Below are positions 1-64,000 of a stretch of DNA of 64,000 bases, piece by piece. A program made the translations under genes and the position numbers. The DNA is from Adhaeribacter aquaticus DSM 16391 (lineage in GTDB: Bacteria > Bacteroidota > Bacteroidia > Cytophagales > Hymenobacteraceae). Every line of letters begins with the position of its first letter. Position 1 is the stretch's first letter. Under the pieces are notes generated by a model. That model saw nothing but the letters and a program-made list of their open reading frames with translations. It was not told the DNA's origin and did not search any database. The stretch covers positions 4,228,296-4,292,295 of the forward strand of contig NZ_KI421517.1 in the NCBI RefSeq assembly GCF_000473365.1, in the 5' to 3' direction.

Positions 1-16
1 GATTAATCTTTCCCAT
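1..16 (-). CDS. Possible 5' end of the next minus-strand gene (cut by window edge)
   Basis: An ATG (complement of 14-16) opens a frame reading MGKIN before the window ends, 12 bases after the stop codon of the GMC oxidoreductase. No product can be named from five residues. The close spacing would fit an operon, but the start is not confirmed by a clear ribosome binding site. Confidence 0.2.
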
Positions 17-28
17 ATTAAAAGCTTT

Positions 29-1780
29 CTAAATATTTCCTTTTCGTTTCTGATCTACTATAAATTCTGACGTACGCATGGATAAAGCCATAATGGTCCA
101 GGTGGCATTTTTATCGGCTTGCGAAACAAAGGGGCCACCGTCGGCAACAAACAGGTTTTTAACATCATGGGCCTGGCAGTTTCTATTCAGCACAGAATGT
201 TTTGGGTCGTTGCCCATGCGGGTAGTACCTAATTCATGAATAATACGACCAGGAGCTGCAATGCCGTAGCCTTCTTCTTTGGTAGGCATTTTAGACAAGG
301 CTACTCCTCCAAGGGTATCAATAATTTCCCGGAATGTTTGCTGCATGTGTTTTACCTGGTTGTACTCATAGTTGCTCCAGGTAAAATTGAACCGCAACAC
401 CGGAATACCATATTTATCTACTACGCTGGGGTCTATTTCACAGTAATTATCACGGCGGGCAATCATTTCGCCGCGGCCGGAGAAACCGATGGTGGCGCCG
501 TAAAATCGTCGGTAATCTTCTTTGAGCTTTTGGCCATAGCCACCTCCGGTAAGTTGCGTTGGGTCTAATTTTTGCGTAGCCCCGTATTTACCTTCAATGG
601 GTTGAGCTGAGTTATAATTGTGCAAGCCTCCCATAAAACCATAGCTGGGCATGCGGCGTCCGCCACCAAATTCTATGTGGTAACCTCTGGGGAAATCCAA
701 TTTTTTATTTTCAAGCCACCAGGGCATGTACATGTGCATGCCACCTACCCCATCTTCGTTATGCGGGTGGTTGTTCATCATTTGCGGGAAAAAGCCAGTT
801 ACATCAGTACCGGTAGAATCTGTTAAATAACGGCCTACCACATCACTTGAATTAGCCAGACCATTCGGGAACCGACTTGATCTGGAATTTAACAACAACC
901 TGGCCGATTCACAGGCACTGGCCGCCAATACAACAATCTTGGCGTTCACTAAAAATTCTTTGCCACTATTTACGTCTACATAAGAAACACCGGTAGCTAA
1001 TCCTTCTTTATTTACCATTACTTCCCGTGCCATAGCTCCTGGTACTATTTTTAATCGGCCGGTTTTTAAAGCAGGCGGAATAAGTACTGACGGCGAAGAA
1101 AAATTGGAATGGGTGGAGCAGCCCCGGTTACATTGGGAACAGTAATGGCAAGCTGGCCGACCGTTTAAAGGTTGTGTTAAAATAGAAAGCCGGGAAGGAA
1201 TTACCGGAATCCCTAATTTATCACATCCTTTCTTTACCATAAGCTCATAACAACGGGGCTTGGGCGGAGGCATAAAAATACCATCGGGTTCGTTATAAAG
1301 CCCTTCTTTAGAACCAAATATTCCTACCAGCCGATCCAACTTATCGTAATAAGGTTTTAACTCATCATAGGAAATTGGCCAATCGTCGCCTAATCCATCG
1401 ATGCTTTTCCGCCGGAAATCCAGCGGCCCAAAACGCAAAGAGATTCGTCCCCAATGGTTCGTGCGGCCTCCCAGCATTCTGGACCGAAACCAGTCAAACT
1501 TAGTACCGGTAGTGGTGGTGTAGGGTTCTCCTTCTATATTCCAGCCTCCAAATGCAGCATCAAATTCCCCGAAAGGCCGGTGCGTACCTGCTCCTCTTCT
1601 GGGCGAGTCGTATGGCCATTTAAACATATTGCCGCTCGTGGCCGAATCAAACATGGGGCCGGCTTCCAGCATCACTACATTGGCCCCTCCTTCGGTTAGC
1701 ACTTTGGCGGCCATTCCCCCTCCGGCTCCTGAGCCCACTATACAAACATCATAAACCTTTTCATTTTTGATATAGGGCAT
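29..1780 (-). CDS. GMC family oxidoreductase (FAD-dependent)
   Basis: 583 aa, a typical length for glucose-methanol-choline oxidoreductases, which oxidise alcohols or sugars with FAD. Seen: an N-terminal Rossmann motif GSGAGGG at residues 16-22 followed by LEAGP; a Cys-rich stretch (CHYCSQCNRGC) near residue 213 typical of the gluconate/sorbose dehydrogenase-like branch; and a C-terminal HELGTTRMG and ATWTIMALSMR, the conserved substrate-side and FAD-closing segments. There is no signal peptide. In Bacteroidota such proteins often sit beside a gluconate 2-dehydrogenase subunit 3-like gene; that partner is not visible here and could lie past the left edge. The substrate is unknown. The family call is firm. 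Confidence 0.92.
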   Translation of the reverse strand: MPYIKNEKVYDVCIVGSGAGGGMAAKVLTEGGANVVMLEAGPMFDSATSGNMFKWPYDSPRRGAGTHRPFGEFDAAFGGWNIEGEPYTTTTGTKFDWFRSRMLGGRTNHWGRISLRFGPLDFRRKSIDGLGDDWPISYDELKPYYDKLDRLVGIFGSKEGLYNEPDGIFMPPPKPRCYELMVKKGCDKLGIPVIPSRLSILTQPLNGRPACHYCSQCNRGCSTHSNFSSPSVLIPPALKTGRLKIVPGAMAREVMVNKEGLATGVSYVDVNSGKEFLVNAKIVVLAASACESARLLLNSRSSRFPNGLANSSDVVGRYLTDSTGTDVTGFFPQMMNNHPHNEDGVGGMHMYMPWWLENKKLDFPRGYHIEFGGGRRMPSYGFMGGLHNYNSAQPIEGKYGATQKLDPTQLTGGGYGQKLKEDYRRFYGATIGFSGRGEMIARRDNYCEIDPSVVDKYGIPVLRFNFTWSNYEYNQVKHMQQTFREIIDTLGGVALSKMPTKEEGYGIAAPGRIIHELGTTRMGNDPKHSVLNRNCQAHDVKNLFVADGGPFVSQADKNATWTIMALSMRTSEFIVDQKRKGNI

Positions 1781-1939
1781 ATGTATAAAATGTTTTAGTA
1801 AAAGGAAAATTATAGCTAATAAGGTTTAAAGCATTTGCAAGTAAACTATATAGGAATTCGGTATAAGAATTAGCTTCTTAATATATTTATTTTATTTAAT
1901 AATAAGAAGCTTTAAAGAAAAATAATAAAGAAAGTTCTT

Positions 1940-2515
1940 CTAAAACTTAGGTTGTACAAACTGCTGTAAATCAGGAAAAAATTTATTAAAATCTTCTTTG
2001 TAAAAAGGATAATTATTTTCCAGTTCATCAGCTGCCGTTTCCATATTTGAAACAAAGGAGGTACGGCGACTTAAACCAGTGAGCGATTTGCGAATACCCT
2101 CGAAATTGGCATAATTAAAAAGCCAGTTTTGCTGCACCATGTAAGGCAGAAAATACTGTACCCGCTCAGGTAAAATAAACTGGTACTTTTGTATAGTAGT
2201 ATAAACTTGCTGTGCATAGGTAAGCAAGGGAACAGAAGAATACTCCGGAAAATTTGCCGCCAAGAAATGATCGTAGTAAATATCAGCAATAACGCCTGCA
2301 TATTTCCGGTAAGAAGGCCGTAAGCGCTCTTTGGACTTCTGAACTATTGGATGGCTGTCTGTAAAGGCATCTATCTGGCGGTGCAGTATAATTCCGGCGG
2401 CAATCCGTTCCGGAAATAATTGTAATTGGCTACCTCGCACAGAATCAGCAATAAAATTTCCTACTAATAATTCTTCATCGTTGCCAGATAAAAAACAATG
2501 GGCTAAGTAATTCAA
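1940..2515 (-). CDS. ACP phosphodiesterase (AcpH-like, DUF479)
   Basis: 191 aa, close to the E. coli AcpH length. The family removes the 4'-phosphopantetheine arm from holo-acyl carrier protein and belongs to the HD-like metal hydrolases. Seen: N-terminal MNYLAHCFLS, GNFIADSVRG, LHRQIDAFTDSHP and DIYYDHFLA, which carry the His/Asp metal ligands. The start is a TTG (complement 2513-2515); an in-frame stop lies a few codons upstream and MNYLAH is the conserved N-terminus, so the TTG start is well supported. It is a stand-alone gene divergent from the FMN-binding protein at 2640. In other Bacteroidota the physiological substrate has not been settled. Confidence 0.87.
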   Translation of the reverse strand: MNYLAHCFLSGNDEELLVGNFIADSVRGSQLQLFPERIAAGIILHRQIDAFTDSHPIVQKSKERLRPSYRKYAGVIADIYYDHFLAANFPEYSSVPLLTYAQQVYTTIQKYQFILPERVQYFLPYMVQQNWLFNYANFEGIRKSLTGLSRRTSFVSNMETAADELENNYPFYKEDFNKFFPDLQQFVQPKF

Positions 2516-2639
2516 TAAGTTTAGTTTTTAAAGCAAAACAAATAGTGCACGAGTAGGTTATTCAGCAAGTAAAAAGATTTACGAAAGAACCTTTGTAAAG
2601 TGGCCGCGTACTTTTTACGGAATTAACCTAATTAAAACT

Positions 2640-3137
2640 ATGGAAAAAAACGCAAATCCTGAAATGCAGAAAATTGCGGATAAGATAAAAAATATTAAAA
2701 ACGGGATGCTGGTAACCATTGAGGAAGATGGCAGCTTGCGTAGCCGACCGATGCGGTACCTACAGATTTCTGGAACCGATATCTTATTCCTAACTGGTTA
2801 TGCTTCCGGCAAAACCCACGAAATTAAAAATGATAGTCACGTAAATGTGAGTTTTGCCGACGACAGCAGCAATGTGTATGTATCTATTTCAGGTAAAGCT
2901 ACTGTAAGTAAAGATCCTAAAAAAATAGAGGAACTTTGGCATCCAGCCTTTAAAGCTTGGTTTCCGGAAGGCAAAGACGATCCAAACGTGGCTGTATTGC
3001 GCGTAGCTGTAAATTCAGCTGAATACTGGGATAGTTCTTCCGGCCCGGTAGTACATGCCATAGGGTTTGCTAAAGCAATTTTAACCGGTGAAGCCTATCA
3101 TCCGGGTGATAACGAAAAATTAAGTATTGACAAATAA
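2640..3137 (+). CDS. Pyridoxamine 5'-phosphate oxidase-family (general stress protein 26-like) FMN-binding protein
   Basis: 165 aa, a single split-barrel flavin-binding domain. The N-terminal half (KNGMLVTIEEDGSLRSRPM, then ILFLTGYASGKTHEI) and the PNVAVLRVAVNSAEYWDSSS segment match the general stress protein 26 type rather than true PdxH, a separate copy of which is at 27457. Members bind FMN or F420 and act in poorly defined redox steps. It has a monocistronic layout: the divergent AcpH-like gene lies upstream and a strong hairpin terminator begins 4 bases after the stop. Confidence 0.85.
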   Translation: MEKNANPEMQKIADKIKNIKNGMLVTIEEDGSLRSRPMRYLQISGTDILFLTGYASGKTHEIKNDSHVNVSFADDSSNVYVSISGKATVSKDPKKIEELWHPAFKAWFPEGKDDPNVAVLRVAVNSAEYWDSSSGPVVHAIGFAKAILTGEAYHPGDNEKLSIDK

Positions 3138-3140
3138 ACA

Positions 3141-3166
3141 AACAGGAGAACTTAGTTTCTCCTGTT
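3141..3166 (+). terminator. Rho-independent terminator after the GSP26-like gene
   Basis: A perfect 10-bp stem (AACAGGAGAA with TTCTCCTGTT), a 6-base loop and a T-rich tail. It lies inside the longest open frame of the following gene, which argues that the real start of that gene is downstream of this hairpin. Confidence 0.8.
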
Positions 3167-3210
3167 TTTATTTTATTTTTATTCTTACTAAACAGTTTAT
3201 TATAAACTTC

Positions 3211-3939
3211 TTGTCTGCGCAATCTATTACAACGTTAACTTTATTTGGGATAAAAAAAGGCCATTGGTGCTGGGGATTGGCCCAAATGGGAACTATGCCT
3301 CCCCTTCTGAAACAGGTGAAGGGCCTTCAATTTTTTAAGTTATTAGGCAGTCCCAAAGGTGGCGTTTTTAATATAAAACCTGATTTTTATTTATACGGGA
3401 TGTTCGGGGTTTGGGAATCGGAAGCAGTTGCTGATAACTTTTTCAAGAACTCCTCTATCTTTTATGAATACCAGCAACATTGTAATGAAACCTGGACTAT
3501 AAAATTAAACCCTATTAAAGCTCATGGCCTTTGGGATGGCGTAAATCCATTTCAGGTAACAAAAGCAACCCCTCACCTAACCAAACCAATTGCTGTACTT
3601 ACCAGAGCCTCCATAAATGTACGGGCTATACCTGCATTTTGGAAACATGGTGCTGCCACCAGCAAAGCTATTGAACAGGCTGAAGGCTTAATTGCAGCCG
3701 TTGGTTTAGGGGAGTTACCTTTTGTGCGGCAAGCTACCTTTAGTATCTGGAAAACAGAAAATGATATTATACAATACGCCTATAAATCGGCCCAACACCA
3801 GCAAGTAATTAAAAAAACCCGAACGGATAATTGGTACAGTGAGGAATTATTTGCCCGATTTGAGGTATTAGGCGCAACAGGCAGCTGGAAAGGCAAAAAC
3901 CCATTGGAATCTTACCAGGAAGAAGCCTCTCCCGTGTAA
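3211..3939 (+). CDS. Spheroidene monooxygenase-like protein (CrtA family)
   Basis: About 242 aa from a TTG at 3211. The frame is open from a TTG at 3127, but that extension overlaps both the previous stop codon and a terminator, so 3211 is preferred; it also gives the usual CrtA length. Seen: GHWCWGLAQMG near the N-terminus, KLLGSPKGGVF, VLTRASINVRAIPAFW, then VGLGELPFVRQATFSIW and WYSEELFARFEV, the conserved CrtA segments. CrtA oxygenates C-2 of acyclic carotenoids in purple bacteria; Bacteroidota homologues are common and mostly uncharacterised. No other carotenoid gene is in the window, so a carotenoid substrate is only inferred. Confidence 0.78.
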   Translation: MSAQSITTLTLFGIKKGHWCWGLAQMGTMPPLLKQVKGLQFFKLLGSPKGGVFNIKPDFYLYGMFGVWESEAVADNFFKNSSIFYEYQQHCNETWTIKLNPIKAHGLWDGVNPFQVTKATPHLTKPIAVLTRASINVRAIPAFWKHGAATSKAIEQAEGLIAAVGLGELPFVRQATFSIWKTENDIIQYAYKSAQHQQVIKKTRTDNWYSEELFARFEVLGATGSWKGKNPLESYQEEASPV

Positions 3940-4286
3940 TTCTACTCCCAATTCCAGGTGAAAAACCTGTGCTCATCAACTGAAAAAAGAGCTGCCATAA
4001 GCTAAATAAAGTTAAGAGCAGGCATATATTGTATTAACTCTAAAAAAGGAATTGCCATAAACATTTTGCTTTCTTTACACCAGATGCCTTTTGATTGTTT
4101 TGGTGAAAGAACTCCTATGTATTTCCTGCGACACTAATACCTAAAATCTACAAGTATAAATACCCCGCTCCTGCTTAGTAACTAGGGAATCCCCTGAATA
4201 TAATTATCTACAAAACTTCTTTCAGGTAGAATAAATTTTAAACAAAAAGCTCCGGATAAGGAGCTTTTTGTAATTAAAGAAAATAC
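3940..4286. other. Gene-free stretch between convergent genes
   Basis: I see no coding frame here. The only structure is the bidirectional terminator at its right end. Confidence 0.6.
4244..4269. terminator. Bidirectional terminator
   Basis: A perfect 10-bp stem AAAAAGCTCC/GGAGCTTTTT with a 6-base loop. The A-run and T-run flanks let it serve both the CrtA-like gene (+) and the small lipoprotein gene (-). Confidence 0.8.
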
Positions 4287-4541
4287 CTATTTCCTTTTGC
4301 CCTTACCTTTTCCGTTGCCATGATAATGACCATGTTTTTTCTGCTGGCCAGGTGCAAAAGCCCGCGCCGATTGATGGCCATACACTTTTTTAGCTTGGCC
4401 TGGTGGTAACCCTCTGGAATGTCCTCCTGGAGATGGATACGGATTAGGGTACCGAGCTATGGGTGAAGTACGACAGCTGGCAGCCGCAAGCGCAATAATT
4501 AAAGCAAAGAATAAGTGTGTAAAGAGCCTAAATTTCATCAA
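4287..4541 (-). CDS. Small basic lipoprotein with an LPPGQAKK motif
   Basis: 84 aa. Residues 1-22 are a signal peptide ending in a lipobox (AAASC), so it is predicted to be lipid-anchored outside the inner membrane. The mature part is rich in Pro, Gly, His and Lys and has two related blocks, LPPGQAKKVYGHQSA and FAPGQQKKHGH. Small Bacteroidota proteins with this motif are often labelled quinol oxidase subunit 4 in databases; I see nothing here that supports an oxidase role. The His/Lys-rich C-terminus could bind metal or polyanions, which is speculation. Confidence 0.7.
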   Translation of the reverse strand: MMKFRLFTHLFFALIIALAAASCRTSPIARYPNPYPSPGGHSRGLPPGQAKKVYGHQSARAFAPGQQKKHGHYHGNGKGKGKRK

Positions 4542-4706
4542 TGGTTTCCTTTTATTTAGCGTATAAACGAATTTAAGCTTATTTATTATTACAATAAGCT
4601 TCTTGGTGATTGCTAAAAAAGTGCCAGGTTTAGGAAACCCTGATTAGAAGTTAATTAGAATTTGAATAAGAATAATTTTAATAAGATTTTATAAATCGCT
4701 TGGATT

Positions 4707-5663
4707 TTATTTTCTAGCTTTAAATTCTGATAATTCCTTTTGCTCCAACTTTACTATTTGCGGAGCTTTTGGTTGAGAAAGTGCTTCCCGCATATCTTGT
4801 TCTTCAATCTGCATATTAACATTTTTGGCATGATGTACCAATGCCTGAAATAACCGTCGCTGTTCTGGTCGTTGGGGCAGGTATTCCGGATGCCATTGTA
4901 CCCCCACCACATAAGGCAATTCACTGTTTTCTACCGCCTGAACTACACCATTAGCTTCTTTAGCAACAATTATAATATTTTGTCCAGGATCTTTTATAGC
5001 CTGGTGGTGAATGGCATTTACTTTTAATTTTTCGGCTCCTAAAATATTGGCTAATTTACTTTCTTTTTTAATTCTTATTTTTTTGACTGGAAATATACTG
5101 ATTGGGTTTGGTTCTTCCGAGTAAAATGAATTTATGTCCTGGTACAAGCTTCCGCCAAAATAAACATTCAATAATTGCGACCCCCGGCAGATGCCCATAA
5201 CCGGCAGATTTTTCTTAACTGCCTGATTCAGCAGTTGAAATTCCAGATGATCCCGGTTCCGGTCAATGGTCCATTTGATTTTACGGCTAAATAATTTTCG
5301 CACCAGAAATAACCCCGGATAATAAATCCAGCGAACGAACCGCCCAATTCTTCTCCAAAAAGAGATTTTTTTATTTTGAATGGTGCGGGCTAAATATTCC
5401 TCCACCACATTTTGCTTCTGATACGTATCTGGGTCCACATCAGCCCCTCCACCTATAATCAAGGCTTGTAACCCATCAGCAGTACGTGGCTTACCAGGCG
5501 TTATTCTTACTGGTTTCCCGCCTGCTAACCTTACTCCCAAAGCGGTAAAAAACCAGGCCACTCCGCCACCCTTATCAGGTCCGGTTATCCCTATTGTTGG
5601 CCGTTTCCGATTGATTTTTATTTGTTCCTTTAAGTAAGCCATGCAGAAATTTGTTTTATCCAT
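4707..5663 (-). CDS. Class I glutamine amidotransferase-like gamma-glutamyl hydrolase (PuuD-like)
   Basis: 318 aa. The PuuD-type family hydrolyses gamma-glutamyl amide bonds using a Cys-His-Glu triad. Seen: IIGGGADVDP at 69-78, nucleophile Cys159 in GICRGSQ, LYQDI, IHHQAIK, and His258/Glu260 in VQWHPE. Residues 101-124 form a basic and hydrophobic insert (FWRRIGRFVRWIYY) that could touch a membrane. Two starts are possible, 5663 or an ATG at 5642 (MAYLKEQ); both put it close to or overlapping the 3' end of the amidoligase gene, so the two are translationally linked. Pairing with an amidoligase suggests it opens or edits the bond its partner makes. The substrate is unknown. Confidence 0.85.
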   Translation of the reverse strand: MDKTNFCMAYLKEQIKINRKRPTIGITGPDKGGGVAWFFTALGVRLAGGKPVRITPGKPRTADGLQALIIGGGADVDPDTYQKQNVVEEYLARTIQNKKISFWRRIGRFVRWIYYPGLFLVRKLFSRKIKWTIDRNRDHLEFQLLNQAVKKNLPVMGICRGSQLLNVYFGGSLYQDINSFYSEEPNPISIFPVKKIRIKKESKLANILGAEKLKVNAIHHQAIKDPGQNIIIVAKEANGVVQAVENSELPYVVGVQWHPEYLPQRPEQRRLFQALVHHAKNVNMQIEEQDMREALSQPKAPQIVKLEQKELSEFKARK

Positions 5664-6634
5664 TTACCTTCAAAACCCAGAATGGTATCTTGCTTTAACC
5701 TAAAATAAGCTTCTTTTATAGCTTCTATTTTTTCAGGATTATGAGCTAATTCTTCTACCACCACCCAATTATTCCATTCCTGGGCTAAGGTCCAATCGGG
5801 TTTTGATATACTACTATTAGGTAAACGGTAATGAAAAGTTTTACGAGGTTTAACTTTTCCAACATCCTGAAATTGATTTACTTTATCTGGATTTATAGCG
5901 GCAAATAAAGGATACATGTCTATGGGTCGGTTTCTATCAGGATTATACCTATGGTAATCCGCTACCAATGTATCCAGATCCGGAGCATAATTTTGAGCTA
6001 AAATCAACTGGGCGTATTCTTCCGGAAAAGGATCAATAAACGGGCTCAGCTTACGGGCTAAATCAGTTTCGCCCACTTCCAACAACCAAGGATAAAGTAA
6101 GACAAATGCTTTTAAATAACTTATTATAGTTTCAGCATCAGTTGCAGGTAACTCAATATTTATATGCGTTCCAAAAGCATTAGTTGGAAAAGCTTCTGTT
6201 CCTTTGGCGTTGTGTTCGAACAGCGCCTGCCGGAGTTCTTCAAACTGAGCTATTTCGGTACACGGTACGGGTGGCGTAGCTATTTCATATGGAAATATTT
6301 TACCCACTATACCTTCCAAAGCAGCCTCAACACTATCCTCCAAGGTGCCCACTCCACATTTATATTCCTGCAAATTGATGTTGAACGAATCAAAAAATTT
6401 TATGTATTTCTTTTCGGTCAGTAAGGTTAAATCAAACTCAACGGAAAAGTTTCCAATACGGGTATCGCAAACTTTTTGGAGAAACCGATTTTCTTTTTCA
6501 ACTCTTCCTCCGTAGATGTCCAGAATTATTTTTACTATTTCATCTATTCCTAGATTAGCAAACTCTAATTCAAACCCTACTTTTCTTAGCTCTCCCTGCT
6601 CGTTGTATAGTACCGGCAATTGTTTAAACTCCAT
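5630..6634 (-). CDS. Amidoligase-family enzyme (COOH-NH2 ligase, glutamine synthetase fold)
   Basis: 334 aa. The family joins a carboxylate to an amine using ATP and is a distant relative of glutamine synthetase. Seen: VGFELEF at 19-25 (paired Glu metal ligands), VEFD at 65-68, FGTHINIE from 154 with His157, KTFHYRLPNSS near 265 (Arg likely contacts phosphate or substrate) and a helical C-terminus. Its 3' end overlaps the start of the glutamine-amidotransferase-like hydrolase by 34 bases (or ends 12 bases past the alternative start). Such ligase/hydrolase pairs were proposed by comparative genomics to make and trim small peptide-like metabolites or protein tags; which of these applies here is unknown. 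Confidence 0.82.
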   Translation of the reverse strand: MEFKQLPVLYNEQGELRKVGFELEFANLGIDEIVKIILDIYGGRVEKENRFLQKVCDTRIGNFSVEFDLTLLTEKKYIKFFDSFNINLQEYKCGVGTLEDSVEAALEGIVGKIFPYEIATPPVPCTEIAQFEELRQALFEHNAKGTEAFPTNAFGTHINIELPATDAETIISYLKAFVLLYPWLLEVGETDLARKLSPFIDPFPEEYAQLILAQNYAPDLDTLVADYHRYNPDRNRPIDMYPLFAAINPDKVNQFQDVGKVKPRKTFHYRLPNSSISKPDWTLAQEWNNWVVVEELAHNPEKIEAIKEAYFRLKQDTILGFEGKWIKQISAWLT

Positions 6635-6797
6635 ACCTTTTTATTTTAAATATCCATTATTGAAATAATGGTTTTTACTAAACGGCAAGAAGTTGAAGGC
6701 GTTACAGATTTAAACTGTAAACTTTTTCGGTATAACTACTTATTTATAAAAGTATTTTTATTTTGACCTGAATTAGGATAAGGTATAATAACAAAAT

Positions 6798-6829
6798 AAA
6801 AAAGGCTTACTGAACAGTAAGCCTTTTTT
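6798..6829 (-). terminator. Terminator of the acidic protein gene
   Basis: A perfect 13-bp stem AAAAAAGGCTTAC/GTAAGCCTTTTTT with a 6-base loop, 18 bases after the stop of the minus-strand gene at 6847. The flanking A/T runs let it work in either direction. Confidence 0.82.
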
Positions 6830-6846
6830 ATTAGTCAAGGTATAGA

Positions 6847-7230
6847 TTAGATATTTTCGTAACCGGAAACATTTTCGTTTGGCTTAACCTCTTTGCTGCC
6901 AAACTCCTGATCGCCACTTCTTATTCCATTAACAGCTCCATCCTCCCCGGCTTCATAGCTACCTTCAACTTCAAAACCAGGTCCTTGAGAAATAGATTCT
7001 ACACTATCCGGATCATTGGCACCATAACCGGTTGCCTCGTTACCGCCAATGTGTAAATTCTCTAACCTGTCCATTTGACCTTTTCTTTCCAGGTCGCCGT
7101 TTGGACCTACATTGCGCTTGGCACTTGGATCCGGTATATTGCCATTCGTTTGTTCCCTTTTATCTTTCTCGAAGATATTTTTGGTGCTACGTGTTTTATT
7201 TTCGTCGTCGTCGTCTTCAAATATTCCCAT
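6847..7230 (-). CDS. Hypothetical acidic, hydrophilic protein
   Basis: 127 aa, not recognised. It opens with MGIFEDDDDENK and is rich in Asp, Glu, Gly, Asn and Ser with almost no hydrophobic runs, so it is probably disordered and cytoplasmic. There is no signal peptide or membrane segment. It is followed by a strong terminator and preceded by another small minus-strand gene 75 bases away, so the two may share a transcript. Composition of this sort is seen in stress- or desiccation-related proteins, but no motif supports that here. Confidence 0.65.
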   Translation of the reverse strand: MGIFEDDDDENKTRSTKNIFEKDKREQTNGNIPDPSAKRNVGPNGDLERKGQMDRLENLHIGGNEATGYGANDPDSVESISQGPGFEVEGSYEAGEDGAVNGIRSGDQEFGSKEVKPNENVSGYENI

Positions 7231-7305
7231 GGTAGTTATTGCTTAGTTTTATTTAGATTTACGGATAGCAGAGGTTGAAGTTGGCTTAAGGTCCTTTTAC
7301 TCTTA

Positions 7306-7551
7306 TTATCCTTGATTAGCTTCTATTTCCTGCAATAACTCTTCATCTGAATAAGCTTCTTCCCAATTGGCAGGTAGTTCCAATCTTACAGTTTGGGCGC
7401 CACCACTTGGGGTACAAACTACTGTTCTTTTGTCGTCATTTGCACCTACTGTGGCGGCCTCTTCATTTTCTTCAGTATGATTCAATCCTGCGTATGCTTG
7501 TACACAAGTCCATCTGGTACCATCTTCTGCCTGTACTTCCCGTTGTTTCAT
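7306..7551 (-). CDS. Hypothetical small protein
   Basis: 81 aa from the ATG at 7551 (MKQREVQAEDGTRW). The frame stays open further upstream to 7662, but that part is A/T-rich and gives an unconvincing hydrophobic N-terminus, so the shorter start is chosen. Seen: a Trp-Thr-Cys stretch, RTVVCTPSGGAQTVRLELP (a beta-strand-like middle), and an acidic C-terminal helix (NWEEAYSDEELLQEIE). No family recognised. Confidence 0.6.
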   Translation of the reverse strand: MKQREVQAEDGTRWTCVQAYAGLNHTEENEEAATVGANDDKRTVVCTPSGGAQTVRLELPANWEEAYSDEELLQEIEANQG

Positions 7552-7801
7552 TTTATGTTTTAATTTTTTGCTTTTTATACGGAGAAGATTAGTTAAAGTA
7601 TATACCTTAATATATATTGAAAGAATCATCAGCAACCGGTAAATAATCCTGGCATTAATCAACCTGAAGCTACCTGGTAAAGAATTGATCTATTCCAGTA
7701 AATTATTTTACATTTCTATAGTACTAGAAAACACCTGTTTTTTTTTTACGTTAATTATATAAACCTGCCAATAGGCCATCACCCTAAAGCTTCAATAAAT
7801 A

Positions 7802-8008
7802 ATGGTTGTTGATTATTTAAATAGACTTGGTTCACTTGATGTTTCTTCTTTAACCAACCAGGACAAGGAAGACTTTTTAACGGTTCTTTCTTACTTAGAA
7901 AAACGGGAAAAGGATCCTGCCCGGTTAAATGAAATAACCCATCAAATGGAAAGACTGGCTCCTGAACTAAAAAGAGTTAAAACACCCTATATAAAGTTTA
8001 AGTCTTAA
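7802..8008 (+). CDS. Hypothetical small helical protein
   Basis: 68 aa, not recognised. It is predicted to be mostly helical (DKEDFLTVLSYLEKREKDP, then NEITHQMERLAPELKR) with charged faces, and it ends in a basic tail. Convincing codon use and an immediate downstream hairpin support a real gene. It is a lone plus-strand gene between minus-strand genes. Confidence 0.6.
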   Translation: MVVDYLNRLGSLDVSSLTNQDKEDFLTVLSYLEKREKDPARLNEITHQMERLAPELKRVKTPYIKFKS

Positions 8009-8010
8009 AT

Positions 8011-8040
8011 AAAAAAGGCCATCAATTTGATGACCTTTTT
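8011..8040 (+). terminator. Terminator of the small helical protein gene
   Basis: An imperfect hairpin AAAAAGGCCATCA/TGATGACCTTTTT with one mismatch, starting 3 bases after the stop. It could also work for the kduD gene on the other strand. Confidence 0.65.
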
Positions 8041-8069
8041 GTTCTTGCAATTTAATTTTAGTTGATTGT

Positions 8070-8861
8070 TTATTCTCCCATGGGTTTGCCTATGGTAGCC
8101 AGAATACCACCATCTACATAAACAATTTGGCCATTTACAAAATTACTAGCCCGGGAAGCCAAAAAAACGGTAGCCCCTCCTAACTCATCCGGGTCGCCCC
8201 ATTTTCCGGCAGGTGTACGGTTAATAATAAATTCGTTAAAGGCATTGCCAGGCACCCGTAATGGCGCAGTCTGGCTGGTTGCAAAATAACCTGGCCCAAT
8301 ACCGTTTACCTGAATATTATACTTTGCCCATTCGGTGGCCATGTTTTTGGTAAGCATTTTTAAACCACCTTTGGCTGCAGCATAAGCACCTACGTTTTGC
8401 CGGCCAAGCTCACTCATCATAGAACAAATATTTATTATTTTACCGCCACCTCGTTCTATCATGCCTTTCACTACAGCCTGCGATACAATAAAGGGTGAAG
8501 TTAGGTCTACATCTATTACCTGTTGCCATTCAGCCAGTTCCATATCTACTAATGGAATCCGTTTTATTATGCCGGCGTTATTCACTAAAATATCAATAGG
8601 GCCTATTTCCTGTTCAATTCGGGCTACAGCTTCTCTTACCTGACCCTGGTTGGTTACATCGCAACGAAACCCGTGAACCCGCAGTCCGGCTTCTTGGTAT
8701 AGCTTTAGGGCCTCTTCTATTTTTTCCTGAGATGAATTACCGTTTATAACTAAAGTCGCCCCTGCTTCGCCTAATGCTCTGGCCATAGCCATTCCTAAAC
8801 CATGTGTAGCACCGGTTACCCAGGCAATTTTACCGGTTAAATCAAATTGTTTTAATACCAT
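8070..8861 (-). CDS. kduD: 2-dehydro-3-deoxy-D-gluconate 5-dehydrogenase (KduD-like SDR)
   Basis: 263 aa from the ATG at 8861 (MVLKQFDLTGKIAWVTGA); the frame runs on upstream into kduI but that part is antisense-like. A short-chain dehydrogenase: TGATHGLGMAMA cofactor motif, NNAG, Ser of the active site in ICSMMSE, YAAAKGG catalytic Tyr/Lys, and a C-terminal VNGQIVYVDGGI. KduD converts the diketo product of KduI to 2-keto-3-deoxygluconate in breakdown of unsaturated uronates from pectin or similar polysaccharides. It starts 11 bases after kduI, so the two form an operon; that context supports KduD over a generic SDR. Confidence 0.88.
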   Translation of the reverse strand: MVLKQFDLTGKIAWVTGATHGLGMAMARALGEAGATLVINGNSSQEKIEEALKLYQEAGLRVHGFRCDVTNQGQVREAVARIEQEIGPIDILVNNAGIIKRIPLVDMELAEWQQVIDVDLTSPFIVSQAVVKGMIERGGGKIINICSMMSELGRQNVGAYAAAKGGLKMLTKNMATEWAKYNIQVNGIGPGYFATSQTAPLRVPGNAFNEFIINRTPAGKWGDPDELGGATVFLASRASNFVNGQIVYVDGGILATIGKPMGE

Positions 8862-8872
8862 ATAACCGTACC

Positions 8873-9715
8873 TTAACGTAGTGTAGCAACTTTGCAAACA
8901 TCCATATCGCCATAATCCAGGTTTTCGCCGGCCATTCCCCATATAAAGGTATAGTTTGCCGTGCCAGAGCCCGAATGGATTGACCACGGTGGAGAAATTA
9001 CAGCCTGGTCATTCTGCATCCAGATATGGCGCGTTTCCTGTGGTTCTCCTAAAAAATGACAAACCCCCTGCTCTGCTGGCACCTCAAAATACAAATACAC
9101 CTCCATCCGGCGGTCGTGTACGTGGGCCGGCATGGTATTCCAGACACTGCCCGGGTGTAATTCGGTCATACCCATTTGCAGCTGGCAGGTTTCTACTACA
9201 CTATTCACTAATAATTTATTAATGGTACGGGCATTTGCAGTTTCCTGAGAACCTAATTGTACCCTTTCCGCCTGCTCTTGAGATACTTTTTTGGAAGGAT
9301 AAGCATGATGAGCCGGAGCTGAGTTTAAATAAAATTTGGCCGGATTCTGAGCATCTGCGCTGGCAAAGGTTACTTCCTGAGTTCCTTTTCCCAAATACAA
9401 AGCTTCTTTAAAATCCAGCTCATAAGCTACACCATCTGCCGTTACTGTACCTTTTCCGCCAATGTTAATGATGCCTAACTCGCGTCTTTCCAGAAAGTAA
9501 GGTGCCTTTAAGGGATCAATGGTTTCCAAGGTTAAAGTTTCTTTTACCGGTTTGGCACCACCCACTATAAACCTATCGTAATGCAGATAAGACAGGTTTA
9601 TTACATCAGCTTCAAAAACCGTTTCAATCAAAAAGTTACTTCTAAGGCTTTCTGTATCCATGGCTTTTGCTTCGCGCGGGCCAATGGCATGCCGGATTTC
9701 ATAGTTCATATTCAT
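8873..9715 (-). CDS. kduI: 5-dehydro-4-deoxy-D-glucuronate isomerase
   Basis: 280 aa, full length. KduI is a zinc cupin enzyme that isomerises 5-keto-4-deoxyuronate, the step before KduD. Seen: the N-terminal YEIRHAIGPREAKAMDT block, FLERRELGIINIGGKG, YLGKGTQEV, and the metal-site segment PAHVHDRRMEVYLYF with a later His in SPPWSIHSG. ATGs at 9715 and 9709 are both possible starts. No lyase, transporter or regulator for uronates lies nearby, so this pair stands alone. No clear TANNTTTG promoter was found upstream. Confidence 0.93.
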   Translation of the reverse strand: MNMNYEIRHAIGPREAKAMDTESLRSNFLIETVFEADVINLSYLHYDRFIVGGAKPVKETLTLETIDPLKAPYFLERRELGIINIGGKGTVTADGVAYELDFKEALYLGKGTQEVTFASADAQNPAKFYLNSAPAHHAYPSKKVSQEQAERVQLGSQETANARTINKLLVNSVVETCQLQMGMTELHPGSVWNTMPAHVHDRRMEVYLYFEVPAEQGVCHFLGEPQETRHIWMQNDQAVISPPWSIHSGSGTANYTFIWGMAGENLDYGDMDVCKVATLR

Positions 9716-10235
9716 TATTACAGGTCTTTTTATTTAAAAATAAAGGCCAATTTAATTAGGATATCTAAAATTAAAGTACTTTACGAGGAAAAGAATAGTT
9801 AACATTTTTTAAAAATGCTTTTATAGCCAAAAGAAACCATTTTAAGACTTTAAAAATTTTAAATCAAATATTACCAGCTCTTAATTACAAGTACTTACAG
9901 CCATAGAATTTAATTCGCCAGCATTGGCTGTACTCAGAAAGCCTATAATTTGATCTCTTGGACTATTTTATTCAGCTATAAATTAAAAACTCTTTTGTAC
10001 CATAAGAATTAAATCAGTTTACACATGCAGGAATACCCTTCTTTATTTTCCATTTAACCAACACACGTTTATTTTAGGGCAATTTCTTTATCGTTCAAAT
10101 CCCCTGGTTTATGCTAATAAAAATTTAGATAATAAAACCTTTCCAAATCCTTTCTAGCCCGTAAAAACAGTAGATTCTTAAATTATAAGTACCTTTACCA
10201 GCCTTTCTGATTTTGATAAAGAAAACAATACGCAC
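9716..10235. other. Gene-free stretch between divergent genes
   Basis: 520 A/T-rich bases between kduI (-) and the helicase (+). I see no coding frame, hairpin or clean promoter; regulatory regions for both genes are expected here but cannot be placed. Confidence 0.5.
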
Positions 10236-11471
10236 ATGAAGTTCGAAGAATACCCAATTGTACCTGAAATTAAAAGAAGTCTGGAAGAAGCTGGCTTTAA
10301 ACGTCCTACTGATATCCAGTTTAAGTCGATACCAGCTATTTTAAAAGGCGAAGATGTTTTGGCCATAGCTCAGACGGGTACAGGTAAAACGGCGGCTTTT
10401 GCTATCCCGGTGATACATCACCTGCATAATCTTAAACAAAAAGCTGCCCGCCCCGACGGAATAAAATGCGTAGTAATGGTACCGACTAGGGAATTAGCCA
10501 TTCAAATAACCGAAGTTTTTGAGCAAATAGGTAAATACACCCGGGTAAAAACCTTTAGCTTGTTTGGCGGAGTTGAGCAGGCTCCCCAAATAGCAAAACT
10601 GGAAAAAGGTGTAGATATACTGGTAGCTACGCCAGGTCGGTTATTTGATCTGGTAAGTCAGGGGCACCTTCAATTACACCGGGTAGAAATTTTAATTTTG
10701 GATGAAGCTGACCATATGCTGGACTTAGGGTTTATTAAAGATATCCGGGATTTAATGAAGCACCTGCCCCGGAACAGACAAACCTTGTTTTTCTCGGCTA
10801 CTATCAATGAAAACATTAAAAAGCTTGCTTATTCGCTCGTGCACAATGCTATTCGTATTCAGGTTTCACCCAAAGATCCGGTAGCTAAAAATATTGATCA
10901 TGCGGTTGCCTTTGTAGAAATGGATGACAAGCGGTTTTTCCTGGAGCGCATGATCCGGGAAAATCCAGACAAAAAAATTCTGGTATTTGTCCGGACAAAA
11001 GTTAGGGCAGAACGGGTACTAAAGGCTATGGAGCGGGCCAGTATTCAAACCGTTACTATTCATGGTGATAAAGAACAAAAAGACCGGTTACTAGCTCTAA
11101 AGCAGTTTAAGAGCGGAGAAATTAAAGTTTTAATCGCAACAGATGTAAGTGCCCGCGGCATTGATATCCCGCTGGTAGATTTTGTTATAAACTATGACCT
11201 TCCGGAACAAGCAGAAAATTATGTACACCGGGTTGGCCGTACTGGCCGCGGTACTCAAAAGGGCCAGGCTCTCTCTTTCTGCAGTACAGAAGAAAAATCA
11301 ATCCTTGATGAAATTGAAAGCTATTTAACTAAGTCAATCAAAGTATTGGAAATTACTCAAGCCGACCGAACAGAGACACTGGATTTTACCCAAGATGTGA
11401 ATTATGATTTAAAAAACCTGATGAAAGAAGTACAGGAGTTTGAGAAGCATAAAAAAGGTAAAAAAAAGTAA
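10236..11471 (+). CDS. DEAD-box RNA helicase
   Basis: 411 aa: two RecA-like domains and a short Lys-rich tail (KKGKKK). Motifs: Q motif around residues 22-33, AQTGTGKT 45-52 (Walker A), PTRELA, GG, TPGR, DEAD 156-159, SAT 187-189, then ATDVSARGID and HRVGRTGRG in the second domain. These ATP-dependent RNA unwinding enzymes act in ribosome assembly, RNA decay or cold adaptation. The layout is RhlE/DbpA-like without a long C-terminal RNA-binding domain, so an exact orthologue name is not assigned. Monocistronic. Confidence 0.95.
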   Translation: MKFEEYPIVPEIKRSLEEAGFKRPTDIQFKSIPAILKGEDVLAIAQTGTGKTAAFAIPVIHHLHNLKQKAARPDGIKCVVMVPTRELAIQITEVFEQIGKYTRVKTFSLFGGVEQAPQIAKLEKGVDILVATPGRLFDLVSQGHLQLHRVEILILDEADHMLDLGFIKDIRDLMKHLPRNRQTLFFSATINENIKKLAYSLVHNAIRIQVSPKDPVAKNIDHAVAFVEMDDKRFFLERMIRENPDKKILVFVRTKVRAERVLKAMERASIQTVTIHGDKEQKDRLLALKQFKSGEIKVLIATDVSARGIDIPLVDFVINYDLPEQAENYVHRVGRTGRGTQKGQALSFCSTEEKSILDEIESYLTKSIKVLEITQADRTETLDFTQDVNYDLKNLMKEVQEFEKHKKGKKK

Positions 11472-11586
11472 TTTATACTTATGAAGAAATTTAGTACCTG
11501 TATGTAGTTTATTTCTTTTATAATGATGCGGCAAAACACTTAATTTAAAAGAAATTACTGCTTTAGGTAAATTTCTAATTTTAAAT

Positions 11587-12108
11587 ATGGCAACTGAAAA
11601 TAAACCTGAGGTTTGGTTAAGAGGTCCCTTACCAGAAATTCCTCCCCTTCTGCAACCGGCTGCCCATGCCTTATTACAAGCTCAGGAAGAAGTAAATGCG
11701 CTAATGAATGATTTCCCGGATAAGCTATTATGGGAAAAACCTGCTAATATGGCTTCAGTAGGATTTCATCTACAACACTTGCGGGGCGTACTAGATCGAC
11801 TTTTAACTTATGCTGAAAATAAGGTTCTAACTGAAGAACAATTGGACTACTTACAGGCAGAGGGAAAACCAGCTGCCGAAATAACAACAACAGAATTACT
11901 TACTGCTTTTAATAAAGAAATAGAAAAGGCGCTTCATCAGTTTAAGCATACAAATGAAATTTCCCTAACCGAATACAGAGCAGTTGGTCGGGGTAAGTTA
12001 CCTTCTACCCAAATTGGCTTGCTTTTTCATGCGGCTGAACATACTATGCGCCATTTAGGACAATTATTAGTAACCGTGCAAGTAATTAAAAGCCTAATGA
12101 AAAGTTAA
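11587..12108 (+). CDS. DinB-family metal-binding protein
   Basis: 173 aa four-helix bundle of the DinB/YfiT superfamily. Seen: GFHLQHLRGVLDRLL (first metal His in the second helix) and the signature FHAAEHTMRHLGQLL at the C-terminal end, which supply the His triad. Family members are metal-dependent, and several act as thiol S-transferases or in stress responses; the substrate here is unknown. It lies 115 bases after the helicase gene, same strand, with no terminator seen between them. Confidence 0.88.
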   Translation: MATENKPEVWLRGPLPEIPPLLQPAAHALLQAQEEVNALMNDFPDKLLWEKPANMASVGFHLQHLRGVLDRLLTYAENKVLTEEQLDYLQAEGKPAAEITTTELLTAFNKEIEKALHQFKHTNEISLTEYRAVGRGKLPSTQIGLLFHAAEHTMRHLGQLLVTVQVIKSLMKS

Positions 12109-12256
12109 TTTTTTAAATAATCCAAGATTAAGGAACAACAAATTACTTAACAGAATGTTAATTTTTTAATAACACCCTTATACGTACACTTTTCGCTATA
12201 TTTTACGTAATAGCAATTAGTTAATAATAAGGATTATTTTGAGAAATTAACAAAAT

Positions 12257-13135
12257 ATGTTACTGAAGTATATTTGCACATTATTTATATTATTCTATTC
12301 ATTTACAGGAATTGGCCAGGTATTACCGAATACAGACGCTAAAGTTTTTCGGGTAATGTCTTATAATATTCGTTTTCTAAATAAAGAAGATAAAATTAAT
12401 AACTGGAATTTTCGCCGGGATAATGTAGCCGGGCTAATTATGTCCTATCATCCTGACTTGTTTGGAGTTCAGGAAGCCAAGAGCAAGCAAATAAAAGATT
12501 TAGAAACTCGGTTACCTGAATTTGGCTGGTATGGGGTTGGGCGAAATAATGGCAAAAAAAGAGGCGAATTCAGTGCCATATTTTACCGGAAAAGTCGTTT
12601 TGACCTTTTAGATACTGGTTCTTTTTGGTTTTCCCGTAAACCTTCCAGAGCAGGCTCTAAAGGTTGGGACGCAGCCTTGCCAAGGGTAGCTTCCTGGTGT
12701 AAACTTAAGGACAAAAATACAGGAGTAGTTTTTTATCACTTTAATACTCATTACGACCACCGGGGTAAAGTAGCCCGGGAAAAGAGTTCTGAATTATTGG
12801 CTCAAAAAATCAAGGAAATAGCTGGGAATTCGGCCGTGGTGTTAACAGGTGATTTTAACAGTTTGCCCTCTTCCAAACCTTACGAAATATTAGTGGCCAA
12901 CACAGGTCTGTTCGATGCTCAACTTGTCTCGAAAACTCCACACCAGGGACCCGCCGGCTCAATAAGTGGATTTTTTGTTAGGGAACAGATTACCCGGAAA
13001 ATTGACTATATTTTTGTAAGTAAGTTCTTCAAAGTACTGCAACACGCTATTTTAACAGACCATAAAGAAGGCCGGTATTTTTCTGACCATCTTCCATTAT
13101 TAGCAGAAATTGAAATCAACAACGAGGTACTTTAG
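12257..13135 (+). CDS. Secreted endonuclease/exonuclease/phosphatase-family protein
   Basis: 292 aa. Residues 1-20 form a signal peptide (LLKYICTLFILFYSFTGIG), so it is likely periplasmic or exported. EEP-fold catalytic segments: MSYNIRFLN, DLFGVQEA (metal Glu), HFNTHYDHRG, VLTGDFNSLPSS (Asp/Asn), and FSDHLPLLAEI (terminal Asp-His). The family covers nucleases, sphingomyelinases and sugar or lipid phosphatases; secreted Bacteroidota members are usually uncharacterised. It converges on the minus-strand gene 13152 with only 16 bases between the stops. Confidence 0.88.
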   Translation: MLLKYICTLFILFYSFTGIGQVLPNTDAKVFRVMSYNIRFLNKEDKINNWNFRRDNVAGLIMSYHPDLFGVQEAKSKQIKDLETRLPEFGWYGVGRNNGKKRGEFSAIFYRKSRFDLLDTGSFWFSRKPSRAGSKGWDAALPRVASWCKLKDKNTGVVFYHFNTHYDHRGKVAREKSSELLAQKIKEIAGNSAVVLTGDFNSLPSSKPYEILVANTGLFDAQLVSKTPHQGPAGSISGFFVREQITRKIDYIFVSKFFKVLQHAILTDHKEGRYFSDHLPLLAEIEINNEVL

Positions 13136-13151
13136 CTGGCAACAAACTTAG

Positions 13152-13580
13152 CTAAAGGATTATCTGCTGGGTATAATGGGGTAATCCTGAAATTCCTAAC
13201 CACATAAAGGCCAGGTCTAAATTGCTAAATACCTCCATTTTAAAATCATGGGTTGCCCCATACCTATCAAATATGTGACTTTTTAACTGATGGAACCGAA
13301 GCAGATAAGAAGAATCTCTGGGTACGATGGCTGTACCTTTTTTAAATCCAGATTCAACTAAAGCTGGTAAAAGGTCATTATATAAAATTGTGGTATCAGG
13401 TATATCAATTAAAGAAAAATCATTTACCCATAATTTAAACTGATTTTCCTCTACCAATTTAATTGCGTACCTGAAACCAGACTCAAATTCAAGGATATTT
13501 ACTTCCCTAACCCAGGATAGATGTATTAAAGTTAATTCAGGATCTAGGTAAATATGTAAAAAAGGATCTTCGGCTTCCAA
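13152..13580 (-). CDS. Hypothetical protein (possible STAS/SpoIIAA-like fold)
   Basis: 142 aa, start TTG at 13580, because a stop is only a few codons upstream and no ATG fits. The pattern of strand (LHIYLDPELTLIHLSWV), helix (FESGFRYAIKLVEENQ), strand (LWVNDFSLI) and helix (LLPALVESGFKKGT) resembles the short STAS/SpoIIAA-like proteins common in Cytophagales, but no diagnostic motif is seen. No signal or membrane segment. Function unknown. Confidence 0.6.
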   Translation of the reverse strand: MEAEDPFLHIYLDPELTLIHLSWVREVNILEFESGFRYAIKLVEENQFKLWVNDFSLIDIPDTTILYNDLLPALVESGFKKGTAIVPRDSSYLLRFHQLKSHIFDRYGATHDFKMEVFSNLDLAFMWLGISGLPHYTQQIIL

Positions 13581-13726
13581 AATCTCTGGCTTTTTAATTT
13601 TTTAAACCATTCACTTCTATTTAGTTGGTAATCTAAGTTATTTCTATTTTAATTGAAAATGGAGATAATATTTATTTTTACATTAAATACAATTTTAGAA
13701 TTCCATTGCTTAGCTGCCTTTATTTG

Positions 13727-14194
13727 TTAAAGAAATTTACCAAATTCCTGATCTAGCACCTTGTACCTGTAATCAAAAATTTTATTTAACTTCTTTTTAA
13801 CCAGCAGAGCATGCACTAATTGGCCTAAAAAACCAAAAGGCAATTTGTAATGTACTTGATCCCGCATTTCAACTCCGCCTTCTACCTCTTTAAAGAAGTG
13901 GGTGTGGTGCCAAAAGCTATAAGGCCCAAACCTTTGCTCATCTACAAAATATTGTTTCTCCTTAACATGAGTTATCTCCGTCATCCAAAACAATTTCAAA
14001 TTGAGAAAAGGTGATATATTATAAGTAATAATTTGCCCTTCATACATTTGTGCTGACCCAGAATAAGAAATTACCTCCATACTCATTTCAGGAGGAGTTA
14101 TGCGATTTAGATTATGCGGTGAGGAAAAAAAATCCCAAGCCGTTTCGAGGTTAATAGGAAGCCGCTGAATTCTTTCTAAAGTATAAAAGCTCAT
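13727..14194 (-). CDS. SRPBCC-family (START-like) ligand-binding protein
   Basis: 155 aa. Seen: the N-terminal strand-helix ERIQRLPINLETAWDFF, SSPHNLNRITPPEMSMEVI, central strands, HHTHFFKEVEGGVEMRD and YKLPFGFLGQLVHALLVKKKL at the C-terminus, the layout of the cyclase/dehydrase-like SRPBCC group sometimes labelled cell-division inhibitor. It forms a hydrophobic ligand cavity; the ligand is unknown. Monocistronic. Confidence 0.82.
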   Translation of the reverse strand: MSFYTLERIQRLPINLETAWDFFSSPHNLNRITPPEMSMEVISYSGSAQMYEGQIITYNISPFLNLKLFWMTEITHVKEKQYFVDEQRFGPYSFWHHTHFFKEVEGGVEMRDQVHYKLPFGFLGQLVHALLVKKKLNKIFDYRYKVLDQEFGKFL

Positions 14195-14508
14195 TTTTTA
14201 ATTTTAAACCTACAAACTACCAGGAGAAAAAATTGTTTTCAATATCACCAGTTCATCAGCAAAAGAGTCTTTTTAGAACCGGCAACTATACTTCTTTAAA
14301 ACCTAATTGATAATTATTAACCTTTTTTTGTTTGTACATAAAAGGGAGGAGAAAATTATTAAATATTTGCTTTATAGATGTTAGAATAAGGCCTAACCCA
14401 AAGACAATTTTGCAGCAGGAAAGATTAGATAAATGAGATAATTCAAATCAGTAAAAGTGAAAGAGAATACCTAATAATTAGGCGAAGGAGAATAATACTG
14501 GTTGAAAG
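14195..14508. other. Gene-free stretch
   Basis: A/T-rich sequence with no coding frame or hairpin that I can support. Confidence 0.45.
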
Positions 14509-14673
14509 TTAATTTACTTTTAAATTATTTTTTTTGATCAACTTCTTTTTAGAACGCATATCCATCATTCTTCTTAAACCTTTCAAATTTTTACCTACAT
14601 AAATAGTTGTAATAATTGAAAGACAAAAAATCAAAAAGAACCCTAGACCTAAAATAATATGAAAGATTTTCAT
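14509..14673 (-). CDS. Small single-pass membrane protein, 54 aa
   Basis: A short frame opening MKIFHIILGLGFFLIFCL: residues 4-26 form one strong membrane segment, followed by a very basic cytoplasmic-type tail (KNLKGLRRMMDMRSKKK). AGGG lies a few bases before the ATG. Size and layout resemble the 64-aa membrane protein 0.7 kb to the right (15391). Function unknown; such peptides often modulate membrane complexes or stress responses, but nothing here shows that. Confidence 0.5.
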   Translation of the reverse strand: MKIFHIILGLGFFLIFCLSIITTIYVGKNLKGLRRMMDMRSKKKLIKKNNLKVN

Positions 14674-15390
14674 ATTGCCCTGTTTACTTAAATTATAAAT
14701 AACAATGTAAGGATATTTTACTCAAAAGAATTATGGATCAAAAATAAATAATGGATTCATTTCCGGACCACTATTCTTGGTAAAAATTCATCTACTTTTT
14801 ATTATTAGGTACAGCAAATAAATGTGTTATAGTTATTTATTAACCCTACGAATTTAAATAAAATTTATAATAGCATGTTTAATTTAGTTAAATGAATTTC
14901 CAATTGTAAAACCCTTAATTTTAATTAATTAGCTAAAGTTGCAAAATTATTACTTAGTAAAAAAACATTTCTTAAAGTTAAGTACTATTACTTATGTACA
15001 AATTCAGGTACTGTATCAAACAGTCTTACAATAAGTATTTTTCGCTTCAATACTATCCGGAATTCTTTTAAATCTTTGTATGTTAATGGACACAGTAAGC
15101 TTAAAATATTTTAAACCTGTTAAACATCTATTGTTGTAGAGCAACGACTTAAAAAGCTCAATGGAGCCGCAGAAGAAATGTAATTTGTAAGGAAGGAGGC
15201 TTAAGACCAGGCAGATTAGTTATAGTTTTCAAGGGCCACCTTATATAAATTGAGATTAATTGTAAAGCAAAAGTAATTGGCTGATTAAATTTAACCCAGC
15301 ATAAATAATCAATTACTTTTAGTGGTTCAGGGATATTTAACCAGATTGCCTTTAGGAAATAGAAGTAATTGCAAGCAATAACTCATTAAA
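14674..15390. other. Gene-free stretch
   Basis: About 700 A/T-rich bases. A TAATTTTG element on the minus strand (14942-14949) fits a -7 box and could drive the small membrane protein gene at 14509 with a long leader. Nothing else is supported. Confidence 0.4.
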
Positions 15391-15585
15391 TTAAAAAAAG
15401 CCTTTTCTTCTTTTAGATGTAGGAATGTTGGATCTTATTTCTAAATTATTTTTGCCTTGTCTTCTCTTTTTAAGTTGAATTTCATACCAAATATAATCTA
15501 TGAGTTTATAAAAGGTATAACCCAAAGCGCAAAGTAGAAATAGAACGGCTAAAATGAGTAGCCAATAATCCTTTAAGGCATCCAT
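15391..15585 (-). CDS. Small single-pass membrane protein, 64 aa
   Basis: Not recognised. Residues 8-28 (WLLILAVLFLLCALGYTF) form one membrane helix, followed by an amphipathic aromatic stretch (YKLIDYIWYEI) and a very basic tail (KKRRQGKNN, SKRRKGFF). The ATG start at 15585 lies 25-30 bases after a predicted promoter start site, which supports it as a real gene. Confidence 0.62.
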   Translation of the reverse strand: MDALKDYWLLILAVLFLLCALGYTFYKLIDYIWYEIQLKKRRQGKNNLEIRSNIPTSKRRKGFF

Positions 15586-15616
15586 GGTCTAATTTACTAG
15601 TTGGTAATAAAATAAA

Positions 15617-15647
15617 CAAATTTAAATTTTTTACTTGAAAAAGACAA
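15617..15647 (-). promoter_or_regulatory. Bacteroidota-type promoter for the 64-aa membrane protein
   Basis: On the minus strand: TTG (15645-15647), a 20-base spacer, then TAAATTTG (15617-15624), matching TTG-N19/20-TANNTTTG. The predicted start site gives a leader of about 25 bases. Confidence 0.5.
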
Positions 15648-15795
15648 TTAACCAAATAGCTATATAAATTTATTTAAGTATCAGAAAAGTATTGAAATAT
15701 ATCAAGTAAGCCTTCTTTATAATTTAAAACCTAGACTGATTAAACTTTAAATCTTATAGACCAAACACCTAAGAAAATTGCGTAATAAATATCTT

Positions 15796-18489
15796 TTACT
15801 TAACCATTACATCCTGATATTTAAATTCTATTGTAAATTTAGTTCCTTTGTTAACTTCACTTTCTATAGATACCTTGCCTCCTAAAGCTTCTACCTGCGT
15901 TTTTACCATATATAAGCCCAATCCTTTGCCCTCTACATGTTTATGAAACCGTTTATAAAGTCCAAAAACCTGGTCCTTTTTCCTCTCTAAATCAATTCCT
16001 AAACCATTATCCTGGAAATGAATAAACAGTTTACCATTTAAAATTTCTGATTTAATTTGGATAAATGGCGTTGATTGAGGTTGCCGGTATTTGATACTAT
16101 TTGTGATGAGATTATAGAAAACACTATGCAAATAACTTTTAATGGTATATAAGTTATTTACAGCTGAAAAGTCGGATTTAATCAGCACCTGCTCCTTTAC
16201 CACCAAATTTCCAATACTATCTTCTATGCTTTGGATTAATTCCGGCAGGTTTACCTCCTGCTTTAGCTCCATTAACTCTTTCTTTACTTTTAAAATAGCA
16301 TTCAAATCTCTAATAATATTATCTAATCGCTTGACATTTTCTAACAAGCCTTTAACAATATCTAATTTAATTTCTGCCGGGTAATTATCTTGGATTAGCA
16401 TTTCAGCTAACCCTAGTAAATTGGCTACCGGAGCTCGGAGATTATGTGAAACAATAAAAGAAAATTGTTCCATGCTTTTATTCGATACCAATAATTCCTC
16501 AGTAGAGGTTTTAAGTTTCTCATTTAATTCCAGCAGTTGAATTTCTGCCATCTTCCGCTCAGTAACGTCTTTAAAAAAAATGGACAACCCGTTTGCAGAA
16601 GGATAAATATTTACGTCCAACCAAGCTCCTATTAAATTATAAAAGGCCTCAAAACGTTGTACCTTATTATCAGTTAAAGCTTTATAATAAAAAGTATTGA
16701 AAGGACTATCTATTGCATCAACAAAGGCCTCCCAAAAATCCTGGTGCAAGACTTCTTGCCTGGAACGGCCTATAATAGTTTCAGCTTTTTTATTCCAATA
16801 AGTTACTTTCCCAGCTTTATTTACTGCCAGAAAAGCGTCATCGATACTTTCCAGTATGCTATTTCTATCTTCGTAAGCCTCTAAAACAGCAATCTCCGCT
16901 TTTTTTCTGGAATCAATGTTCTGGAAACTACCATATAACCGGATACTTTTATTTTCTTCCTGCTCAACTTCACCAATAACTCTAATCCACCTTTCATTCC
17001 CATTGGCTGTTATTATCTGAAGTTCCAGATCAAAGGAAGTTTCATGTTCAAGGCAGGTCTTTACAGCATTAGTAATTAAGTCTCTATTTGTGCCTGGTTT
17101 ATAAAAATTAAGGGCTGCTTCCAGTGTAGGTTTATAATTCTTTTTTACTTCGTGGATTTCTTTAGTGATCTCAGACCAAAATAAAGTGTTATTGACCAAA
17201 TCCAGTTCGTAACTGCCAATTTGAGCTAAGTAATTGGCTTTAGTTAAAAGTTCTTCTAACCTTCTTTTCTCAGTAACATCCTGCATGGCTCCCACCATTC
17301 TAATAGCTTTATTTTTATCATCTCTAATGATAAAGCCTTTTTCCATGATGTAACCATACTGGCCATTGGCTTTCTTGAACTTGTACTCATCCTCCCATTT
17401 AGTCTTAGTACCATTAATTGCAGCATTTAAACTTTTAGTTACCCGGTTGAGGTCGTCGGGATGTACCTGATTAGACCAGGAACTAATATCAGGAGTAGTT
17501 TCTCCTAACTCATACCCAAAAAGCGTGTTAAACCCTTCACCCCAATAAATTTTACCTGAAACTAAATCCCAATCATAAATAACATCAGAAGTGGCCTTAG
17601 AGACAAATTCGTGCAAGATTTTGCTTTCCTTTAGTGCCTGCTCCGCTTTTTTCCTGTCCGAAATATCTATACCCACACATTGAATTTCGGTGGGTTCGCC
17701 AGCCTGATTCGTTATACAAACAAAATCCCAAAGTGTAGTTCTTACTTCTCCGGCTTCTTTTGGTTTATCTATTTCAACTTGAATTACAGTACCCGGGTTA
17801 GCTAAACATTTTTCAGAAGCCTCCACTACCCGTTGGTGATGATAGGGAATAATAGAAACCATTGAATCCTGACCGACCACTTCACTATTTGGATAAATCC
17901 AGGCAAAATCAACCATGAATTTTTCATTACAATAGGTATATTTACCTTCCAGGTTTACCCGTATCAGGTAATTGGTTTGCGATTGAACAATAGCTCTGAG
18001 TCGTGATTCATTTACTTCTAAATAAGCTTTTGTATCCAGACCGGAAATTAAATTTGAATGCTGCTCCTTCTGGCTTAGCTGCTTTATTAAATAGTTTTTT
18101 TCCTGTTGGATTTTATAGACATTCAGTTCTTTTTGAATGGTAAAAGGAAGCCTGTCCAGCCTATCGAAAAACAGATAATCAGTTACACCTTTTTTAGTTA
18201 AAGCTAGTGCCTCTTTTTCTTTTTTGGCATTAGTTATTACAATCAGAGGAACCTTGAAAGCAGATTTTAAAACGCTAACGATCACCTGATCTGCATGTAA
18301 ATCTAAATCTAAGAAGCAAAATATAATAATATCAGGAATATGAAAAGCTAAAGCTGTGGTTAATCCTACTTCGTGGCTTCCAATTGCCTCTAAATCAAAT
18401 TCCAGGTCACTTTCCTCTAAAACCTTAACTACTAAATCAGTTTCGGCTGATTTTCCAGAAATAAGAGTTATAGCATTTTTTTTAATCAT
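15796..18489 (-). CDS. PAS-domain sensor histidine kinase with N-terminal receiver-like domain
   Basis: 897 aa, soluble, with no membrane segment. Order: a receiver-like domain (1-135) that lacks the usual N-terminal acidic pair and has an unclear phosphoacceptor; about four PAS/PAC units (roughly 158-660; for example the PHDDLNRV-type motif HPDDLNRV and two DISDRKKAEQ-like linkers); HisKA with His682 in IVSHNLRAPV; and a C-terminal ATPase domain with YNLITNSIKY (N box), DNGLGID (G1) and GKGLGLYMV (G2). It autophosphorylates on His and passes phosphate to a response regulator; the single-domain regulator at 19188, divergent and 0.7 kb away, is a candidate partner. The signal is unknown; PAS units suggest redox, light or small ligands. 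Confidence 0.93.
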   Translation of the reverse strand: MIKKNAITLISGKSAETDLVVKVLEESDLEFDLEAIGSHEVGLTTALAFHIPDIIIFCFLDLDLHADQVIVSVLKSAFKVPLIVITNAKKEKEALALTKKGVTDYLFFDRLDRLPFTIQKELNVYKIQQEKNYLIKQLSQKEQHSNLISGLDTKAYLEVNESRLRAIVQSQTNYLIRVNLEGKYTYCNEKFMVDFAWIYPNSEVVGQDSMVSIIPYHHQRVVEASEKCLANPGTVIQVEIDKPKEAGEVRTTLWDFVCITNQAGEPTEIQCVGIDISDRKKAEQALKESKILHEFVSKATSDVIYDWDLVSGKIYWGEGFNTLFGYELGETTPDISSWSNQVHPDDLNRVTKSLNAAINGTKTKWEDEYKFKKANGQYGYIMEKGFIIRDDKNKAIRMVGAMQDVTEKRRLEELLTKANYLAQIGSYELDLVNNTLFWSEITKEIHEVKKNYKPTLEAALNFYKPGTNRDLITNAVKTCLEHETSFDLELQIITANGNERWIRVIGEVEQEENKSIRLYGSFQNIDSRKKAEIAVLEAYEDRNSILESIDDAFLAVNKAGKVTYWNKKAETIIGRSRQEVLHQDFWEAFVDAIDSPFNTFYYKALTDNKVQRFEAFYNLIGAWLDVNIYPSANGLSIFFKDVTERKMAEIQLLELNEKLKTSTEELLVSNKSMEQFSFIVSHNLRAPVANLLGLAEMLIQDNYPAEIKLDIVKGLLENVKRLDNIIRDLNAILKVKKELMELKQEVNLPELIQSIEDSIGNLVVKEQVLIKSDFSAVNNLYTIKSYLHSVFYNLITNSIKYRQPQSTPFIQIKSEILNGKLFIHFQDNGLGIDLERKKDQVFGLYKRFHKHVEGKGLGLYMVKTQVEALGGKVSIESEVNKGTKFTIEFKYQDVMVK

Positions 18490-18565
18490 ATTATTTATTC
18501 ATCCAATTTCTCCAGGGCTATACATTCATCCCCTTAAAGCCATAGAATAGGATATTTTTAAGGGA

Positions 18566-18573
18566 CAAAGCTA
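18566..18573 (-). promoter_or_regulatory. Possible -7 element for the histidine kinase
   Basis: TAGCTTTG on the minus strand fits TANNTTTG and would give a leader of about 70 bases. No good -33 TTG is seen at the right distance, so this is tentative. Confidence 0.35.
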
Positions 18574-19158
18574 AATAAATTCTAAAAAGCTTTTTCTTTT
18601 TTAAGATAATATTTTCTGCATTTAAAAGGTATTGCGCCGGCCATTAAACCTCCATGGCGAAATAGTATTGTCCTAAATCCAAGTATTCTACGTCCGAACA
18701 CGTCTAGGTTAACTACATATATAATAGGGCCCAAGGGTCGACCTCTTAATACCTTGCCTCCATAAAGTTACAGCAACTTTTATATATTTAATATATATGG
18801 GCTGGTCAAAAAAGCAGAATTAATTAGATAAATTAGAGAATAAAATAAATCTATAAAACATTAATTATCAAAATATTATAAGTTGGCAAAAACTAATAAA
18901 GTTTAGCTAACTATTTAATAATTACAACACTTAAGATTATTAAAAAAGGCCTAAATATTTTGCTTACCTGATAGTAGTAGTTTCCTCTTAAGGTTTATCT
19001 TATCTTAACTGTTATTCCGGAGTTCAAATTTTAAAACTAATATTTATGAATGGTTAAGGTAATTGCGATACTAAAATTGCTCACCTTAGAATTGTATTGG
19101 TTCAACCGGGTAATTATCAGGTTCAGCTAAATTAAGTAATATTACCCTTTTTATAATA

Positions 19159-19166
19159 TAATTTTG
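19159..19166 (+). promoter_or_regulatory. Possible -7 element for the response regulator
   Basis: TAATTTTG, a full match to TANNTTTG, ends 21 bases before the ATG. A TTG at the -33 distance is not evident. Confidence 0.42.
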
Positions 19167-19187
19167 TAATGAACAACACGCTCTTAC

Positions 19188-19592
19188 ATGCCTCAAACTC
19201 CTTCCTTTCTTATTATTGATGATGACAAGGTAAGCACATTTTTAGTAAAAAAAATTTTAAGTAATGAGGTACCTGAATGTAATGTCATTTCTTTGGAAGG
19301 ATCTATTGAGGCACTGCATTGGTTTAAAGAAGTTACTTTGTCGGGAGATATATTACCCGAAACGGTCCTGCTTGATATAAATATGCCCGATTTAGATGGT
19401 TTTGAATTGATTGAAGAATTAGAAAAAGCAAAAATAGATTTATCTAAGGTAAAACTATTCTTTTATTCCAGTTCCGAAGACCCTACAGATATTCAAAAAG
19501 CCTTTTCGTTGCCATTGCCCATTGCCGGCTATATTTCTAAACCTTTAAATAGAAAAAAAATAGAAGCCATTTTCTCTAAATCACCCGAGTAA
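19188..19592 (+). CDS. Single-domain response regulator (CheY-like)
   Basis: 134 aa, receiver domain only. Acidic pocket D11-D13, phosphoacceptor Asp63 in VLLDINMPDLDG, Ser/Thr switch in FFYSSSED, and Lys118-Pro119 in YISKPLN. It has no output domain, so it acts by protein contact or phosphorelay. This subtype with the long SSSEDP loop is frequent in Bacteroidota beside PAS kinases. It is divergent from the PAS kinase at 15796; a functional pair is plausible but not shown. Confidence 0.92.
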   Translation: MPQTPSFLIIDDDKVSTFLVKKILSNEVPECNVISLEGSIEALHWFKEVTLSGDILPETVLLDINMPDLDGFELIEELEKAKIDLSKVKLFFYSSSEDPTDIQKAFSLPLPIAGYISKPLNRKKIEAIFSKSPE

Positions 19593-20164
19593 CTTTCCTT
19601 AATTTTTATATGATGGTTTTAGATTTTTTGTTTTTATAGATTTATTTTAGAAAAAAAAGAATATTTGATTTATAACCATTGTTCCTAAATTCGGGAATAG
19701 ATTTTTGGAATTCAATGAGCAAAGGAGTAACTCATGAATGCCTGTTACTCCTTTACCAACTGTTGTTTACGGACTTGGTTGTAATCAAAATTTTCAAAAA
19801 TAAATCAAGTGAATTTTATTCCAACAAGTAAATTTTCAGAATATAGGTAGGCCCCAGCCTTAAAAAAGGAATATTAGAATAAATTTTATTGAATCATATT
19901 TCAATTAATAAATTATAAACTTTTGGTAATAATTACCAGATTTTAATTAATTCGATAAACCACTCACCTTTTTGAAATTTTATTAGGCTGTTTTTCCTCC
20001 TTATCCAATTTAATGGTACTAAGGTTTAATTATACTTATAGTAACAGAATTAATACTGAAATTTCGGTTTAGTTCCTTAATTTACTTCCAATTTTTTTTT
20101 ATTGCTCTCAGTTTTAGGTACTTTCCTACTATTATAATTGCTTCAGATTTAAGTAGTTGATAAT
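19593..20164. other. Gene-free stretch
   Basis: About 570 A/T-rich bases; apart from the hairpin at 19721-19754 I see nothing in it. Confidence 0.5.
19721..19754. repeat. Perfect inverted repeat, 11-bp arms
   Basis: AAAGGAGTAAC and GTTACTCCTTT separated by 12 bases, about 130 bases after the response regulator stop. One arm contains a Shine-Dalgarno-like AAAGGAG. There is no T-run after it, so it is not a standard terminator; it may be an RNA structure or a weak terminator. Confidence 0.45.
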
Positions 20165-20497
20165 ATGAAAAAATTCCAAACTACCGGCAATAAATTAGGG
20201 GAAATTGCCAACCAAGATTTCAACTTCATTATTGAAAGAATATTTAAAACCATTGAAGCTTATTCCGCACGGTTTGCTGAATTAAATCCCCTGCATACTA
20301 AAATTGAGCTTTTACTGGAAATACAGAAGGATTTGACCCCTGTTACTAAATTAGAAAATATTTGTGGACTCCTTAAAGAGGCCGCAGTTGATTCCTATAT
20401 TATCCGGAAATTGCACGTTGAAGCCTGTAAAGATTTAGAAGCATTAAAAGGAAATGAATTACTAGACAATCAACAAATTATTTATTGGAATAGTTAA
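20165..20497 (+). CDS. Hypothetical helical protein
   Basis: 110 aa, not recognised. Largely alpha-helical and charged (FNFIIERIFKTIEAYSARF, then KIELLLEIQKDLTPV), with no signal or membrane segment. Helical content and length would fit a histidine phosphotransfer-type bundle, but no conserved His motif of that kind is seen, so that is rejected as a call. It sits in an otherwise empty region after the response regulator. Confidence 0.5.
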   Translation: MKKFQTTGNKLGEIANQDFNFIIERIFKTIEAYSARFAELNPLHTKIELLLEIQKDLTPVTKLENICGLLKEAAVDSYIIRKLHVEACKDLEALKGNELLDNQQIIYWNS

Positions 20498-20894
20498 AGG
20501 TGCTACAGAGGTTTGGTAATTAATTGAATAGTTTATAATAACATCAAAAACCACATATAATTAGCCACTTATATAAAAGTACTCTTAGTTTTCGAGAAAA
20601 AATTTAATGATATAGTAAACAGGAATGGCTCCCGAAAATGCTGATGCTTATAGTCTCTCACCTGTTTCACTTGCTTTTATTTGTGGTTAAACCAGATTTC
20701 ATCAAAAAGTTACTAATACTATAAAGCACCACAAATAATCACCCTCCAAACGGACTGTCAGGTATTATCCATACCGCCAAAATAATTTTTTTCTTGCTTT
20801 TAAATCCTTTTGTAAAATTCCAGCAGCTCCATATGAGTTTAATATATTGACAAATAATGTGTTACCATTAAAAAACACTATAAATTTGGGAGAG

Positions 20895-21067
20895 GAAGTA
20901 AAGGAGGAATAGTAAGAATTTATTAATACTTTTATCCAAACCATTAGATGTTAATGTGTGTTAAGAAGTTCTTTTAAACTTTAATAAATAACACCACGTA
21001 TAGAAACATGTGTAAAAACATTGGTGAAAAAAAGAAAGGCGGCCAGACGGGTGGCCTTTCTTTTTTT
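20895..21067 (+). ncRNA. Candidate small RNA ending in an orphan terminator
   Basis: TAAATTTG at 20881-20888 is a full match to the -7 element, so transcription could start near 20895. A strong rho-independent terminator ends at 21067, and no protein gene lies between (the longest plus-strand frames are under 15 codons). The 5' part has purine-rich AGGAAGTAAAGGAGG. No -33 TTG lies at the usual spacing. No known RNA family recognised. Confidence 0.28.
21027..21067 (+). terminator. Strong terminator without an upstream gene
   Basis: A perfect 14-bp stem (AAAAAAAGAAAGGC with its complement), a 13-base loop and a T-run. The nearest plus-strand gene stop upstream is 530 bases away. Confidence 0.78.
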
Positions 21068-21417
21068 ATTAACTATCAATCCTATCCAACAACCCTTTCA
21101 ATATAAAATCCAATCTTATTCTCAATAATAAAAACTCTGTTTGGGAATAGTTTCATTAGTGGCTTTATCTAACCTTCTACAGTAGCTTTAATTCCAAAAT
21201 GGTTAATCAAAATTGCCAGTTATAACAAAAGTAAAATATTAAACCTCATCCTTCACCTTTACTTTTTAAATTTACTTTTCCTTAAATTTAGAAAAAGCAT
21301 AAAACTAAATCAAATTAGCACTTCTTTTCATTGGCAGGAAATTAGCTTTATTATTTAAAAAAAATTTATTCTAAACCTAAACTAGATTTCAATTAGCTTC
21401 GGCCATTATTTAAAGCC

Positions 21418-22266
21418 ATGCGGATAAGATTATATTATTTATTTTTTATTTACTTGTTGGCGTTTGCCTGCCAGAAAGATGATGCTCCTCAAAAACCTTT
21501 TGACCTTATACCGGAGGTTCATACCCGTTTAGGAAATCCTAGTAATGCCACGGCTGAGTTGCGTAACAGTAACAACTTTTTAATTACCAAAAACCAATAT
21601 GTACTTTCTTACAATAAAGATAAAGGCATTCCCAATTGGGTGAGTTGGCACGTAAGTAAACATTGGCTAGGCAATAGTCCCCGGCAAGATGATTTTAAGA
21701 TAGATAATGCTTTACCAGCTGGGTGGTACAGAGTTGCGGCGAGTGCCTATACAGGTAGCGGATTTGACCGGGGTCACAACGCCCCTTCAGGAGATAGAAC
21801 AAAGTCAGTAGAAGATAACTCTGCCACTTTTCTGATGACAAATATGATACCACAGGCGCCTAATAATAATAGGGAAACTTGGGAGAACCTGGAAAGCTAT
21901 ACCCGTTTGTTAGTTAGCAGAGGTACTGAAGTGTATGTAATTATGGGTAACTATGGAAAAGGAGGCACTGGAAGTAATGGCTATGCAGAAACTATAGATC
22001 AGGGAAGGATTACTGTACCCAAGCAAATCTGGAAAGTACTGGTAGTGCTTCCGGAAGGGGAAAACGACTTAAGCAGGATTAATACCAATACCAGAGTAAT
22101 TGCTATAAAAACTCCCAATAACAATGATCTTAATCCAAACTGGGGGGTATACCGCACAACTGTAGATGCCATAGAAAAAGCCACCGGATATGATTTACTT
22201 TCTGAACTTCCGGATAATATTGAAGCCATTCTAGAAGCGAAAGTTGATAAAGGAGAAACTAAATAA
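21418..22266 (+). CDS. DNA/RNA non-specific endonuclease, lipoprotein
   Basis: 282 aa of the NUC1 (beta-beta-alpha metal) nuclease family. The signal peptide ends at a Cys near residue 18 (LAFACQKD), so it is lipid-anchored and faces the periplasm or exterior. Seen: DRGHNAPSGDR with DRGH at 117-120 (catalytic His120), TFLMTNMIPQAPNNNRETW (Mg-binding Asn/Glu segment) and VYVIMGNYG. It degrades DNA and RNA without sequence preference; an extracellular scavenging role is inferred. Monocistronic. Confidence 0.93.
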   Translation: MRIRLYYLFFIYLLAFACQKDDAPQKPFDLIPEVHTRLGNPSNATAELRNSNNFLITKNQYVLSYNKDKGIPNWVSWHVSKHWLGNSPRQDDFKIDNALPAGWYRVAASAYTGSGFDRGHNAPSGDRTKSVEDNSATFLMTNMIPQAPNNNRETWENLESYTRLLVSRGTEVYVIMGNYGKGGTGSNGYAETIDQGRITVPKQIWKVLVVLPEGENDLSRINTNTRVIAIKTPNNNDLNPNWGVYRTTVDAIEKATGYDLLSELPDNIEAILEAKVDKGETK

Positions 22267-22929
22267 TATTAACAATCTGATATACAAATATTTTACCATG
22301 CCACCCATTTCTAAAATTTTAAGTATTGTCAGAGATCTCCAGATTTTATTCTTTTAAACCCAACCTTCAATAAGCTTTTTAGACTTATCAAACCTTACCT
22401 ACTTCGGCTATACCTCCTAACCCTTTTTCTTTCGCACCTGTATTAATTAGCGAAGGGTATACTGATTGCAGTAAATAATTTTTATGGTTTTACTCAAACT
22501 CGCCTTAGTTACCTCCTGAAAGATGCTGATCATGGTAGTCATAAGTTCTGGACGAACAAAATTTTACCTGGTTGAAAGGTTTTATCGGAAGTATATGAAG
22601 TAAAAAGCTTATTTAGAAAAGCCAATCCCAAATAAACCAGATAGATCTATTCTTTCAGTAAATTTATTTTAATACTTAAGATTTCTATCTCAATAATGTT
22701 TCTTCTTAGACCAGACTATTTATGGTTTGGAAAAGGGAAAACTCATTAATAAGGTTATAAACAAAGTTAAGGCTTGCTACTACTAGAGGAGAATGATTAT
22801 ACTTTAAAAGTTTAACAATCTAATAACCTTTATCAAAAAAATTATACGACCTGAATTGATGAAATTGCAACTATGGAAAGGCTAAAAAATAGCCTGACAA
22901 CAAAATTCTATCTTACTAAATTTTATTAG
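22267..22929. other. Gene-free stretch
   Basis: About 660 bases between two lipoprotein genes. I see no coding frame, terminator or repeat. Confidence 0.5.
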
Positions 22930-23550
22930 ATGCTACGTTATGCTCATTTTTTCCAGATTATTATGGCCTATTCTGTATTTCTGCTTTTAATAGGTTGTAA
23001 ACAGGATGAATCAGTAAAAGAACCCAAAAAAGTACGATTAAATAAATTGGCTATGCTGGTAAACGGGCAAGACTGGCAGCCTTCCCAAATAGGAACAGAT
23101 GATTGTCTTTGTAAATTTAAAGGAGCGTGGTCATTTAACGGGCAAAACAAAAATCCTTATTTTACGCTTTCGGCCTTTCAGGATCCACAGGCAGAAACTT
23201 TCTTTAAAAACGAAACCGGTTTAAACATGCAGATAACAAATCTACAAAAGCCCGGAATCTATTATCTAGCTGGCTCTTACCTCGATCATTTTGAATCTTT
23301 TGCTATATTTTCATTAAAGACACCAGAGGGAAAATTTAAGCAATACATTAATAAAGCGCACGCCAAGAACTTTTATGTACAAGTAAATGAGTTAATTCCA
23401 CTGCCTGGTACCACTATTCCTGGCATTGCTGCTACATTCTCTGGCACGCTTTATAACAAAGATAACCCGCTCGACTCATTAACTTTTAACCGAGGCAGCT
23501 TTACCTTTAAAAAAGTAAACTGGCACAATTATAACCAATGCCAGCAGTAA
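22930..23550 (+). CDS. Hypothetical lipoprotein
   Basis: 206 aa. The signal peptide ends in LLLIGC (lipobox Cys at 23). The mature domain contains AMLVNGQDWQPSQ, LSAFQDPQ, ITNLQKPGIYYL and a C-terminal FSGTLYNKDN...LTFNRGSFTFKK, a beta-rich pattern of small Bacteroidota lipoproteins (DUF6252/DUF5025-like). Function unknown. It ends before a bidirectional terminator. Confidence 0.72.
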   Translation: MLRYAHFFQIIMAYSVFLLLIGCKQDESVKEPKKVRLNKLAMLVNGQDWQPSQIGTDDCLCKFKGAWSFNGQNKNPYFTLSAFQDPQAETFFKNETGLNMQITNLQKPGIYYLAGSYLDHFESFAIFSLKTPEGKFKQYINKAHAKNFYVQVNELIPLPGTTIPGIAATFSGTLYNKDNPLDSLTFNRGSFTFKKVNWHNYNQCQQ

Positions 23551-23682
23551 TCTTTCCGGAGGATTAAGGTTTAATTTCTTTTAGGTATTTCAGCATCTAT
23601 ATCTTCGTATTTAAAACAATAACAACCCCATTAGTCATTCTTTGTCATTTACCCGAATCTTCAGCTGAATTTAAAAAATAGC

Positions 23683-23725
23683 AAAGCTCTTTGTTGAATG
23701 TCTTAAGCTATCAACAAAGAGCTTT
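23683..23725. terminator. Bidirectional terminator
   Basis: A perfect 15-bp stem AAAGCTCTTTGTTGA/TCAACAAAGAGCTTT with a 13-base loop, between the convergent genes 22930 (+) and 23763 (-). Confidence 0.8.
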
Positions 23726-23762
23726 TTCTGCTTTGGTGCATAATAAGTAGAAGTTATATATT

Positions 23763-24020
23763 CTACTTTACTACCGATTCTATTACAGCTGCAATGGCCT
23801 TCAATAATGCTATATCTACTTTTATGCCTTTTTCAAGCTGGGCGGGGCCTAAAACTGCCCGGTAATTTCTTTCTTCATCCGGCTCAAATAAGATAAGTTG
23901 ATTATCTACTTCCACTCCTATTTTATGGGTGTAACCAGTTATAACCACCCTGGCCGGAAAAGAATATTCTTCACCTTTGTAGGTAACCGGTATTTCTAAA
24001 TTATTATCGAAATTGTCCAT
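23763..24020 (-). CDS. Hypothetical small protein
   Basis: 85 aa from the ATG at 24020 (MDNFDNNLEIPVTYKGEEY). The longer frame to 24101 runs into the tRNA terminator and is rejected. The pattern is beta-rich: PARVVITGYTHKIGVEVDNQ, then LFEPDEERNYRAVL and a helical end (VDIALLKAIAAVIESVV). It resembles small conserved Bacteroidota proteins of unknown role. Confidence 0.65.
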   Translation of the reverse strand: MDNFDNNLEIPVTYKGEEYSFPARVVITGYTHKIGVEVDNQLILFEPDEERNYRAVLGPAQLEKGIKVDIALLKAIAAVIESVVK

Positions 24021-24093
24021 AAAGAAAAACTGATTTGACTTTTGTATGAGGAGAAAAGCACTTGAAAAGTTTGCTGGAAAAGCGTATAAATAA

Positions 24094-24128
24094 AAAAGCA
24101 CTTACTCCGATTGGAAATAAGTGCTTTT
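24094..24128 (-). terminator. Terminator of the tRNA-Thr gene
   Basis: An 11-bp stem (AAAAGCACTTA/TAAGTGCTTTT) with a T-run on the minus strand, starting 7 bases after the tRNA 3' end. Confidence 0.78.
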
Positions 24129-24135
24129 CAAATTG

Positions 24136-24208
<73 letters not shown>

Positions 24209-24239
24209 TTCTTTTGTAGTGCTTTTTCTTAAAGCGATA

Positions 24240-24270
24240 CAAAAGTAGTATTTAGAATTTAAAATGCAAA
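24240..24270 (-). promoter_or_regulatory. Bacteroidota promoter of tRNA-Thr
   Basis: On the minus strand TTTG (24267-24270), a 19-base spacer and TACTTTTG (24240-24247): a full TTTG-N19-TANNTTTG promoter, about 30 bases before the mature tRNA. This is the best promoter in the window and supports the phylum assignment. Confidence 0.8.
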
Positions 24271-24333
24271 CCGGTTGTATGCTTTATTTTGAATATATCC
24301 CTTTAATCTCCTGATACTCACAACAAAAAAAAA

Positions 24334-26622
24334 TTATGCATTTCTAAAAGCATATAGTTGCCGCTGCAACTGATGTATCTTTCCTTCTGCTTCTACAATC
24401 CGAGCCTGATATTCCTCCCGCAATTTATCGGCATTTTTAGAGCGGCCAAAGAATTCAATATTAGTACGCAAAGTTCTAATATCATTTTCCAGGTGAACAA
24501 TATCTTTCCGAATACTTTGCTCCTTCTGATGAATTTTGTGAGAAGCGTCAGGCCCCTGCTTCAGGCGGTTCACCTGCAGTTCCACTACCAGGTTATTTTT
24601 TTCTTCGTTAGAAAGCGTTGGAATAGAATCCGCATATTGCAACAATAAATCATAAAAACGCTCATCTAATTTAGAACTTCCTTTCACGGCCGGAAACTCC
24701 TGCCATTTGGCACGCATTTCACCTAACTCTTCCAGCGAGCCTGGCTGTGTCTGCATATTAGCTATCCGGGAAGTTACTTTTTCGTAATACGCGCTCTTTT
24801 CAGCATTAAGACGATTTAACTCGACTTCCCGCTCCTGCACCTGATTTTGTTTCCGGTCGAAAAATTCGTTACAGGCGGCCCGGAACCGTTGCCACAGCTT
24901 ATCTGAGTATTTATCAGGTACCCGGCCAATGGTTTTCCACTTTTTCTGGAGCTGAATTAGTTTCTCTTTCGTTTCGTCCCAGTCAGTGCTGTCTTTTAAG
25001 CTTTCTGCTTCCTCGCACAATTCGGTTTTTAAGCGCAGATTTTGCATTTTTTGCTCATCCAACGACTTAAAAAAAGCATTTTTATGATTGAAGAACCCCT
25101 TATAGCTACTCCAGAAACGTTTATTTACTTCGTCAGCCTTTTCTTTAGGAACTAAACCAATGCTATCCCATTCTTCTTTTAACTTCTGAATTTCATCAGT
25201 TTTGTCGCGCCAATCGTTAATCCGATCGGTCTGGAAACCCTGGAAAGCTTCTATTCGGTTAAGTAATTCCTGTTTTTTAACCAGGTTTTCCTGTTCCTTG
25301 GTTTTACGCTCCGTAATAAAATCCTTTTTACGGGCATGAATTTTTTCAGAGGCTAATATAAAGCGGTCCCAGATGCTATCCCGGAATTCGTTTGGTACCG
25401 GGCCCACATTTTTCCACTCTTCGTGCAGGTGCCGCAATTCCTGTAAAGCCGTATTAATAGACGGATTGTCTACTAAGGCTTCAGCCCTTTCACATAACTG
25501 AACTTTATGCTGCAAGTTTTTCCTGCGGTCCAGCTCTTTTAATTCGTAAAAGATGCTGCGATTATTGTAGAAAATATCTAATAAGGCATGGTACGAGTTC
25601 CATAACTGCTGAGCGTCTCCGGCAGGCACCGCCCCTATGGCTTTCCACTCGGCCTGAATAGCTTTAATTCTTTCAGAACTGCTCTTGGTTTCCGGCGACT
25701 CCACCAGCTCCCGCAACTGCTCCAGTAATTCTTGTTTGCGTCGGGTATTTTTTATTTTTTGCTCTTCTTCCTGACGCTGCTCGCGGTTACGATTCTCCCG
25801 GAATAACTGAAACGCTTTTTCTAATTCCTGATGAGCCGGGCCTGCGTGGTATTCAAAATCATCAGCGGATGCACCGTCCGCAATAAACTTCTGTAATGCA
25901 TCATGACGCTCCGTTGCCAGTTTTTCTTCGTACTGCCGGTGCATATCAAAAATTTGGCGGGAGTTTTTGCGGGTAGCGGTTTTTAAAACTCCCAGCAATT
26001 TCTTCCGCAGCTCATCTATAGGAAGCTGGCTATAGTCAGCTTCCGAGACCAAATCTTCTGCGCCTTCATCCTCTATGACTAAATCACTTTTTACATCATC
26101 CCCCGTTTCAACCTTCACGGTTGTTTCGGCAATGGCGGTTTCAGCAGAAGTAGTAGCGGCAACAGCTGGTGTTGTTGTTTCAGCAGGAGCACTTGGTTCC
26201 TTGGCTGATGCAGTAGGCTCAGCTACTGGTATCGGTGCTACCTCGGCCGTACCACCCGGTTCATTTAACTCCTGCCCCGCAAGAGGCAAGGCATTTAATT
26301 GAGTGGCACCAGGCTCTGTTTCCAGTACTACTTCACCGGAAGGCTCAGGTTTAGATTCAGCTCCTGATAGATTATTTGGTTCAGTAACATCACCAACTAG
26401 GGGAACAGCCGCAACCGGCGGAATTACTTCATGAGCGGCAACAGCGCCTCCTATTATACCTCCGGCAGAATTTTCTTCTTCACCTGGGGCAGTATTATTT
26501 TCTTCAGTGCTCCGGGAATTGATTTCTGCTAATCTTTTCTCAAGAATACTTTGCGGTGATTCCTCCCCTCCTTGCTCTTCTGCTCCATTATTACCCGCTG
26601 TATTATTATTAGGGTCTAGCAT
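24334..26622 (-). CDS. DUF349 domain protein
   Basis: 762 aa. Residues 1-190 are a low-complexity acidic, Ala/Pro/Glu-rich region, probably disordered. The rest is helical with four clear DUF349 repeats, each built on a W-K-x-I/V-G-x-V/L-P core (EWKAIGAVP, EWKNVGPVP, EWDSIGLVP, KWKTIGRVP), and a degenerate fifth (KWQEFPAV), then a coiled-coil C-terminus. Function in Bacteroidota is unknown; roles in cell-envelope or cytoskeletal stability have been suggested for other members. It lies 41 bases after the yqgE-like gene, same strand. Confidence 0.88.
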   Translation of the reverse strand: MLDPNNNTAGNNGAEEQGGEESPQSILEKRLAEINSRSTEENNTAPGEEENSAGGIIGGAVAAHEVIPPVAAVPLVGDVTEPNNLSGAESKPEPSGEVVLETEPGATQLNALPLAGQELNEPGGTAEVAPIPVAEPTASAKEPSAPAETTTPAVAATTSAETAIAETTVKVETGDDVKSDLVIEDEGAEDLVSEADYSQLPIDELRKKLLGVLKTATRKNSRQIFDMHRQYEEKLATERHDALQKFIADGASADDFEYHAGPAHQELEKAFQLFRENRNREQRQEEEQKIKNTRRKQELLEQLRELVESPETKSSSERIKAIQAEWKAIGAVPAGDAQQLWNSYHALLDIFYNNRSIFYELKELDRRKNLQHKVQLCERAEALVDNPSINTALQELRHLHEEWKNVGPVPNEFRDSIWDRFILASEKIHARKKDFITERKTKEQENLVKKQELLNRIEAFQGFQTDRINDWRDKTDEIQKLKEEWDSIGLVPKEKADEVNKRFWSSYKGFFNHKNAFFKSLDEQKMQNLRLKTELCEEAESLKDSTDWDETKEKLIQLQKKWKTIGRVPDKYSDKLWQRFRAACNEFFDRKQNQVQEREVELNRLNAEKSAYYEKVTSRIANMQTQPGSLEELGEMRAKWQEFPAVKGSSKLDERFYDLLLQYADSIPTLSNEEKNNLVVELQVNRLKQGPDASHKIHQKEQSIRKDIVHLENDIRTLRTNIEFFGRSKNADKLREEYQARIVEAEGKIHQLQRQLYAFRNA

Positions 26623-26663
26623 GATGCTTTATGTTTTGTTTGTCGTTGCTAAATTATAAAATT

Positions 26664-27218
26664 TTAATTTAAACTAGGGTCTATGGGGTAATTAGCTAAA
26701 ACTTTATACTTTCCTCCCATTTGTTTTAAAATTTCCCGCCAAAGCTTATCCTGGTCTAAATCAAATAATCTATCCGTGTAAGTATTGTTTATTATCCAGG
26801 AGTCCCGTTCAATTTCTTCTTCTAACTGACCCGGCGACCAGCCCGAGTACCCCAGGAAAAATCTGATTTCATCTGGCTCTATTTGTCCCGCTGCCAACAT
26901 TTCCTGCAGTTGATCATAATCACCTCCCCAGAATACAGATTTGCCTAAAGGAATAGATTCCTGTAGGGCTTCTAATTGATGGATATAATGCAGAGTGTTA
27001 TACTGCATTGGGCCACCAATATTCAATTCCATATCGCCATTACCTTGTTCAATATCCAATACATCTGAAAGCTTCAGATTCGATTTCCGGTTTAAAACTA
27101 AACCAAAGGTTCCCTCCTCATCGTGCCGGCAAATCAACACCACAGTTCTTTCGAAATTTGGATCACCTAAGAAAGGTTCTGAAATTAAAATACTACCGCT
27201 TCGTACTGTCTTCATCAT
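26664..27218 (-). CDS. YqgE/AlgH family protein
   Basis: 184 aa, full family length. Seen: the signature SEPFLGDPNFERTVVLICRH, GTFGLVLNRKS, LNIGGPMQ, VFWGGDYDQLQEML, and RFFLGYSGWSPGQLEEE. Members are conserved cytoplasmic proteins of unsettled function, with links to transcription regulation in Pseudomonas. Start 27218 or the next ATG at 27215. Divergent from pdxH; possibly co-transcribed with the DUF349 gene. Confidence 0.93.
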   Translation of the reverse strand: MMKTVRSGSILISEPFLGDPNFERTVVLICRHDEEGTFGLVLNRKSNLKLSDVLDIEQGNGDMELNIGGPMQYNTLHYIHQLEALQESIPLGKSVFWGGDYDQLQEMLAAGQIEPDEIRFFLGYSGWSPGQLEEEIERDSWIINNTYTDRLFDLDQDKLWREILKQMGGKYKVLANYPIDPSLN

Positions 27219-27456
27219 TATCGCGTATTAATTTTCCTTTTACATAGGTGATTTAAGTTTAGTACCACTTTACGAGATAAATTAATGAAAGTGGCAATTA
27301 TTTAAAAACACCTTTTTTTATTACGTATGTTGCTAAAGAATTCGTATAAAATTTTCTTATTTAAGGCAGTAAATTGCCTCAAATTTACTCTATTCAGAAA
27401 ATATCAGATTAAAAGTATAGTTAATTGCTAATTTAGCTACAAAATAGTAAGAATAT

Positions 27457-28113
27457 ATGCCTGCACCTTTTAACTTAGCCGATATCCGGAAATCATACAC
27501 CCGTCAGGAATTAACAGAAAAGAGCATTTTACCGGATCCGATGGAGCAGTTTCAGGTTTGGCTAAATGAGGCCTTACAAGCCCAGGTAGAAGAACCTACA
27601 GCCATGGTTTTATCAACGGTAAATCAGGAAGGAAAACCATCGGCCCGGGTAGTTTTATTGAAAGGATTAGAACATAATAAATTTGTTTTTTATACCAATT
27701 ATAACAGCCGCAAAGGCCAGGAACTAGCCCAAACCGGTTTTGCCGCACTTACATTTTTCTGGCCGGAACTGGAACGCCAGGTAAGAGTAGAAGGAACAGT
27801 CCGGAAAGTGGAACCTGCCCAGTCGGACAGCTATTACCACAGCCGCCCCCGGGGCAGCCAAATAGGCGCTTGGGTATCGCCGCAAAGTCAGCCTATTAGC
27901 AGCCGGGAAGCCTTAGAACAAAAGATTGATGATTTTGAACAGCAGTTTTCTAATACCGAAGTAATTCCCCGTCCGCCACACTGGGGTGGCTACGAGGTAA
28001 TACCTACGCTTATAGAATTTTGGCAAGGAAGAATGAACCGACTGCACGACCGGTTAGTTTTTACCCGACCTGACGAAAATACTAACTGGCAACTAGATCG
28101 GCTTGCTCCTTAA
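27457..28113 (+). CDS. pdxH: Pyridoxamine 5'-phosphate oxidase
   Basis: 218 aa, the usual PdxH length. It uses FMN and oxygen to oxidise pyridoxine or pyridoxamine phosphate to pyridoxal phosphate. Seen: the N-terminal IRKSYTRQELTE, TAMVLSTVNQEGKPSARVVLLKG, FVFYTNYNSRKGQEL, VRVEGTVRKVEP, HSRPRGSQIGAWVSPQS, PPHWGGYEVIPTLIEFWQG and the C-terminal RLAP, all PdxH signatures. It leads a three-gene run with DUF1015 and Maf genes. Confidence 0.96.
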   Translation: MPAPFNLADIRKSYTRQELTEKSILPDPMEQFQVWLNEALQAQVEEPTAMVLSTVNQEGKPSARVVLLKGLEHNKFVFYTNYNSRKGQELAQTGFAALTFFWPELERQVRVEGTVRKVEPAQSDSYYHSRPRGSQIGAWVSPQSQPISSREALEQKIDDFEQQFSNTEVIPRPPHWGGYEVIPTLIEFWQGRMNRLHDRLVFTRPDENTNWQLDRLAP

Positions 28114-28137
28114 AAGCTACTAAAATTTAAAAGGAAA

Positions 28138-29436
28138 ATGGCTGAAATAAGACCCATAAAAGGTTGGCGTTATGCCCCTGCCCTTACTAGGGAAAAGGAT
28201 ACCCTTATATCGCCCTTGTTTGATGTGGTATCCGAAAAACACCGACAAGCTTTATACCACCAGCCTTTTAACAGCCTGCACCTCTCGGTACCACAAGAGC
28301 CCAATGCAGCCAACAGGGCAGCCAACTTATTGGAAGCCTGGAAAAGTTCTGGTATATTAAAACAGGATATAGTGCCCGGCATCTATGGTTTTTACCAGTA
28401 TTTCCGGCTCCCTGGTTCTAAAAAAGAATATTGCCGCAAAGGATTTATCTGCCATATCAAAGCTTACGATTGGTCAGAGAAGGTTATACTGCGGCACGAA
28501 AATACCATTCCGGACGCCGTAAATAAACAAAAAGAACTTTTGGCAAAAACCTTACTACAAACCAGCCCTACTCATGGTTTGTATACAGATCCGGCATTTG
28601 TTTTAGAACCTTACCTGAACGAGAGCATGGTTTCCCCGCTTTATGAAGCAGAAGATTACCAGGGAATTCGAAATGTTCTTTCAGTCATTCATGATGCGCG
28701 GGTAATTAAATTATTCAAAGAGGTACTTCGGGATAAGCAGGTATTATTGGCTGATGGGCACCACCGGTACGAAAGTTCGCTTTGGTATCGAAAAAAAATG
28801 ATGGAAGCCAACCCGCAGAATACCGGGAAGGAAGGGTACCATTATCATTTTATGTACCTGACCAATACCGAATCGGATGATCTGAAAATCTTGCCCACCC
28901 ATCGGGTTCTGAAAGAATTGCCACTTTCGGAGGAGGAGCTGATTAAAGCTTTAACCAATTATTTTAATATTACTCCTCAGGAAGAAGCTTGTACATTAAA
29001 TGAAGTAATAGCAGGCAAAAAATGGACTTTTGGTTTATACCTGGCCGTAGGAGCGTATAAATTAACTTTAAAACCAGATGTCCATCAGCAAATCTATTGG
29101 AACTTTCCGGCTATTGTAAAAGAACTAGATCTGACGGTTTTACATTTTTTTGTATTTGAAAAAATCTTAGGCCTGGTTCGGGAAAAACAAAGAAGCTTTC
29201 CTGGCATATTATACGAACGTAATTTTGCCCAATGCTTAACCCTGGTAAACAATGGTCAGGCAAAAGCTGCTTTTATTGTTAATGAGGTAACTATAGAAGA
29301 AGTAAAGCAGGTTTGCGCCAGTGGGGCCACCTTACCTCAAAAATCAACGTTTTTTTATCCTAAAGTAATAACAGGTTTAATCTTTAGCACCCTTAAACAA
29401 CATGAATTTGAATCGGAAGTTGATTCTTGCTTCTAA
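28138..29436 (+). CDS. DUF1015 family protein
   Basis: 432 aa, full length for this widespread but uncharacterised family. Conserved parts seen: IRPIKGWRYAP, YQQ-type N-terminal strands, YGFYQYFRLPGSKKEYCRKGF, LADGHHRYESSLWYR, HFMYLTNTESDDLKILPTHR, and a C-terminal KSTFFYPKVITGL. The ADGHHRYE segment looks catalytic or metal-binding, but no activity is established. It starts 24 bases after pdxH and overlaps the Maf gene start by 35 bases, indicating one operon. Confidence 0.9.
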   Translation: MAEIRPIKGWRYAPALTREKDTLISPLFDVVSEKHRQALYHQPFNSLHLSVPQEPNAANRAANLLEAWKSSGILKQDIVPGIYGFYQYFRLPGSKKEYCRKGFICHIKAYDWSEKVILRHENTIPDAVNKQKELLAKTLLQTSPTHGLYTDPAFVLEPYLNESMVSPLYEAEDYQGIRNVLSVIHDARVIKLFKEVLRDKQVLLADGHHRYESSLWYRKKMMEANPQNTGKEGYHYHFMYLTNTESDDLKILPTHRVLKELPLSEEELIKALTNYFNITPQEEACTLNEVIAGKKWTFGLYLAVGAYKLTLKPDVHQQIYWNFPAIVKELDLTVLHFFVFEKILGLVREKQRSFPGILYERNFAQCLTLVNNGQAKAAFIVNEVTIEEVKQVCASGATLPQKSTFFYPKVITGLIFSTLKQHEFESEVDSCF

Positions 29437-29968
29437 CTCGCCGCGGCGGAAGGAATTATTGAGCAAACTGGATTTCTCTTATGAAGTACGCTTACGGGAG
29501 GTCCCGGAAGATTTTCCGGATACGCTGAAACGCGAACAAGTAGCAGAATATTTAGCCAACCGAAAGGCCGAAGCTTATATAACCGATCTTGATGACGAGA
29601 TACTTATTACCGCTGATACTATTGTATGCGTAGATGATCAGATTTTAAATAAACCCGAAGATGAAAACGAAGCTATTAGTATGTTAAAGCTTCTTTCAGG
29701 GCGGATGCACGAAGTTTTTACCGGGGTATGCCTCTTAAGCAAAGAAAAAAAAATAATCTTTCATGACCAAACAAAAGTTTACTTTAAAACTTTAAGTGAG
29801 GAAGAGATAACCTATTATACTCATAAGTATAAGCCCTACGATAAAGCAGGAGCTTACGGTGCCCAGGAATGGTTGGGGATGGTTGCCATCGATCACATAG
29901 AGGGTTCATACTTTAATGTAATGGGATTACCGGTACATAAACTTTACGAACAGTTGCAGAAATTTTAA
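29402..29968 (+). CDS. Maf-like nucleoside triphosphate pyrophosphatase
   Basis: 188 aa. Maf proteins hydrolyse non-canonical or pyrimidine nucleoside triphosphates to monophosphates. Seen: the N-terminal LILASNSPRRKELLSKL signature, LITADTIVCVDDQIL (catalytic Asp), LSGRMHEVFTGVCL, and YDKAGAYGAQEWLGM. The ATG lies inside the end of the DUF1015 gene, so translation is probably coupled. It ends just before a long terminator. Confidence 0.94.
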   Translation: MNLNRKLILASNSPRRKELLSKLDFSYEVRLREVPEDFPDTLKREQVAEYLANRKAEAYITDLDDEILITADTIVCVDDQILNKPEDENEAISMLKLLSGRMHEVFTGVCLLSKEKKIIFHDQTKVYFKTLSEEEITYYTHKYKPYDKAGAYGAQEWLGMVAIDHIEGSYFNVMGLPVHKLYEQLQKF

Positions 29969-29972
29969 CTGT

Positions 29973-30020
29973 AACAATAAAGAAAAGCACTGCGGTACCG
30001 CAATGCTTTTCTTTATTGTT
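29973..30020. terminator. Long bidirectional terminator
   Basis: A perfect 17-bp stem (AACAATAAAGAAAAGCA with its complement), capped by the palindrome TGCGGTACCGCA. It separates the Maf gene (+) from the convergent T9SS-domain gene (-). Confidence 0.85.
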
Positions 30021-30035
30021 TAAAACAGAATTACT

Positions 30036-30443
30036 TTATTTCCGGATGCGTACTTTTTTCCAGAAGGTAGTATCAGCGCTTTTTACTTCTATGGTATAAA
30101 GGCCAGGCGTAAGTTTTCCCACATCCATAGTTCGGGCAGTATTACCCGGCCCTGGGTTTACCAAACCAGTATAAATGACTTTACCAGATGTATCTTTAAT
30201 GAGTAAACTTCCCATTTCAGAAATGTGCTGGTCAAAGGTTAATAAGAAAGTGCCGGAAGCTTTATTTGGGAGAATATGGATACCGGATAAAGAACTGGCG
30301 GCATAATATTTATACTTCCCCTTCGGATCATCTTTCTGCACTGATTGGTTATGTGGGTTTACATGAGAAGCCCGGCTCTCTCCTGCTACTAACAAAACCG
30401 ATAGCGCCAGACCCAAGCAGGCAATTAGTTGAGGTGCTTTCAT
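30036..30443 (-). CDS. Secreted protein with a type IX secretion C-terminal domain
   Basis: 135 aa from the ATG at 30443 (MKAPQLIACLGLALSVLL). Signal peptide cleavage is predicted near ASA/SRA-SH at about residue 27. The rest is essentially a Por-secretion-tail-like beta domain: SGIHILPNKASGTFLLTFD, LLIKDTSGKVIY, MDVGKLTPGLYTIEV and a basic end (KKVRIRK). With almost no cargo domain it could be a surface anchor, or simply a small beta-sandwich protein. Type IX secretion is Bacteroidota-specific. Confidence 0.75.
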   Translation of the reverse strand: MKAPQLIACLGLALSVLLVAGESRASHVNPHNQSVQKDDPKGKYKYYAASSLSGIHILPNKASGTFLLTFDQHISEMGSLLIKDTSGKVIYTGLVNPGPGNTARTMDVGKLTPGLYTIEVKSADTTFWKKVRIRK

Positions 30444-30581
30444 ATATTTTATTTTAGAATGATTAATCTGTTTTGGTGTATGCACAATTCATTCCAAAAT
30501 TTGGAAACGGAACTTTAACTTTTACTTTAAGTAAAATTTTAATTGTACTTTCGGCAAAAATAAACGTCAAAATAAAGCTAT

Positions 30582-31553
30582 ATGGAATACAGAAGATTCG
30601 GACGAACCAACTGGGAAGTAAGCGAAGTTGGTTACGGTATGTGGGGCCTGGCTGGCTGGACCGGCTCGGAAGCAGAAGAATATGAAAAAGCCCTGGACTT
30701 ATCTATTGAAAAGGGCTGTAACTTTTTTGATACCGCCTGGGGATACGGCGAAGGCCGCAGCGAACAAGTATTAGGCCAATTACAAAAACGGCACGCGGGT
30801 AAAAAGATTTATATGGCCACCAAAATTCCGCCTAAAAACTTTACCTGGCCATCCCGTAAGAGTTTTAAATTAGAAGATTGTTTCCCGGCTGATCATATTA
30901 AAGAATATACCGAGAAAAGTCTGAAGAATTTAGGTGTGGAGACCATTGACCTGCAGCAATTCCACGTTTGGGAAGATGAGTGGGCTACTATGGACGAATG
31001 GCAACGTGCAGTAGAAGACCTGAAACGCGAAGGTAAAATCCAGGCCATGGGTGTTAGTGTAAACCGCTGGGAACCTAATAACTGCATCGAAACTTTAAAA
31101 ACCGGTTTAATAGACGCGGTACAGGTTATTTACAATATTTTTGATCAGGCACCAGAAGATTTATTGTTTCCAACCTGCGAAAAGTTGGATATTGGGGTAA
31201 TTGCCCGGGTACCATTTGATGAAGGCACTTTAACCGGTACCTTTACCAAAGAAACTACCTTCCCAGCTGATGATTGGCGCAGTACGTACTTTGTTCCGGA
31301 AAACCTGAACTCCAGCGTAGATCATGCTGAAACCCTGCGACCACTCATTCCGGCTGGTATGACCATGCCCGAACTAGCTTTACGTTTTATTCTGGCTAAC
31401 AAACACGTAGGCACTGTTATTCCGGGTATGCGTAAAATCCGTAATGTACAGGCAAACATGGCTACAAGTGATGGCAATGGTTTATCAGAAGAATTATTGG
31501 CCCAGTTAAAAACTCACCGCTGGGATCGCGAACCAACTTCCTGGTCACAATAA
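30582..31553 (+). CDS. Aldo/keto reductase
   Basis: 323 aa TIM barrel of the AKR superfamily. It reduces aldehydes or ketones with NADPH. Seen: YRRFGRTNWEVSEVGYGMW, CNFFDTAWGYGEGRSEQVLG (catalytic Asp/Tyr), ATKIPPKN (Lys), DLQQFHVWED (His), and a C-terminal IPGMRKIRNVQANM for the cofactor phosphate. Substrate unknown. Monocistronic, ending in a long hairpin shared with the LLM oxidoreductase on the other strand. Confidence 0.92.
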   Translation: MEYRRFGRTNWEVSEVGYGMWGLAGWTGSEAEEYEKALDLSIEKGCNFFDTAWGYGEGRSEQVLGQLQKRHAGKKIYMATKIPPKNFTWPSRKSFKLEDCFPADHIKEYTEKSLKNLGVETIDLQQFHVWEDEWATMDEWQRAVEDLKREGKIQAMGVSVNRWEPNNCIETLKTGLIDAVQVIYNIFDQAPEDLLFPTCEKLDIGVIARVPFDEGTLTGTFTKETTFPADDWRSTYFVPENLNSSVDHAETLRPLIPAGMTMPELALRFILANKHVGTVIPGMRKIRNVQANMATSDGNGLSEELLAQLKTHRWDREPTSWSQ

Positions 31554-31574
31554 TTATTTACATACTATTAGGTA

Positions 31575-31643
31575 AAATAATCCGGACCAGTTATGAAATC
31601 TAATTCCTACAATGGATTTATTTTCAACTGGCCCGGATTATTT
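31575..31643. terminator. Bidirectional terminator with long arms
   Basis: 18-bp arms (31575-31592 and 31626-31643) with one mismatch, flanked by A and T runs, between convergent genes; the right arm abuts the stop of the minus-strand gene. Confidence 0.72.
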
Positions 31644-32606
31644 TTATTTTAGTAGCTGCGGAATCACTTTGGCGCCAAAGGCTTCAATAAACTGTTCCTG
31701 ATCCAGGTTAATATTGTGAAGCACAAGTTGTTCAAACCCCATATCCAAATCTTCCATTAACCAAGCCGCCTGCTGATCCAGGTCTGAAGAAACCCGAATC
31801 ATGCGTGCTGCTTCATCCGGTGTTACAAACTTACCAGCCGCTTCAAATTGCTCAGGGGTTCTTAGTTCGCCTAACAAATTACTCTGGAATACATTTACCC
31901 TCCATTGTTCGTAAGCGCCCATTTTGGCTTTCTCATCTGTTTTATCATAGGAAAGTTGAACCTTTAAATACATGGGTTTACCTTCTCCGCCTCCTCTCCG
32001 GAAAGCATCTACTACTTTTTGCTGTTCTTCTTTTGGTTGCGAAATAGTTATTAACCCATCTACCCAACTACCCATCCATTCTGCGGTTTTAGCAGTAACG
32101 GCAGCCCCAATAATTAATGGATTTACCGCAGGGCGCGTATATAATTTAGCTTCTTCTACTGTAACCAAGCCCCTATGAGTCACCGTTTCGCCTGCCCATA
32201 AAGCCCTCATAATGTCAACACATTCTTTCAACCGGGCATTCCTATCTGCTTTTATTGGAAATTTGTCTCCGGTTATGCATTCATTCAGGGCCTCTCCCGA
32301 GCCAACTGCTATCCAGAACCGTTCCGGGAACATTTCTGCCAACGTAGCTGCTGCTTGGGCAATTATTGCCGGATGATACCGCTGACCGGGGGCATTTACC
32401 ACGCCAAAACTTAAATTGGTAGCTTGCATGGCCGCACCTAACCAAGCCCAGGCAAACCCACTTTCGCCCTGGGTGTTGCTCCAGGGATGAAAATGATCGG
32501 ATGAGTTTGCTGCTGTAAAACCTGCCTTCTCCGCTAACTTTACATATTCTAACAGAACACTTGGCTTAAACTGCTCATGTGATGCTTGATATCCTATTTT
32601 TATCAT
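31644..32606 (-). CDS. LLM-class flavin-dependent oxidoreductase
   Basis: 320 aa luciferase-like TIM barrel. Seen: IGYQASHEQFKPSVLLEY, ANSSDHFHPW, GERFW-type strand FPERFWIAVGSGEALNE, RNARLKECVDIMRALW, and PLIIGAAVTAKTAEW. This matches the LLM subgroup TIGR03885/TIGR03557, related to F420- or FMN-dependent dehydrogenases; the cofactor here is not certain. Cytoplasmic, monocistronic, substrate unknown. Confidence 0.88.
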   Translation of the reverse strand: MIKIGYQASHEQFKPSVLLEYVKLAEKAGFTAANSSDHFHPWSNTQGESGFAWAWLGAAMQATNLSFGVVNAPGQRYHPAIIAQAAATLAEMFPERFWIAVGSGEALNECITGDKFPIKADRNARLKECVDIMRALWAGETVTHRGLVTVEEAKLYTRPAVNPLIIGAAVTAKTAEWMGSWVDGLITISQPKEEQQKVVDAFRRGGGEGKPMYLKVQLSYDKTDEKAKMGAYEQWRVNVFQSNLLGELRTPEQFEAAGKFVTPDEAARMIRVSSDLDQQAAWLMEDLDMGFEQLVLHNINLDQEQFIEAFGAKVIPQLLK

Positions 32607-32984
32607 ATATTATCTTCAGAAATAATGAAGTTAATACTGATTATTTTAAACTAAGTTTGAAGGATAGGCTATATTAATTATAAGCTTAAGGTTAATTACC
32701 TAAAGAATCAACCCAGAGTTATTAAAAAGCAATTCTCAGAAATACTTCATTTTAAACCTTTAGAATTAAAAGGATTAAAGGAAAAGCTTCTGGTGCTTAA
32801 TATCTATTGCTTAGGTTTCATAATAAAGGCCTAATGGCAGAGGAAAAGAAAGAATCTATACTAAAAAGGCCAGCAAAATTACCAGTAGTACTGGTTCCCA
32901 ATTATTATTCAAAATCTAAGGCTGTATAAGGTTCAATTTTAGATAGAATGTCCTGCAACTTATTATCTTAATTAATAACTTGAT
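32607..32984. other. Gene-free stretch
   Basis: About 380 A/T-rich bases; no coding frame, promoter or terminator that I can support. Confidence 0.5.
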
Positions 32985-33392
32985 TTATTGGTGTTTAAGT
33001 TGAGTTGTTTGTTCTTTAGCTTTTAAAGTTATCCAAATCAGAACGGAAGCAGCAAGTGTTAGTACGGCAAATAATTTTTCAAAATTGGTAGTTGCAAACA
33101 AATTTCCGATGGTATTTAACCCAAATAAGACCAAGAAGGCCCAAAGAATTATATTCACCAATCTTATTGAAAATATACGTTTTATGTAGTTCCCTTTAAT
33201 TAACAGCGTAAAGATTAAAAGTATATTGATGGTTAAGGAAAGTGATTCAAAAACATACATTTCAGCATCGTTTTTTAGCCGCCCTCCCCAGGTAATTTCA
33301 TAAGGAATGATCTTTATTAAGATACAAAAATGAAAGATAGTTACAGCAGTGAATAACCATAACAATATTTTGATTGCAGTTTTAGAACTCAT
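32985..33392 (-). CDS. Hypothetical four-helix membrane protein
   Basis: 135 aa with four predicted membrane helices (starting near residues 8, 48, 76 and 105), short loops and a charged C-terminus (KAKEEQTTQLKHQ, the third segment is LVNIILWAFLVLFGLN). Small integral membrane proteins of this size are common in Cytophagales and not assigned. It lies 41 bases after the DUF4249 gene on the same strand, so read-through is possible, though its base composition matches the left, more A/T-rich flank. Confidence 0.68.
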   Translation of the reverse strand: MSSKTAIKILLWLFTAVTIFHFCILIKIIPYEITWGGRLKNDAEMYVFESLSLTINILLIFTLLIKGNYIKRIFSIRLVNIILWAFLVLFGLNTIGNLFATTNFEKLFAVLTLAASVLIWITLKAKEQTTQLKHQ

Positions 33393-33433
33393 TTTACAAA
33401 TATAAAAATGTGGTTTTGAGGAGCAAATTGCTG

Positions 33434-34285
33434 CTAAGGCAGAATTTTAACTGTAACTGAATTGTAACCGGCAAAAAGGCCTAGGCCCTGCTCAATATTA
33501 TTGGCAACCGGCATGGGCATTACCCCAAAATTGTCACTATAAGATTGCTTTTCCAGCGTGCGTACATAGTCGTAGTATTTTTTCGTAATATGAGCTATTT
33601 GCACATGCCGCATTTCCCGCTGGTTGGTTTCCAAGAACAAGTCTAAAGGTATTTTCTGACCATTAAACAACTTATCGCTGAAAAACCAACGGTTTTCCAT
33701 GTTAAACTCATATTTTATAGGTTTATTAAATTCTATCCGGATTGCCCTGTTATAGGCCTGGTTATTAAAAGGATTTATATCAGGAGCATAGGCTTGTATA
33801 TAATAATAATTTTCCTGGCCTGGCTCGTCTTCTAACACGAATGAAAGCTGGATGCCTGCAGACTGGTTATTGGTAGCTGGTACTCTGGTTGCTTTTAGGT
33901 CGCGCACCGATGGAGCTGCTGGCACATAGCTGGCGGCTTTTATAGATGCGTGACCTGGTGCACTCACTTGCAGTTCATAGTGTTTTAGTGCTTCAGGTTT
34001 ACGATCAGCCTTGTAAATACCTTTCCCTTTGTGCTCAACAGCAAATAAATACTGCCCGTCCTTGTATACCTTTATGGTCGCATCAGTAATGGGCGTGTAA
34101 GTATGATCCGTAAACACACTCTGACTTGAACTCAAGTCCACAGTAAACAAACTATCCGGATTAAAAACGGCATTCACAACTATTCTTGGCTTATGGTCTG
34201 GCAAATCAAGCTCCACCAGGGTTTCGCACCCAGCCAACAGCAATAAGCTAAATACCAACGCTATTGTTAATTTTATTTCTTTCAT
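33434..34285 (-). CDS. DUF4249 family lipoprotein
   Basis: 283 aa from the ATG at 34285, which follows AAAAGA and avoids overlap with the receptor gene; a start at 34306 is possible. The signal peptide ends in LLLLAGC. The mature part opens ETLVELDLPDHKPRIVVNAVF, the hallmark DUF4249 start, followed by beta-strands and YYYIQAYAPDINPF. DUF4249 proteins are encoded directly after STN-type TonB receptors and are believed to be surface-exposed partners in substrate capture, comparable in position to SusD. Last gene of the sigma/FecR/receptor operon. Confidence 0.9.
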   Translation of the reverse strand: MKEIKLTIALVFSLLLLAGCETLVELDLPDHKPRIVVNAVFNPDSLFTVDLSSSQSVFTDHTYTPITDATIKVYKDGQYLFAVEHKGKGIYKADRKPEALKHYELQVSAPGHASIKAASYVPAAPSVRDLKATRVPATNNQSAGIQLSFVLEDEPGQENYYYIQAYAPDINPFNNQAYNRAIRIEFNKPIKYEFNMENRWFFSDKLFNGQKIPLDLFLETNQREMRHVQIAHITKKYYDYVRTLEKQSYSDNFGVMPMPVANNIEQGLGLFAGYNSVTVKILP

Positions 34286-34289
34286 TCTT

Positions 34290-36944
34290 TTAAAATTTAA
34301 ATCCATAGCTAAAGGACGGTAAAATTGGGAACAGCGACACCTGATACAACTGGCGTGTGGAGCTGCTACTGGTGCTTAGGTTGGGGCTGGACAATTGCAT
34401 GAAATAAGGATTTTTACGATTATAGGCATTGTAAATGGAAATGTTCCAACTGCGCTCTCCCCACGATTTCTTTTTAGTGTGCGTCAGGCTTAAATCCAAA
34501 CGGTGGTAGCCGGGCATGCGGTAATTATTACGCTCCCCAAGGTAGTCCACTGATGCAACATGTGGCGAAGTACTACCGGGATTAGCAACAGGTTCATTAT
34601 AGGCTTTGTAATGCGCGGCAGGCAGAGTGGTAACATAGCCTGTACGATATACCCAGCTGCCGCCGAGGCTCAGTTTCGGCGTAAGTTGGTGATTGGCTAC
34701 AACCGAAATGCTGTGCCGGCTGTCGTAAGTATAAGGGTATTTTTGATTGTGGTTGATGCCATTAAGTTGCCGCCAGGACCAGGACAAGGTATAGCCAACC
34801 CAGCCGGTGGTTTGGCCTTGTCGCTTGCGCAGCATCCATTCTGAACCATAGCTCCAGCCTCTGCCGCTAGCAATGCGCGTTTCGTAAGGTGGGGCTGCAA
34901 AGTTAGAGAAATCTGTTTCAGGGCCGCTTCGCAGAAAGTCGCTGATAAAGTCAGCCCCGTCTCTAAACTCCGCCACATCCTTCATTTCTTTATAATATAA
35001 GTCAGAGGTTAGTTCGAGCTGGTTTTGGGAGAGCAGTTTGGCAGCTCCCAGTGTTGCCTGCCAGGAGCGCTGCGGTTTTACCTTGTCGGTGGCAGGTGCC
35101 CAGATGTCGGTGGGCGTGCCGGTAGCAGTATTGCTGAGCAAGTGCAGGTACTGCGCCATAGTAGCATAAGAAGCCCGTACACTAATGCTTTTGGGGAAAG
35201 TATAGCCCATGGCCAGGCGTGGCTGCAGCGATGAGAAGTTTTTGCCATTTACAGAGAATCCCGAAAGGTGCACCCCTGTTGTAACCTGTAGCCGCTCTCC
35301 CAGCTGAATCCGGTCTTCGGCATAAGTATAAAATTCCTGCGCCTGTATCTCAGAAAAAGAATCAGATAGCAAGGTAATGCTATCGGTTTTTAATATTGTC
35401 TGCTCCGGACGAAAGGTATGGAAGGTATAGCTTCCCCCGAACCGGATGCTGTGTCGCAGGCCTGCCGCAAAATCAAATTCAGCTTTGGCTCCCCAGTCCT
35501 CAATACTGGATTCATAATCGACCAGGCGTTGGGTTTGTTTATCTCTCTGTTTAATCTTGTTTTCAGAGTTTTGACTGAAACCATAGCGGCTATGCGTCAG
35601 GGTCAGATTGCTGAAAAGGCGTTTACCAAAAACATGATTCCAGCGCAGTGCGCCGGTTGAATTGCCCCAGCGCATGTTAAACCGCTGCTGCTCCATCCCG
35701 GTAGCATCTCCAAACTCCTGTTTGTCAGAAAAGGCATCCTGCCCGGCATAAACACTCAGGTACAACCGGTCTTTCGCCGAAAAGGTATGGTTTACTTTAG
35801 CATTGAGATCATAGAAATGGTATTTACTCATGCTTTCGCCACTTAAAGCCGCCGCCGCTGCACCAAGCAAATCCAGATATGTGCGGCGGCCAGCAATAAG
35901 GAAAGCTGTTTTCTCATTTTTGATAGGTCCTTCCAGGAGCAACTTGGAGGACATAAGCCCTGCGGCACCTTCCCCCGCAAAGCGCTGGTTATTGCCTTCC
36001 TTCAGTTGCACATCTACCACCGAAGACAGTCTGCCGCCATAAGGAGCCGGGAAGCCGCCCTTTATCAACTCTACATTCCGGATAGCATCAGGGTTAAAAA
36101 TTGAAAAAGTACCCAGCAAGTGCGATACGTTATAAACCGGCACCCCATCGAGCAGGATCAGATTTTGATCCGGACTGCCCCCGCGTACGATCAGATCAGA
36201 GGTCCCTTCTTTTCCGCCCTGCACCCCCGGCATCAACTGCAGCGCTTTCACGGCATCTGCTTCTCCCATAAGACGGGGCAGTTGTTTGATATCCGCCCCT
36301 CGCATGGTTAACTTATTAGCCTGTTCCAGGTCCGACACATTAGCTGACAAAATCTCCACTTCGCTTAAGTTACTACTGGTGGGCTGTAACAGAAAGGTAA
36401 TCGTGGTGTCTTTTGAAACAGCCGGCAATACCACTTGCAAGGGTGCATAACCCAGGTACCTTATTTCCAACATTGCTTCCCCGGCAGAAAGCGGCAGACT
36501 GTAAAATCCATAATTATTTGTTGTGCTACCAGCCGGTCTTATGGAAAGTGTAGTGCCTGCCAGGGCTTCGCCTGAAGAGATATCCCGCACATAGCCACTC
36601 AGGTTTGGCTGTATTTTTTTGCCTTTCGACTTTAAAGCAGGTTGCAGCACAATTTGTTTCCCGATTAGCACATAGCGTATACCGGTATCTTTGAATATAA
36701 TTCCCAGTACCTGGTGCAGCGGCAGACCATCCCCTTTTATAGTTATTTTTTCCTTTAGCGGAACCAGGTCTTCGCTGTAGGAGAAACTAAGGTTATACTT
36801 GGTCGAAAGCGCTTCTAGCACTTCGGAAACGGAGCTATTGACCTGGTGAATGGATACTTTTTGATTAAGAATATTTGTTTGGGCCAGCGTTGGAAAAGCA
36901 CAGAACAGCCAGACCACGCCAAAGAGAAGTAAGCGTTTACTCAT
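34290..36944 (-). CDS. TonB-dependent receptor with STN and carboxypeptidase-like domains
   Basis: 884 aa outer-membrane receptor. Signal peptide (1-21, ending LAQ); STN/secretin domain about 30-100 (VSIHQVNSSVSEVLEALS) for contact with the FecR anti-sigma factor; carboxypeptidase-D regulatory-like beta domain about 112-190 (LSGYVRDISSGEALAGTTL); plug about 215-320 (MPGVQGGKEGTSDLIVRGG, LLDGVPVYN, KGGFPAPYGGRLSSVVDV); then a 22-strand barrel to a terminal Phe. It transports a ligand and signals to the sigma/FecR pair upstream. The ligand is unknown: no siderophore or glycan gene is adjacent. It starts 29 bases after fecR. Confidence 0.95.
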   Translation of the reverse strand: MSKRLLLFGVVWLFCAFPTLAQTNILNQKVSIHQVNSSVSEVLEALSTKYNLSFSYSEDLVPLKEKITIKGDGLPLHQVLGIIFKDTGIRYVLIGKQIVLQPALKSKGKKIQPNLSGYVRDISSGEALAGTTLSIRPAGSTTNNYGFYSLPLSAGEAMLEIRYLGYAPLQVVLPAVSKDTTITFLLQPTSSNLSEVEILSANVSDLEQANKLTMRGADIKQLPRLMGEADAVKALQLMPGVQGGKEGTSDLIVRGGSPDQNLILLDGVPVYNVSHLLGTFSIFNPDAIRNVELIKGGFPAPYGGRLSSVVDVQLKEGNNQRFAGEGAAGLMSSKLLLEGPIKNEKTAFLIAGRRTYLDLLGAAAAALSGESMSKYHFYDLNAKVNHTFSAKDRLYLSVYAGQDAFSDKQEFGDATGMEQQRFNMRWGNSTGALRWNHVFGKRLFSNLTLTHSRYGFSQNSENKIKQRDKQTQRLVDYESSIEDWGAKAEFDFAAGLRHSIRFGGSYTFHTFRPEQTILKTDSITLLSDSFSEIQAQEFYTYAEDRIQLGERLQVTTGVHLSGFSVNGKNFSSLQPRLAMGYTFPKSISVRASYATMAQYLHLLSNTATGTPTDIWAPATDKVKPQRSWQATLGAAKLLSQNQLELTSDLYYKEMKDVAEFRDGADFISDFLRSGPETDFSNFAAPPYETRIASGRGWSYGSEWMLRKRQGQTTGWVGYTLSWSWRQLNGINHNQKYPYTYDSRHSISVVANHQLTPKLSLGGSWVYRTGYVTTLPAAHYKAYNEPVANPGSTSPHVASVDYLGERNNYRMPGYHRLDLSLTHTKKKSWGERSWNISIYNAYNRKNPYFMQLSSPNLSTSSSSTRQLYQVSLFPILPSFSYGFKF

Positions 36945-36973
36945 TTAACTTAAATAGAATAGGTTTATATTTA

Positions 36974-37966
36974 TTACATGCAGCCTTTTCCGGTGAGGGT
37001 ATAAGTCAGTTTATCCTGTATCTGATAGTCAAGTTGGAGGGATGCCTGGAGTATCTCCAATACTTCTTTCAGCTCTGCATCCTGGAAACTGGCGGTAAAG
37101 CGACACTTGGCCAACCCGGCATTTTGCAACCGGATACGGACCCCATAAATGCGCGCCACATCCTGAATCACCTGGTCTAGCATCTGATTTTTGAAAACCA
37201 ATCGGCCTGTTTTCCAGGCCCAGACGTTTTCAGCTTGTATCGGCATTTCGGTAATATTATCAGTCTTCTTGTCCAGTGCGGCAGCATATCCGGCAATCAC
37301 CTGTTTTTTACCTTTCCCGTTCACGCTGGCAAAAGCTACTTTGCCGGTCGCCACAACTAGTTCTGCTGTTTCTTCCGAATCTATATCGCGCAAATTAAAA
37401 GAAGTGCCTAATACCTGGGTCTGGGTACGCTTTGTCAGGATAATAAAGGGCCGCTGCGGGTTTCGCTTCACTTCAAAAAAGCCTTCACCCTCCAATATTA
37501 CCTCCCGCGTTTCACCATCAAATTGTTTGCTATAGACCAATTTGCTGCTCTTATTTAGCCATACCTGGCTGCTGTCCGGCAGTAGCACCGACATCGTGTT
37601 ATCACCGGAGCTTACCACCTGCCTGCCCATATAAGGAAAGAAAAGGTACTGTGCTAACCAGGCCATGCCAATTAGCAACGTTACAGCTGCCGCTACCCGC
37701 ATTAACCTGCTGTACATTGGAATCACCTTTACCTCGTTCTGCTGTTCTTTGGCAGCCAAGCGATTTCTCACCTTTTGCCAAGAAATATCTGTGTTTACTT
37801 CTCCTGTTGGGGCAGGAACGGTTGCTTGCCAAAGCAGCAACTGTTGCTGGTATTGCGCCTCATGTTCTGGATCCGATGATCGCCAACGCTCCAATGCTTC
37901 CGCTTCAGCAGGCGTGGCCTTGCTGTTCAGTTGCTTTGCAGCTAAATCCCAGAAATGAATATCCAT
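36974..37966 (-). CDS. FecR-type anti-sigma factor
   Basis: 330 aa. N-terminal cytoplasmic part (1-80) with EALERWRSSDPEHEAQY, which binds the sigma factor; one membrane helix about 88-108 (VAAAVTLLIGMAWLAQYLF); periplasmic FecR domain (VLLPDSSQVWLNKSSKL, VILEGEGFFEV, TQVLGTSFNL) and a C-terminal DUF4974 domain (LDQVIQDVARIYGVRIRL) that contacts the receptor STN domain. It transmits the signal from the receptor to the sigma factor. Same operon as sigma, receptor and DUF4249 genes. Confidence 0.95.
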   Translation of the reverse strand: MDIHFWDLAAKQLNSKATPAEAEALERWRSSDPEHEAQYQQQLLLWQATVPAPTGEVNTDISWQKVRNRLAAKEQQNEVKVIPMYSRLMRVAAAVTLLIGMAWLAQYLFFPYMGRQVVSSGDNTMSVLLPDSSQVWLNKSSKLVYSKQFDGETREVILEGEGFFEVKRNPQRPFIILTKRTQTQVLGTSFNLRDIDSEETAELVVATGKVAFASVNGKGKKQVIAGYAAALDKKTDNITEMPIQAENVWAWKTGRLVFKNQMLDQVIQDVARIYGVRIRLQNAGLAKCRFTASFQDAELKEVLEILQASLQLDYQIQDKLTYTLTGKGCM

Positions 37967-38027
37967 AACATAGTTGATTAGGTCGTTCTTTTATAAGACA
38001 AGTGAAAAATTGTTTACCGCTATTCGC

Positions 38028-38576
38028 TTATAGAAAAAAAGTAAAATAAATTGGGGCGAGTGGTAACAATGAACTCAAAAGCACTTTCCTGAGGATGGAG
38101 AGAGCCTTTTTGATGTGGTTGTCCACGGTATTAGGCGAAATTTGAAGAAATTCAGCGATTTCTTTGTGGCTCATTTCTTCATACCTGCTCAGCAGGAAAA
38201 CTTTGCGGCAGACGGGCGGCAATGAGGCAATGGCTTCATCAGTTTTTTTTTGCAGCTCTGCCAGCTCCAGTTCCTGTTCTGTATTGTTACCGGAAACCGG
38301 TTGCTGGGCACTATACTGACCACCAAGGGTGGCTCTCCGTTTTTGACCAGTGGTATAATTTAAGGCTTTGTTCAGCGCCGCTTTAAAAAGGTAAGATTCA
38401 GGAAGCGCAATGGTTTGTAGGAGATCACTGTCCCAGAAGTGTATAAAGACCTCCTGAACAATATCCTCAGCCGCCTCCATGTTCTGCGTGATACGGCACA
38501 CGCGCTGACACAAACCTGGATAATAACGCCGAAATAGTTCCTCAAACCGTTGTAGTTCTTCTTCCTTCTCAGCCAT
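38028..38576 (-). CDS. ECF RNA polymerase sigma factor (FecI-like, sigma-70 family)
   Basis: 182 aa with region 2 (LFRRYYPGLCQRVCRI, AEDIVQEVFIHFW, LFKAALNKALNY) and region 4 (LPPVCRKVFLLSRYEEMSHKEIA, ISPNTVDNHIKKAL, HTH). Bacteroidota ECF factors of this type respond to a FecR/TonB-receptor pair; here these are the next two genes. It probably activates its own operon. First gene of the minus-strand operon 38576 to 33434. No clean promoter found upstream. Confidence 0.95.
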   Translation of the reverse strand: MAEKEEELQRFEELFRRYYPGLCQRVCRITQNMEAAEDIVQEVFIHFWDSDLLQTIALPESYLFKAALNKALNYTTGQKRRATLGGQYSAQQPVSGNNTEQELELAELQKKTDEAIASLPPVCRKVFLLSRYEEMSHKEIAEFLQISPNTVDNHIKKALSILRKVLLSSLLPLAPIYFTFFL

Positions 38577-39207
38577 GGGAATTTTAATGAGTGGACGAAA
38601 GTATAAATACTTTTTGATTCGTGCAGCATTTTACAAATTTGCTCTCTGGCAGTTGTTGGTATTATGCCTGCTGCGTTTGGCAAGTATAACTACCCGTTTG
38701 GCCACCAACGTTACGCGTGCAGCCGAAGTCCGAAACGAAGCAAAGGTTAAAGCTGTAATTTGTTAGTTAAAGCTTTTTTTCTTCTTAGTATAAGTATCAA
38801 TAATACCATTTGCACCCTGCAACTCATTCAGCGCAAACGATCGCGGACTTTCAACACTAACAAGCCCTTCAAAATCGCCAATCAAGTTTATTTAGTTCAG
38901 CAAAAATCAAAGGTGTTTGATTAAGTGAATGAGTGGTACAGCCGTACCTTTTATTAAAATCTACACATTGAATTATCACAAATGAGGATTCATAAAGTCT
39001 CCCTGTAGCATTAGAAAAATGAGAATTTCATTACTTCCTGCTGCTGATTGAAGATAATAAATTCAATATTTAACTACTCGGTCCTTATTTCTTTTAGCTG
39101 ATGGATGAGCTGTTATACTGATTCTAAACCATAAAATTTTTTCAAAAGCCCACTTACAGTAAAACTTTTTAAAAACGGCCATATATTTCGTAATTAACCA
39201 TTTAGAG
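38577..39207. other. Intergenic region with possible gene debris
   Basis: About 630 bases. It contains a short open remnant (listed next) and a mixed-composition stretch around 38650-38760 with two copies of GCCAAACG on the minus strand. I see no intact gene. Together with the MOSC remnant to the right it suggests a decayed or recombined boundary. Confidence 0.45.
38763..38885 (-). pseudogene. Possible C-terminal gene fragment, 40 codons
   Basis: A short frame ending ...ANGIIDTYTKKKKSFN with codon use like the neighbouring genes; an in-frame stop lies three codons before its TTG. It contains LIGDFEGLVSVESPRSFALN. It may be the tail of a lost gene or a chance frame; no family recognised. Confidence 0.22.
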
Positions 39208-39546
39208 TTAACAAAGTTTCACCGTGTCGCCAATACAAACTATGCCTTCCTCCGTAACAACCGCATACACTCCAGCACAAGGAAACTTTCCACCTCCCAT
39301 AATAACAAGGTTATTGTGTTTAACTAGGATCCTTAGTAAGATTGTATCCTTTAACATTCCAGCTTGCGGAAGGGTAACCATCACACATCTGGGGTCGGGC
39401 ATTGTTACCATGAGCGTAGGTATATAGGTGAGTACCGCGATTTGATCTCCAGTTGCAGAACGCCGAAGAGTAGTTAGTAAGAGAATATAGTGAAACCCGG
39501 TGGATCTAATTTGGATATATCTAAAATGTAAAGAGCCATTTTCCAA
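39208..39546 (-). pseudogene. MOSC-domain protein remnant (N-terminus missing)
   Basis: The C-terminal two thirds (VTMPDPRCVMVTLPQ with the conserved Cys, ILRILVKHNN, CAGVYAVVTEEGIVCIGDTVKL) match the end of the MOSC sulfur-carrier domain. The part before it reads poorly (HYILLLTTLRRSATG), and the usual first half with the Arg-Phe-Arg-Pro segment is absent in frame; a related-looking VFRAEMLL lies in another frame just upstream (around 39550-39580), suggesting frameshifts. MOSC proteins carry sulfur for molybdenum-cofactor-dependent reactions. Best read as an inactive fragment at the boundary of two gene groups. Confidence 0.6.
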
Positions 39547-39611
39547 GCAACATTTCAGCCCGAAACACGTCCAATTGAAAGGAATTAACTAATTTTCTGG
39601 TGCTTTTGCCC

Positions 39612-40760
39612 ATGATAAGAATAATTTTACTCTTTCTTTTCTTATTTATCAGGACAATCTGTGCTGCACAACACCCGGAGGAAAAGCCCGAAAATAAACC
39701 TTATTTGAAATTAGGCGGCGCTGTTCGTTTTAACTATAACCTCTCAACCTGGAAGAAGGATCAGTTAGAACGTGTCGGGGATTTTGGCTATGATGTTTTC
39801 CGCCTGAACGCTGAAGCAGAGTTCAAAGGCATTAAACTGAATGCTGAGTTCCGACATTACTCCCAGGCCTTTGGTGGTTCCTTTTTGAAACAAGGCTGGT
39901 TCCAATACGATTTCTCCGAGCACTCTCAGATACAGGTAGGGCTGCACCAGGTGCCTTTTGGTATACAGCAGTATAACTCCAACAACTGGTTTTTTAACAT
40001 GACTTATTATGTAGGGTTTGAAGACGACCACGACATGGGCGTGAAGTACATACATGATGAAGGTCAGTGGCAGTGGCAGGCAGCATATTACAAAAATGCT
40101 GAGGAGTTTATGTTTGGTCTGGCCGAACCGAGCCCCAATCGCTACTCCTACGACATTACCGGGCGCAACAAAGAAAATAACCAGGTCGACTTAAAGGCTG
40201 TGCGGCGGTTAGGCGATAGCTTGGCGCATAATTTGGGTATTTCGCTGCAGGGCGGACTTCTTTACAACATTGACACGGAACGCAATGGCACCCGCTATGC
40301 TGGTGCCATGCATTATGAATACCAGGCCGAGCACAGCCCCTGGAATATCAAGCTGCAGGCTATGCTATACCGTAGGAACCCTGCGTATACCCCGGGAGCT
40401 GAACTAAACTTTGTGGAAATGGGTGCCTATGGCGCCAATTACAATGTAGCTAACAAAGGAGAAATTTATACGGCAGGCATTTCCTATCACATTCCTGTTG
40501 CCACAAAGCTGCTGCAAGGTATAGACATTTATAATAATTACGGCTACTACAACAAACGCATTAGGGATTTTGAGAACTCCCACATGAACGTGTTGGGCGC
40601 CTTATGGACGGCAGGGCCAATGTATATTTACACCGACGCCGCCTTTGGGTACAACCAGCCCTGGCTAGGTCCGGAATGGACGAATGCCCTTGCCGCAGGC
40701 ACGCCGGGCGACACAAAATGGCATATGCGCTTTAACATTAACATGGGATATTATTTCTGA
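39612..40760 (+). CDS. Outer-membrane porin-like barrel (OprP/OprO-type)
   Basis: 382 aa from the ATG at 39612 (MIRIILLFLFLFIRTICAAQ, signal peptide); an upstream GTG at 39600 is less likely. The mature protein shows alternating strands: LKLGGAVRFNYNLSTW, FRHYSQAFGG, WFQYDFSEHSQIQVGLHQVPFG, FEDDHDMGVKYIHDEG, ending in NINMGYYF, a typical barrel end. The family includes phosphate-selective porins; the true solute is unknown. It lies 18 bases before the BCCT transporter gene, suggesting it admits the same substrate across the outer membrane. Confidence 0.85.
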   Translation: MIRIILLFLFLFIRTICAAQHPEEKPENKPYLKLGGAVRFNYNLSTWKKDQLERVGDFGYDVFRLNAEAEFKGIKLNAEFRHYSQAFGGSFLKQGWFQYDFSEHSQIQVGLHQVPFGIQQYNSNNWFFNMTYYVGFEDDHDMGVKYIHDEGQWQWQAAYYKNAEEFMFGLAEPSPNRYSYDITGRNKENNQVDLKAVRRLGDSLAHNLGISLQGGLLYNIDTERNGTRYAGAMHYEYQAEHSPWNIKLQAMLYRRNPAYTPGAELNFVEMGAYGANYNVANKGEIYTAGISYHIPVATKLLQGIDIYNNYGYYNKRIRDFENSHMNVLGALWTAGPMYIYTDAAFGYNQPWLGPEWTNALAAGTPGDTKWHMRFNINMGYYF

Positions 40761-40778
40761 TTCTTTAATATTATATGA

Positions 40779-42443
40779 ATGAGTAAAGTAGGAAGTAACA
40801 CACAAAAATCTTTGGGACTGGAAGTAAACGGTCCTGTATTTTGGTCGTCCATTATTTTTCTGGTGGTAAGCATCAGCCTGGTACTCCTTTTTCAGGAAAG
40901 TGCCGAGGCTATTTTTAGTGAGGTGCAGGCCGCCATAACGACTAACATGGGTTGGCTTTTCATCATCAGCGTGAATCTTTTTGTAGCCTTCTGCCTTTTT
41001 GTAGCCTTCAGCCGATTTGGTTCAATAAAATTAGGCGGCAAAGCCGCTAAACCTGAATTCACTACATCAGCCTGGTTTGCTATGCTTTTCAGCGCGGGCA
41101 TGGGGATTGGCTTGCTATTCTGGAGTATTGCTGAGCCCATCAACCACTTTCAAACCCCTCCATTAGGGGAACCAGGCACGCCTGCCGCCGCCCGGCAAGC
41201 CATGAATTTTACTTTTCTGCACTGGGGGCTGCACGCCTGGGCTATTTATGCTTTAGTGGGGCTAGCACTGGCCTATTTTACCTATAACCGCCAGCTGCCG
41301 CTAACGGTGCGCTCAGCCTTCTATCCTTTTTTAGGGGAGCGGATTCACGGTATTGTGGGGCACATCATTGATACCCTGGCTGTCATCGCAACTCTTTTTG
41401 GCCTGGCAACCTCTCTTGGTTTTGGAGTGCAACAAATAGCGGCTGGCCTGAATCATGTTTTCCCTGCCATCGTGAACAATATTACTACCCAAATCATCCT
41501 TATTGTCATCATCACGGGTATTGCCACTGTCTCGGTAGTAACTGGGGTAGATAAAGGGGTCCGCATCCTGAGTGAATGGAATATCCGCATTGCCTTGTTT
41601 GTGCTTGTGGCTGTGATGGTGCTGGGACCAACTGTTTTTATCCTTGGTTCTTATGTTCAGAACACAGGTTCTTATATAGGTAACTTTATGCAGCTTTCCT
41701 TCTGGAATGAAGCTTACTCTAATACTAACTGGCAGGGTACCTGGACGGTATTTTACTGGGCCTGGTGGATATCATGGGCACCTTTTGTAGGTATATTTAT
41801 TGCCAGAGTATCCAAAGGCCGAACCATTAAGGAATTTGTATTGGGCGTGCTCATTGCCCCTTCTCTTCTGTGTTTCTTATGGATGACAGCATTTGGAAGT
41901 ACGGCATTGCGCGAAACCCTGGCTGGCAACACAGCCATTTCTGATGCAGTGGCAGCGGATATTTCTACTGCCCTGTTTATATTCTTTGAACAGCTACCCT
42001 TCTCCACCTTTCTGTCTGTTGTAGGCGTTCTGCTGGTAACAGGCTTTTTTGTGACCTCCTCCGACTCTGGTTCGTTGGTGGTAGTAAGCCTTACCTCCGG
42101 CGGCAACCCCAACCCTTCGGTGGGTATACGTATTTTCTGGGCGCTGGCAGGTGGCGCTGTGGCCGCAGTACTCTTGCTTGGTGGAGGCTTAAAAGCTTTG
42201 CAAACGGCCGTTATCATTACGGGGCTTCCATTTGCCATTATACTGTTACTCATGTGTTACAGCCTTTACCGCGGCCTGAACGAGGAAGCCGCAGAAGAAG
42301 CAAAACTAGGCAAGGCACAACAGCGAAAAGCCTACCAGCAGCTCGTAGCCGAAATGTTGGTTAAGCGTGCCCAGAAACAGGACTCCAGCCTGCCCGGAGC
42401 CAGAAAAGATAATCCAACACCACCAAATCCTGATGCTTTATGA
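40779..42443 (+). CDS. BCCT-family transporter (betaine/carnitine/choline type)
   Basis: 554 aa with about 12 membrane helices. Seen: LFSAGMGIGLLFWSIAEPI near residue 115, the family signature GTWTVFYWAWWISWAP, VGIFIARVSKGRTIKEF, and FFVTSSDSGSLVV. Carriers of this family bring in glycine betaine, choline or related trimethylammonium compounds, usually coupled to sodium or proton, often for osmoprotection. The C-terminal tail is cytoplasmic and charged. The gene is flanked by a porin-like gene and by a universal stress protein gene whose ATG overlaps its stop, so all three form one operon. Confidence 0.95.
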   Translation: MSKVGSNTQKSLGLEVNGPVFWSSIIFLVVSISLVLLFQESAEAIFSEVQAAITTNMGWLFIISVNLFVAFCLFVAFSRFGSIKLGGKAAKPEFTTSAWFAMLFSAGMGIGLLFWSIAEPINHFQTPPLGEPGTPAAARQAMNFTFLHWGLHAWAIYALVGLALAYFTYNRQLPLTVRSAFYPFLGERIHGIVGHIIDTLAVIATLFGLATSLGFGVQQIAAGLNHVFPAIVNNITTQIILIVIITGIATVSVVTGVDKGVRILSEWNIRIALFVLVAVMVLGPTVFILGSYVQNTGSYIGNFMQLSFWNEAYSNTNWQGTWTVFYWAWWISWAPFVGIFIARVSKGRTIKEFVLGVLIAPSLLCFLWMTAFGSTALRETLAGNTAISDAVAADISTALFIFFEQLPFSTFLSVVGVLLVTGFFVTSSDSGSLVVVSLTSGGNPNPSVGIRIFWALAGGAVAAVLLLGGGLKALQTAVIITGLPFAIILLLMCYSLYRGLNEEAAEEAKLGKAQQRKAYQQLVAEMLVKRAQKQDSSLPGARKDNPTPPNPDAL

Positions 42444-43324
42444 TTACGATTGATGCCCTAATGGTTTGCCTTGACCTGAGCGATATAGACGAGAAGCTGG
42501 TCGCCTTTACCCGTTCCTTATGTGAGCGACTGGAGGTGGGTAAAGTATATTTTGTTCATAACATTAAAGTATACGAGCTAAGCGAAGATTTTAAGGAATG
42601 GTACGGAGACGTTGACCTGGCAGGTGAGATTGAAGGTAATATCCGGGATATTGTGGCCGAAAATTTTGGCATCGCAACCGCTCATGAAGTACTCGTTAGC
42701 GAAGAGCCTAACACAGAAGTCATTCTTGCCGACCTGGTAAAACGCTATAATATAGGGCTAACCATACTAGGCAAGAAGATGAGCGACAAAAGCACCGGGG
42801 CCCTTGGCTCAAAACTGTTGCGTGTACTACCTTGCAGCATGCTTGTTTTTCCTGAAACAGCTAGCCTTGATATACAAAAAGTGCTGGTGCCCATAGATTT
42901 TTCAGATACTTCCCTCCACGCGCTCAGGCTAAGTAAAAATCTTTCTGACCAGTTAGGCCTTCAACTGGAGATTATGCACGTCTACCGCCTCCCACGTCAG
43001 TTTTTTCCGCTGATCTCGGAGGAAAAGGCTGTTAAAAAAGCAGAGGAAGTGGTAAAAAGAAAATTTTCTGACCTGCAGAAAAAGCACCAGGAAATTGCCA
43101 GTATTCCTTACACGCTGGTAAGAGCTGCGAATAAAAGTATAGCAGAGCGCATTACCCTGCACCTGGAAAAAGGCCGTCACAACCTGCTGGTACTGGGTCT
43201 GAAGGGTAATAACCCACTGCCTTCACTGAGCCTGGGCAGTGTGCCTACGGAGTTATACAATACCGATATTAATATTCCGCTTTGGCTGGTTTACTCTGAG
43301 GATATTATTAAACAAAGGTTGTGA
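42440..43324 (+). CDS. Tandem universal stress protein
   Basis: 294 aa made of two Usp domains (about 1-145 and 148-290). Seen: LMVCLDLSDIDEKLV and LVPIDFSDTSLHALRLS as the two first strands, LVKRYNIGLTILGKKMSD, and LEKGRHNLLVLGLKGNN. The second half keeps a G-x2-G-x9-G-like loop only weakly, so ATP binding is unsure. Its ATG overlaps the BCCT stop by 4 bases (ATGA), implying translational coupling. Usp proteins linked to transporters can modulate them; this is an inference here. Confidence 0.9.
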   Translation: MITIDALMVCLDLSDIDEKLVAFTRSLCERLEVGKVYFVHNIKVYELSEDFKEWYGDVDLAGEIEGNIRDIVAENFGIATAHEVLVSEEPNTEVILADLVKRYNIGLTILGKKMSDKSTGALGSKLLRVLPCSMLVFPETASLDIQKVLVPIDFSDTSLHALRLSKNLSDQLGLQLEIMHVYRLPRQFFPLISEEKAVKKAEEVVKRKFSDLQKKHQEIASIPYTLVRAANKSIAERITLHLEKGRHNLLVLGLKGNNPLPSLSLGSVPTELYNTDINIPLWLVYSEDIIKQRL

Positions 43325-43356
43325 CAGGAAAAGAACATATAAAAAACAACAGGGCA

Positions 43357-43971
43357 CTATTGCACCACTCCTTGTGAAACAAGATGGCTTATTCCTGTCA
43401 CCACCATATCAACCCCTATAGCTCCCAGAAAGAAGCCGTTGATGCGCAGCAGGAGCTCCATATTTTTATCAAAAGCTTTTTGCAGATTTTTAGAACGCAT
43501 GCCGCGGCGCATACTTTTCAGGCCCATAACAATGGCAAAGTTGATCAGCATGATGATTGCCAGCGACAGAACGCCTTGCCATAACACCAACTGCTCAGAC
43601 ATTAGGATCGTCAGCGAAATCGTACCTGCTCCCACCATAAATGGCAACGCGATTTCCGATGCCAAATCATGAAGGTCTCCTTTTATCTGGATAAACCCTT
43701 TTTTGCCCTGCACAATTAAAATATAGGCGAATGAGAAGAGCACAATGCCCCCGAAGATGCGAAATGACTCAAAATTTATACGAAATACCTTTTGAAAAAT
43801 AATATCTCCTAGCAGTAGAAACCCCAGAAAAATTCCAAAGGAGATGATGCTGGCTTTTATAAATACTGAACGAAAATCATCATCAGACAAATCATTCATG
43901 ATAGGCTTCAAGTACAGAAAGAGGGCAAATGGGTTTAGCATAACTAAAAAACCAACAATAGTTGCAATCAT
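43357..43971 (-). CDS. MarC family integral membrane protein
   Basis: 204 aa with six predicted membrane helices. Seen: FLVMLNPFALFLYLKPIMND at the N-terminus, FGIFLGFLLLGDIIFQ, FRIFGGIVLFSFAYILI, PFMVGAGTISLTILMS and INGFFLGAIGVDMVVTGI. MarC-type proteins resemble small transporters; their function is unsettled and an antibiotic-resistance role was withdrawn for E. coli MarC. It converges on the Usp gene with 32 bases between stops. Confidence 0.9.
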   Translation of the reverse strand: MIATIVGFLVMLNPFALFLYLKPIMNDLSDDDFRSVFIKASIISFGIFLGFLLLGDIIFQKVFRINFESFRIFGGIVLFSFAYILIVQGKKGFIQIKGDLHDLASEIALPFMVGAGTISLTILMSEQLVLWQGVLSLAIIMLINFAIVMGLKSMRRGMRSKNLQKAFDKNMELLLRINGFFLGAIGVDMVVTGISHLVSQGVVQ

Positions 43972-44288
43972 ACAATTGGAATAGATGTAGGTATCTTACT
44001 TTACGCATCACCAAGCAAGTAGATCTATAGAAAGCTTATCTTTTAAAGGTGAGCCACGGTAAAAGAAAGTATTAAATACAACTATATCGGAAATACCTCC
44101 CGCTTAAATCTTTACTTATCAATTTTTTCACTATGTTTATATAAAGTAAAAGTTAATAAAAAATCCTAAACCATTTCTGATTCAGGATTTTCAGGCAGGT
44201 AAAAGCTTTTCACACTTTATTGCCCTTTTTCTTAGTGATCTTATTTACAAATGCTGGATCCATCTGTTTGTGTAAGATGCGAGTCTCT
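43972..44288. other. Intergenic region between gabD and marC-like gene
   Basis: About 320 bases; contains the gabD terminator (44160-44191). Otherwise nothing seen. Confidence 0.5.
44160..44191 (-). terminator. Terminator of the succinate-semialdehyde dehydrogenase gene
   Basis: Arms AAAATCCT/AGGATTTT with a 16-base loop; on the minus strand the hairpin is followed by a T-run. About 100 bases after the stop of gabD. Confidence 0.6.
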
Positions 44289-45737
44289 TTATTTAGTTAT
44301 CCCGCCAAAGCACATGTACTTTATTTCCATAAAGTAGTCCATGCCATACTTAGAACCTTCGCGCCCAAAGCCGGATTCTTTTATCCCTCCAAAAGGAGCT
44401 ACTTCTGTAGATATTAAGCCTTCGTTGATGCCTACCATACCGTACTCAAGCGCCTCGGCCACGCGCCAGCAGCGGTTTACATCTTTGCTGTAGAAGTAAG
44501 AGGCTAAGCCATATTCCGTGTCATTGGCCATTTGTATGGCCTCTTCCTCCGTGCTAAAGCGGAAAATGGGTGCAACCGGCCCAAATACCTCTTCCCGCGC
44601 AATAATCATATCTCTGGTGGCGTCTGCCAGCACTGTTGGCTGAAAGAACAATCCTTCAATTATATCTCCTCCTGTCGTAACTTTGGCGCCTTTCGCTACT
44701 GCATCCCGTATATGTTCCTTTACCTTTTTCAGACCTTTTTCATTTATCAAAGGTCCTACCTGTACATCGGTATTTAGCACATTGCCTGTTTTAAGGCCCT
44801 GTACTGCATGGGTAAACTTTTCCACGAATTCATCATAAACTTGGTCCTGCACCAGTATGCGGTTCACGCACACACACGTTTGCCCGTTATGACGGTATTT
44901 TGAGACAAGAGCACCTTTCACTGCTTCATCAATATCGGCATCATCAAAAACGATAAAGGGAGCGTTGCCACCCAGCTCCAAAGAAAGTTTTTTTAGGGTG
45001 GAGGCGCACTGGCTCATCAGTATTTTGCCCACCGGCGTAGAACCTGTGAAAGACAACTTACGAACTTTTGGATTCTCACACAGCTCTTTTCCGATCTCGC
45101 TACTTTCAGTAGAGGTAACTGTATTATAAACGCCTGGGGGAAAGCCCGCATTTTGAGCCAATTCAGAAATAGCCAGTGCCGTGAGCGGTGTTTCAGATGG
45201 GGGCTTTATGATAACCGGGCTTCCGGCAGCCAGCGCCGGAGCCACTTTGCGGGTAATCATAGCTAGCGGGAAGTTCCAGGGAGTGATAGCGGCGGCTACT
45301 CCTACAGATTGTTTAATAACCACTAATCGCCTGTCTTTGGTATGGGGCGGGATAACATCACCGTAAGCACGCTTGGCTTCCTCGGCAAACCATTCAATAA
45401 AAGAGGCGCCATAGTTTACTTCTCCCAGGCTTTCAGCCATTACCTTGCCGGATTCCATGGTCATAATCCGCGCCAATTCTTCTTTGTGCTCCAGCATCAG
45501 GTTGAACCAGTTTCGGAGTATAGCGGATCGTTCTTTGGCAGTTAAATCACGGTAGCCAGCCCAGGCAGCGTCGGCAGCGTCAATGGCTTTGCGGACGTCC
45601 TCGCGGTTCATATCGGGAACTGCCGCCAGCACTTCGCCCGTAGCTGGGTTAATTACCTCAAAGGTTTTCCTGCTTGCGGCCCCCACCCATTGCCCGTTTA
45701 CGTATGCCTTTGTTTTTATTAAATTACCTTGTTCCAT
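44289..45737 (-). CDS. gabD: NAD(P)-dependent succinate-semialdehyde dehydrogenase
   Basis: 482 aa aldehyde dehydrogenase. Oxidises succinate semialdehyde to succinate, the last step of GABA breakdown. Seen: YVNGQWVGAASRKTFEV, AAITPWNFPLAM, KPPSETPLTAL, LSFTGSTPVGK, LELGGNAPF (general-base Glu), GQTCVCVNRIL with the paired-Cys active site typical of GabD, EEVFGPVAP, and the C-terminal GGIKESGFGREGSKYG. There is no transaminase beside it; the BCCT transporter 2 kb away could supply substrate, which is inference. Confidence 0.93.
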   Translation of the reverse strand: MEQGNLIKTKAYVNGQWVGAASRKTFEVINPATGEVLAAVPDMNREDVRKAIDAADAAWAGYRDLTAKERSAILRNWFNLMLEHKEELARIMTMESGKVMAESLGEVNYGASFIEWFAEEAKRAYGDVIPPHTKDRRLVVIKQSVGVAAAITPWNFPLAMITRKVAPALAAGSPVIIKPPSETPLTALAISELAQNAGFPPGVYNTVTSTESSEIGKELCENPKVRKLSFTGSTPVGKILMSQCASTLKKLSLELGGNAPFIVFDDADIDEAVKGALVSKYRHNGQTCVCVNRILVQDQVYDEFVEKFTHAVQGLKTGNVLNTDVQVGPLINEKGLKKVKEHIRDAVAKGAKVTTGGDIIEGLFFQPTVLADATRDMIIAREEVFGPVAPIFRFSTEEEAIQMANDTEYGLASYFYSKDVNRCWRVAEALEYGMVGINEGLISTEVAPFGGIKESGFGREGSKYGMDYFMEIKYMCFGGITK

Positions 45738-46030
45738 AATGTATCAATAAAATGGTATCTAAACATTGATAAAATAATTTACCTAACAGCTTCTCTCCTT
45801 GCCCATTTTTTATAACTTTAATTTATCCCGACTAGCTCCGTACTTTCACTTTTCAGAGGGCAAATTGCAAAACGATTCCGGGCCTGTGTGGCGCAACTCC
45901 GACTGTTACAGTTTATTTAAACCCGTTGCCAACCACGGTCTTTTATCCCTTAAAGGCAATTTTTGTTTCTCCTGTGCCTCTGAATTTAAAATAATCTGTT
46001 CTAAAAATTGCTGCAAAAGATGCTGGATAT

Positions 46031-46501
46031 TTATTTTCGAGTGAAGGAATATTTTTTAACGCCTGGAACTGAATATTTTATGTCTTCATCATAAAGGTTA
46101 ACTTCTAAATTTAATTTTAAGGAGTCAGCAGAAACTTCTTCTATTAAAAACTTCATTTCGCCTCCAGGTTGCCCATAGGCTATTTCCTGCCAGACAATTC
46201 TAAGAAATTTTCCACTTTCAATCTTCCAGGAGCCAGCATGCACAAATTGGTAAGGGTTGCAAGCAAACTCTTCTTTAAAGTTGAAAAATCCATTCTTTTT
46301 AAAACTCCAGGTTTTCAGAATAGAACAATCATCTACAGTTTCGATGCGTTTGAACTTTGCAGGCTCTATAATTTTAATCGAATGAAGCTGCCAATCCTTT
46401 GACAAGCTAGCAGCCATTTTAACTAGCATTTCCTCCTCCCTATCTTCTTTGCAACTAAACAAAATTGGTATTACAAGAAAAAGCATCAAGAAATTTTTCA
46501 T
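46031..46501 (-). CDS. Lipocalin-like hypothetical lipoprotein
   Basis: 156 aa. Signal peptide with lipobox near Cys17 (VIPILFSCKED). The mature part reads SKDWQLHSIKI, WSFKKNGFFNFKEE, GSWKIESGKFLRIVW, DSLKLNLEVN and KYSFTRK, the repeated W-x-strand pattern of Bacteroidota lipocalin-like proteins (DUF4923-like). Function unknown. Stand-alone gene. Confidence 0.72.
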   Translation of the reverse strand: MKNFLMLFLVIPILFSCKEDREEEMLVKMAASLSKDWQLHSIKIIEPAKFKRIETVDDCSILKTWSFKKNGFFNFKEEFACNPYQFVHAGSWKIESGKFLRIVWQEIAYGQPGGEMKFLIEEVSADSLKLNLEVNLYDEDIKYSVPGVKKYSFTRK

Positions 46502-47105
46502 GAATATTTAGCTAATTAAATAATTTGATATTGAATTCAATGTGGATGCTAATTCCTGAATAAAAGGCAAGTTCTGAATATGACATTAATATATGTATTC
46601 TAAGTACAACTGGGTATAGATAATATTCAACTAAGTAATTATGAACTTTTATACAGAAATATTTTATACTTAATTAGTACTAAACTAAAAATTCCCAAGC
46701 ATTATACGCCTCTAGAATAGATTTTAAAATTCACAAAAAGGCAGATTAAGGTTTTAACAAAATCATAACATGTGAGGTCATATTAGGGTTTACTAAATAA
46801 AATAGTGACAGCAAAGGTTTATTGTAGGCCACCTGCTGAGTAAAAGCAGGTCCTGATGAAACCGGTTTTTCCGACTATAACAGATAAACTATAAAAGTTT
46901 ATAAAACCTCATAAGTGCCTTACACCCGTTCTGATAATTATTCAGAACCCTATAAAAAATTATTTATTACTAATTGAGTGTTTAGCATTTACAGTAACAT
47001 AAGCAAATTAATTATTAAATTCTATCTAGTTATAATTTAGGTTTTAGTAGCGTTTTTTATCCCCTTATTTAGTAGAATCACACACAGAATTAAAAATTGT
47101 TTTAC
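46502..47105. other. Gene-free stretch
   Basis: About 600 bases. The only structure is a short perfect hairpin ACCTGCT/AGCAGGT at 46831-46851 with a 7-base loop and no T-run. No coding frame supported. Confidence 0.45.
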
Positions 47106-47585
47106 CTAAAAAGAAACTCCTAAACCAAAATAGAGAGCTTCCGGCCAAGAAATCCCCATCCTAAACATAAATTTCCCTCCGGGTTTTTGATTACGCAAAC
47201 CAATGGTTGCAGTAATGGGCGGCTCTCCTTCTTTTAAATCTCCACTCAAAAAGTAAGCCGGCCCGGCACCCAGTTCAAAATGGTGTCTTTTTGCACCAGT
47301 AATAATTCCATATTGAGCCAAAAGGTATTGCCCACCAGTTCCCCAAATCGAGTACCCGCCAATACCTATTTTTACAAAAGTTGAAATTTTATTTTTTTGT
47401 GTTAGCATTCGTTCATAATAGCCGGTACCTGTAAAGTATATAGGACCAATTCCTACATTTGAATAAAGGGCATTTTTATACAATTTTACTTTTTGGTTAT
47501 TATCTTCTTGCCCATAAACAAAGTTTATGGCACTTAACAAGAATAATGTTATTAGCAGCAATCCATTTTTGGTGCTTCTTATCAT
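47106..47585 (-). CDS. Hypothetical small outer-membrane beta protein
   Basis: 159 aa. Signal peptide (LLLITLFLLSAINFVYGQ). The mature part alternates short strands: YSNVGIGPIYFTGTGYYE, KISTFVKIGIGGYSIWG, HHFELGAGPAYFLSG, FRMGISWPEALYFGLGVSF, as in eight-strand outer-membrane barrels, and ends in Phe. Function unknown; 92 bases separate it from the next minus-strand gene, with GTTAG-containing sequence between. Confidence 0.68.
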   Translation of the reverse strand: MIRSTKNGLLLITLFLLSAINFVYGQEDNNQKVKLYKNALYSNVGIGPIYFTGTGYYERMLTQKNKISTFVKIGIGGYSIWGTGGQYLLAQYGIITGAKRHHFELGAGPAYFLSGDLKEGEPPITATIGLRNQKPGGKFMFRMGISWPEALYFGLGVSF

Positions 47586-47677
47586 GTTAAGTTTTTATAA
47601 TCGCTAACGCAATCAGCTAACAATGGCTTTGATGCTCATAATTGAGGTTGGAACAATTATTTTTTATTCGCCAACTA

Positions 47678-48088
47678 TTAATTTAATTTGATCGAAAAAG
47701 CAGGAACGAAAGTAGTGCCAGAAGTAGCAGATTGAGTAGACGGAATACTTAAAATATTGAAATATGCCGCCGCCCCTAATGTTTTTTTCTTGTTTCTGGA
47801 GGACGCCTTGAACAAGGCAATGCTACCACCTATACAGCCAGCACTTAAAGCAACCGGAACGATTGGAAAAGGAGGTGGCACATTACTAATGGAATTAACA
47901 GCATGATTACCTGCAGTACGTACTAATAAAGCAACACCACCTAACATAAGAAACCACGCACCAATCTTTTGATTTTGACTTTTATTCAGATAGTTTTCCC
48001 TGCTTTGGGTAGGTGCAGGAGTGGCTTGCTGAGCGAAAGAGAATTCTACTGTCAAGAGTAGAGCCATACAAGTAATTGATATTTTCAT
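47678..48088 (-). CDS. Hypothetical membrane protein with signal peptide
   Basis: 136 aa. N-terminal signal (ISITCMALLLTVEFSFAQ), then QSRENYLNKSQNQKIGAWF and two hydrophobic helices (FLMLGGVALLVRTAG, PIVPVALSAGCIGGSIALF) and a polar C-terminus. Small proteins of this layout are frequent in Cytophagales; function unknown. Confidence 0.65.
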   Translation of the reverse strand: MKISITCMALLLTVEFSFAQQATPAPTQSRENYLNKSQNQKIGAWFLMLGGVALLVRTAGNHAVNSISNVPPPFPIVPVALSAGCIGGSIALFKASSRNKKKTLGAAAYFNILSIPSTQSATSGTTFVPAFSIKLN

Positions 48089-48245
48089 CAGGTTTCTTTT
48101 TTACCTCAATAACAACCTGTAATATAAACGTTTATCTTCTGAAATAAAAGAACTTTATCACTACCAACAATCCGTAAAAAATGTATTTTAGGGTGTAAAG
48201 TCCAGTCAAATCTAAACTTGATTGACAAGAATATTAAACGTCTAC

Positions 48246-48278
48246 CTAACAACTTCTAGCTCATTAAGCTTTTGTTAG
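48246..48278. repeat. attC-like short inverted repeat
   Basis: Outer arms CTAACAA (48246-48252) and TTGTTAG (48272-48278) are perfectly complementary; inside, AGCT pairs with AGCT across a 5-base loop. On the minus strand the right end reads GTTAGGT, a match to the integron core GTTRRRY, but at 33 bases it is shorter than known attC sites. Confidence 0.35.
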
Positions 48279-48374
48279 TTATTTTACAGGTAGTGATTAA
48301 TCTGAGGAGGCATAGCTACTAGCGGTTTAGTATATCCATACCGTTGCACGTTCGTAACTTTCACTATCTCCGTG

Positions 48375-49304
48375 TTATATAGTAATAACGACATTCCCTT
48401 TTTTATGTCCTTTGTCAACATACCTATGAGCCTCTACTATATGTGTAATGGGGTAGCGTTTGTCTATTATAGTTCTTAATTTTCTTGCCTCGCAGAGTTC
48501 TTTAAGAAAATTCAGGTCTTCAACCTTTAATTTAAAGTTTTTTGATAAAGAAAGAACATTTAGATAGATCCCTGATTTCGTCAAGTTCTTTTTACGTTTT
48601 GAAGGTGCAATTTTGCCAACTGCATCAAAAATAACATCAAATAAATCTGCACGTTGTGTAAAGTCTTCTTTCGTGTAATCAATAACCTGATCAGCCCCCA
48701 GCGATTTTACCATTTCCAGATTCGGAGTGCTGCAAACTCCGTTTACTTCTGCACCAAAGTGTTTAGCCAGCTGTATTGCATAAGTGCCAACACTACCGGA
48801 CGCGCCATAAATTAGAACCTTTTGACCTTTTTGAATATTAGCTTTTCTCAGATTTAGTAAAGCGGTTAATCCACCATTAGAAAGCGGAGCGGCTTCTTCA
48901 TAAGACATATTGGAAGGCTTTTTAGCCAGAACCTTATCCTCGGCCATACAACGATATTCAACATACGTCCCAAATTCCAATTCAGTAGATGCAAATACGG
49001 AGTCACCTATCTTGAAAAGGGTAACCTCCTTGCCGACTGCTTCAATTTCTCCAGCCAGTTCCATTCCAAGTATTTTTTTTCTGGGCCCGTTAAAACCTAA
49101 CATCATTCGCAACATAGGTTTGAAAAAGAAATCTCTAACAGGTCCTAAACCAGGCGCTAAACGCCGAACCTTGGTATCTCCTATGTGCACAGTTGTAGCC
49201 TTAACTTTTATCAAAACTTCATTGTCTTTAGGAAAAGGTTTATCCACCTCTTTAAATTGAAGAACCTCCGGAGGTCCATATTTAGAACAAATTACTGCTT
49301 TCAT
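48375..49304 (-). CDS. Zinc-independent MDR-type NAD(P)-dependent alcohol dehydrogenase/quinone reductase
   Basis: 309 aa from the ATG at 49304 ([17 protein letters not shown]); an extension to 49358 is unlikely. Medium-chain dehydrogenase fold: N-terminal GroES-like domain ([29 protein letters not shown]), nucleotide-binding [20 protein letters not shown] at about 150-170, then VIDYTKEDF and a C-terminal [12 protein letters not shown]. Lacks the catalytic-zinc Cys/His set, so it is more like quinone oxidoreductases. Substrate unknown. Confidence 0.9.
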
Positions 49305-49534
49305 TTTTTCCGTGATAGGATTTAGATTTATCAAGTAGGCTGATTCATTTTGCCACACAATTTGCCATGCGCATTAGGGTTTCACTGGGGAATAAAGGGT
49401 TTGTTATGAATTGCTTTGGCTATAGTTAATACCTTTACACCTACTCAATAGCATCGTAAGTTTAAATTGTATTTAATATATAAAAGGAAAAGTTTTAAGC
49501 TTATATAAGAGGAAATACTTAATAGAAATCCTAA

Positions 49535-49792
49535 TCAGCTCATTTTAAGAACTTGACCTATCCTCGCTCCTAAGGTAAATTGGCTCCAAAAGTAGAAAGA
49601 CCAATAAATTTGAGCAAAGTATGCTATAAGCCCTAAAGTTGTCAAACTACTACATATCAAACAGAATACTATTTTAGGCATTACCAGTTTTTGGTAATTA
49701 ATACCAAGCAGGATAAATGATAAAATAGCAGAAAAAACCGCTATTCTTCCACTTATTTTGAAGTTAAGTAATATTATTACACGGTTTCTCAT
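49535..49792 (-). CDS. Hypothetical small membrane protein
   Basis: 85 aa, with two to three hydrophobic segments (IAVFSAILSFILLGIN, IVFCLICSSLTTLGLIAYF, IYWSFYFWSQFTL). No motif. Short frame in an A/T-rich region, so moderate confidence that it is a gene. Confidence 0.42.
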   Translation of the reverse strand: MRNRVIILLNFKISGRIAVFSAILSFILLGINYQKLVMPKIVFCLICSSLTTLGLIAYFAQIYWSFYFWSQFTLGARIGQVLKMS

Positions 49793-50159
49793 CCATTACT
49801 AATCTAATGGGCTTTTAGCTATTTAAAATTATAAACCTATTAATTTTCCATTAGCATTATATTTATAATAATTTTTTCAAACAGCAGGGCACCCGTTTGC
49901 TTTTTTGGATAAATAAAGGAGAAAAATCAATGTAACTGCTTTTCTATAAAATTGCTGAGGCTCAATAATTCTGGAAAATATGTGTGAGTATGGAAGTTGT
50001 AACTTCACATAAGTAGCCGAATGATAAACTTCTTAACTTTCTGCGAAGCTGTAATATTCGAATTTCCACAACCTGTATACAAAGGCCGTCACCCCACTTG
50101 CATTAACCGCAGGTATTGGGCCTTAAACCTGCTCCACTGGCTTTACTTCTCAGCTGTTA
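49793..50159. other. Gene-free stretch downstream of rluF-like gene
   Basis: About 370 bases; includes short palindromes GAAGTT-GT-AACTTC near 49992 and GCAGGT/ACCTGC near 50107-50130. A plus-strand frame covers part of it but has no convincing start or family and is not called. Confidence 0.45.
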
Positions 50160-51119
50160 TTATCGCCGGCCTGATTTACGGGCAGCGGGTTTGGTTTTAT
50201 TGTTCCGGCTACTATCATTTTTTCTGCCCGTCTTACCAAAACTGGAATTGGATGAGGTTTTTGGTTTAGTTTTTTGCTCGCGTGATGGTTTTGAATTCGC
50301 AGGTTTATCTTTTCTAGGAAGTTGTTTTGGATTTGGTTTTTTCTGATCTACACCGGATGTCTTTTTTGAATCTACACCGGATGACTTTTTCTGGTCTACG
50401 CTGGATGATTCTTTCAATAAACTGTAAATAACTTTCATTTCGCTTTCGGTTAAATCTCTCCAATCGCCTACCTGCAAGCCTTTCAAACTTATGTTCATTA
50501 TGCGAACCCGTTCCAGTTTTTTAACCTCATATCCAAAATGTTCACACATCCTTCGTATCTGCCGGTTCAAACCTTGTATTAAAGTAATCCGGAAAATATT
50601 TACGCCTTCCTGAACCACTTTGCACTTTTTGGTAGTAACGCCAAGAATAGGAACGCCATTTGCCATGGCGGTGATCACATCCGGAGTTAAAGGCTTGTTC
50701 ACCGTTACCACGTATTCCTTTTCATGGTTATTTCCAGCTCGCAAAATCTTATTCACCATATCGCCATTGTTGGTCAAAAATATAAGACCCTGTGAATCTT
50801 TATCCAGCCGACCGATAGGGAAAATACGTTTGCTGTGGTTTACAAATCGAACAATGTTATCCTTTACATTTTCTTCGGTTGTTGATGTAACACCAACAGG
50901 TTTATTCAAGGCAATAAAAATAATATCATCGCCTTGCCTAGGTTCCAGTTCGGTTCCATTCACCCGTACCCTGTCACCCACTTTCACCTGATCGCCCACA
51001 TTGGCTTTGCGCCCGTTTATAAATACAACGCCTTGGGCTATAAAACGATCGGCTTCGCGCCTGGAACATAAACCGCTTTCGCTTATAAATTTATTGAGGC
51101 GTATGGATGTTTCCTGCAT
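50160..51119 (-). CDS. Ribosomal large-subunit pseudouridine synthase (RluF-like)
   Basis: 319 aa. S4 RNA-binding domain at 5-65 ([19 protein letters not shown]), then the RsuA/RluB/RluF catalytic domain with [14 protein letters not shown]-type motif [16 protein letters not shown] carrying the catalytic Asp, [10 protein letters not shown], and [18 protein letters not shown] typical of RluF, which modifies U2604 of 23S rRNA. From about residue 240 the tail is a Ser/Lys/Asp-rich disordered extension with three 8-residue repeats (SSVDQKK-type) and ends in Arg. The tail is unusual in length for the family. Confidence 0.93.
50341..50412 (-). repeat. Three tandem 24-bp repeats in the RluF-like tail
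   Basis: Units 50341-50364, 50365-50388 and 50389-50412 encode S/T-S-G/S-V-D-Q/S-K-K three times. They are in frame and have diverged slightly. Confidence 0.8.
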
Positions 51120-52429
51120 ATATAAAGTTGGTTTTTCCTGAAAGTAATAGTTTTCAACTTATATTCATTAATTCTTAGGGTTAAATTGCCTCACAGCTTA
51201 GGTATATTAGCCGTGGTTTTATATATTAAAATTCCATTTTGGCAATGCCAGGCATTTTAATTTTTTCGCACCCATAAACCTTTTAGACCGATAAGTAGAT
51301 CATAAAAGCTTTTTGCTAGTAATTTCATTGTTGCTATTTATCATGATCTATACCATTTTAGGCCAGACAGTGGCGTGGCTAAAGTAAAGGAGCAATTCCT
51401 TAAAACACTTTTTTTATATTATGCGCTCAAAATTCGCCATCTGCATCACACTCCCCTTCGAATTCACTATCTGTATCTACAAACCCACCATAAATAATAG
51501 ATAATCTTGTGGGTAATTGCGCTTTCCCCTTTATTTTAACTACTATATATTTTTTCCTTTCCACTTCCAAAGCTAAAATCCCAACGAAATAAAACCTAAA
51601 TTATAAATAAACCAAAATATCAAAATTGCCTGCCATAATATAAAATATCCCTAATCGGTGGTATAATATTAACTAAAATATAAATAAGGCCAGTTATGTC
51701 CTAAATCGATCCTTAACGGGAATAAAACAGTAACGGATTTTAAAAATGCGGTTGAAAAGCAAAAATGAGAAAGAAGAAAGGATAAAAATGAATACAGTAA
51801 TATCTTAGGCTTCCCTAAATATCATGAAGAAAAGCAAAAAGAAGCCCGCAAATAGTATTAGCATTAAATAAGTTGCTTATCTCTCTAATTTTTTGGATAT
51901 GTATCCTTTAAATATTAGTTGCTGAGTAGCAACAGATCTAGAATAATATAATAGCCTTCAGCTAATATTAACAAGATAATGTCTGATCAAGGTGTTATTG
52001 TAATCCTGTATATAAAGTTCTTGAAAAAATGAAGCTTGGAAAAGCAAGTACGTCAACTAAAAGAAAAGGCGTTAGGAAAGGAAATTACTTAAAGTTTTAA
52101 TTTATTATTAAACTGTTTAATAATAAATTATCAATATTTTATAATAATTAATCTGCGGCTAACAATAACAAGAAACCTGAATAGGGTAAATAAATAGTTT
52201 TCTCAACGCGCTAAAAAATTCCAGTCTTACCATTTCAATCCCACCAACAGCAATACAAACAGTACAAAGCAAAAATTTAAAGAGCTCATAAAACCATTTG
52301 CTACTGTTCCCCTACCTTAGATTCAGACATTTTATTTTAAATCGTTGTATTTACTGCTTTAATATTGTTGCCAACCGTTGGCTAAGGCACACCTAGATGT
52401 TCTTTCGCTATTCCTAAACAAAGTTATTT
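51120..52429. other. Long gene-free region
   Basis: About 1.3 kb with no gene I can support; the longest plus-strand starts give under 20 codons (for example a Lys-rich 15-codon frame at 51823). The notable item is the 33-base palindrome at 52098-52130. Near 52370, CCAACCGTTGGC forms a small palindrome beside the 3' end of the next gene. Confidence 0.5.
52098..52130. repeat. Perfect 33-base palindrome (16-bp arms, 1-base centre)
   Basis: Left arm 52098-52113 and right arm 52115-52130 are exact reverse complements around a central T. It is almost purely A/T, with a single GC pair near the centre. It is too long for chance in most regions, although A/T richness raises the odds. Confidence 0.75.
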
Positions 52430-52927
52430 TTATTTCGGAGTAATTATTTCTTTCTTATCGGTTGTTGCATCCAGGATTTCTAATTTAAATTGATCCGATA
52501 AAAACAAAGCATCTGCTTTAATATCTTTGTATTTTCCTTTTGCAATACGGATATATTCAAATTCATTAATTCTTATATTTAAGGCTGTTTGAGTATTACT
52601 TGAATAAGTACTTAACCCAGTATTATAGCTTTGATTTCTAATTATTATTTTATCATTTGTTATGGTAATTCGCCAAAGTTTAGGCAAACTTTTCCAGTTC
52701 CCGAATTTCAAGCCAAATAAGCCCCAATATTCCTTATAATATAAGGTATCTAAATTCAAGACTACTCCATAATGAGTAAATAATATTAAAATAGATAATA
52801 GTAGTAATCCAACTCCTAATAGCGGGATTTGCAGGAAGGAAATAATTCCACAAAACACCAGTGCGAATCCTACTATTTTAACTTGCAAAGGGAAAACATT
52901 ATCAGTTTTTCTATTAAATAGGTTCAT
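52430..52927 (-). CDS. Hypothetical membrane protein
   Basis: 165 aa. Two membrane helices near the N-terminus (VGFALVFCGIISFLQIPL and VGLLLLSILILFTHYG), then a beta-rich soluble domain (LKFGNWKSLPKLWRITITN, IRINEFEYIRIAKGKYKDI). Not recognised. Single minus-strand gene between attC-like elements at both ends. Confidence 0.65.
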   Translation of the reverse strand: MNLFNRKTDNVFPLQVKIVGFALVFCGIISFLQIPLLGVGLLLLSILILFTHYGVVLNLDTLYYKEYWGLFGLKFGNWKSLPKLWRITITNDKIIIRNQSYNTGLSTYSSNTQTALNIRINEFEYIRIAKGKYKDIKADALFLSDQFKLEILDATTDKKEIITPK

Positions 52928-52944
52928 ACAAACTTTAAAATATA

Positions 52945-53005
52945 GCAGTTAGGTTAACGGCGTCGGCCGAGGCTGGCGTTTAGGTGTTCTGTGTGTTGCC
53001 CAATT
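52945..53005. repeat. attC-like hairpin element S1
   Basis: GC-rich, imperfectly palindromic sequence just upstream of the minus-strand gene 52927. The block 52963-52988 (TCGGCCGAGGCTGGCGTTTA onwards) matches 58574-58600 in element S2 at 22 of 27 aligned positions, in the same orientation. On the minus strand it ends GCCGTTAACC, with GGGCAAC at the other end, partly complementary as in attC R'' and R' boxes. Confidence 0.45.
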
Positions 53006-53149
53006 AGTTGAAGATATGGATTAAAGCAGATAGTAGCAAATCATTAGCAAGATGCATGGTAGTAAGAAATTTAAAGACAAGAAAGCCCATACTATCGTCA
53101 GGCCGGCTCCGCAAAACATTTTTTAAAATTGAAGAGTTTAAAACAATCG

Positions 53150-54352
53150 ATGACAAAGCGACCTGGCATTTTCCCTACATTTTTTATTTCCGGATTTGAG
53201 TGTTCTACCTTCTTGTGGAAAGATAAAAAAAGACGTAATTTGATAGCTGAAACCCAACACGATCGCTTTGCCGCTAAAGATTATGCCTTGCTGCGGGATT
53301 TAGGTATTGCGGTTTCCCGCGAAGGCATCTCTTGGCCCATGGTAGATAAAAACGGGTCCTACGATTTCTCATCCATCGATCCCATGATTGAAGCCATGCA
53401 GCAGCAAAAAATACTGCCGGTATGGGACCTTTGTCATTATGGCTATCCGGATGATCTGGATCCTTTTAGCGATGCGTTTATTCAGCGGTTTGCCGACTAT
53501 TGCAAGGCCGTAGCCGAATATGTAACTCCAAAACTGCCCGGCCCTTATTTCTTTACGCCCATAAACGAAATTACTTTTTTTTCTTTTTGTGGCGGCGAAT
53601 GGGGATGGGTCGCACCTTACCGAAACACCCGGGAAGATCGGTATAAACTCCGGCTGGCACTGTGCAAAGCCGCTATTGCCGGGGTAAAAGCCATAAGGCA
53701 GGTAGTGCCCGATGCCCGCATGATTAACATCGATCCCCTGGTGCAGGTAGTGGCACCCCACAACCGGCCGGACCAGAAACAGGCCGCCTGGCACGAAACA
53801 TATGTTGATACCTTTCTGGCATGGGATATATTATATGGTAAAGAACATCCGGAATTGGGCGGCTCTCCCGACATATTAGACATTGTAGGGGCCAATAATT
53901 ATTCTTTTGGCCAGATGGAATACCGGGAACAAGGCCCGCACGAAGCGCTGCCCCCGGATGACGACCGCATTAAGCCGCTGTGCGACCTGTTGCATTTGGT
54001 TTGGGAAAGGTACAAACGCCCCATGATTATTGGCGAAACCAGTGGCATGAAGGAAGGTTGGGAAGATTGGCTGCGGGATGTCATGGACGAATCATTGGCG
54101 GCGGTAGAAGCGGGTATTGATTTACACGGTATTTGTCTTTTTCCGGCAGTAGACATGCCCGACTGGCATACCAACGAATGGCTGCACAACGGCCTTTTCG
54201 ACCTGGAAGCAGAAGGCGAACTGCTGCAGCGGAAAGAATGTGTGCCTTACGTGGCAGAATTGCGTCGCTGGCAAAAAGAACTGAACCGGGTAACAGCGCT
54301 GGATCAGGATCCATTCAGTGGTCAAGGCCAAATGGTTGAACCGTTTCAATAG
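53150..54352 (+). CDS. GH1-like beta-glycosidase-family protein
   Basis: 400 aa from the ATG at 53150. Similar to family 1 glycosidase-like proteins: IFPTFFISGFECSTFLWKD, DYALLRDLGIAVSREGISWP, WDLCHYGYPDDLDPFSDAFI (GH1-like HWD-type strand), TPINEITFFSFCG (acid/base Glu) and RPMIIGETSGMKEGW (nucleophile Glu). Such proteins hydrolyse beta-glycosides; here the exact sugar is unknown. The last dozen residues (SGQGQMVEPFQ) come from antisense TrpF sequence, so the natural C-terminus appears lost. No signal peptide. Confidence 0.85.
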   Translation: MTKRPGIFPTFFISGFECSTFLWKDKKRRNLIAETQHDRFAAKDYALLRDLGIAVSREGISWPMVDKNGSYDFSSIDPMIEAMQQQKILPVWDLCHYGYPDDLDPFSDAFIQRFADYCKAVAEYVTPKLPGPYFFTPINEITFFSFCGGEWGWVAPYRNTREDRYKLRLALCKAAIAGVKAIRQVVPDARMINIDPLVQVVAPHNRPDQKQAAWHETYVDTFLAWDILYGKEHPELGGSPDILDIVGANNYSFGQMEYREQGPHEALPPDDDRIKPLCDLLHLVWERYKRPMIIGETSGMKEGWEDWLRDVMDESLAAVEAGIDLHGICLFPAVDMPDWHTNEWLHNGLFDLEAEGELLQRKECVPYVAELRRWQKELNRVTALDQDPFSGQGQMVEPFQ

Positions 54353-54896
54353 CTTTTTTCACATTGTCTTTGTTCAGTCCGCCTGCCAGAAACAATGGGA
54401 TTGGTATCGACCTTCTGATTTCCTTACTTAATTCCCAATTGTGTACTCTTCCTGTACCACCCAATTCTTTTACCGATAGTTTTGGATTTCCACTGTCTAA
54501 TAAAATGGCATCGACATATGCTGAAACTTCGATAGCTTCTTTTACTGAATTCTGGTCAATTACGTGAATAACTTGCACCAACTTGACATTTGGCAATTCG
54601 CTGCGAAGCATTTCATACTCCCGCCTCTCTAATTCATCTACAATTTGAATCGTTGATGTATTGACACGTCTGTAATGTTTAATTATGTCTTTTGGGTTCG
54701 TTTCGCTTGTCAGCAAGAAAGTTGAAATAGGTGGTGGAACTGTCTTTGCAATTTGACTTATGAGCTCATCTCCAATAACACCTGGTCCGCTTGGCATATG
54801 TCCAACCAAACCCAATGCAGACGCTCCGTGTTCAATAGCAATTCTTGCTTCATCAATACTACTAATACAGCAAATTTTTACTCTTGGCTTTGTCAT
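54315..54896 (-). CDS. Phosphoribosylanthranilate isomerase-like protein, C-terminally truncated
   Basis: 193 aa. TrpF converts phosphoribosylanthranilate to its ribulose form in tryptophan synthesis. Seen: VKICCISSIDEA (catalytic Cys9; the usual KICG glycine is Cys here), ILLDSG with Asp134, GGTGRVHNW, and FLAGGLNKDNV for the phosphate. The protein stops at PFGLDH, where the family normally continues GLDLCSGVRT and about 20 more residues. The end overlaps the convergent GH1-like gene by 38 bases. No other trp gene is present, so this may be a divergent or broken paralogue. Confidence 0.8.
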   Translation of the reverse strand: MTKPRVKICCISSIDEARIAIEHGASALGLVGHMPSGPGVIGDELISQIAKTVPPPISTFLLTSETNPKDIIKHYRRVNTSTIQIVDELERREYEMLRSELPNVKLVQVIHVIDQNSVKEAIEVSAYVDAILLDSGNPKLSVKELGGTGRVHNWELSKEIRRSIPIPLFLAGGLNKDNVKKAIETVQPFGLDH

Positions 54897-55280
54897 TTTA
54901 ACTTACTTATTCTTAACGATTCTGTCTATCCCTAAGTAGAGCATACCGCACTTCGCTTTGCGATGGCGAGGCTGCCTTAAAGGCTTGTTTAGCGGCTGCT
55001 CTTTACATTCTATAAGTAGCACAACAATTCTATTGATGAGCAAATCAGCCGTTGTGTGCTTCAAATTATAGAGCTGGTTTTACTTTGTTACTTCAGCCTT
55101 ACTTAGGCATGGGTGTTTATATACTGAAATTTTCCAAGACAATATCATCCAGGTATAAAAGGGAAAAGAGCTAACCATTTAGGTTCGGGCCACCCAGTCC
55201 AAAGAACTTCACAATCAGAATTTTGTTGAAGGCTTAGGTAAAAGCTGTTACTTAACCCTCATAGGAACTGTTATAATGTG
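54897..55280. other. Gene-free region with attC-like sequence
   Basis: About 380 bases. Around 54942-55000 the sequence is GC-rich and imperfectly palindromic (GCACTTCGCTTTGCGATGG and AAGGCTTGTTTAGCGG), distantly resembling elements S1 and S2. A second inverted pair GCACAAC/GTTGTGTGC spans about 55018-55062. No gene. Confidence 0.4.
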
Positions 55281-56429
55281 TTATTTTTTTGAATATTTAA
55301 AAATTTGACCATGATTCCCTATTGCAAACCCTGTGTTGTGGGTTGGAAAGCTAATGTCATTCAATTGCTTTTCACCTACATCTAATGTTAAGCTAAAATT
55401 TGCACCTCCATCTTTTGATAAATAAATTTTACCATCAGATAAATTAGTTGTAATGATTTCACCCGTTTCAAATGCAAATATTTGGCTATAAGGATCAATG
55501 AGAGGTGTATTAGGAAAATGTGTTTGTATTTCCTCCCAGTTCTTTCCGCCATCGTTAGTTTTAAGAATGCCCTGTGGAGTGATATAATATCCCATATCTT
55601 CATTTAGAAAAGAGGCATCGCTGGAAAATCCGTTCGTTTCCCTTATCAGGTTCCAGTTTGCGCCTCTATCTGTTGTTTTATAGATTTTTCCGTATCTATT
55701 AATGAGCAAACCGGTTTTATTGTCTGGCAATATGCTTGCTCTATGAGAAATAATGAGAGGTTTTGACTTATCGGCGTTATTAGAAAGAAAGTTCCAGCTT
55801 AAACCTCCGTCCTGCGTTTGGACACGCATATAATAATTTCCATTATCAATTTGAACAAAACCTTCCATTTTATTAAAAAACCGAATCATATAATGGGGAT
55901 GGAGAACTATCGCACCATCGCCAGGAAAAGAAAAGCTGGCCATAACTTTCGTCCAAACTTTACCTCCATCAGTAGTTTTAAATACCCCCTCGTATTCTGT
56001 CGTTACAAATCCATAATTTTCATCAAGAAAGAAAATGTCAGTAATTTGTGAAGCAAAAGGTGTCGCTAGGCTGGTCCAGGTATTTCCTTTATCGGTTGTT
56101 TTGAAAAAAGAAGGTCCATGATTTTTTGATAAAACAATTTTTGCCTGGTATGAATAATACTTAGTTGAATCTCTTATAATTGTAGGTGTCCCGAGAAGAT
56201 TTTTGTAATCAAAGTTATATTTTGTAATATGTTTTATTGTATCTATCGAAGGCTCACTTGCTACAAAACCAGTTTGATCATCTATAAAAAATATTTTTGT
56301 CAAGTTGGCGTCAGTTTCAATAGGTAATCGTTTCCAGTTTTCATTTAAAAAAACTTTTATATCGTCATTATCTTTCTCACAACTTTGAATAAAAATCATT
56401 AGCGTGATAAATAAAACAAGTTTTTTCAT
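55281..56429 (-). CDS. Ycf48/BNR-repeat lipoprotein
   Basis: 382 aa. Signal peptide with Cys near 17 (IMIFIQSCEKD-type). At least six Asp-box repeats of the S/T-x-D-x-G-x-x-W type: TDKGNTWTSL, TDGGKVWTKV, TQDGGLSWNFL, TDRGANWNLI, TNDGGKNWEEI, SKDGGANFSL, forming a beta-propeller as in Ycf48/sialidase-like proteins. In this phylum such proteins are exported and their ligands unknown. Single gene. Confidence 0.85.
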   Translation of the reverse strand: MKKLVLFITLMIFIQSCEKDNDDIKVFLNENWKRLPIETDANLTKIFFIDDQTGFVASEPSIDTIKHITKYNFDYKNLLGTPTIIRDSTKYYSYQAKIVLSKNHGPSFFKTTDKGNTWTSLATPFASQITDIFFLDENYGFVTTEYEGVFKTTDGGKVWTKVMASFSFPGDGAIVLHPHYMIRFFNKMEGFVQIDNGNYYMRVQTQDGGLSWNFLSNNADKSKPLIISHRASILPDNKTGLLINRYGKIYKTTDRGANWNLIRETNGFSSDASFLNEDMGYYITPQGILKTNDGGKNWEEIQTHFPNTPLIDPYSQIFAFETGEIITTNLSDGKIYLSKDGGANFSLTLDVGEKQLNDISFPTHNTGFAIGNHGQIFKYSKK

Positions 56430-56779
56430 ACTCTTTAATTTTTTATCAAAGTTATTATTTAAACAATCACTTCTATGATTTTGGGTTTATAATCGTGACA
56501 GAGGTCGATTTTTTTTACTGAATCTCACCTACTTGCAAATTACCAGAAATTATCATATCCGATTCACTTAGTCCCTTTCACTTTGCCGTTAGCAAAAGAA
56601 TTTATCTCCCTTGCGTGTGGTGGAGAATAAATTATAATAGGTAATCCTTGCTCAAGTGCAGGAATTCACTTCTATTAGGCAGGTAAGTTAAAGGAAGTTG
56701 AATAAGGGACAAAATGCCGGCTGATAAACAAACAGCCGGCATTTTAACAAGGTATTGTTGTAGTAGTGCGTTGGTTAGT
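56430..56779. other. Intergenic region with a terminator
   Basis: 350 bases; apart from the terminator at 56711-56745 nothing is supported. Confidence 0.5.
56711..56745 (-). terminator. Terminator of the MBL-fold gene
   Basis: A perfect 13-bp stem AAAATGCCGGCTG/CAGCCGGCATTTT with a 9-base loop, 35 bases after the stop of the minus-strand gene at 56780. A short T-run follows. Confidence 0.75.
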
Positions 56780-57553
56780 TTAGAGGTTAAATCTTTCACC
56801 GTCTTTAGGTATTAGCAACTTCTCTAAAGCAATGTTCGCCTCGTCTGCTTTTCTGCGTAAGGAAGCTCTTGTGGTAAGGCAATGGTCCAGAGCCTCCATG
56901 TGTATTGCTATTACTTTTGCATGGCCACTGGCTTCAACTAAAGTTATTGTTTGCTCTTCGTTTAAAATGATACGTGTTCCTTCAAAGCCTGGCATTTCTG
57001 CACCGCCTGAGTTGGTAACAATATAATCTGGTTTAAATTGCTCTATTGCTCCCGCTACTTCATTCATCCAAACGCTATCGCCTACAAGGTAAATGGTCGG
57101 CTGGTTTTCCGCCTTTAGTACAAAGCCGGAAACAGTGCCCATATGCTGCAAAACTTCACCGCTGCCGTGCTCGCCACCTGTTCGGTAGATAGTGATTCCA
57201 TTCCAAACAATACTATCGGTTATTGTCTCAGCATTGGTAAAATTGGCATTTTTGAAGTATTCTTCATCCGCTGGCTGATTGAAGAGTTTGATAGACTTGT
57301 CTAATGCCTCCATGGCCACTGGGTCAAAATGGTCAGGATGGGTATGGGTTACTAAAACCAAGTCAAGGTCCTTAATGATTTCTTCAGCAGAAACAGGCAA
57401 CTCTACCATTGGGTTACGTTCTTTTCCTGCAATCGGGTCAAACGCTCCCTTGGGAAAGAACATAGGGTCTACCAATATTTTTTTCCCATTGTATTGAAGG
57501 AGTAAGGTAGCATTTCTGATGAACTGTATGCTTGCACTTATTGCCATAGTCAT
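56780..57553 (-). CDS. MBL-fold metallo-hydrolase (UlaG-like)
   Basis: 257 aa from the ATG at 57553 (MTMAISASIQFIRNATLLL); the frame is open further upstream without a better start. Seen: ILVDPMFFPKG, the metal motif HTHPDH at 70-75, GGEHGSGEV, LVGDSVW, IVTNSGGAEMPG and a C-terminal HMEALDHCL. This is the group of cytosolic beta-lactamase-fold hydrolases that open lactones or thioesters. An AraC-type regulator gene lies 68 bases upstream on the same strand and may control it. Confidence 0.9.
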   Translation of the reverse strand: MTMAISASIQFIRNATLLLQYNGKKILVDPMFFPKGAFDPIAGKERNPMVELPVSAEEIIKDLDLVLVTHTHPDHFDPVAMEALDKSIKLFNQPADEEYFKNANFTNAETITDSIVWNGITIYRTGGEHGSGEVLQHMGTVSGFVLKAENQPTIYLVGDSVWMNEVAGAIEQFKPDYIVTNSGGAEMPGFEGTRIILNEEQTITLVEASGHAKVIAIHMEALDHCLTTRASLRRKADEANIALEKLLIPKDGERFNL

Positions 57554-57621
57554 TTTAATTTTTAGGTTTAAAATTAGAGGCAAAGGTCGGAGTGCAAGCT
57601 TATTTAGCTTCTACCAAAGCA

Positions 57622-58506
57622 TTACTGAATACTACCATTTTGATAATCTGTTAAAAATTCAGAAATCGTCAGCCCAGTTTGCGTCTTGAAAAACCGCATC
57701 AGATGATTGGGTTCAGAAAAGTTGAGTTCGTTGGCTATTTCAGCAACCGTAAACTGGGAATGTAGCAGAAAGCTTTTGACTTCCAAAAGCAGGCGTTGCT
57801 TCAGTAAATGGCTGGCCGTAATGCCAAACTGCGCTTGAACAGCTTTATTCAGCGTTATTCTGCTAATGCCTAAAAGTGAGGCATATTCACTTACCCGCTT
57901 CTTTTCTTTGATATGCTGCTCCATTAGCTTCTTAAACTCATAAGCATGGGTGTTCTCAGGCTTTTCCAGTGGCATCTTGTTTTTAAAAGCATAATCCCGG
58001 TTAAGTTTCAGCAGCAAATAGTAAAGTAGTGAGCGGATGATATGCTCACTGTCCAATTTTGATTGCTTTAGTTCCGCGTTAATTTCAGTAAGGATGCTGC
58101 AAGCCTTTTGCATATCTCCATCTGTCACCGCCAGTTTCAGCGGATAATCTAACTGATAGAAAAAAAGTAAGCGGAAAGTGAAAAGTTTGTCTGAAAAGAA
58201 ATCGTTGAGAAAGTCTTCCTGAAAAATGAGAAAGGTAAAATCTAAATGTTGAGGGTCTAACTTCCATTGCCGTTTCTGGAAAGGTGAAATGAAAACAATG
58301 GTGTGATTGGCAATGGTAATCTTTTGCTGGTTTAATAATAGGTAACCACTTGCCTCTTTAAAGAATAAGATTTCAAAATAGTCGGTCTTGTAAATATCTG
58401 TATCTACGTAGGCTTCCTTTAGCTCATCGCCTGCCCCTACCCGTAGTAAAACTTCCACCCCACACTGGGCTTTATCAAACTTTATAGTTTTCAATTCAGC
58501 ATCCAT
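57622..58506 (-). CDS. AraC-family transcriptional regulator
   Basis: 294 aa from the ATG at 58506 (MDAELKTIKFDKAQCGVEV). The longer frame starting at 58545 runs into attC-like sequence and is rejected. N-terminal AraC-type sensing half (cupin-like, VLLRVGAGDELKEAYV, ISPFQKRQWKL), C-terminal double helix-turn-helix: ISRITLNKAVQAQFGITAS and FTVAEIANELNFSEPNHLMR followed by FFKTQTGLTISEF. Binds DNA; the inducer is unknown. The MBL-fold gene directly downstream is the likely target. Confidence 0.92.
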   Translation of the reverse strand: MDAELKTIKFDKAQCGVEVLLRVGAGDELKEAYVDTDIYKTDYFEILFFKEASGYLLLNQQKITIANHTIVFISPFQKRQWKLDPQHLDFTFLIFQEDFLNDFFSDKLFTFRLLFFYQLDYPLKLAVTDGDMQKACSILTEINAELKQSKLDSEHIIRSLLYYLLLKLNRDYAFKNKMPLEKPENTHAYEFKKLMEQHIKEKKRVSEYASLLGISRITLNKAVQAQFGITASHLLKQRLLLEVKSFLLHSQFTVAEIANELNFSEPNHLMRFFKTQTGLTISEFLTDYQNGSIQ

Positions 58507-58540
58507 TTTCGCAAACTTAAATAGAGAGGGTGGCATTACA

Positions 58541-58605
58541 CACAACGACTGGGCTAAACGGCGGGCGAGGCCATCGACCGAAGACTGACGTTTAGGTTTT
58601 GTTAG
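58541..58605. repeat. attC-like hairpin element S2
   Basis: Between the AraC gene and the upstream lipoprotein gene. CTAACG-type core: CTAAACG (58554-58560) and CGTTTAG (58589-58595) are perfectly complementary across a GC-rich 28-base loop. It shares a 27-base block (58574-58600) with S1. Outer ends read CACAAC and GTTAGTC. On the minus strand it lies 3' of gene 58606 and 5' of the AraC gene, the position of an attC in a gene cassette. Confidence 0.5.
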
Positions 58606-59199
58606 TCAAAGTTTTTCTTCTTTTTCAATTTTAGCTTTAAATAAACCATCAGCATACCAATTCATAATACCTTCCTTTGCTCTTACATGTAATTCACCAA
58701 AAATACTATCTCCAACAACAAATTTTGTTTTGTGTAACCGTAGGCGTTGATTTAATATAACTACTGGAATAGTATCTGTTTCAACTATAAGCGTTGAGGA
58801 ATAAGGCAAGGCCTGAAATTTTTCATTAACAACTTTTAATTTAATTCCATAACCAACTTCAAAGCTGTTTGTAATATAAATATTTATAGTATCCTTGGAT
58901 AAGTAAGCTTTACACCTATAAATTGTTTCCACCCCAACTCTTTGATCTAAAGAATCGCTAACTTTTACAACCTCCATCCTACTGGTGGCTCTTTCGGTAG
59001 TAGTGTCATCCATACTGGAAAGCACTCTATTATTACCCAAGAAATCAAAATACATACTTTCATTAAACCCTTTTCTAATCTGGATGGAGTCAAAATCTGA
59101 CCTTAGATTATTCTTTATTTCTGAGTCATCAGAATTAGTCTTCTCTTCAGAGCAACTTAATAAAAAAGTCATTACTACCAGGTAAAATAAAACTTTCAT
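58606..59199 (-). CDS. Hypothetical lipoprotein
   Basis: 197 aa. Signal peptide with lipobox Cys16 (VVMTFLLSCSEEK). The mature part is polar with strands (KAYLSKDTINIYITNSFEVG, TLIVETDTIPVVILN) and ends in a charged tail (KIEKEEKL). No family recognised. Short gene with attC-like sequence on its 3' side. Confidence 0.68.
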   Translation of the reverse strand: MKVLFYLVVMTFLLSCSEEKTNSDDSEIKNNLRSDFDSIQIRKGFNESMYFDFLGNNRVLSSMDDTTTERATSRMEVVKVSDSLDQRVGVETIYRCKAYLSKDTINIYITNSFEVGYGIKLKVVNEKFQALPYSSTLIVETDTIPVVILNQRLRLHKTKFVVGDSIFGELHVRAKEGIMNWYADGLFKAKIEKEEKL

Positions 59200-59353
59200 T
59201 TCTTAAGTTATGACCACCGTCCTACTGCTTGCCGCAGTAGCGGGTTTGGCAGTACTTCAATTAATATGTATTATAAAAGCAGACAATTTGTTCTTCCGTT
59301 TATTATAGCATTTCACCCGCTATTGTGGTAAGCAACTGTTGTAGGCAGCCAAT

Positions 59354-59971
59354 TTACAAGCGAACTTTATATTTTTTGAGAAGAGGGGGTAATTGGTCCC
59401 AAAAGAACTCTATGTCGTGCTTCTTAGCAAGAGCATCCACTTCCTCGGGTTTAGGTGTTCTACCATTAACAAATAAATCAGTGAGCTGCTGCATGTAGAC
59501 TTCATGTCCGCCGGGTAGATACAGTTCGATAAATTTAACCGGCACTTTTCCTCTGTTCCAAAAGCTATGTACAAGACCTCTGGGTCGCAGGTGCCAGCCA
59601 CCTGCTTCTACCTTAAAAATTTCTTCACCGACCATAATCGTCAGTGTTCCTTGCAGTACCCGGCATACTTCGTCAAAGCTTTTATGCCTGTGAGGAACGG
59701 CACCCATGTAGCCAGGAAAAAGTGTGGTTTCGGCGGAGCCTAAATTTCCTGATGTCTGTTCTTTATTCAGCTTAAAGGTGATTTCATTAACAGCAATCTT
59801 TCCTTTTTCCCCTTTTCCAGAGGGAATGTACAATGGCTTCGGCTCATCACTAGATTGCTCTTCATCCCTGATAGGTTGAGCGAAGGAGCTCAATGGAATG
59901 GTTGCACTGCCGACCATTGTAGCAGCCAGTAGCTGCATTACTCTTCTTCTACTTAATTGGCTGTGTGTCAT
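59354..59971 (-). CDS. Cupin-domain protein with a Tat-type signal
   Basis: 205 aa. N-terminus SRRRVMQLLAATMVGSATI carries a twin-arginine motif before a hydrophobic stretch, so it is probably exported folded. Cupin motif 1 PHRHKSFDEVCRVLQGTLT (metal His/Glu), then HLRPRGLVHSFWNRGKVPV (His) from motif 2, and a C-terminal helical part (LTDLFVNGRTPKPEEVDALA). Metal-binding beta-barrel; substrate unknown. The flanks at both ends contain inverted GTTGTAGGC / GCCTACAAC motifs. Confidence 0.85.
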   Translation of the reverse strand: MTHSQLSRRRVMQLLAATMVGSATIPLSSFAQPIRDEEQSSDEPKPLYIPSGKGEKGKIAVNEITFKLNKEQTSGNLGSAETTLFPGYMGAVPHRHKSFDEVCRVLQGTLTIMVGEEIFKVEAGGWHLRPRGLVHSFWNRGKVPVKFIELYLPGGHEVYMQQLTDLFVNGRTPKPEEVDALAKKHDIEFFWDQLPPLLKKYKVRL

Positions 59972-60194
59972 GGCTGGTTATTTAAGGTTGCCTACAACGG
60001 TTAGTTTAAAAATAGTAGCCATTAGCTTGCAAATTTCTTATCGAAATGTAGTAATATGAAGTGAATAAATGCCATTAAAAAAAACTTCTAAACAGGCAAT
60101 TATTTTTATACATTGTAATGCTTAGGATTTTTTTTCTTTGACAGTTTATTTCAAAATCTTACAATGCTATAAAACGTCAAAAATACATGGGCAT

Positions 60195-60653
60195 CTAGAA
60201 TCCAGCATGTTTTGATAGTTTTGCAATGTCAAAAATTAACTTTTCAAATGATTCCTGATCCCAAAATCTAGGGTGCATATATCCATGAGCTACGCTATTT
60301 CGATTATTTCCAATATCGGTAGGTTCAGATTGAGTGAAATAGGACTTTATTTCAGGTAAAATTTTAACAAATTCTGGCTTTCTAACTTTATTTTCAGCAA
60401 TTGCTAAATCGATCAGTTTAATGCCAACTTTTCGGTATTTTTTTGGGGTACCATCTGTATTGAATAAATCTCTACCATATTCACTTGTTGTTGATCTAAT
60501 CATTTCTTCAAGGTAAGAATATGCAAAAGGTGTCAATACAGAATAAGAGTCTGGGAAAGCTAAATACACTCTTCTAAGTACATCCCAGTCAGGTCCCCAA
60601 TTCCACATATGAGTATAGTTATAAATTTTGTCAAATGCTTCATTTAGGTCCAT
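60195..60653 (-). CDS. Hypothetical helical protein with a HEPN-like RNxxxH motif
   Basis: 152 aa from the ATG at 60653 (MDLNEAFDKIYNY); a longer frame to 60728 begins in the attC-like element. Not recognised by name. Predicted helical. Near the C-terminus NNRNSVAHGYMHPRFWD holds R118-N-S-V-A-H123, which fits the R-N-x3-H (Rx4H) motif of HEPN RNases and HEPN nucleotide-binding proteins. A single helix bundle without an MNT or other partner in view. The motif alone is weak evidence. Confidence 0.6.
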   Translation of the reverse strand: MDLNEAFDKIYNYTHMWNWGPDWDVLRRVYLAFPDSYSVLTPFAYSYLEEMIRSTTSEYGRDLFNTDGTPKKYRKVGIKLIDLAIAENKVRKPEFVKILPEIKSYFTQSEPTDIGNNRNSVAHGYMHPRFWDQESFEKLIFDIAKLSKHAGF

Positions 60654-60710
60654 CACATTATTCTTTAATGTTTGAGTAAAAGTGAAATTTTGATTTTTAC
60701 GCTCAAGCAT

Positions 60711-60773
60711 AACGGTTAGTATATGCAAAGCCCGAAGCGAAGCACGGGTTTTGTTTATGCCTTGTTAGCCGTT
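60711..60773. repeat. attC-like hairpin element S4
   Basis: 63 bases between the GlxA-like gene (60801) and the HEPN-like gene. Outer arms AACGG (60711-60715) and CCGTT (60769-60773); inside, AAAGCCCG (60727-60734) pairs with CGGGTTTT (60745-60752) with one G-T pair across a 10-base loop. On the minus strand it reads CGGCTAAC ... CCGTTATGC, resembling integron R'' and R' boxes. Confidence 0.5.
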
Positions 60774-60800
60774 CGTGTTTTTTCTATTTGGTACTATAAT

Positions 60801-61778
60801 TTACCCCTCATTTGCCACCCTGGCAAACTTATTTCTGTACTCAATTGGAGTAAGCCCTGTAATCTTTTTAAATATATCTCTAAACGCTTTCGTATCCGTA
60901 TAACCCACATCAAACATTATTTCTGTTACATTCTTTCTTGATGCTTCAAAAAAGATTTTGGCAGCTTCTATTCTTACTCTTTGAATATACTCTATGGGTG
61001 TATTGTTGGTAGCCTCTTTAAATCTTCTTTCAAATGTTCTGCGACCGGCGTTAGTTAGCTTTGTTAAAGTGTCTATTGTTATTTTATCTTCATAATGTTT
61101 TTCCACATAATCCTGTACTTTATGAATATCAGCATCCTGGTGATTTCTTTGACCTCTGAATATTGCGAATTGGGATTGACTATCTCTTCCTATATCTAAT
61201 GCAAAATATTTTGAAATCATAACGGCTGTTTCTCTATCAGAGAACTTTTCAATCAGGTATAATATTAAATTCCATAAACTGCTTGCCCCACCACTACTAT
61301 AAATATTTTCGTATTCTGTTATGATAGCTCCGTCTTCTACTTCTACTTGAGGGTACCTTTCCTTAAACTCATTAATATGAGCCCAGTGCGTAGAGCATTT
61401 TTTACCATTGAGTAACCCTGTTTCAGCTAAAAGAAAAGCACCGATACACAAACTGGCAAGGCTTGAACCTTTCTGGTGTAACTGTTTGAAATAAGGTATT
61501 GCTTCTGCGTTGGCTTGTATTCCTTTGGTGGTATCGCCAAATGTAGGTGGTATAATAAGTAAGTCCGTTTCAGTAACATCTTTGAGCAACCTATCGGTTT
61601 TAATAGTGTACTCGCCATTGTTAGCAGGTACATATTCGTTTAAGCCCACATACTCTACCTCGAAAATGGGCTTTTTACCAAATGCAGTTAAAAACTCATT
61701 GGCAGTATGAAAGCTTCTAAATGGTGGTGTAACGGCTTCAATTACCCCATACTCAGGCACAAAGACTGAAATTCGCAT
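60801..61778 (-). CDS. GlxA-family transcriptional regulator (DJ-1/PfpI plus AraC HTH)
   Basis: 325 aa. N-terminal DJ-1/PfpI-like domain (about 1-190; VFVPEYGVIEAVTPPF, SLCIGAFLLAETGLL with the nucleophile-elbow Cys, CSTHW), then an AraC-type DNA-binding domain (about 215-325; IDTLTKLTNAGRRTFERRF, VTEIMFDVGYTDTKAFRDI). Acts as a transcription regulator; the DJ-1 domain probably senses a small ligand. Divergent from the SRPBCC-led operon at 61924 and probably regulates it. Confidence 0.92.
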   Translation of the reverse strand: MRISVFVPEYGVIEAVTPPFRSFHTANEFLTAFGKKPIFEVEYVGLNEYVPANNGEYTIKTDRLLKDVTETDLLIIPPTFGDTTKGIQANAEAIPYFKQLHQKGSSLASLCIGAFLLAETGLLNGKKCSTHWAHINEFKERYPQVEVEDGAIITEYENIYSSGGASSLWNLILYLIEKFSDRETAVMISKYFALDIGRDSQSQFAIFRGQRNHQDADIHKVQDYVEKHYEDKITIDTLTKLTNAGRRTFERRFKEATNNTPIEYIQRVRIEAAKIFFEASRKNVTEIMFDVGYTDTKAFRDIFKKITGLTPIEYRNKFARVANEG

Positions 61779-61878
61779 ATCAACTAGCGTGTTAAGTTCT
61801 AAAGATAAAAAATAGTTTTGTCATAATTCACCCCTACAATTGTCATTTTCACAACAGATATAGTTTTATACCCTGCTT

Positions 61879-61886
61879 TATCTTTG
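61879..61886 (+). promoter_or_regulatory. -7 element before the SRPBCC-led operon
   Basis: TATCTTTG, a full match to TANNTTTG, 37 bases before the ATG at 61924. No TTG at the usual -33 spacing; the region between the divergent GlxA gene and this operon is only 145 bases. Confidence 0.42.
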
Positions 61887-61923
61887 TAATGTAAAATCTA
61901 ATAAACATAAAAGCTAAATAACT

Positions 61924-62349
61924 ATGATACAAGCAACTAGATTGGTGGTAGAAGGAACAATACATGCACCCGTAGCAAAAGTTTGGAAAGCCTGGAATAC
62001 TCCCAGCAACATTATGCAATGGAACACTCCTGACCCAAGCTGGCATACTGCAAGTAGTGAAAACGACCTGAGAGCAGGTGGTAAGTTTAAGAATAGAATG
62101 GAAGCCAAAGATGGCAGCTTCGGTTTCGACTTTGAAGGGACTTATGACAAGGTGGAGTTGCATAAAGAAATTGCTTACACCATGAGTGATGGAAGAAAAG
62201 CTACTACTTTGTTTACAGAGCAAGACGGTAAAACACAAATAGCAACCACATTTGATGCTGAAACAGAAAATGACCCTGAGTTTCAGAAACAAGGATGGCA
62301 GGCTATCCTGAACAACTTTGTGAATTATATTGAATCATTCAATCAATAA
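61924..62349 (+). CDS. SRPBCC family (AHSA1-like) protein
   Basis: 141 aa. N-terminal strand RLVVEGTIHAPVAKVWKAW, PSNIMQWNTPDPSWH, ENDLRAGGKFKNRME, FEGTYDKVELHKEIAYTM and a C-terminal helix (EFQKQGWQAILNNFVNYIES) give the AHSA1/START-like fold with a hydrophobic cavity. Function unknown. First gene of a plus-strand run of small proteins, divergent from the GlxA-type regulator. Confidence 0.9.
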   Translation: MIQATRLVVEGTIHAPVAKVWKAWNTPSNIMQWNTPDPSWHTASSENDLRAGGKFKNRMEAKDGSFGFDFEGTYDKVELHKEIAYTMSDGRKATTLFTEQDGKTQIATTFDAETENDPEFQKQGWQAILNNFVNYIESFNQ

Positions 62350-62369
62350 ACCATAGATATCTTAATGTT

Positions 62370-62765
62370 ATGAAAAAAATTAAAATAATCTTTTGGGTGG
62401 CAACTACCGTCATTATACTTTGGGAAGGTGTAATGCCCCTTAGCACCATACTGTTTGCACCAGAGTATGTAAATGCTGGTACAAAACCTTTGGGCTATCC
62501 AGATTACTTTGCCTATTCGCTTATCATTTGTAAAGTACTCGGGGTTTTAGCTATTTCCTATCCTAAAACACCCGGTAAACTTAAAGAATGGGCCTATGCG
62601 GGGCTAACCTTTAATTTAATATTTGCCTTCATCAGTCATGCCTCTGTAGATAAAAACATTGGGTTTATGCTAATGCCAATTGTGGTACTGGGCATTCTGG
62701 CAGTCTCTTATGTTTATTACAATAAGATCCAGGATTATGGCCAAAACAAATTATCAGTCAATTGA
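62370..62765 (+). CDS. DoxX-like membrane protein
   Basis: 131 aa with four predicted membrane helices (IIFWVATTVIILWEGVMPL, YSLIICKVLGVLAISYP, WAYAGLTFNLIFAFISH, MPIVVLGILAVSYVYYN). Matches the DoxX-like group. Role unknown in Bacteroidota. 20 bases after the SRPBCC gene. Confidence 0.82.
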   Translation: MKKIKIIFWVATTVIILWEGVMPLSTILFAPEYVNAGTKPLGYPDYFAYSLIICKVLGVLAISYPKTPGKLKEWAYAGLTFNLIFAFISHASVDKNIGFMLMPIVVLGILAVSYVYYNKIQDYGQNKLSVN

Positions 62766-63135
62766 TGAGTACCACCAGGCTTTTAGTGGTGAGGCGTTAG
62801 CGAGAATGCAGACCATCCGGAAAATCATTAACGATGTAGTACCTGAGGCAGAGGAATGTATCAGTTATCAGAAACCTTGCTATAAATACCACGGGTATCT
62901 GATATACTACTGCGCATTTCCCAAACATATTACTTTATCGAACCCCTATAGCAAGGCGTTTTGGAACCACTTTAAAGAAGATTTGGCGGGGTATAAAACA
63001 AATAAATCTGCCATTCAGATTACAACATCTCAACCACTGCCTGAACAACTCATTACAGAAATTGTGACCTTCAGGAAGAAGGAGAATGAGGGAAAGGAAA
63101 GAATAAAAAGGAATATTCAATCAACTCAAACTTAA
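62737..63135 (+). CDS. DUF1801 family protein
   Basis: 132 aa from the ATG at 62737 (MAKTNYQSIDEYHQAF), overlapping the previous gene by 29 bases. Seen: LARMQTIRKIINDVVPEAEE, ISYQKPCYKYHGYLIYYCAF, HITLSNPYSKAFW and a basic C-terminal helix (FRKKENEGKERIKRNIQ). DUF1801 resembles small iron-chaperone-like or phosphopantetheine-type folds; function unknown. Third gene of the operon. Confidence 0.85.
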   Translation: MAKTNYQSIDEYHQAFSGEALARMQTIRKIINDVVPEAEECISYQKPCYKYHGYLIYYCAFPKHITLSNPYSKAFWNHFKEDLAGYKTNKSAIQITTSQPLPEQLITEIVTFRKKENEGKERIKRNIQSTQT

Positions 63136-63146
63136 TTTGTAATAAA

Positions 63147-63596
63147 ATGGAAAACAATAGTGTATCACTACACAGGGTAATTAAGGCAAGCCCGGAAAAA
63201 GTATTTCGGGCATTTGCAGATCCTATAGCGCATTCAAACTGGCTCCCCCCTTATGGCTTTGTATGCACGGTACAGCAGATGGATTTTAAGGTAGGCGGTC
63301 AGTTTAAAATGACCTTTATTAATTTCAGTACAGGTAACGGACACTCCTTCGGTGGAGAATACCTGGAAATAAAAACTAATGAATTTATTAAATACGTTGA
63401 TAGATTTGACGATCCCAATTTACCCGGAGAAATAACAACTACTATATGGCTGAACAAGGTTTTCTGCGGGACTGAACTTAAAGTATTACAAGAAGGAATT
63501 CCTGATGTAATACCCACTGAAATATGCTATTTAGGCTGGCAGGAATCGCTGGAGAAGTTGATAAAACTTGTAGAACCTGAAATTCCTGATGCTTAA
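63147..63596 (+). CDS. SRPBCC family (AHSA1-like) protein, second copy
   Basis: 149 aa. SLHRVIKASPEKVFRAFADP, SNWLPPYGFVCTVQQMDFKV, GGQFKMTFINFSTGN, EYLEIKTNEFIKYVDRF, and CYLGWQESLEKLIKLVEPE: the same START-like fold as the copy at 61924 but not close in sequence. 11 bases after DUF1801, same operon. Confidence 0.9.
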   Translation: MENNSVSLHRVIKASPEKVFRAFADPIAHSNWLPPYGFVCTVQQMDFKVGGQFKMTFINFSTGNGHSFGGEYLEIKTNEFIKYVDRFDDPNLPGEITTTIWLNKVFCGTELKVLQEGIPDVIPTEICYLGWQESLEKLIKLVEPEIPDA

Positions 63597-63607
63597 TTTA
63601 TTCTACC

Positions 63608-64000
63608 ATGATTGAGCCTAATAATGATAGATTAACAAGCGGGACTTTTATAACATTTTCGGGAAATTGCAAGAAAGCACTCTCATTTTACCAATCTTGC
63701 TTTGGGGGCAGGTTGCAATTTGAAACTTTTGAAGAAGAATTACATGGTTATGCAGAAATGCCTGTCGTTAGTGGGTCGCTGGTTTCTGACAGGGTAATTA
63801 TTCACGGCTCAGACCTGGTACACAACGAAGGAAGAAAACTCGGCAACTATATTTCTATTTTCCTTTATTGTAAAAATACTTATGATAGAAAAGAGCTTAT
63901 TAAAAAACTGGAATTTGATAAAAAAAATCTTATCGCCAAGAATTCCGATGACCAAAAACTAATTGAAGTAACTGATGCTTTTGATGTTGGCTGGATATTA
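63608..64000 (+). CDS. VOC family protein (PhnB/glyoxalase-like), 3' end outside window
   Basis: 131 codons visible, running off the right edge. TFITFSGNCKKALSFYQSCF and GGRLQFETFEEELHGYAEMP are the usual start of PhnB-like VOC proteins; VIIHGSDLVH and ISIFLYCKNTYDRKELIKKL follow. Metal-dependent or ligand-binding beta-alpha-beta-beta-beta fold. Last gene seen of the operon with SRPBCC, DoxX-like and DUF1801. Confidence 0.85.
   Translation, partial: MIEPNNDRLTSGTFITFSGNCKKALSFYQSCFGGRLQFETFEEELHGYAEMPVVSGSLVSDRVIIHGSDLVHNEGRKLGNYISIFLYCKNTYDRKELIKKLEFDKKNLIAKNSDDQKLIEVTDAFDVGWIL

Follow-up and report, generated by a model that had tools for sequence, protein, structure and literature searches.

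The Pfam description of the Amidoligase_2 family (PF12224) reportedly mentions a glutamine-amidotransferase (GAT)-like thiol peptidase as a partner. A gene neighbourhood composed of Amidoligase_2 and such a glutamine-amidotransferase-like thiol peptidase was reportedly described by Iyer et al. in 2009. That study is cited by other papers for amidoligase functions; in the literature that we searched, no characterised PF12224 enzyme was found. In aniline degradation, AtdA1 is a GS-like gamma-glutamylanilide synthase, and the GAT-like AtdA2 hydrolyses the adduct and so holds it at a tolerable level (PMC11335346), while PuuA is the gamma-glutamyl ligase of the Puu pathway (PMC9397018). The DNA analysed here (hereafter, the window) is a stretch of 64,000 nucleotides from Adhaeribacter aquaticus DSM 16391 that carries the following features:

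5630..6634, minus strand: amidoligase ORF, 334 aa, Amidoligase_2 (PF12224), glutamine-synthetase-type fold
4707..5642, minus strand: Peptidase_C26/PuuD-type hydrolase, 311 aa from the probable ATG at 5642 (the longest ORF starts at 5663)
5630..5642, minus strand: gene overlap, 13 nt (34 nt if the ATG at 5663 is used)
5289..5360, minus strand: amphipathic basic-aromatic insert helix of the hydrolase, residues 95-118 (102-125 in the longest ORF), predicted membrane-surface anchor
6795..6832, minus strand: terminator-like hairpin, 17-bp stem followed by a T-rich tail (pattern match only)

The window pair shares its ligase family, hydrolase type and gene adjacency with the Amidoligase_2/thiol-peptidase neighbourhood, to which it adds a membrane-type helix in the hydrolase (in Bacteroidota), a 13-nt overlap conserved in close relatives, and a near-absolute co-occurrence that includes unlinked cases. 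The Bacteroidota pair is a membrane-helix variant of this already described, uncharacterised pairing. AtdA1/AtdA2 and NpaA1/NpaA2 are similar in that a GS-fold glutamylating ligase lies beside an adduct-removing GAT-like hydrolase (PMC11335346), but their ligases are GS homologues by sequence and are accompanied by a dioxygenase, whereas the window ligase belongs to PF12224 and has no linked dioxygenase. PuuD and SpuA are among the solved structures nearest to the window hydrolase; compared with PuuA/PuuD and SpuA, however, the window shows no linked PuuB/PuuC-type enzymes, its ligase comes from another sequence family, and its hydrolase has an insert that PuuD-type enzymes do not possess. LUZ24-like and OM43 phage cassettes also place a PF12224 ligase near an amidotransferase-type gene, but their GATase is of the PF13522/GATase_6 type (class II), and the LUZ24-like cassette is larger. 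A phage origin of the window pair was rejected, since no phage record matched the ligase and PHROGs matched the hydrolase only, as a generic amidotransferase. A role in anti-phage defence was rejected as well, as PADLOC profiles matched neither protein.

Fold and catalytic residues of the two enzymes

The amidoligase and the gamma-glutamyl hydrolase-type gene proposed in the first-pass annotation were both found on the minus strand where it had placed them. The ligase matched PF12224 with E=5.4e-56 and 190.7 bits (cut-off 22), covering positions 3-245 of the 245-position profile, and it was the only PF12224 match in a profile search of the source genome. In an alignment of 45 homologues, residues E22, E24, D68, E117, H157, N159, R234, R264, H268, R270 and E286 are invariant, while the FELEF and FGTHINIE motifs, the former annotated at first as EFELEF-type, are invariant or almost so; read as motifs, the FELEF Glu residues would correspond to metal ligands of glutamine synthetase (GS). 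A sequence search for solved relatives of the ligase returned none. Its structure model (pLDDT 87.9) resembles the GS catalytic domain: in VIA-align, the GS family accounted for all 50 best matches, GmaS and a 1-naphthylamine glutamylating enzyme among them, the top score being Z 12.9 over about 210 residues at an rmsd of 3.5 Å, and Foldseek ranked YbdK first, followed by GS and plant glutamate-cysteine ligase, though these matches were weak (best E=0.011). As modelled, the ligase has a GS/GCS-type fold, and its predicted activity is ATP-dependent amide ligation.

A second PF12224 clade in other genomes of the same order (L024-L031) has a helix-turn-helix-like segment at the N-terminus and, near the C-terminus, E-F-R versus H-Y-R in the window clade. 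At most of its loci, an ORF of 76-101 aa with no clear Pfam match adjoins the ligase gene, and a profile-profile alignment with the window ligase clade gave a partial match only. In Rufibacter roseus, the ligase (L017:4001-5004) is split into two overlapping ORFs beside an intact hydrolase, the result of a frameshift, decay or a sequencing error.

The hydrolase matched Peptidase_C26 (PF07722) with E=2e-42 and 145.9 bits (cut-off 20.5). It was the only strong C26 match in the source genome, in which five other matches lay at E 5e-9 or weaker. The triad Cys152-His251-Glu253, annotated at first as Cys159/His258/Glu260 in the numbering of the longest ORF, is intact and invariant in 43 sequences, as is the CRG-type active-site motif. 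A relationship to the PuuD family, for which a search had been suggested, was borne out in part: PuuD was the best NCBIfam match and is among the nearest structures, but the score against the equivalog model NF008471 was 64.1 bits, far below its cut-off of 266. Judged by sequence, the enzyme is related to PuuD but is not PuuD itself. By sequence, Lin1909, SpuA and PuuD are the closest proteins of solved structure, and the nearest folds of its model (pLDDT 85.8) are Lin1909, PuuD and SpuA, ranked before the GATases of GMP and CTP synthases. Cleavage of a gamma-glutamyl amide is its predicted activity.

These comparisons bear on a different reading, which we consider unlikely, namely that the pair is a two-subunit glutamine-dependent amidotransferase, in which the hydrolase would make ammonia from glutamine and the GS-fold ligase would amidate a carboxylate, as in MurT/GatD and CTP synthase. 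The triad is indeed the one found in class I GATases, and the GATases of GMP and CTP synthases match the hydrolase model too; however, the generic GATase profile scored only 59.4 bits, below the value for PF07722, and PuuD, SpuA and Lin1909 come first by both sequence and fold. In addition, GS-fold enzymes can use free amines or ammonia. Sequence and fold of the hydrolase thus lean towards a C26 enzyme rather than an amidotransferase subunit.

Both enzyme families commonly handle gamma-glutamyl amides, as exemplified by GS, PuuA, GmaS, PuuD and SpuA. Our main reading, to which we assign a probability of about 0.57, is that one enzyme of the pair makes a gamma-glutamyl-type amide and the other breaks it down, with the Bacteroidota hydrolase being held at the membrane. 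Such a cycle would resemble PuuA/PuuD or AtdA1/AtdA2 minus the oxidase that acts between the two steps. The GS-fold ligase would activate a carboxylate with ATP, and this would probably be the gamma-carboxyl group of glutamate; the activated group would then be joined to an amine. Acting in the opposite direction, the PuuD/SpuA-type cysteine hydrolase would cleave the resulting amide via a glutamyl-thioester and release the amine, which would either stop the adduct from building up to unsafe levels or terminate a modification. In Bacteroidota, an amphipathic helix would tether the hydrolase to the inner membrane face, where cleavage would take place.

Co-inheritance and neighbourhood of the pair

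Among 395 Bacteroidota genomes, the ligase was found in 31 and the hydrolase in 30, all of which lie within the 31 and have the two genes adjacent. A second survey, of the window's family, covered 200 genomes and found ligase and hydrolase in an identical set of 37. In the merged surveys, which include the genome of the window a single time, 66 of 67 genomes with the ligase also had the hydrolase; a hydrolase without the ligase was found in no genome of either survey. The sole exception (G277) has the ligase but only an ordinary, insert-less C26 enzyme elsewhere in the genome. The probability of such sharing under independence is below 1e-40, a figure that overstates the evidence owing to kinship of the genomes. 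The genes are adjacent in 64 of the 66 genomes that have both, and the two unlinked cases are more telling for the pairing than the independence odds, since both genes have been kept. In Pontibacter ummariensis (G668), they lie on different contigs, and the hydrolase (L073) is 66% identical and retains the insert; in the second such genome (G690), they are likewise on separate contigs. The unlinked pairs, L004/L073 (G574/G668) and G690, were apparently split by rearrangement. Distances in the ligase and hydrolase gene trees correlate with r=0.95 (permutation maximum 0.17), although four pairs of well-supported splits conflict between the trees.

The joint action of ligase and hydrolase, at first suggested by the gene overlap, is strongly supported by (i) the 66/67 co-occurrence, (ii) the retention of both genes when unlinked, and (iii) the correlation of tree distances. 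Conservation and adjacency in related genomes had been named as a check, and the genes turned out to be neighbours in relatives, with the catalytic residues in place. The pair was present in just one of eight genomes of the window's own genus, and its gain or loss is therefore frequent. Its compact, self-contained make-up and almost strict co-inheritance could open a way to a product of the PF12224 family.

The near 1:1 co-occurrence together with the gene overlap would also suit obligate subunits of an amidotransferase, but some ligases have no hydrolase on their replicon. The seven distinct plasmids from Alphaproteobacteria that were examined fall into three with the pair (SC52, Dinoroseobacter and Qingshengfaniella) and four on which, with the search covering plasmid replicons only, the ligase is present without the hydrolase. 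Given these four plasmids and the G277 genome, the ligase may act alone.

The first-pass annotation saw no pathway gene next to the pair, and this holds across genera: within 1.5-4 kb, no third gene common to the pair was found, and neighbours are shared only inside genera. In a single genus group of the wider phylum (L037-L045), most members have a Dabb (PF07876) gene next to the pair in convergent orientation, as a matter of local synteny only. The absence of a shared neighbour speaks against an amine-utilisation shuttle of the Puu type, in which an amine would be gamma-glutamylated, oxidised by enzymes encoded elsewhere and then deglutamylated. The Puu, Spu and Atd pathways do unite both activities (PMC9397018, PMC11335346), but neither an oxidase, dehydrogenase or dioxygenase, as expected of a Puu/Atd catabolic operon, nor a transporter or regulator is linked to the pair across genera within that distance, and we regard the shuttle as highly improbable.

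Insert helix of the hydrolase

The unusual basic-aromatic insert, a side remark of the first-pass annotation, proved to be real and is the most distinctive feature of the locus. It is a 24-residue helix rich in Arg, Lys, Phe, Trp and Tyr, located between the GGGAD and RDxxE motifs and modelled with modest confidence (pLDDT about 66-77). The 43 aligned ligase-paired hydrolases from Bacteroidota all have 51-62 residues between these motifs, and the 16 measurable unpaired Bacteroidota C26 enzymes all have 18-24; none of these 16 has the insert. It is also missing from the three paired alphaproteobacterial hydrolases (3/3), and is therefore not essential to the core function of the pair.

Of 22 hydrolases sampled, 21 have the insert as their most interface-seeking segment on the Wimley-White interface scale, and its net charge ranges from +2 to +10. 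In the simplest reading of these predictions, it is probably a peripheral membrane anchor. It might instead dock the hydrolase onto the ligase, a possibility that we consider rather unlikely though compatible with every catalytic reading of the pair. Docking would agree with the restriction of the insert to ligase-paired hydrolases among the Bacteroidota examined, but no other segment of the hydrolase is predicted to have so high an interface affinity, the insert is rich in aromatic residues and carries a net positive charge, and the alphaproteobacterial pairs manage without it. The anchor reading narrows the search for a substrate, as it suggests that the hydrolase acts at the membrane surface. 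A membrane-type helix would also be unexpected in the ammonia donor of an amidotransferase.

The helix bears as well on whether the pair could be a reversible tagging system, in which the ligase would add an amino acid to a protein side chain or to an amine-bearing lipid or envelope precursor, and the membrane-held hydrolase would remove it. A pair of opposing enzymes unaccompanied by pathway genes, and a membrane-type helix that within Bacteroidota occurs only in paired hydrolases, would be in line with such a role. However, no tag or substrate gene is linked to the pair, the helix is missing from the paired alphaproteobacterial hydrolases, and known GS-fold and PuuD-type enzymes act mostly on small molecules, which makes tagging quite improbable. 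A more specific version appears very improbable: at the inner membrane of Bacteroidota, the ligase would gamma-glutamylate a lipid or envelope precursor that bears an amine, and the helix-anchored hydrolase would take the group off again.

Gene overlap, start codon and flanking sequence

The overlap reported for the two genes exists, but its extent depends on the start codon of the hydrolase: it amounts to 34 nt for the longest ORF and probably to 13 nt in reality. The 34-nt overlap was rejected as a conserved start, as seven of 17 close relatives (L002, L003, L012, L014-L016 and L018) have no usable start codon at that position, where the codon is absent or a stop comes after it. All 17 relatives, and the window at 5642, have an ATG, GTG or TTG that gives an overlap of 13 nt (16 nt in L013); the hydrolase therefore probably comprises 311 aa. 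The overlap fits translational coupling of ligase and hydrolase but is no proof of it.

The terminator-like hairpin lies between the ligase and the upstream gene (6847-7230), so that the pair probably forms a transcription unit of its own; matches to the terminator-like pattern across the region were not above chance frequency. No Bacteroidota-type promoter was found near the 5' end of the ligase gene, the pattern likewise being not above chance in the window. Farther upstream, two adjacent ORFs on the minus strand (window positions 8070-9715) resemble the pectin/uronate breakdown enzymes KduD and KduI, as judged by eye from their translations.

Follow-up and report, generated by a model that had tools for sequence, protein, structure and literature searches.

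Two facing genes truncated at one joint in a probable integron-like cassette array of Adhaeribacter aquaticus

The window analysed here, a stretch of 64,000 nucleotides from A. aquaticus DSM 16391, contains a GH1-like gene and a TrpF-like gene that face each other and have both lost their 3' ends at one breakpoint. Alignment with homologous sequences confirms that this truncation is real and no chance effect. The resulting scar is probably the product of illegitimate recombination in a cassette array that is integron-like and decaying. As such it is best explained as ordinary genome decay and is of modest interest; the type of array in which it appears to lie is more interesting.

Truncation of the GH1-like and TrpF-like genes

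The GH1-like gene (53150..54352, + strand) consists of 390 native codons followed by ten codons of antisense TrpF sequence. Its ORF was listed from a TTG at 53129, homologues start at the ATG at 53150, and the stop codon occupies 54350-54352. The five close homologues are each 414 aa long with a conserved tail, and the window protein matches them up to residue 390, so the loss corresponds to their last 24 residues. In place of this tail the protein ends with GQGQMVEPFQ, in agreement with the initial annotation, which had read its final residues as translated from antisense TrpF. The protein matches the Pfam family Glyco_hydro_1 with 36.2 bits (cut-off 22.6), but stays below the NCBIfam BGL equivalog for GH1 beta-glucosidases (45 bits versus a cut-off of 478.5). 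It retains the conserved NEI and GETSG motifs, to which we assign presumed catalytic roles, and with its core kept it may still be working.

The TrpF-like gene (54315..54896, - strand) takes its last codon and stop from antisense GH1 sequence. Its product ends in VQPFGLDH, one residue past FGLD, whereas at least 20 residues follow FGLD in all 84 homologous loci compared among the matches listed (80 of 558 matches, together with L054-L057). The closest five homologues among these are 217 aa long and extend 25 residues past position 192. The early end at PFGLDH had been described before as a loss of about 20 residues; the truncation stands, the loss is 25 residues, and we call the gene TrpF-like, its identity as TrpF being unproven. 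The protein scored 57.5 bits against Pfam PRAI (cut-off 22.7), and its best score of 104.3 bits against the NCBIfam TrpF equivalog is below the cut-off of 215, the query being the truncated protein. The match to the best solved structure (1lbm) ends at residue 178 of 205, which we take to mean that the barrel is incomplete at its end, and a protein of this kind is likely inactive. The same genome contains two further PRAI matches (125.3 and 42.4 bits).

The 3' ends of the two ORFs overlap by 38 bp, tail to tail. The right joint maps to 54319..54321 (no strand assigned), with GH1-derived DNA on its left and TrpF-cassette DNA on its right, and G54320 is the only base compatible with both sides. 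Among 49 DNA matches on the TrpF side, similarity begins at 54320 in 18, at 54322 in 11 and at 54316 in three; at the five GH1 loci it ends at 54318 (two loci), 54317, 54304 and 54294. Thus, the two breaks meet at approximately 54317-54322 with no gap between them, and the claim that both natural 3' ends are missing at the same spot is borne out by the homologue alignments. None of the 84 listed TrpF-like loci or the five close GH1-like genes has the same ends as the window genes, which would have spoken against a rearrangement, and a GH1 gene is absent from all 84 TrpF loci compared among the matches listed. The proposal that two genes were joined by deletion or recombination is supported by these homologues, and a second joint was found on the far side of the GH1-like gene.

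Both joints lack homology and are known from the assembly, not from reads, as would be the case if unrelated contig ends had been joined artificially. We consider such an artefact improbable, since the right joint lies in the interior of a 4.8-Mb contig of a four-contig assembly and the GH1 end meets the TrpF start gaplessly.

Array around the window

In a survey that left out ORFs antisense to longer ones, the GH1-like gene is the sole + strand ORF of at least 90 aa between 46.0 and 61.8 kb; all the others lie on the - strand. Other + strand ORFs occur within the array at 61.9-64.0 kb and 65.0-65.4 kb; the orientation of the GH1-like gene is therefore not unique, and it could have been an inverted cassette gene. 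One + strand run (window 61924-63596, continued at L150:5443-6305 in the chromosome to the right) is flanked by attC-like sites, one at 60.7 kb and the other at 64.0 kb.

A covariance model of attC was built from seven sites. It has three matches inside the window, of which only the site at 58537..58609 (- strand, 85.3 bits), itself a training sequence, is strong. The match at 60705..60772 (- strand), also recognised by eye, is at chance level (14.7 bits, E 2.6), and a degenerate attC-like site at 52936..52997 (- strand) gave 20.4 bits (E 0.13); the weakness of these two sites counts against placing the scar in an array. Upstream of the TrpF cassette, a stretch at 54921..55060 (- strand) was judged by eye to be a probable attC; its folding is not significant (z -1.06). 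More attC-like sites, all on the - strand, follow in the chromosome to the right of the window. There, 4 kb from the window edge, the array is headed by the remnant of a tyrosine recombinase (L150:10166-12356), which comprises the last 131 aa without the N-terminal part. The remnant adjoins a gene that we regard, from its sequence, as gamma-glutamyltransferase-like.

The model has at least 16 matches at E ≤1 in the whole genome, including six grouped to the right of the joint, at 4286832-4295654 (five of them training sites), and eight that are scattered. At approximately 3.13 Mb (L169:7141-11023), a second cluster of two or three attC-like matches adjoins a second recombinase remnant. Another genome of the same genus (G004, including L155) has at least 26 attC-like matches, several of them clustered. 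Both genome counts may be low, because the two scans scored 150 out of 558 and 150 out of 880 candidates from a first look.

No single candidate site had a significant folding energy (six stretches, z from -1.06 to 0.68), and a search with Rfam at the gathering threshold returned one tRNA and nothing else. A home-made attC scanner was discarded after it reported five places, each on both strands, with one acceptable site. Taken together, 27 attC-like sites from seven sources have the paired outer (R''/R') and inner (L''/L') arms of integron attC sites. Standard pairs fill 82.2% of their pair cells versus 68.6% in shuffled and at most 41.7% in slid alignments, and covariation is 0.345 versus 0.125 in shuffled ones, with none of 500 shuffles as high on pairing or covariation; these values include the seven training sequences and an alignment fitted to the structure.

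No notable hairpin is present at the right joint (folding z -0.16; 81 of 200 shuffles equal), as had been remarked in the initial annotation. Several nearby hairpin-like boundaries are attC-like sites, and the missing hairpin therefore probably corresponds to the attC that the TrpF cassette has lost. The attC model has no match between the TrpF-like and GH1-like genes, and the cassette is likely no longer excisable on its own.

The TrpF-like gene as a cassette in relatives

A 1261-bp unit, 93.3% identical between Algoriphagus marincola (L067) and Maribacter orientalis (L069), contains the TrpF-like gene and one further ORF (L067:4480-5736; L069:111-1366). From its sequence, we take this further ORF to be NUDIX-like. 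The boundaries of the unit are two GTTs, one terminating the attC-like site before it and one terminating its own attC-like site, and at E 1e-5 the flanks in the two genomes have nothing in common except one 37-bp match. Thus, the TrpF unit behaves like integron cassettes, which are exchanged between genomes as units. By eye, attC-like sites were located 3' of the TrpF-like gene at four of 14 loci viewed (L067, L069, L070 and L082). The attC model matched just two of 83 TrpF-like loci (L067 and L056) and not L054, which counts against a general cassette nature and limits its demonstration to a few relatives.

Strong TrpF-like matches (E <1e-70) are confined to four other genomes among the 59 searched, own genome included. 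Among seven genomes of the same genus, six have no match and the seventh has a weak one (E 4e-4, 23% identity). The median dN/dS of the TrpF-like gene is 0.061 (8 computable of 12 pairs with the window) versus 0.056 for the other pairs (33 of 66), with dS near saturation. By this measure the gene shows no sign of decay, which counts against a scar in a decaying array; the joining event may be recent, or dN/dS may be uninformative. These ratios cannot date the joining event.

The left joint and the origin of the scar

A second discontinuity is located on the far side of the GH1-like gene, at 53085..53093 (approximate, no strand assigned), where similarity to an IS1182-like element ends. Window positions 52973-53085 are 85% identical to the same-genus genome G004, in which the start of an IS1182-like transposase, also a broken one, comes after an attC-like site, with no GH1 gene at that place and no close copy of either the GH1-like or the TrpF-like gene in the genome. 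By this comparison, the relic in the window, a transposase start with its leader, occupies 52998..53092 (+ strand) and is broken off. Next to it lies the degenerate attC-like site mentioned above, and beyond that a 165-aa ORF (52430..52927, - strand), which has no match in Pfam or NCBIfam and is probably a cassette gene. The GH1 segment (~53093-54319) is therefore bounded by a non-homologous joint on both sides; its left boundary is approximate, and 53093-53149 is putative GH1-side DNA. With this second joint, a one-step deletion between tail-to-tail neighbours does not fully account for the arrangement.

We propose that a fragment of approximately 1.23 kb carrying the GH1-like gene was joined to the broken ends of the array without homology, save for a single base common to both sides of the right joint. 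This could have occurred in a single step at a double-strand break, or a larger insertion could have been trimmed afterwards by deletions. In the process, the array would have lost the 3' end of TrpF, the attC behind it and the DNA in between.

The main rival is a plain fusion of neighbouring cassettes, with the GH1-like gene present beforehand in the array as an inverted cassette. A single deletion of a few hundred bases would then have taken away both 3' ends together with the attC between them. This rival owes its rank to the other + strand ORFs in the array, and it draws further support from the attC-like site beyond the far side of the GH1-like gene and from published fusions by attC loss (PMC4670013). 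The far side of the GH1-like gene, on the other hand, abuts a broken IS relic and no cassette start. Highly similar GH1 genes occur in four of seven same-genus genomes and in one genome of the same family; these five relatives carry them in three different neighbourhoods, and the attC model has no match at any of the five loci. Thus, we regard the fusion of two cassettes as unlikely, though less so than the other alternatives.

An inversion between two genes of the same direction, with breakpoints in both, would also produce the tail-to-tail geometry and would leave the lost 3' ends joined elsewhere. Nothing convincing was found in short searches of the own genome for these ends: two peptides (28 and 34 aa) had no match at E ≤10, a weak test without a positive control, and two degenerate DNA motifs had three and one matches, none in a fitting frame. 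An inversion is rated very unlikely. Joining by a recombinase at a secondary site is the least credible of the alternatives, to be given hardly any weight. The proposed array type implies that such an enzyme formerly worked here, but neither GTT nor a half attC was seen in the right-joint sequence, which makes its action unlikely, and of the local recombinase 131 residues are left. Illegitimate recombination of a GH1-carrying fragment into the array remains the preferred reading.

Array recombinase and intact arrays

A recombinase 74% identical to the A. aquaticus remnant was found in a genome of the same family (G014; L168:3314-10927), where it is cut by the contig end. It is followed, on its own strand, by seven - strand attC-like matches, all in or at the gaps between listed - strand ORFs (overlap ≤9 bp), and the + strand has two palindromic echoes. 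An intact relative of 484 aa heads the array of a Rufibacter tibetensis plasmid (NZ_CP012644; L171:13215-20464), where eight attC-like matches follow it in its direction and one lies elsewhere on the other strand (E 0.26). Seven of the eight + strand matches are in or at intergenic gaps (overlap ≤18 bp) and one is within an annotated gene. Thus, both the Rufibacter plasmid and G014 have short genes, each with an attC behind it. Another intact 484-aa relative heads the array of the Pontibacter kalidii plasmid pls1 (NZ_CP111080; L170:13215-19084), with two attC-like matches, and a related remnant is the head of the Algoriphagus stretch that carries the TrpF cassette. A recombinase with approximately 53% identity to the array recombinase is encoded on Acinetobacter plasmids and in one record from an uncultured bacterium, where it is annotated TnpF.

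The 484-aa protein contains SAM-like and integrase domains, and its first ~205 residues have no Pfam match. It has the same orientation as its cassettes. The Rufibacter protein aligns with IntI4 (2a3v) in two pieces, separated by 28 residues where IntI4 has 71, and its score against TIGR02249 (199.4 bits) is below the cut-off of 265; the IntI-specific additional domain of integron integrases is thus absent. Judged from these sequences, the array would resemble an integron in its working but fails one tested defining feature, and for this reason we do not file it as a classical integron. Tentatively, and with slightly less than even confidence, we suggest an overlooked Bacteroidota variant of the integron: attC-cassette arrays on chromosomes and plasmids, driven by a tyrosine recombinase of 484 residues that carries its own N-terminal extension but no IntI-specific domain and is co-transcribed with the cassettes. 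The window would be a decaying example of this type, including an end-joined gene that is no cassette.

Relation to known systems and significance

In fused cassettes of class 1 integrons, the attC of the first cassette has likewise been lost and the neighbours are permanently joined (PMC4670013). In the window, too, the attC between the two units is gone, but both coding regions are described as retained in the class 1 cases, whereas here each 3' end is lost. Moreover, the genes here face each other, unlike those fusions as described in that paper, and the second may be no cassette.

In CALIN elements, as described for IntegronFinder 2 (PMC9024848), attC-like sites and small genes likewise stand in a row with no working integrase; here, in contrast, the row is headed by the remnant of a recombinase whose type lacks the IntI-specific segment. 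The same paper mentions, for Bacteroidetes, In0 elements found earlier and then a complete Salinibacter integron, and integrons in Bacteroidota as such have already been published (PMC8618304, PMC9668308). The reverse-orientation integrons of Spirochaetota share with the present arrays an integrase that is reversed relative to the usual layout (PMC9668308). Their integrases are described as IntI, whereas the array recombinase has no IntI-specific segment and carries an N-terminal extension of ~205 residues. Integrases approximately 120 residues longer have been described (PMC2426708). The IntI-specific domain has been called necessary for integron-mediated recombination, and IntegronFinder requires it (PMC9668308). 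Our search of the literature on Bacteroidota integrons and on integrases without the additional domain, with subscription papers mostly outside its scope, found no account of this array type; such silence is weak evidence of novelty.

The scar is a small, clear case of wear in a cassette array, in which an attC was removed, a cassette gene was broken and another gene was brought in. If the proposed array type is real, any method that depends on the IntI-specific domain would overlook integron-like gene exchange across much of this large phylum, and the need for that domain in attC recombination would become testable.
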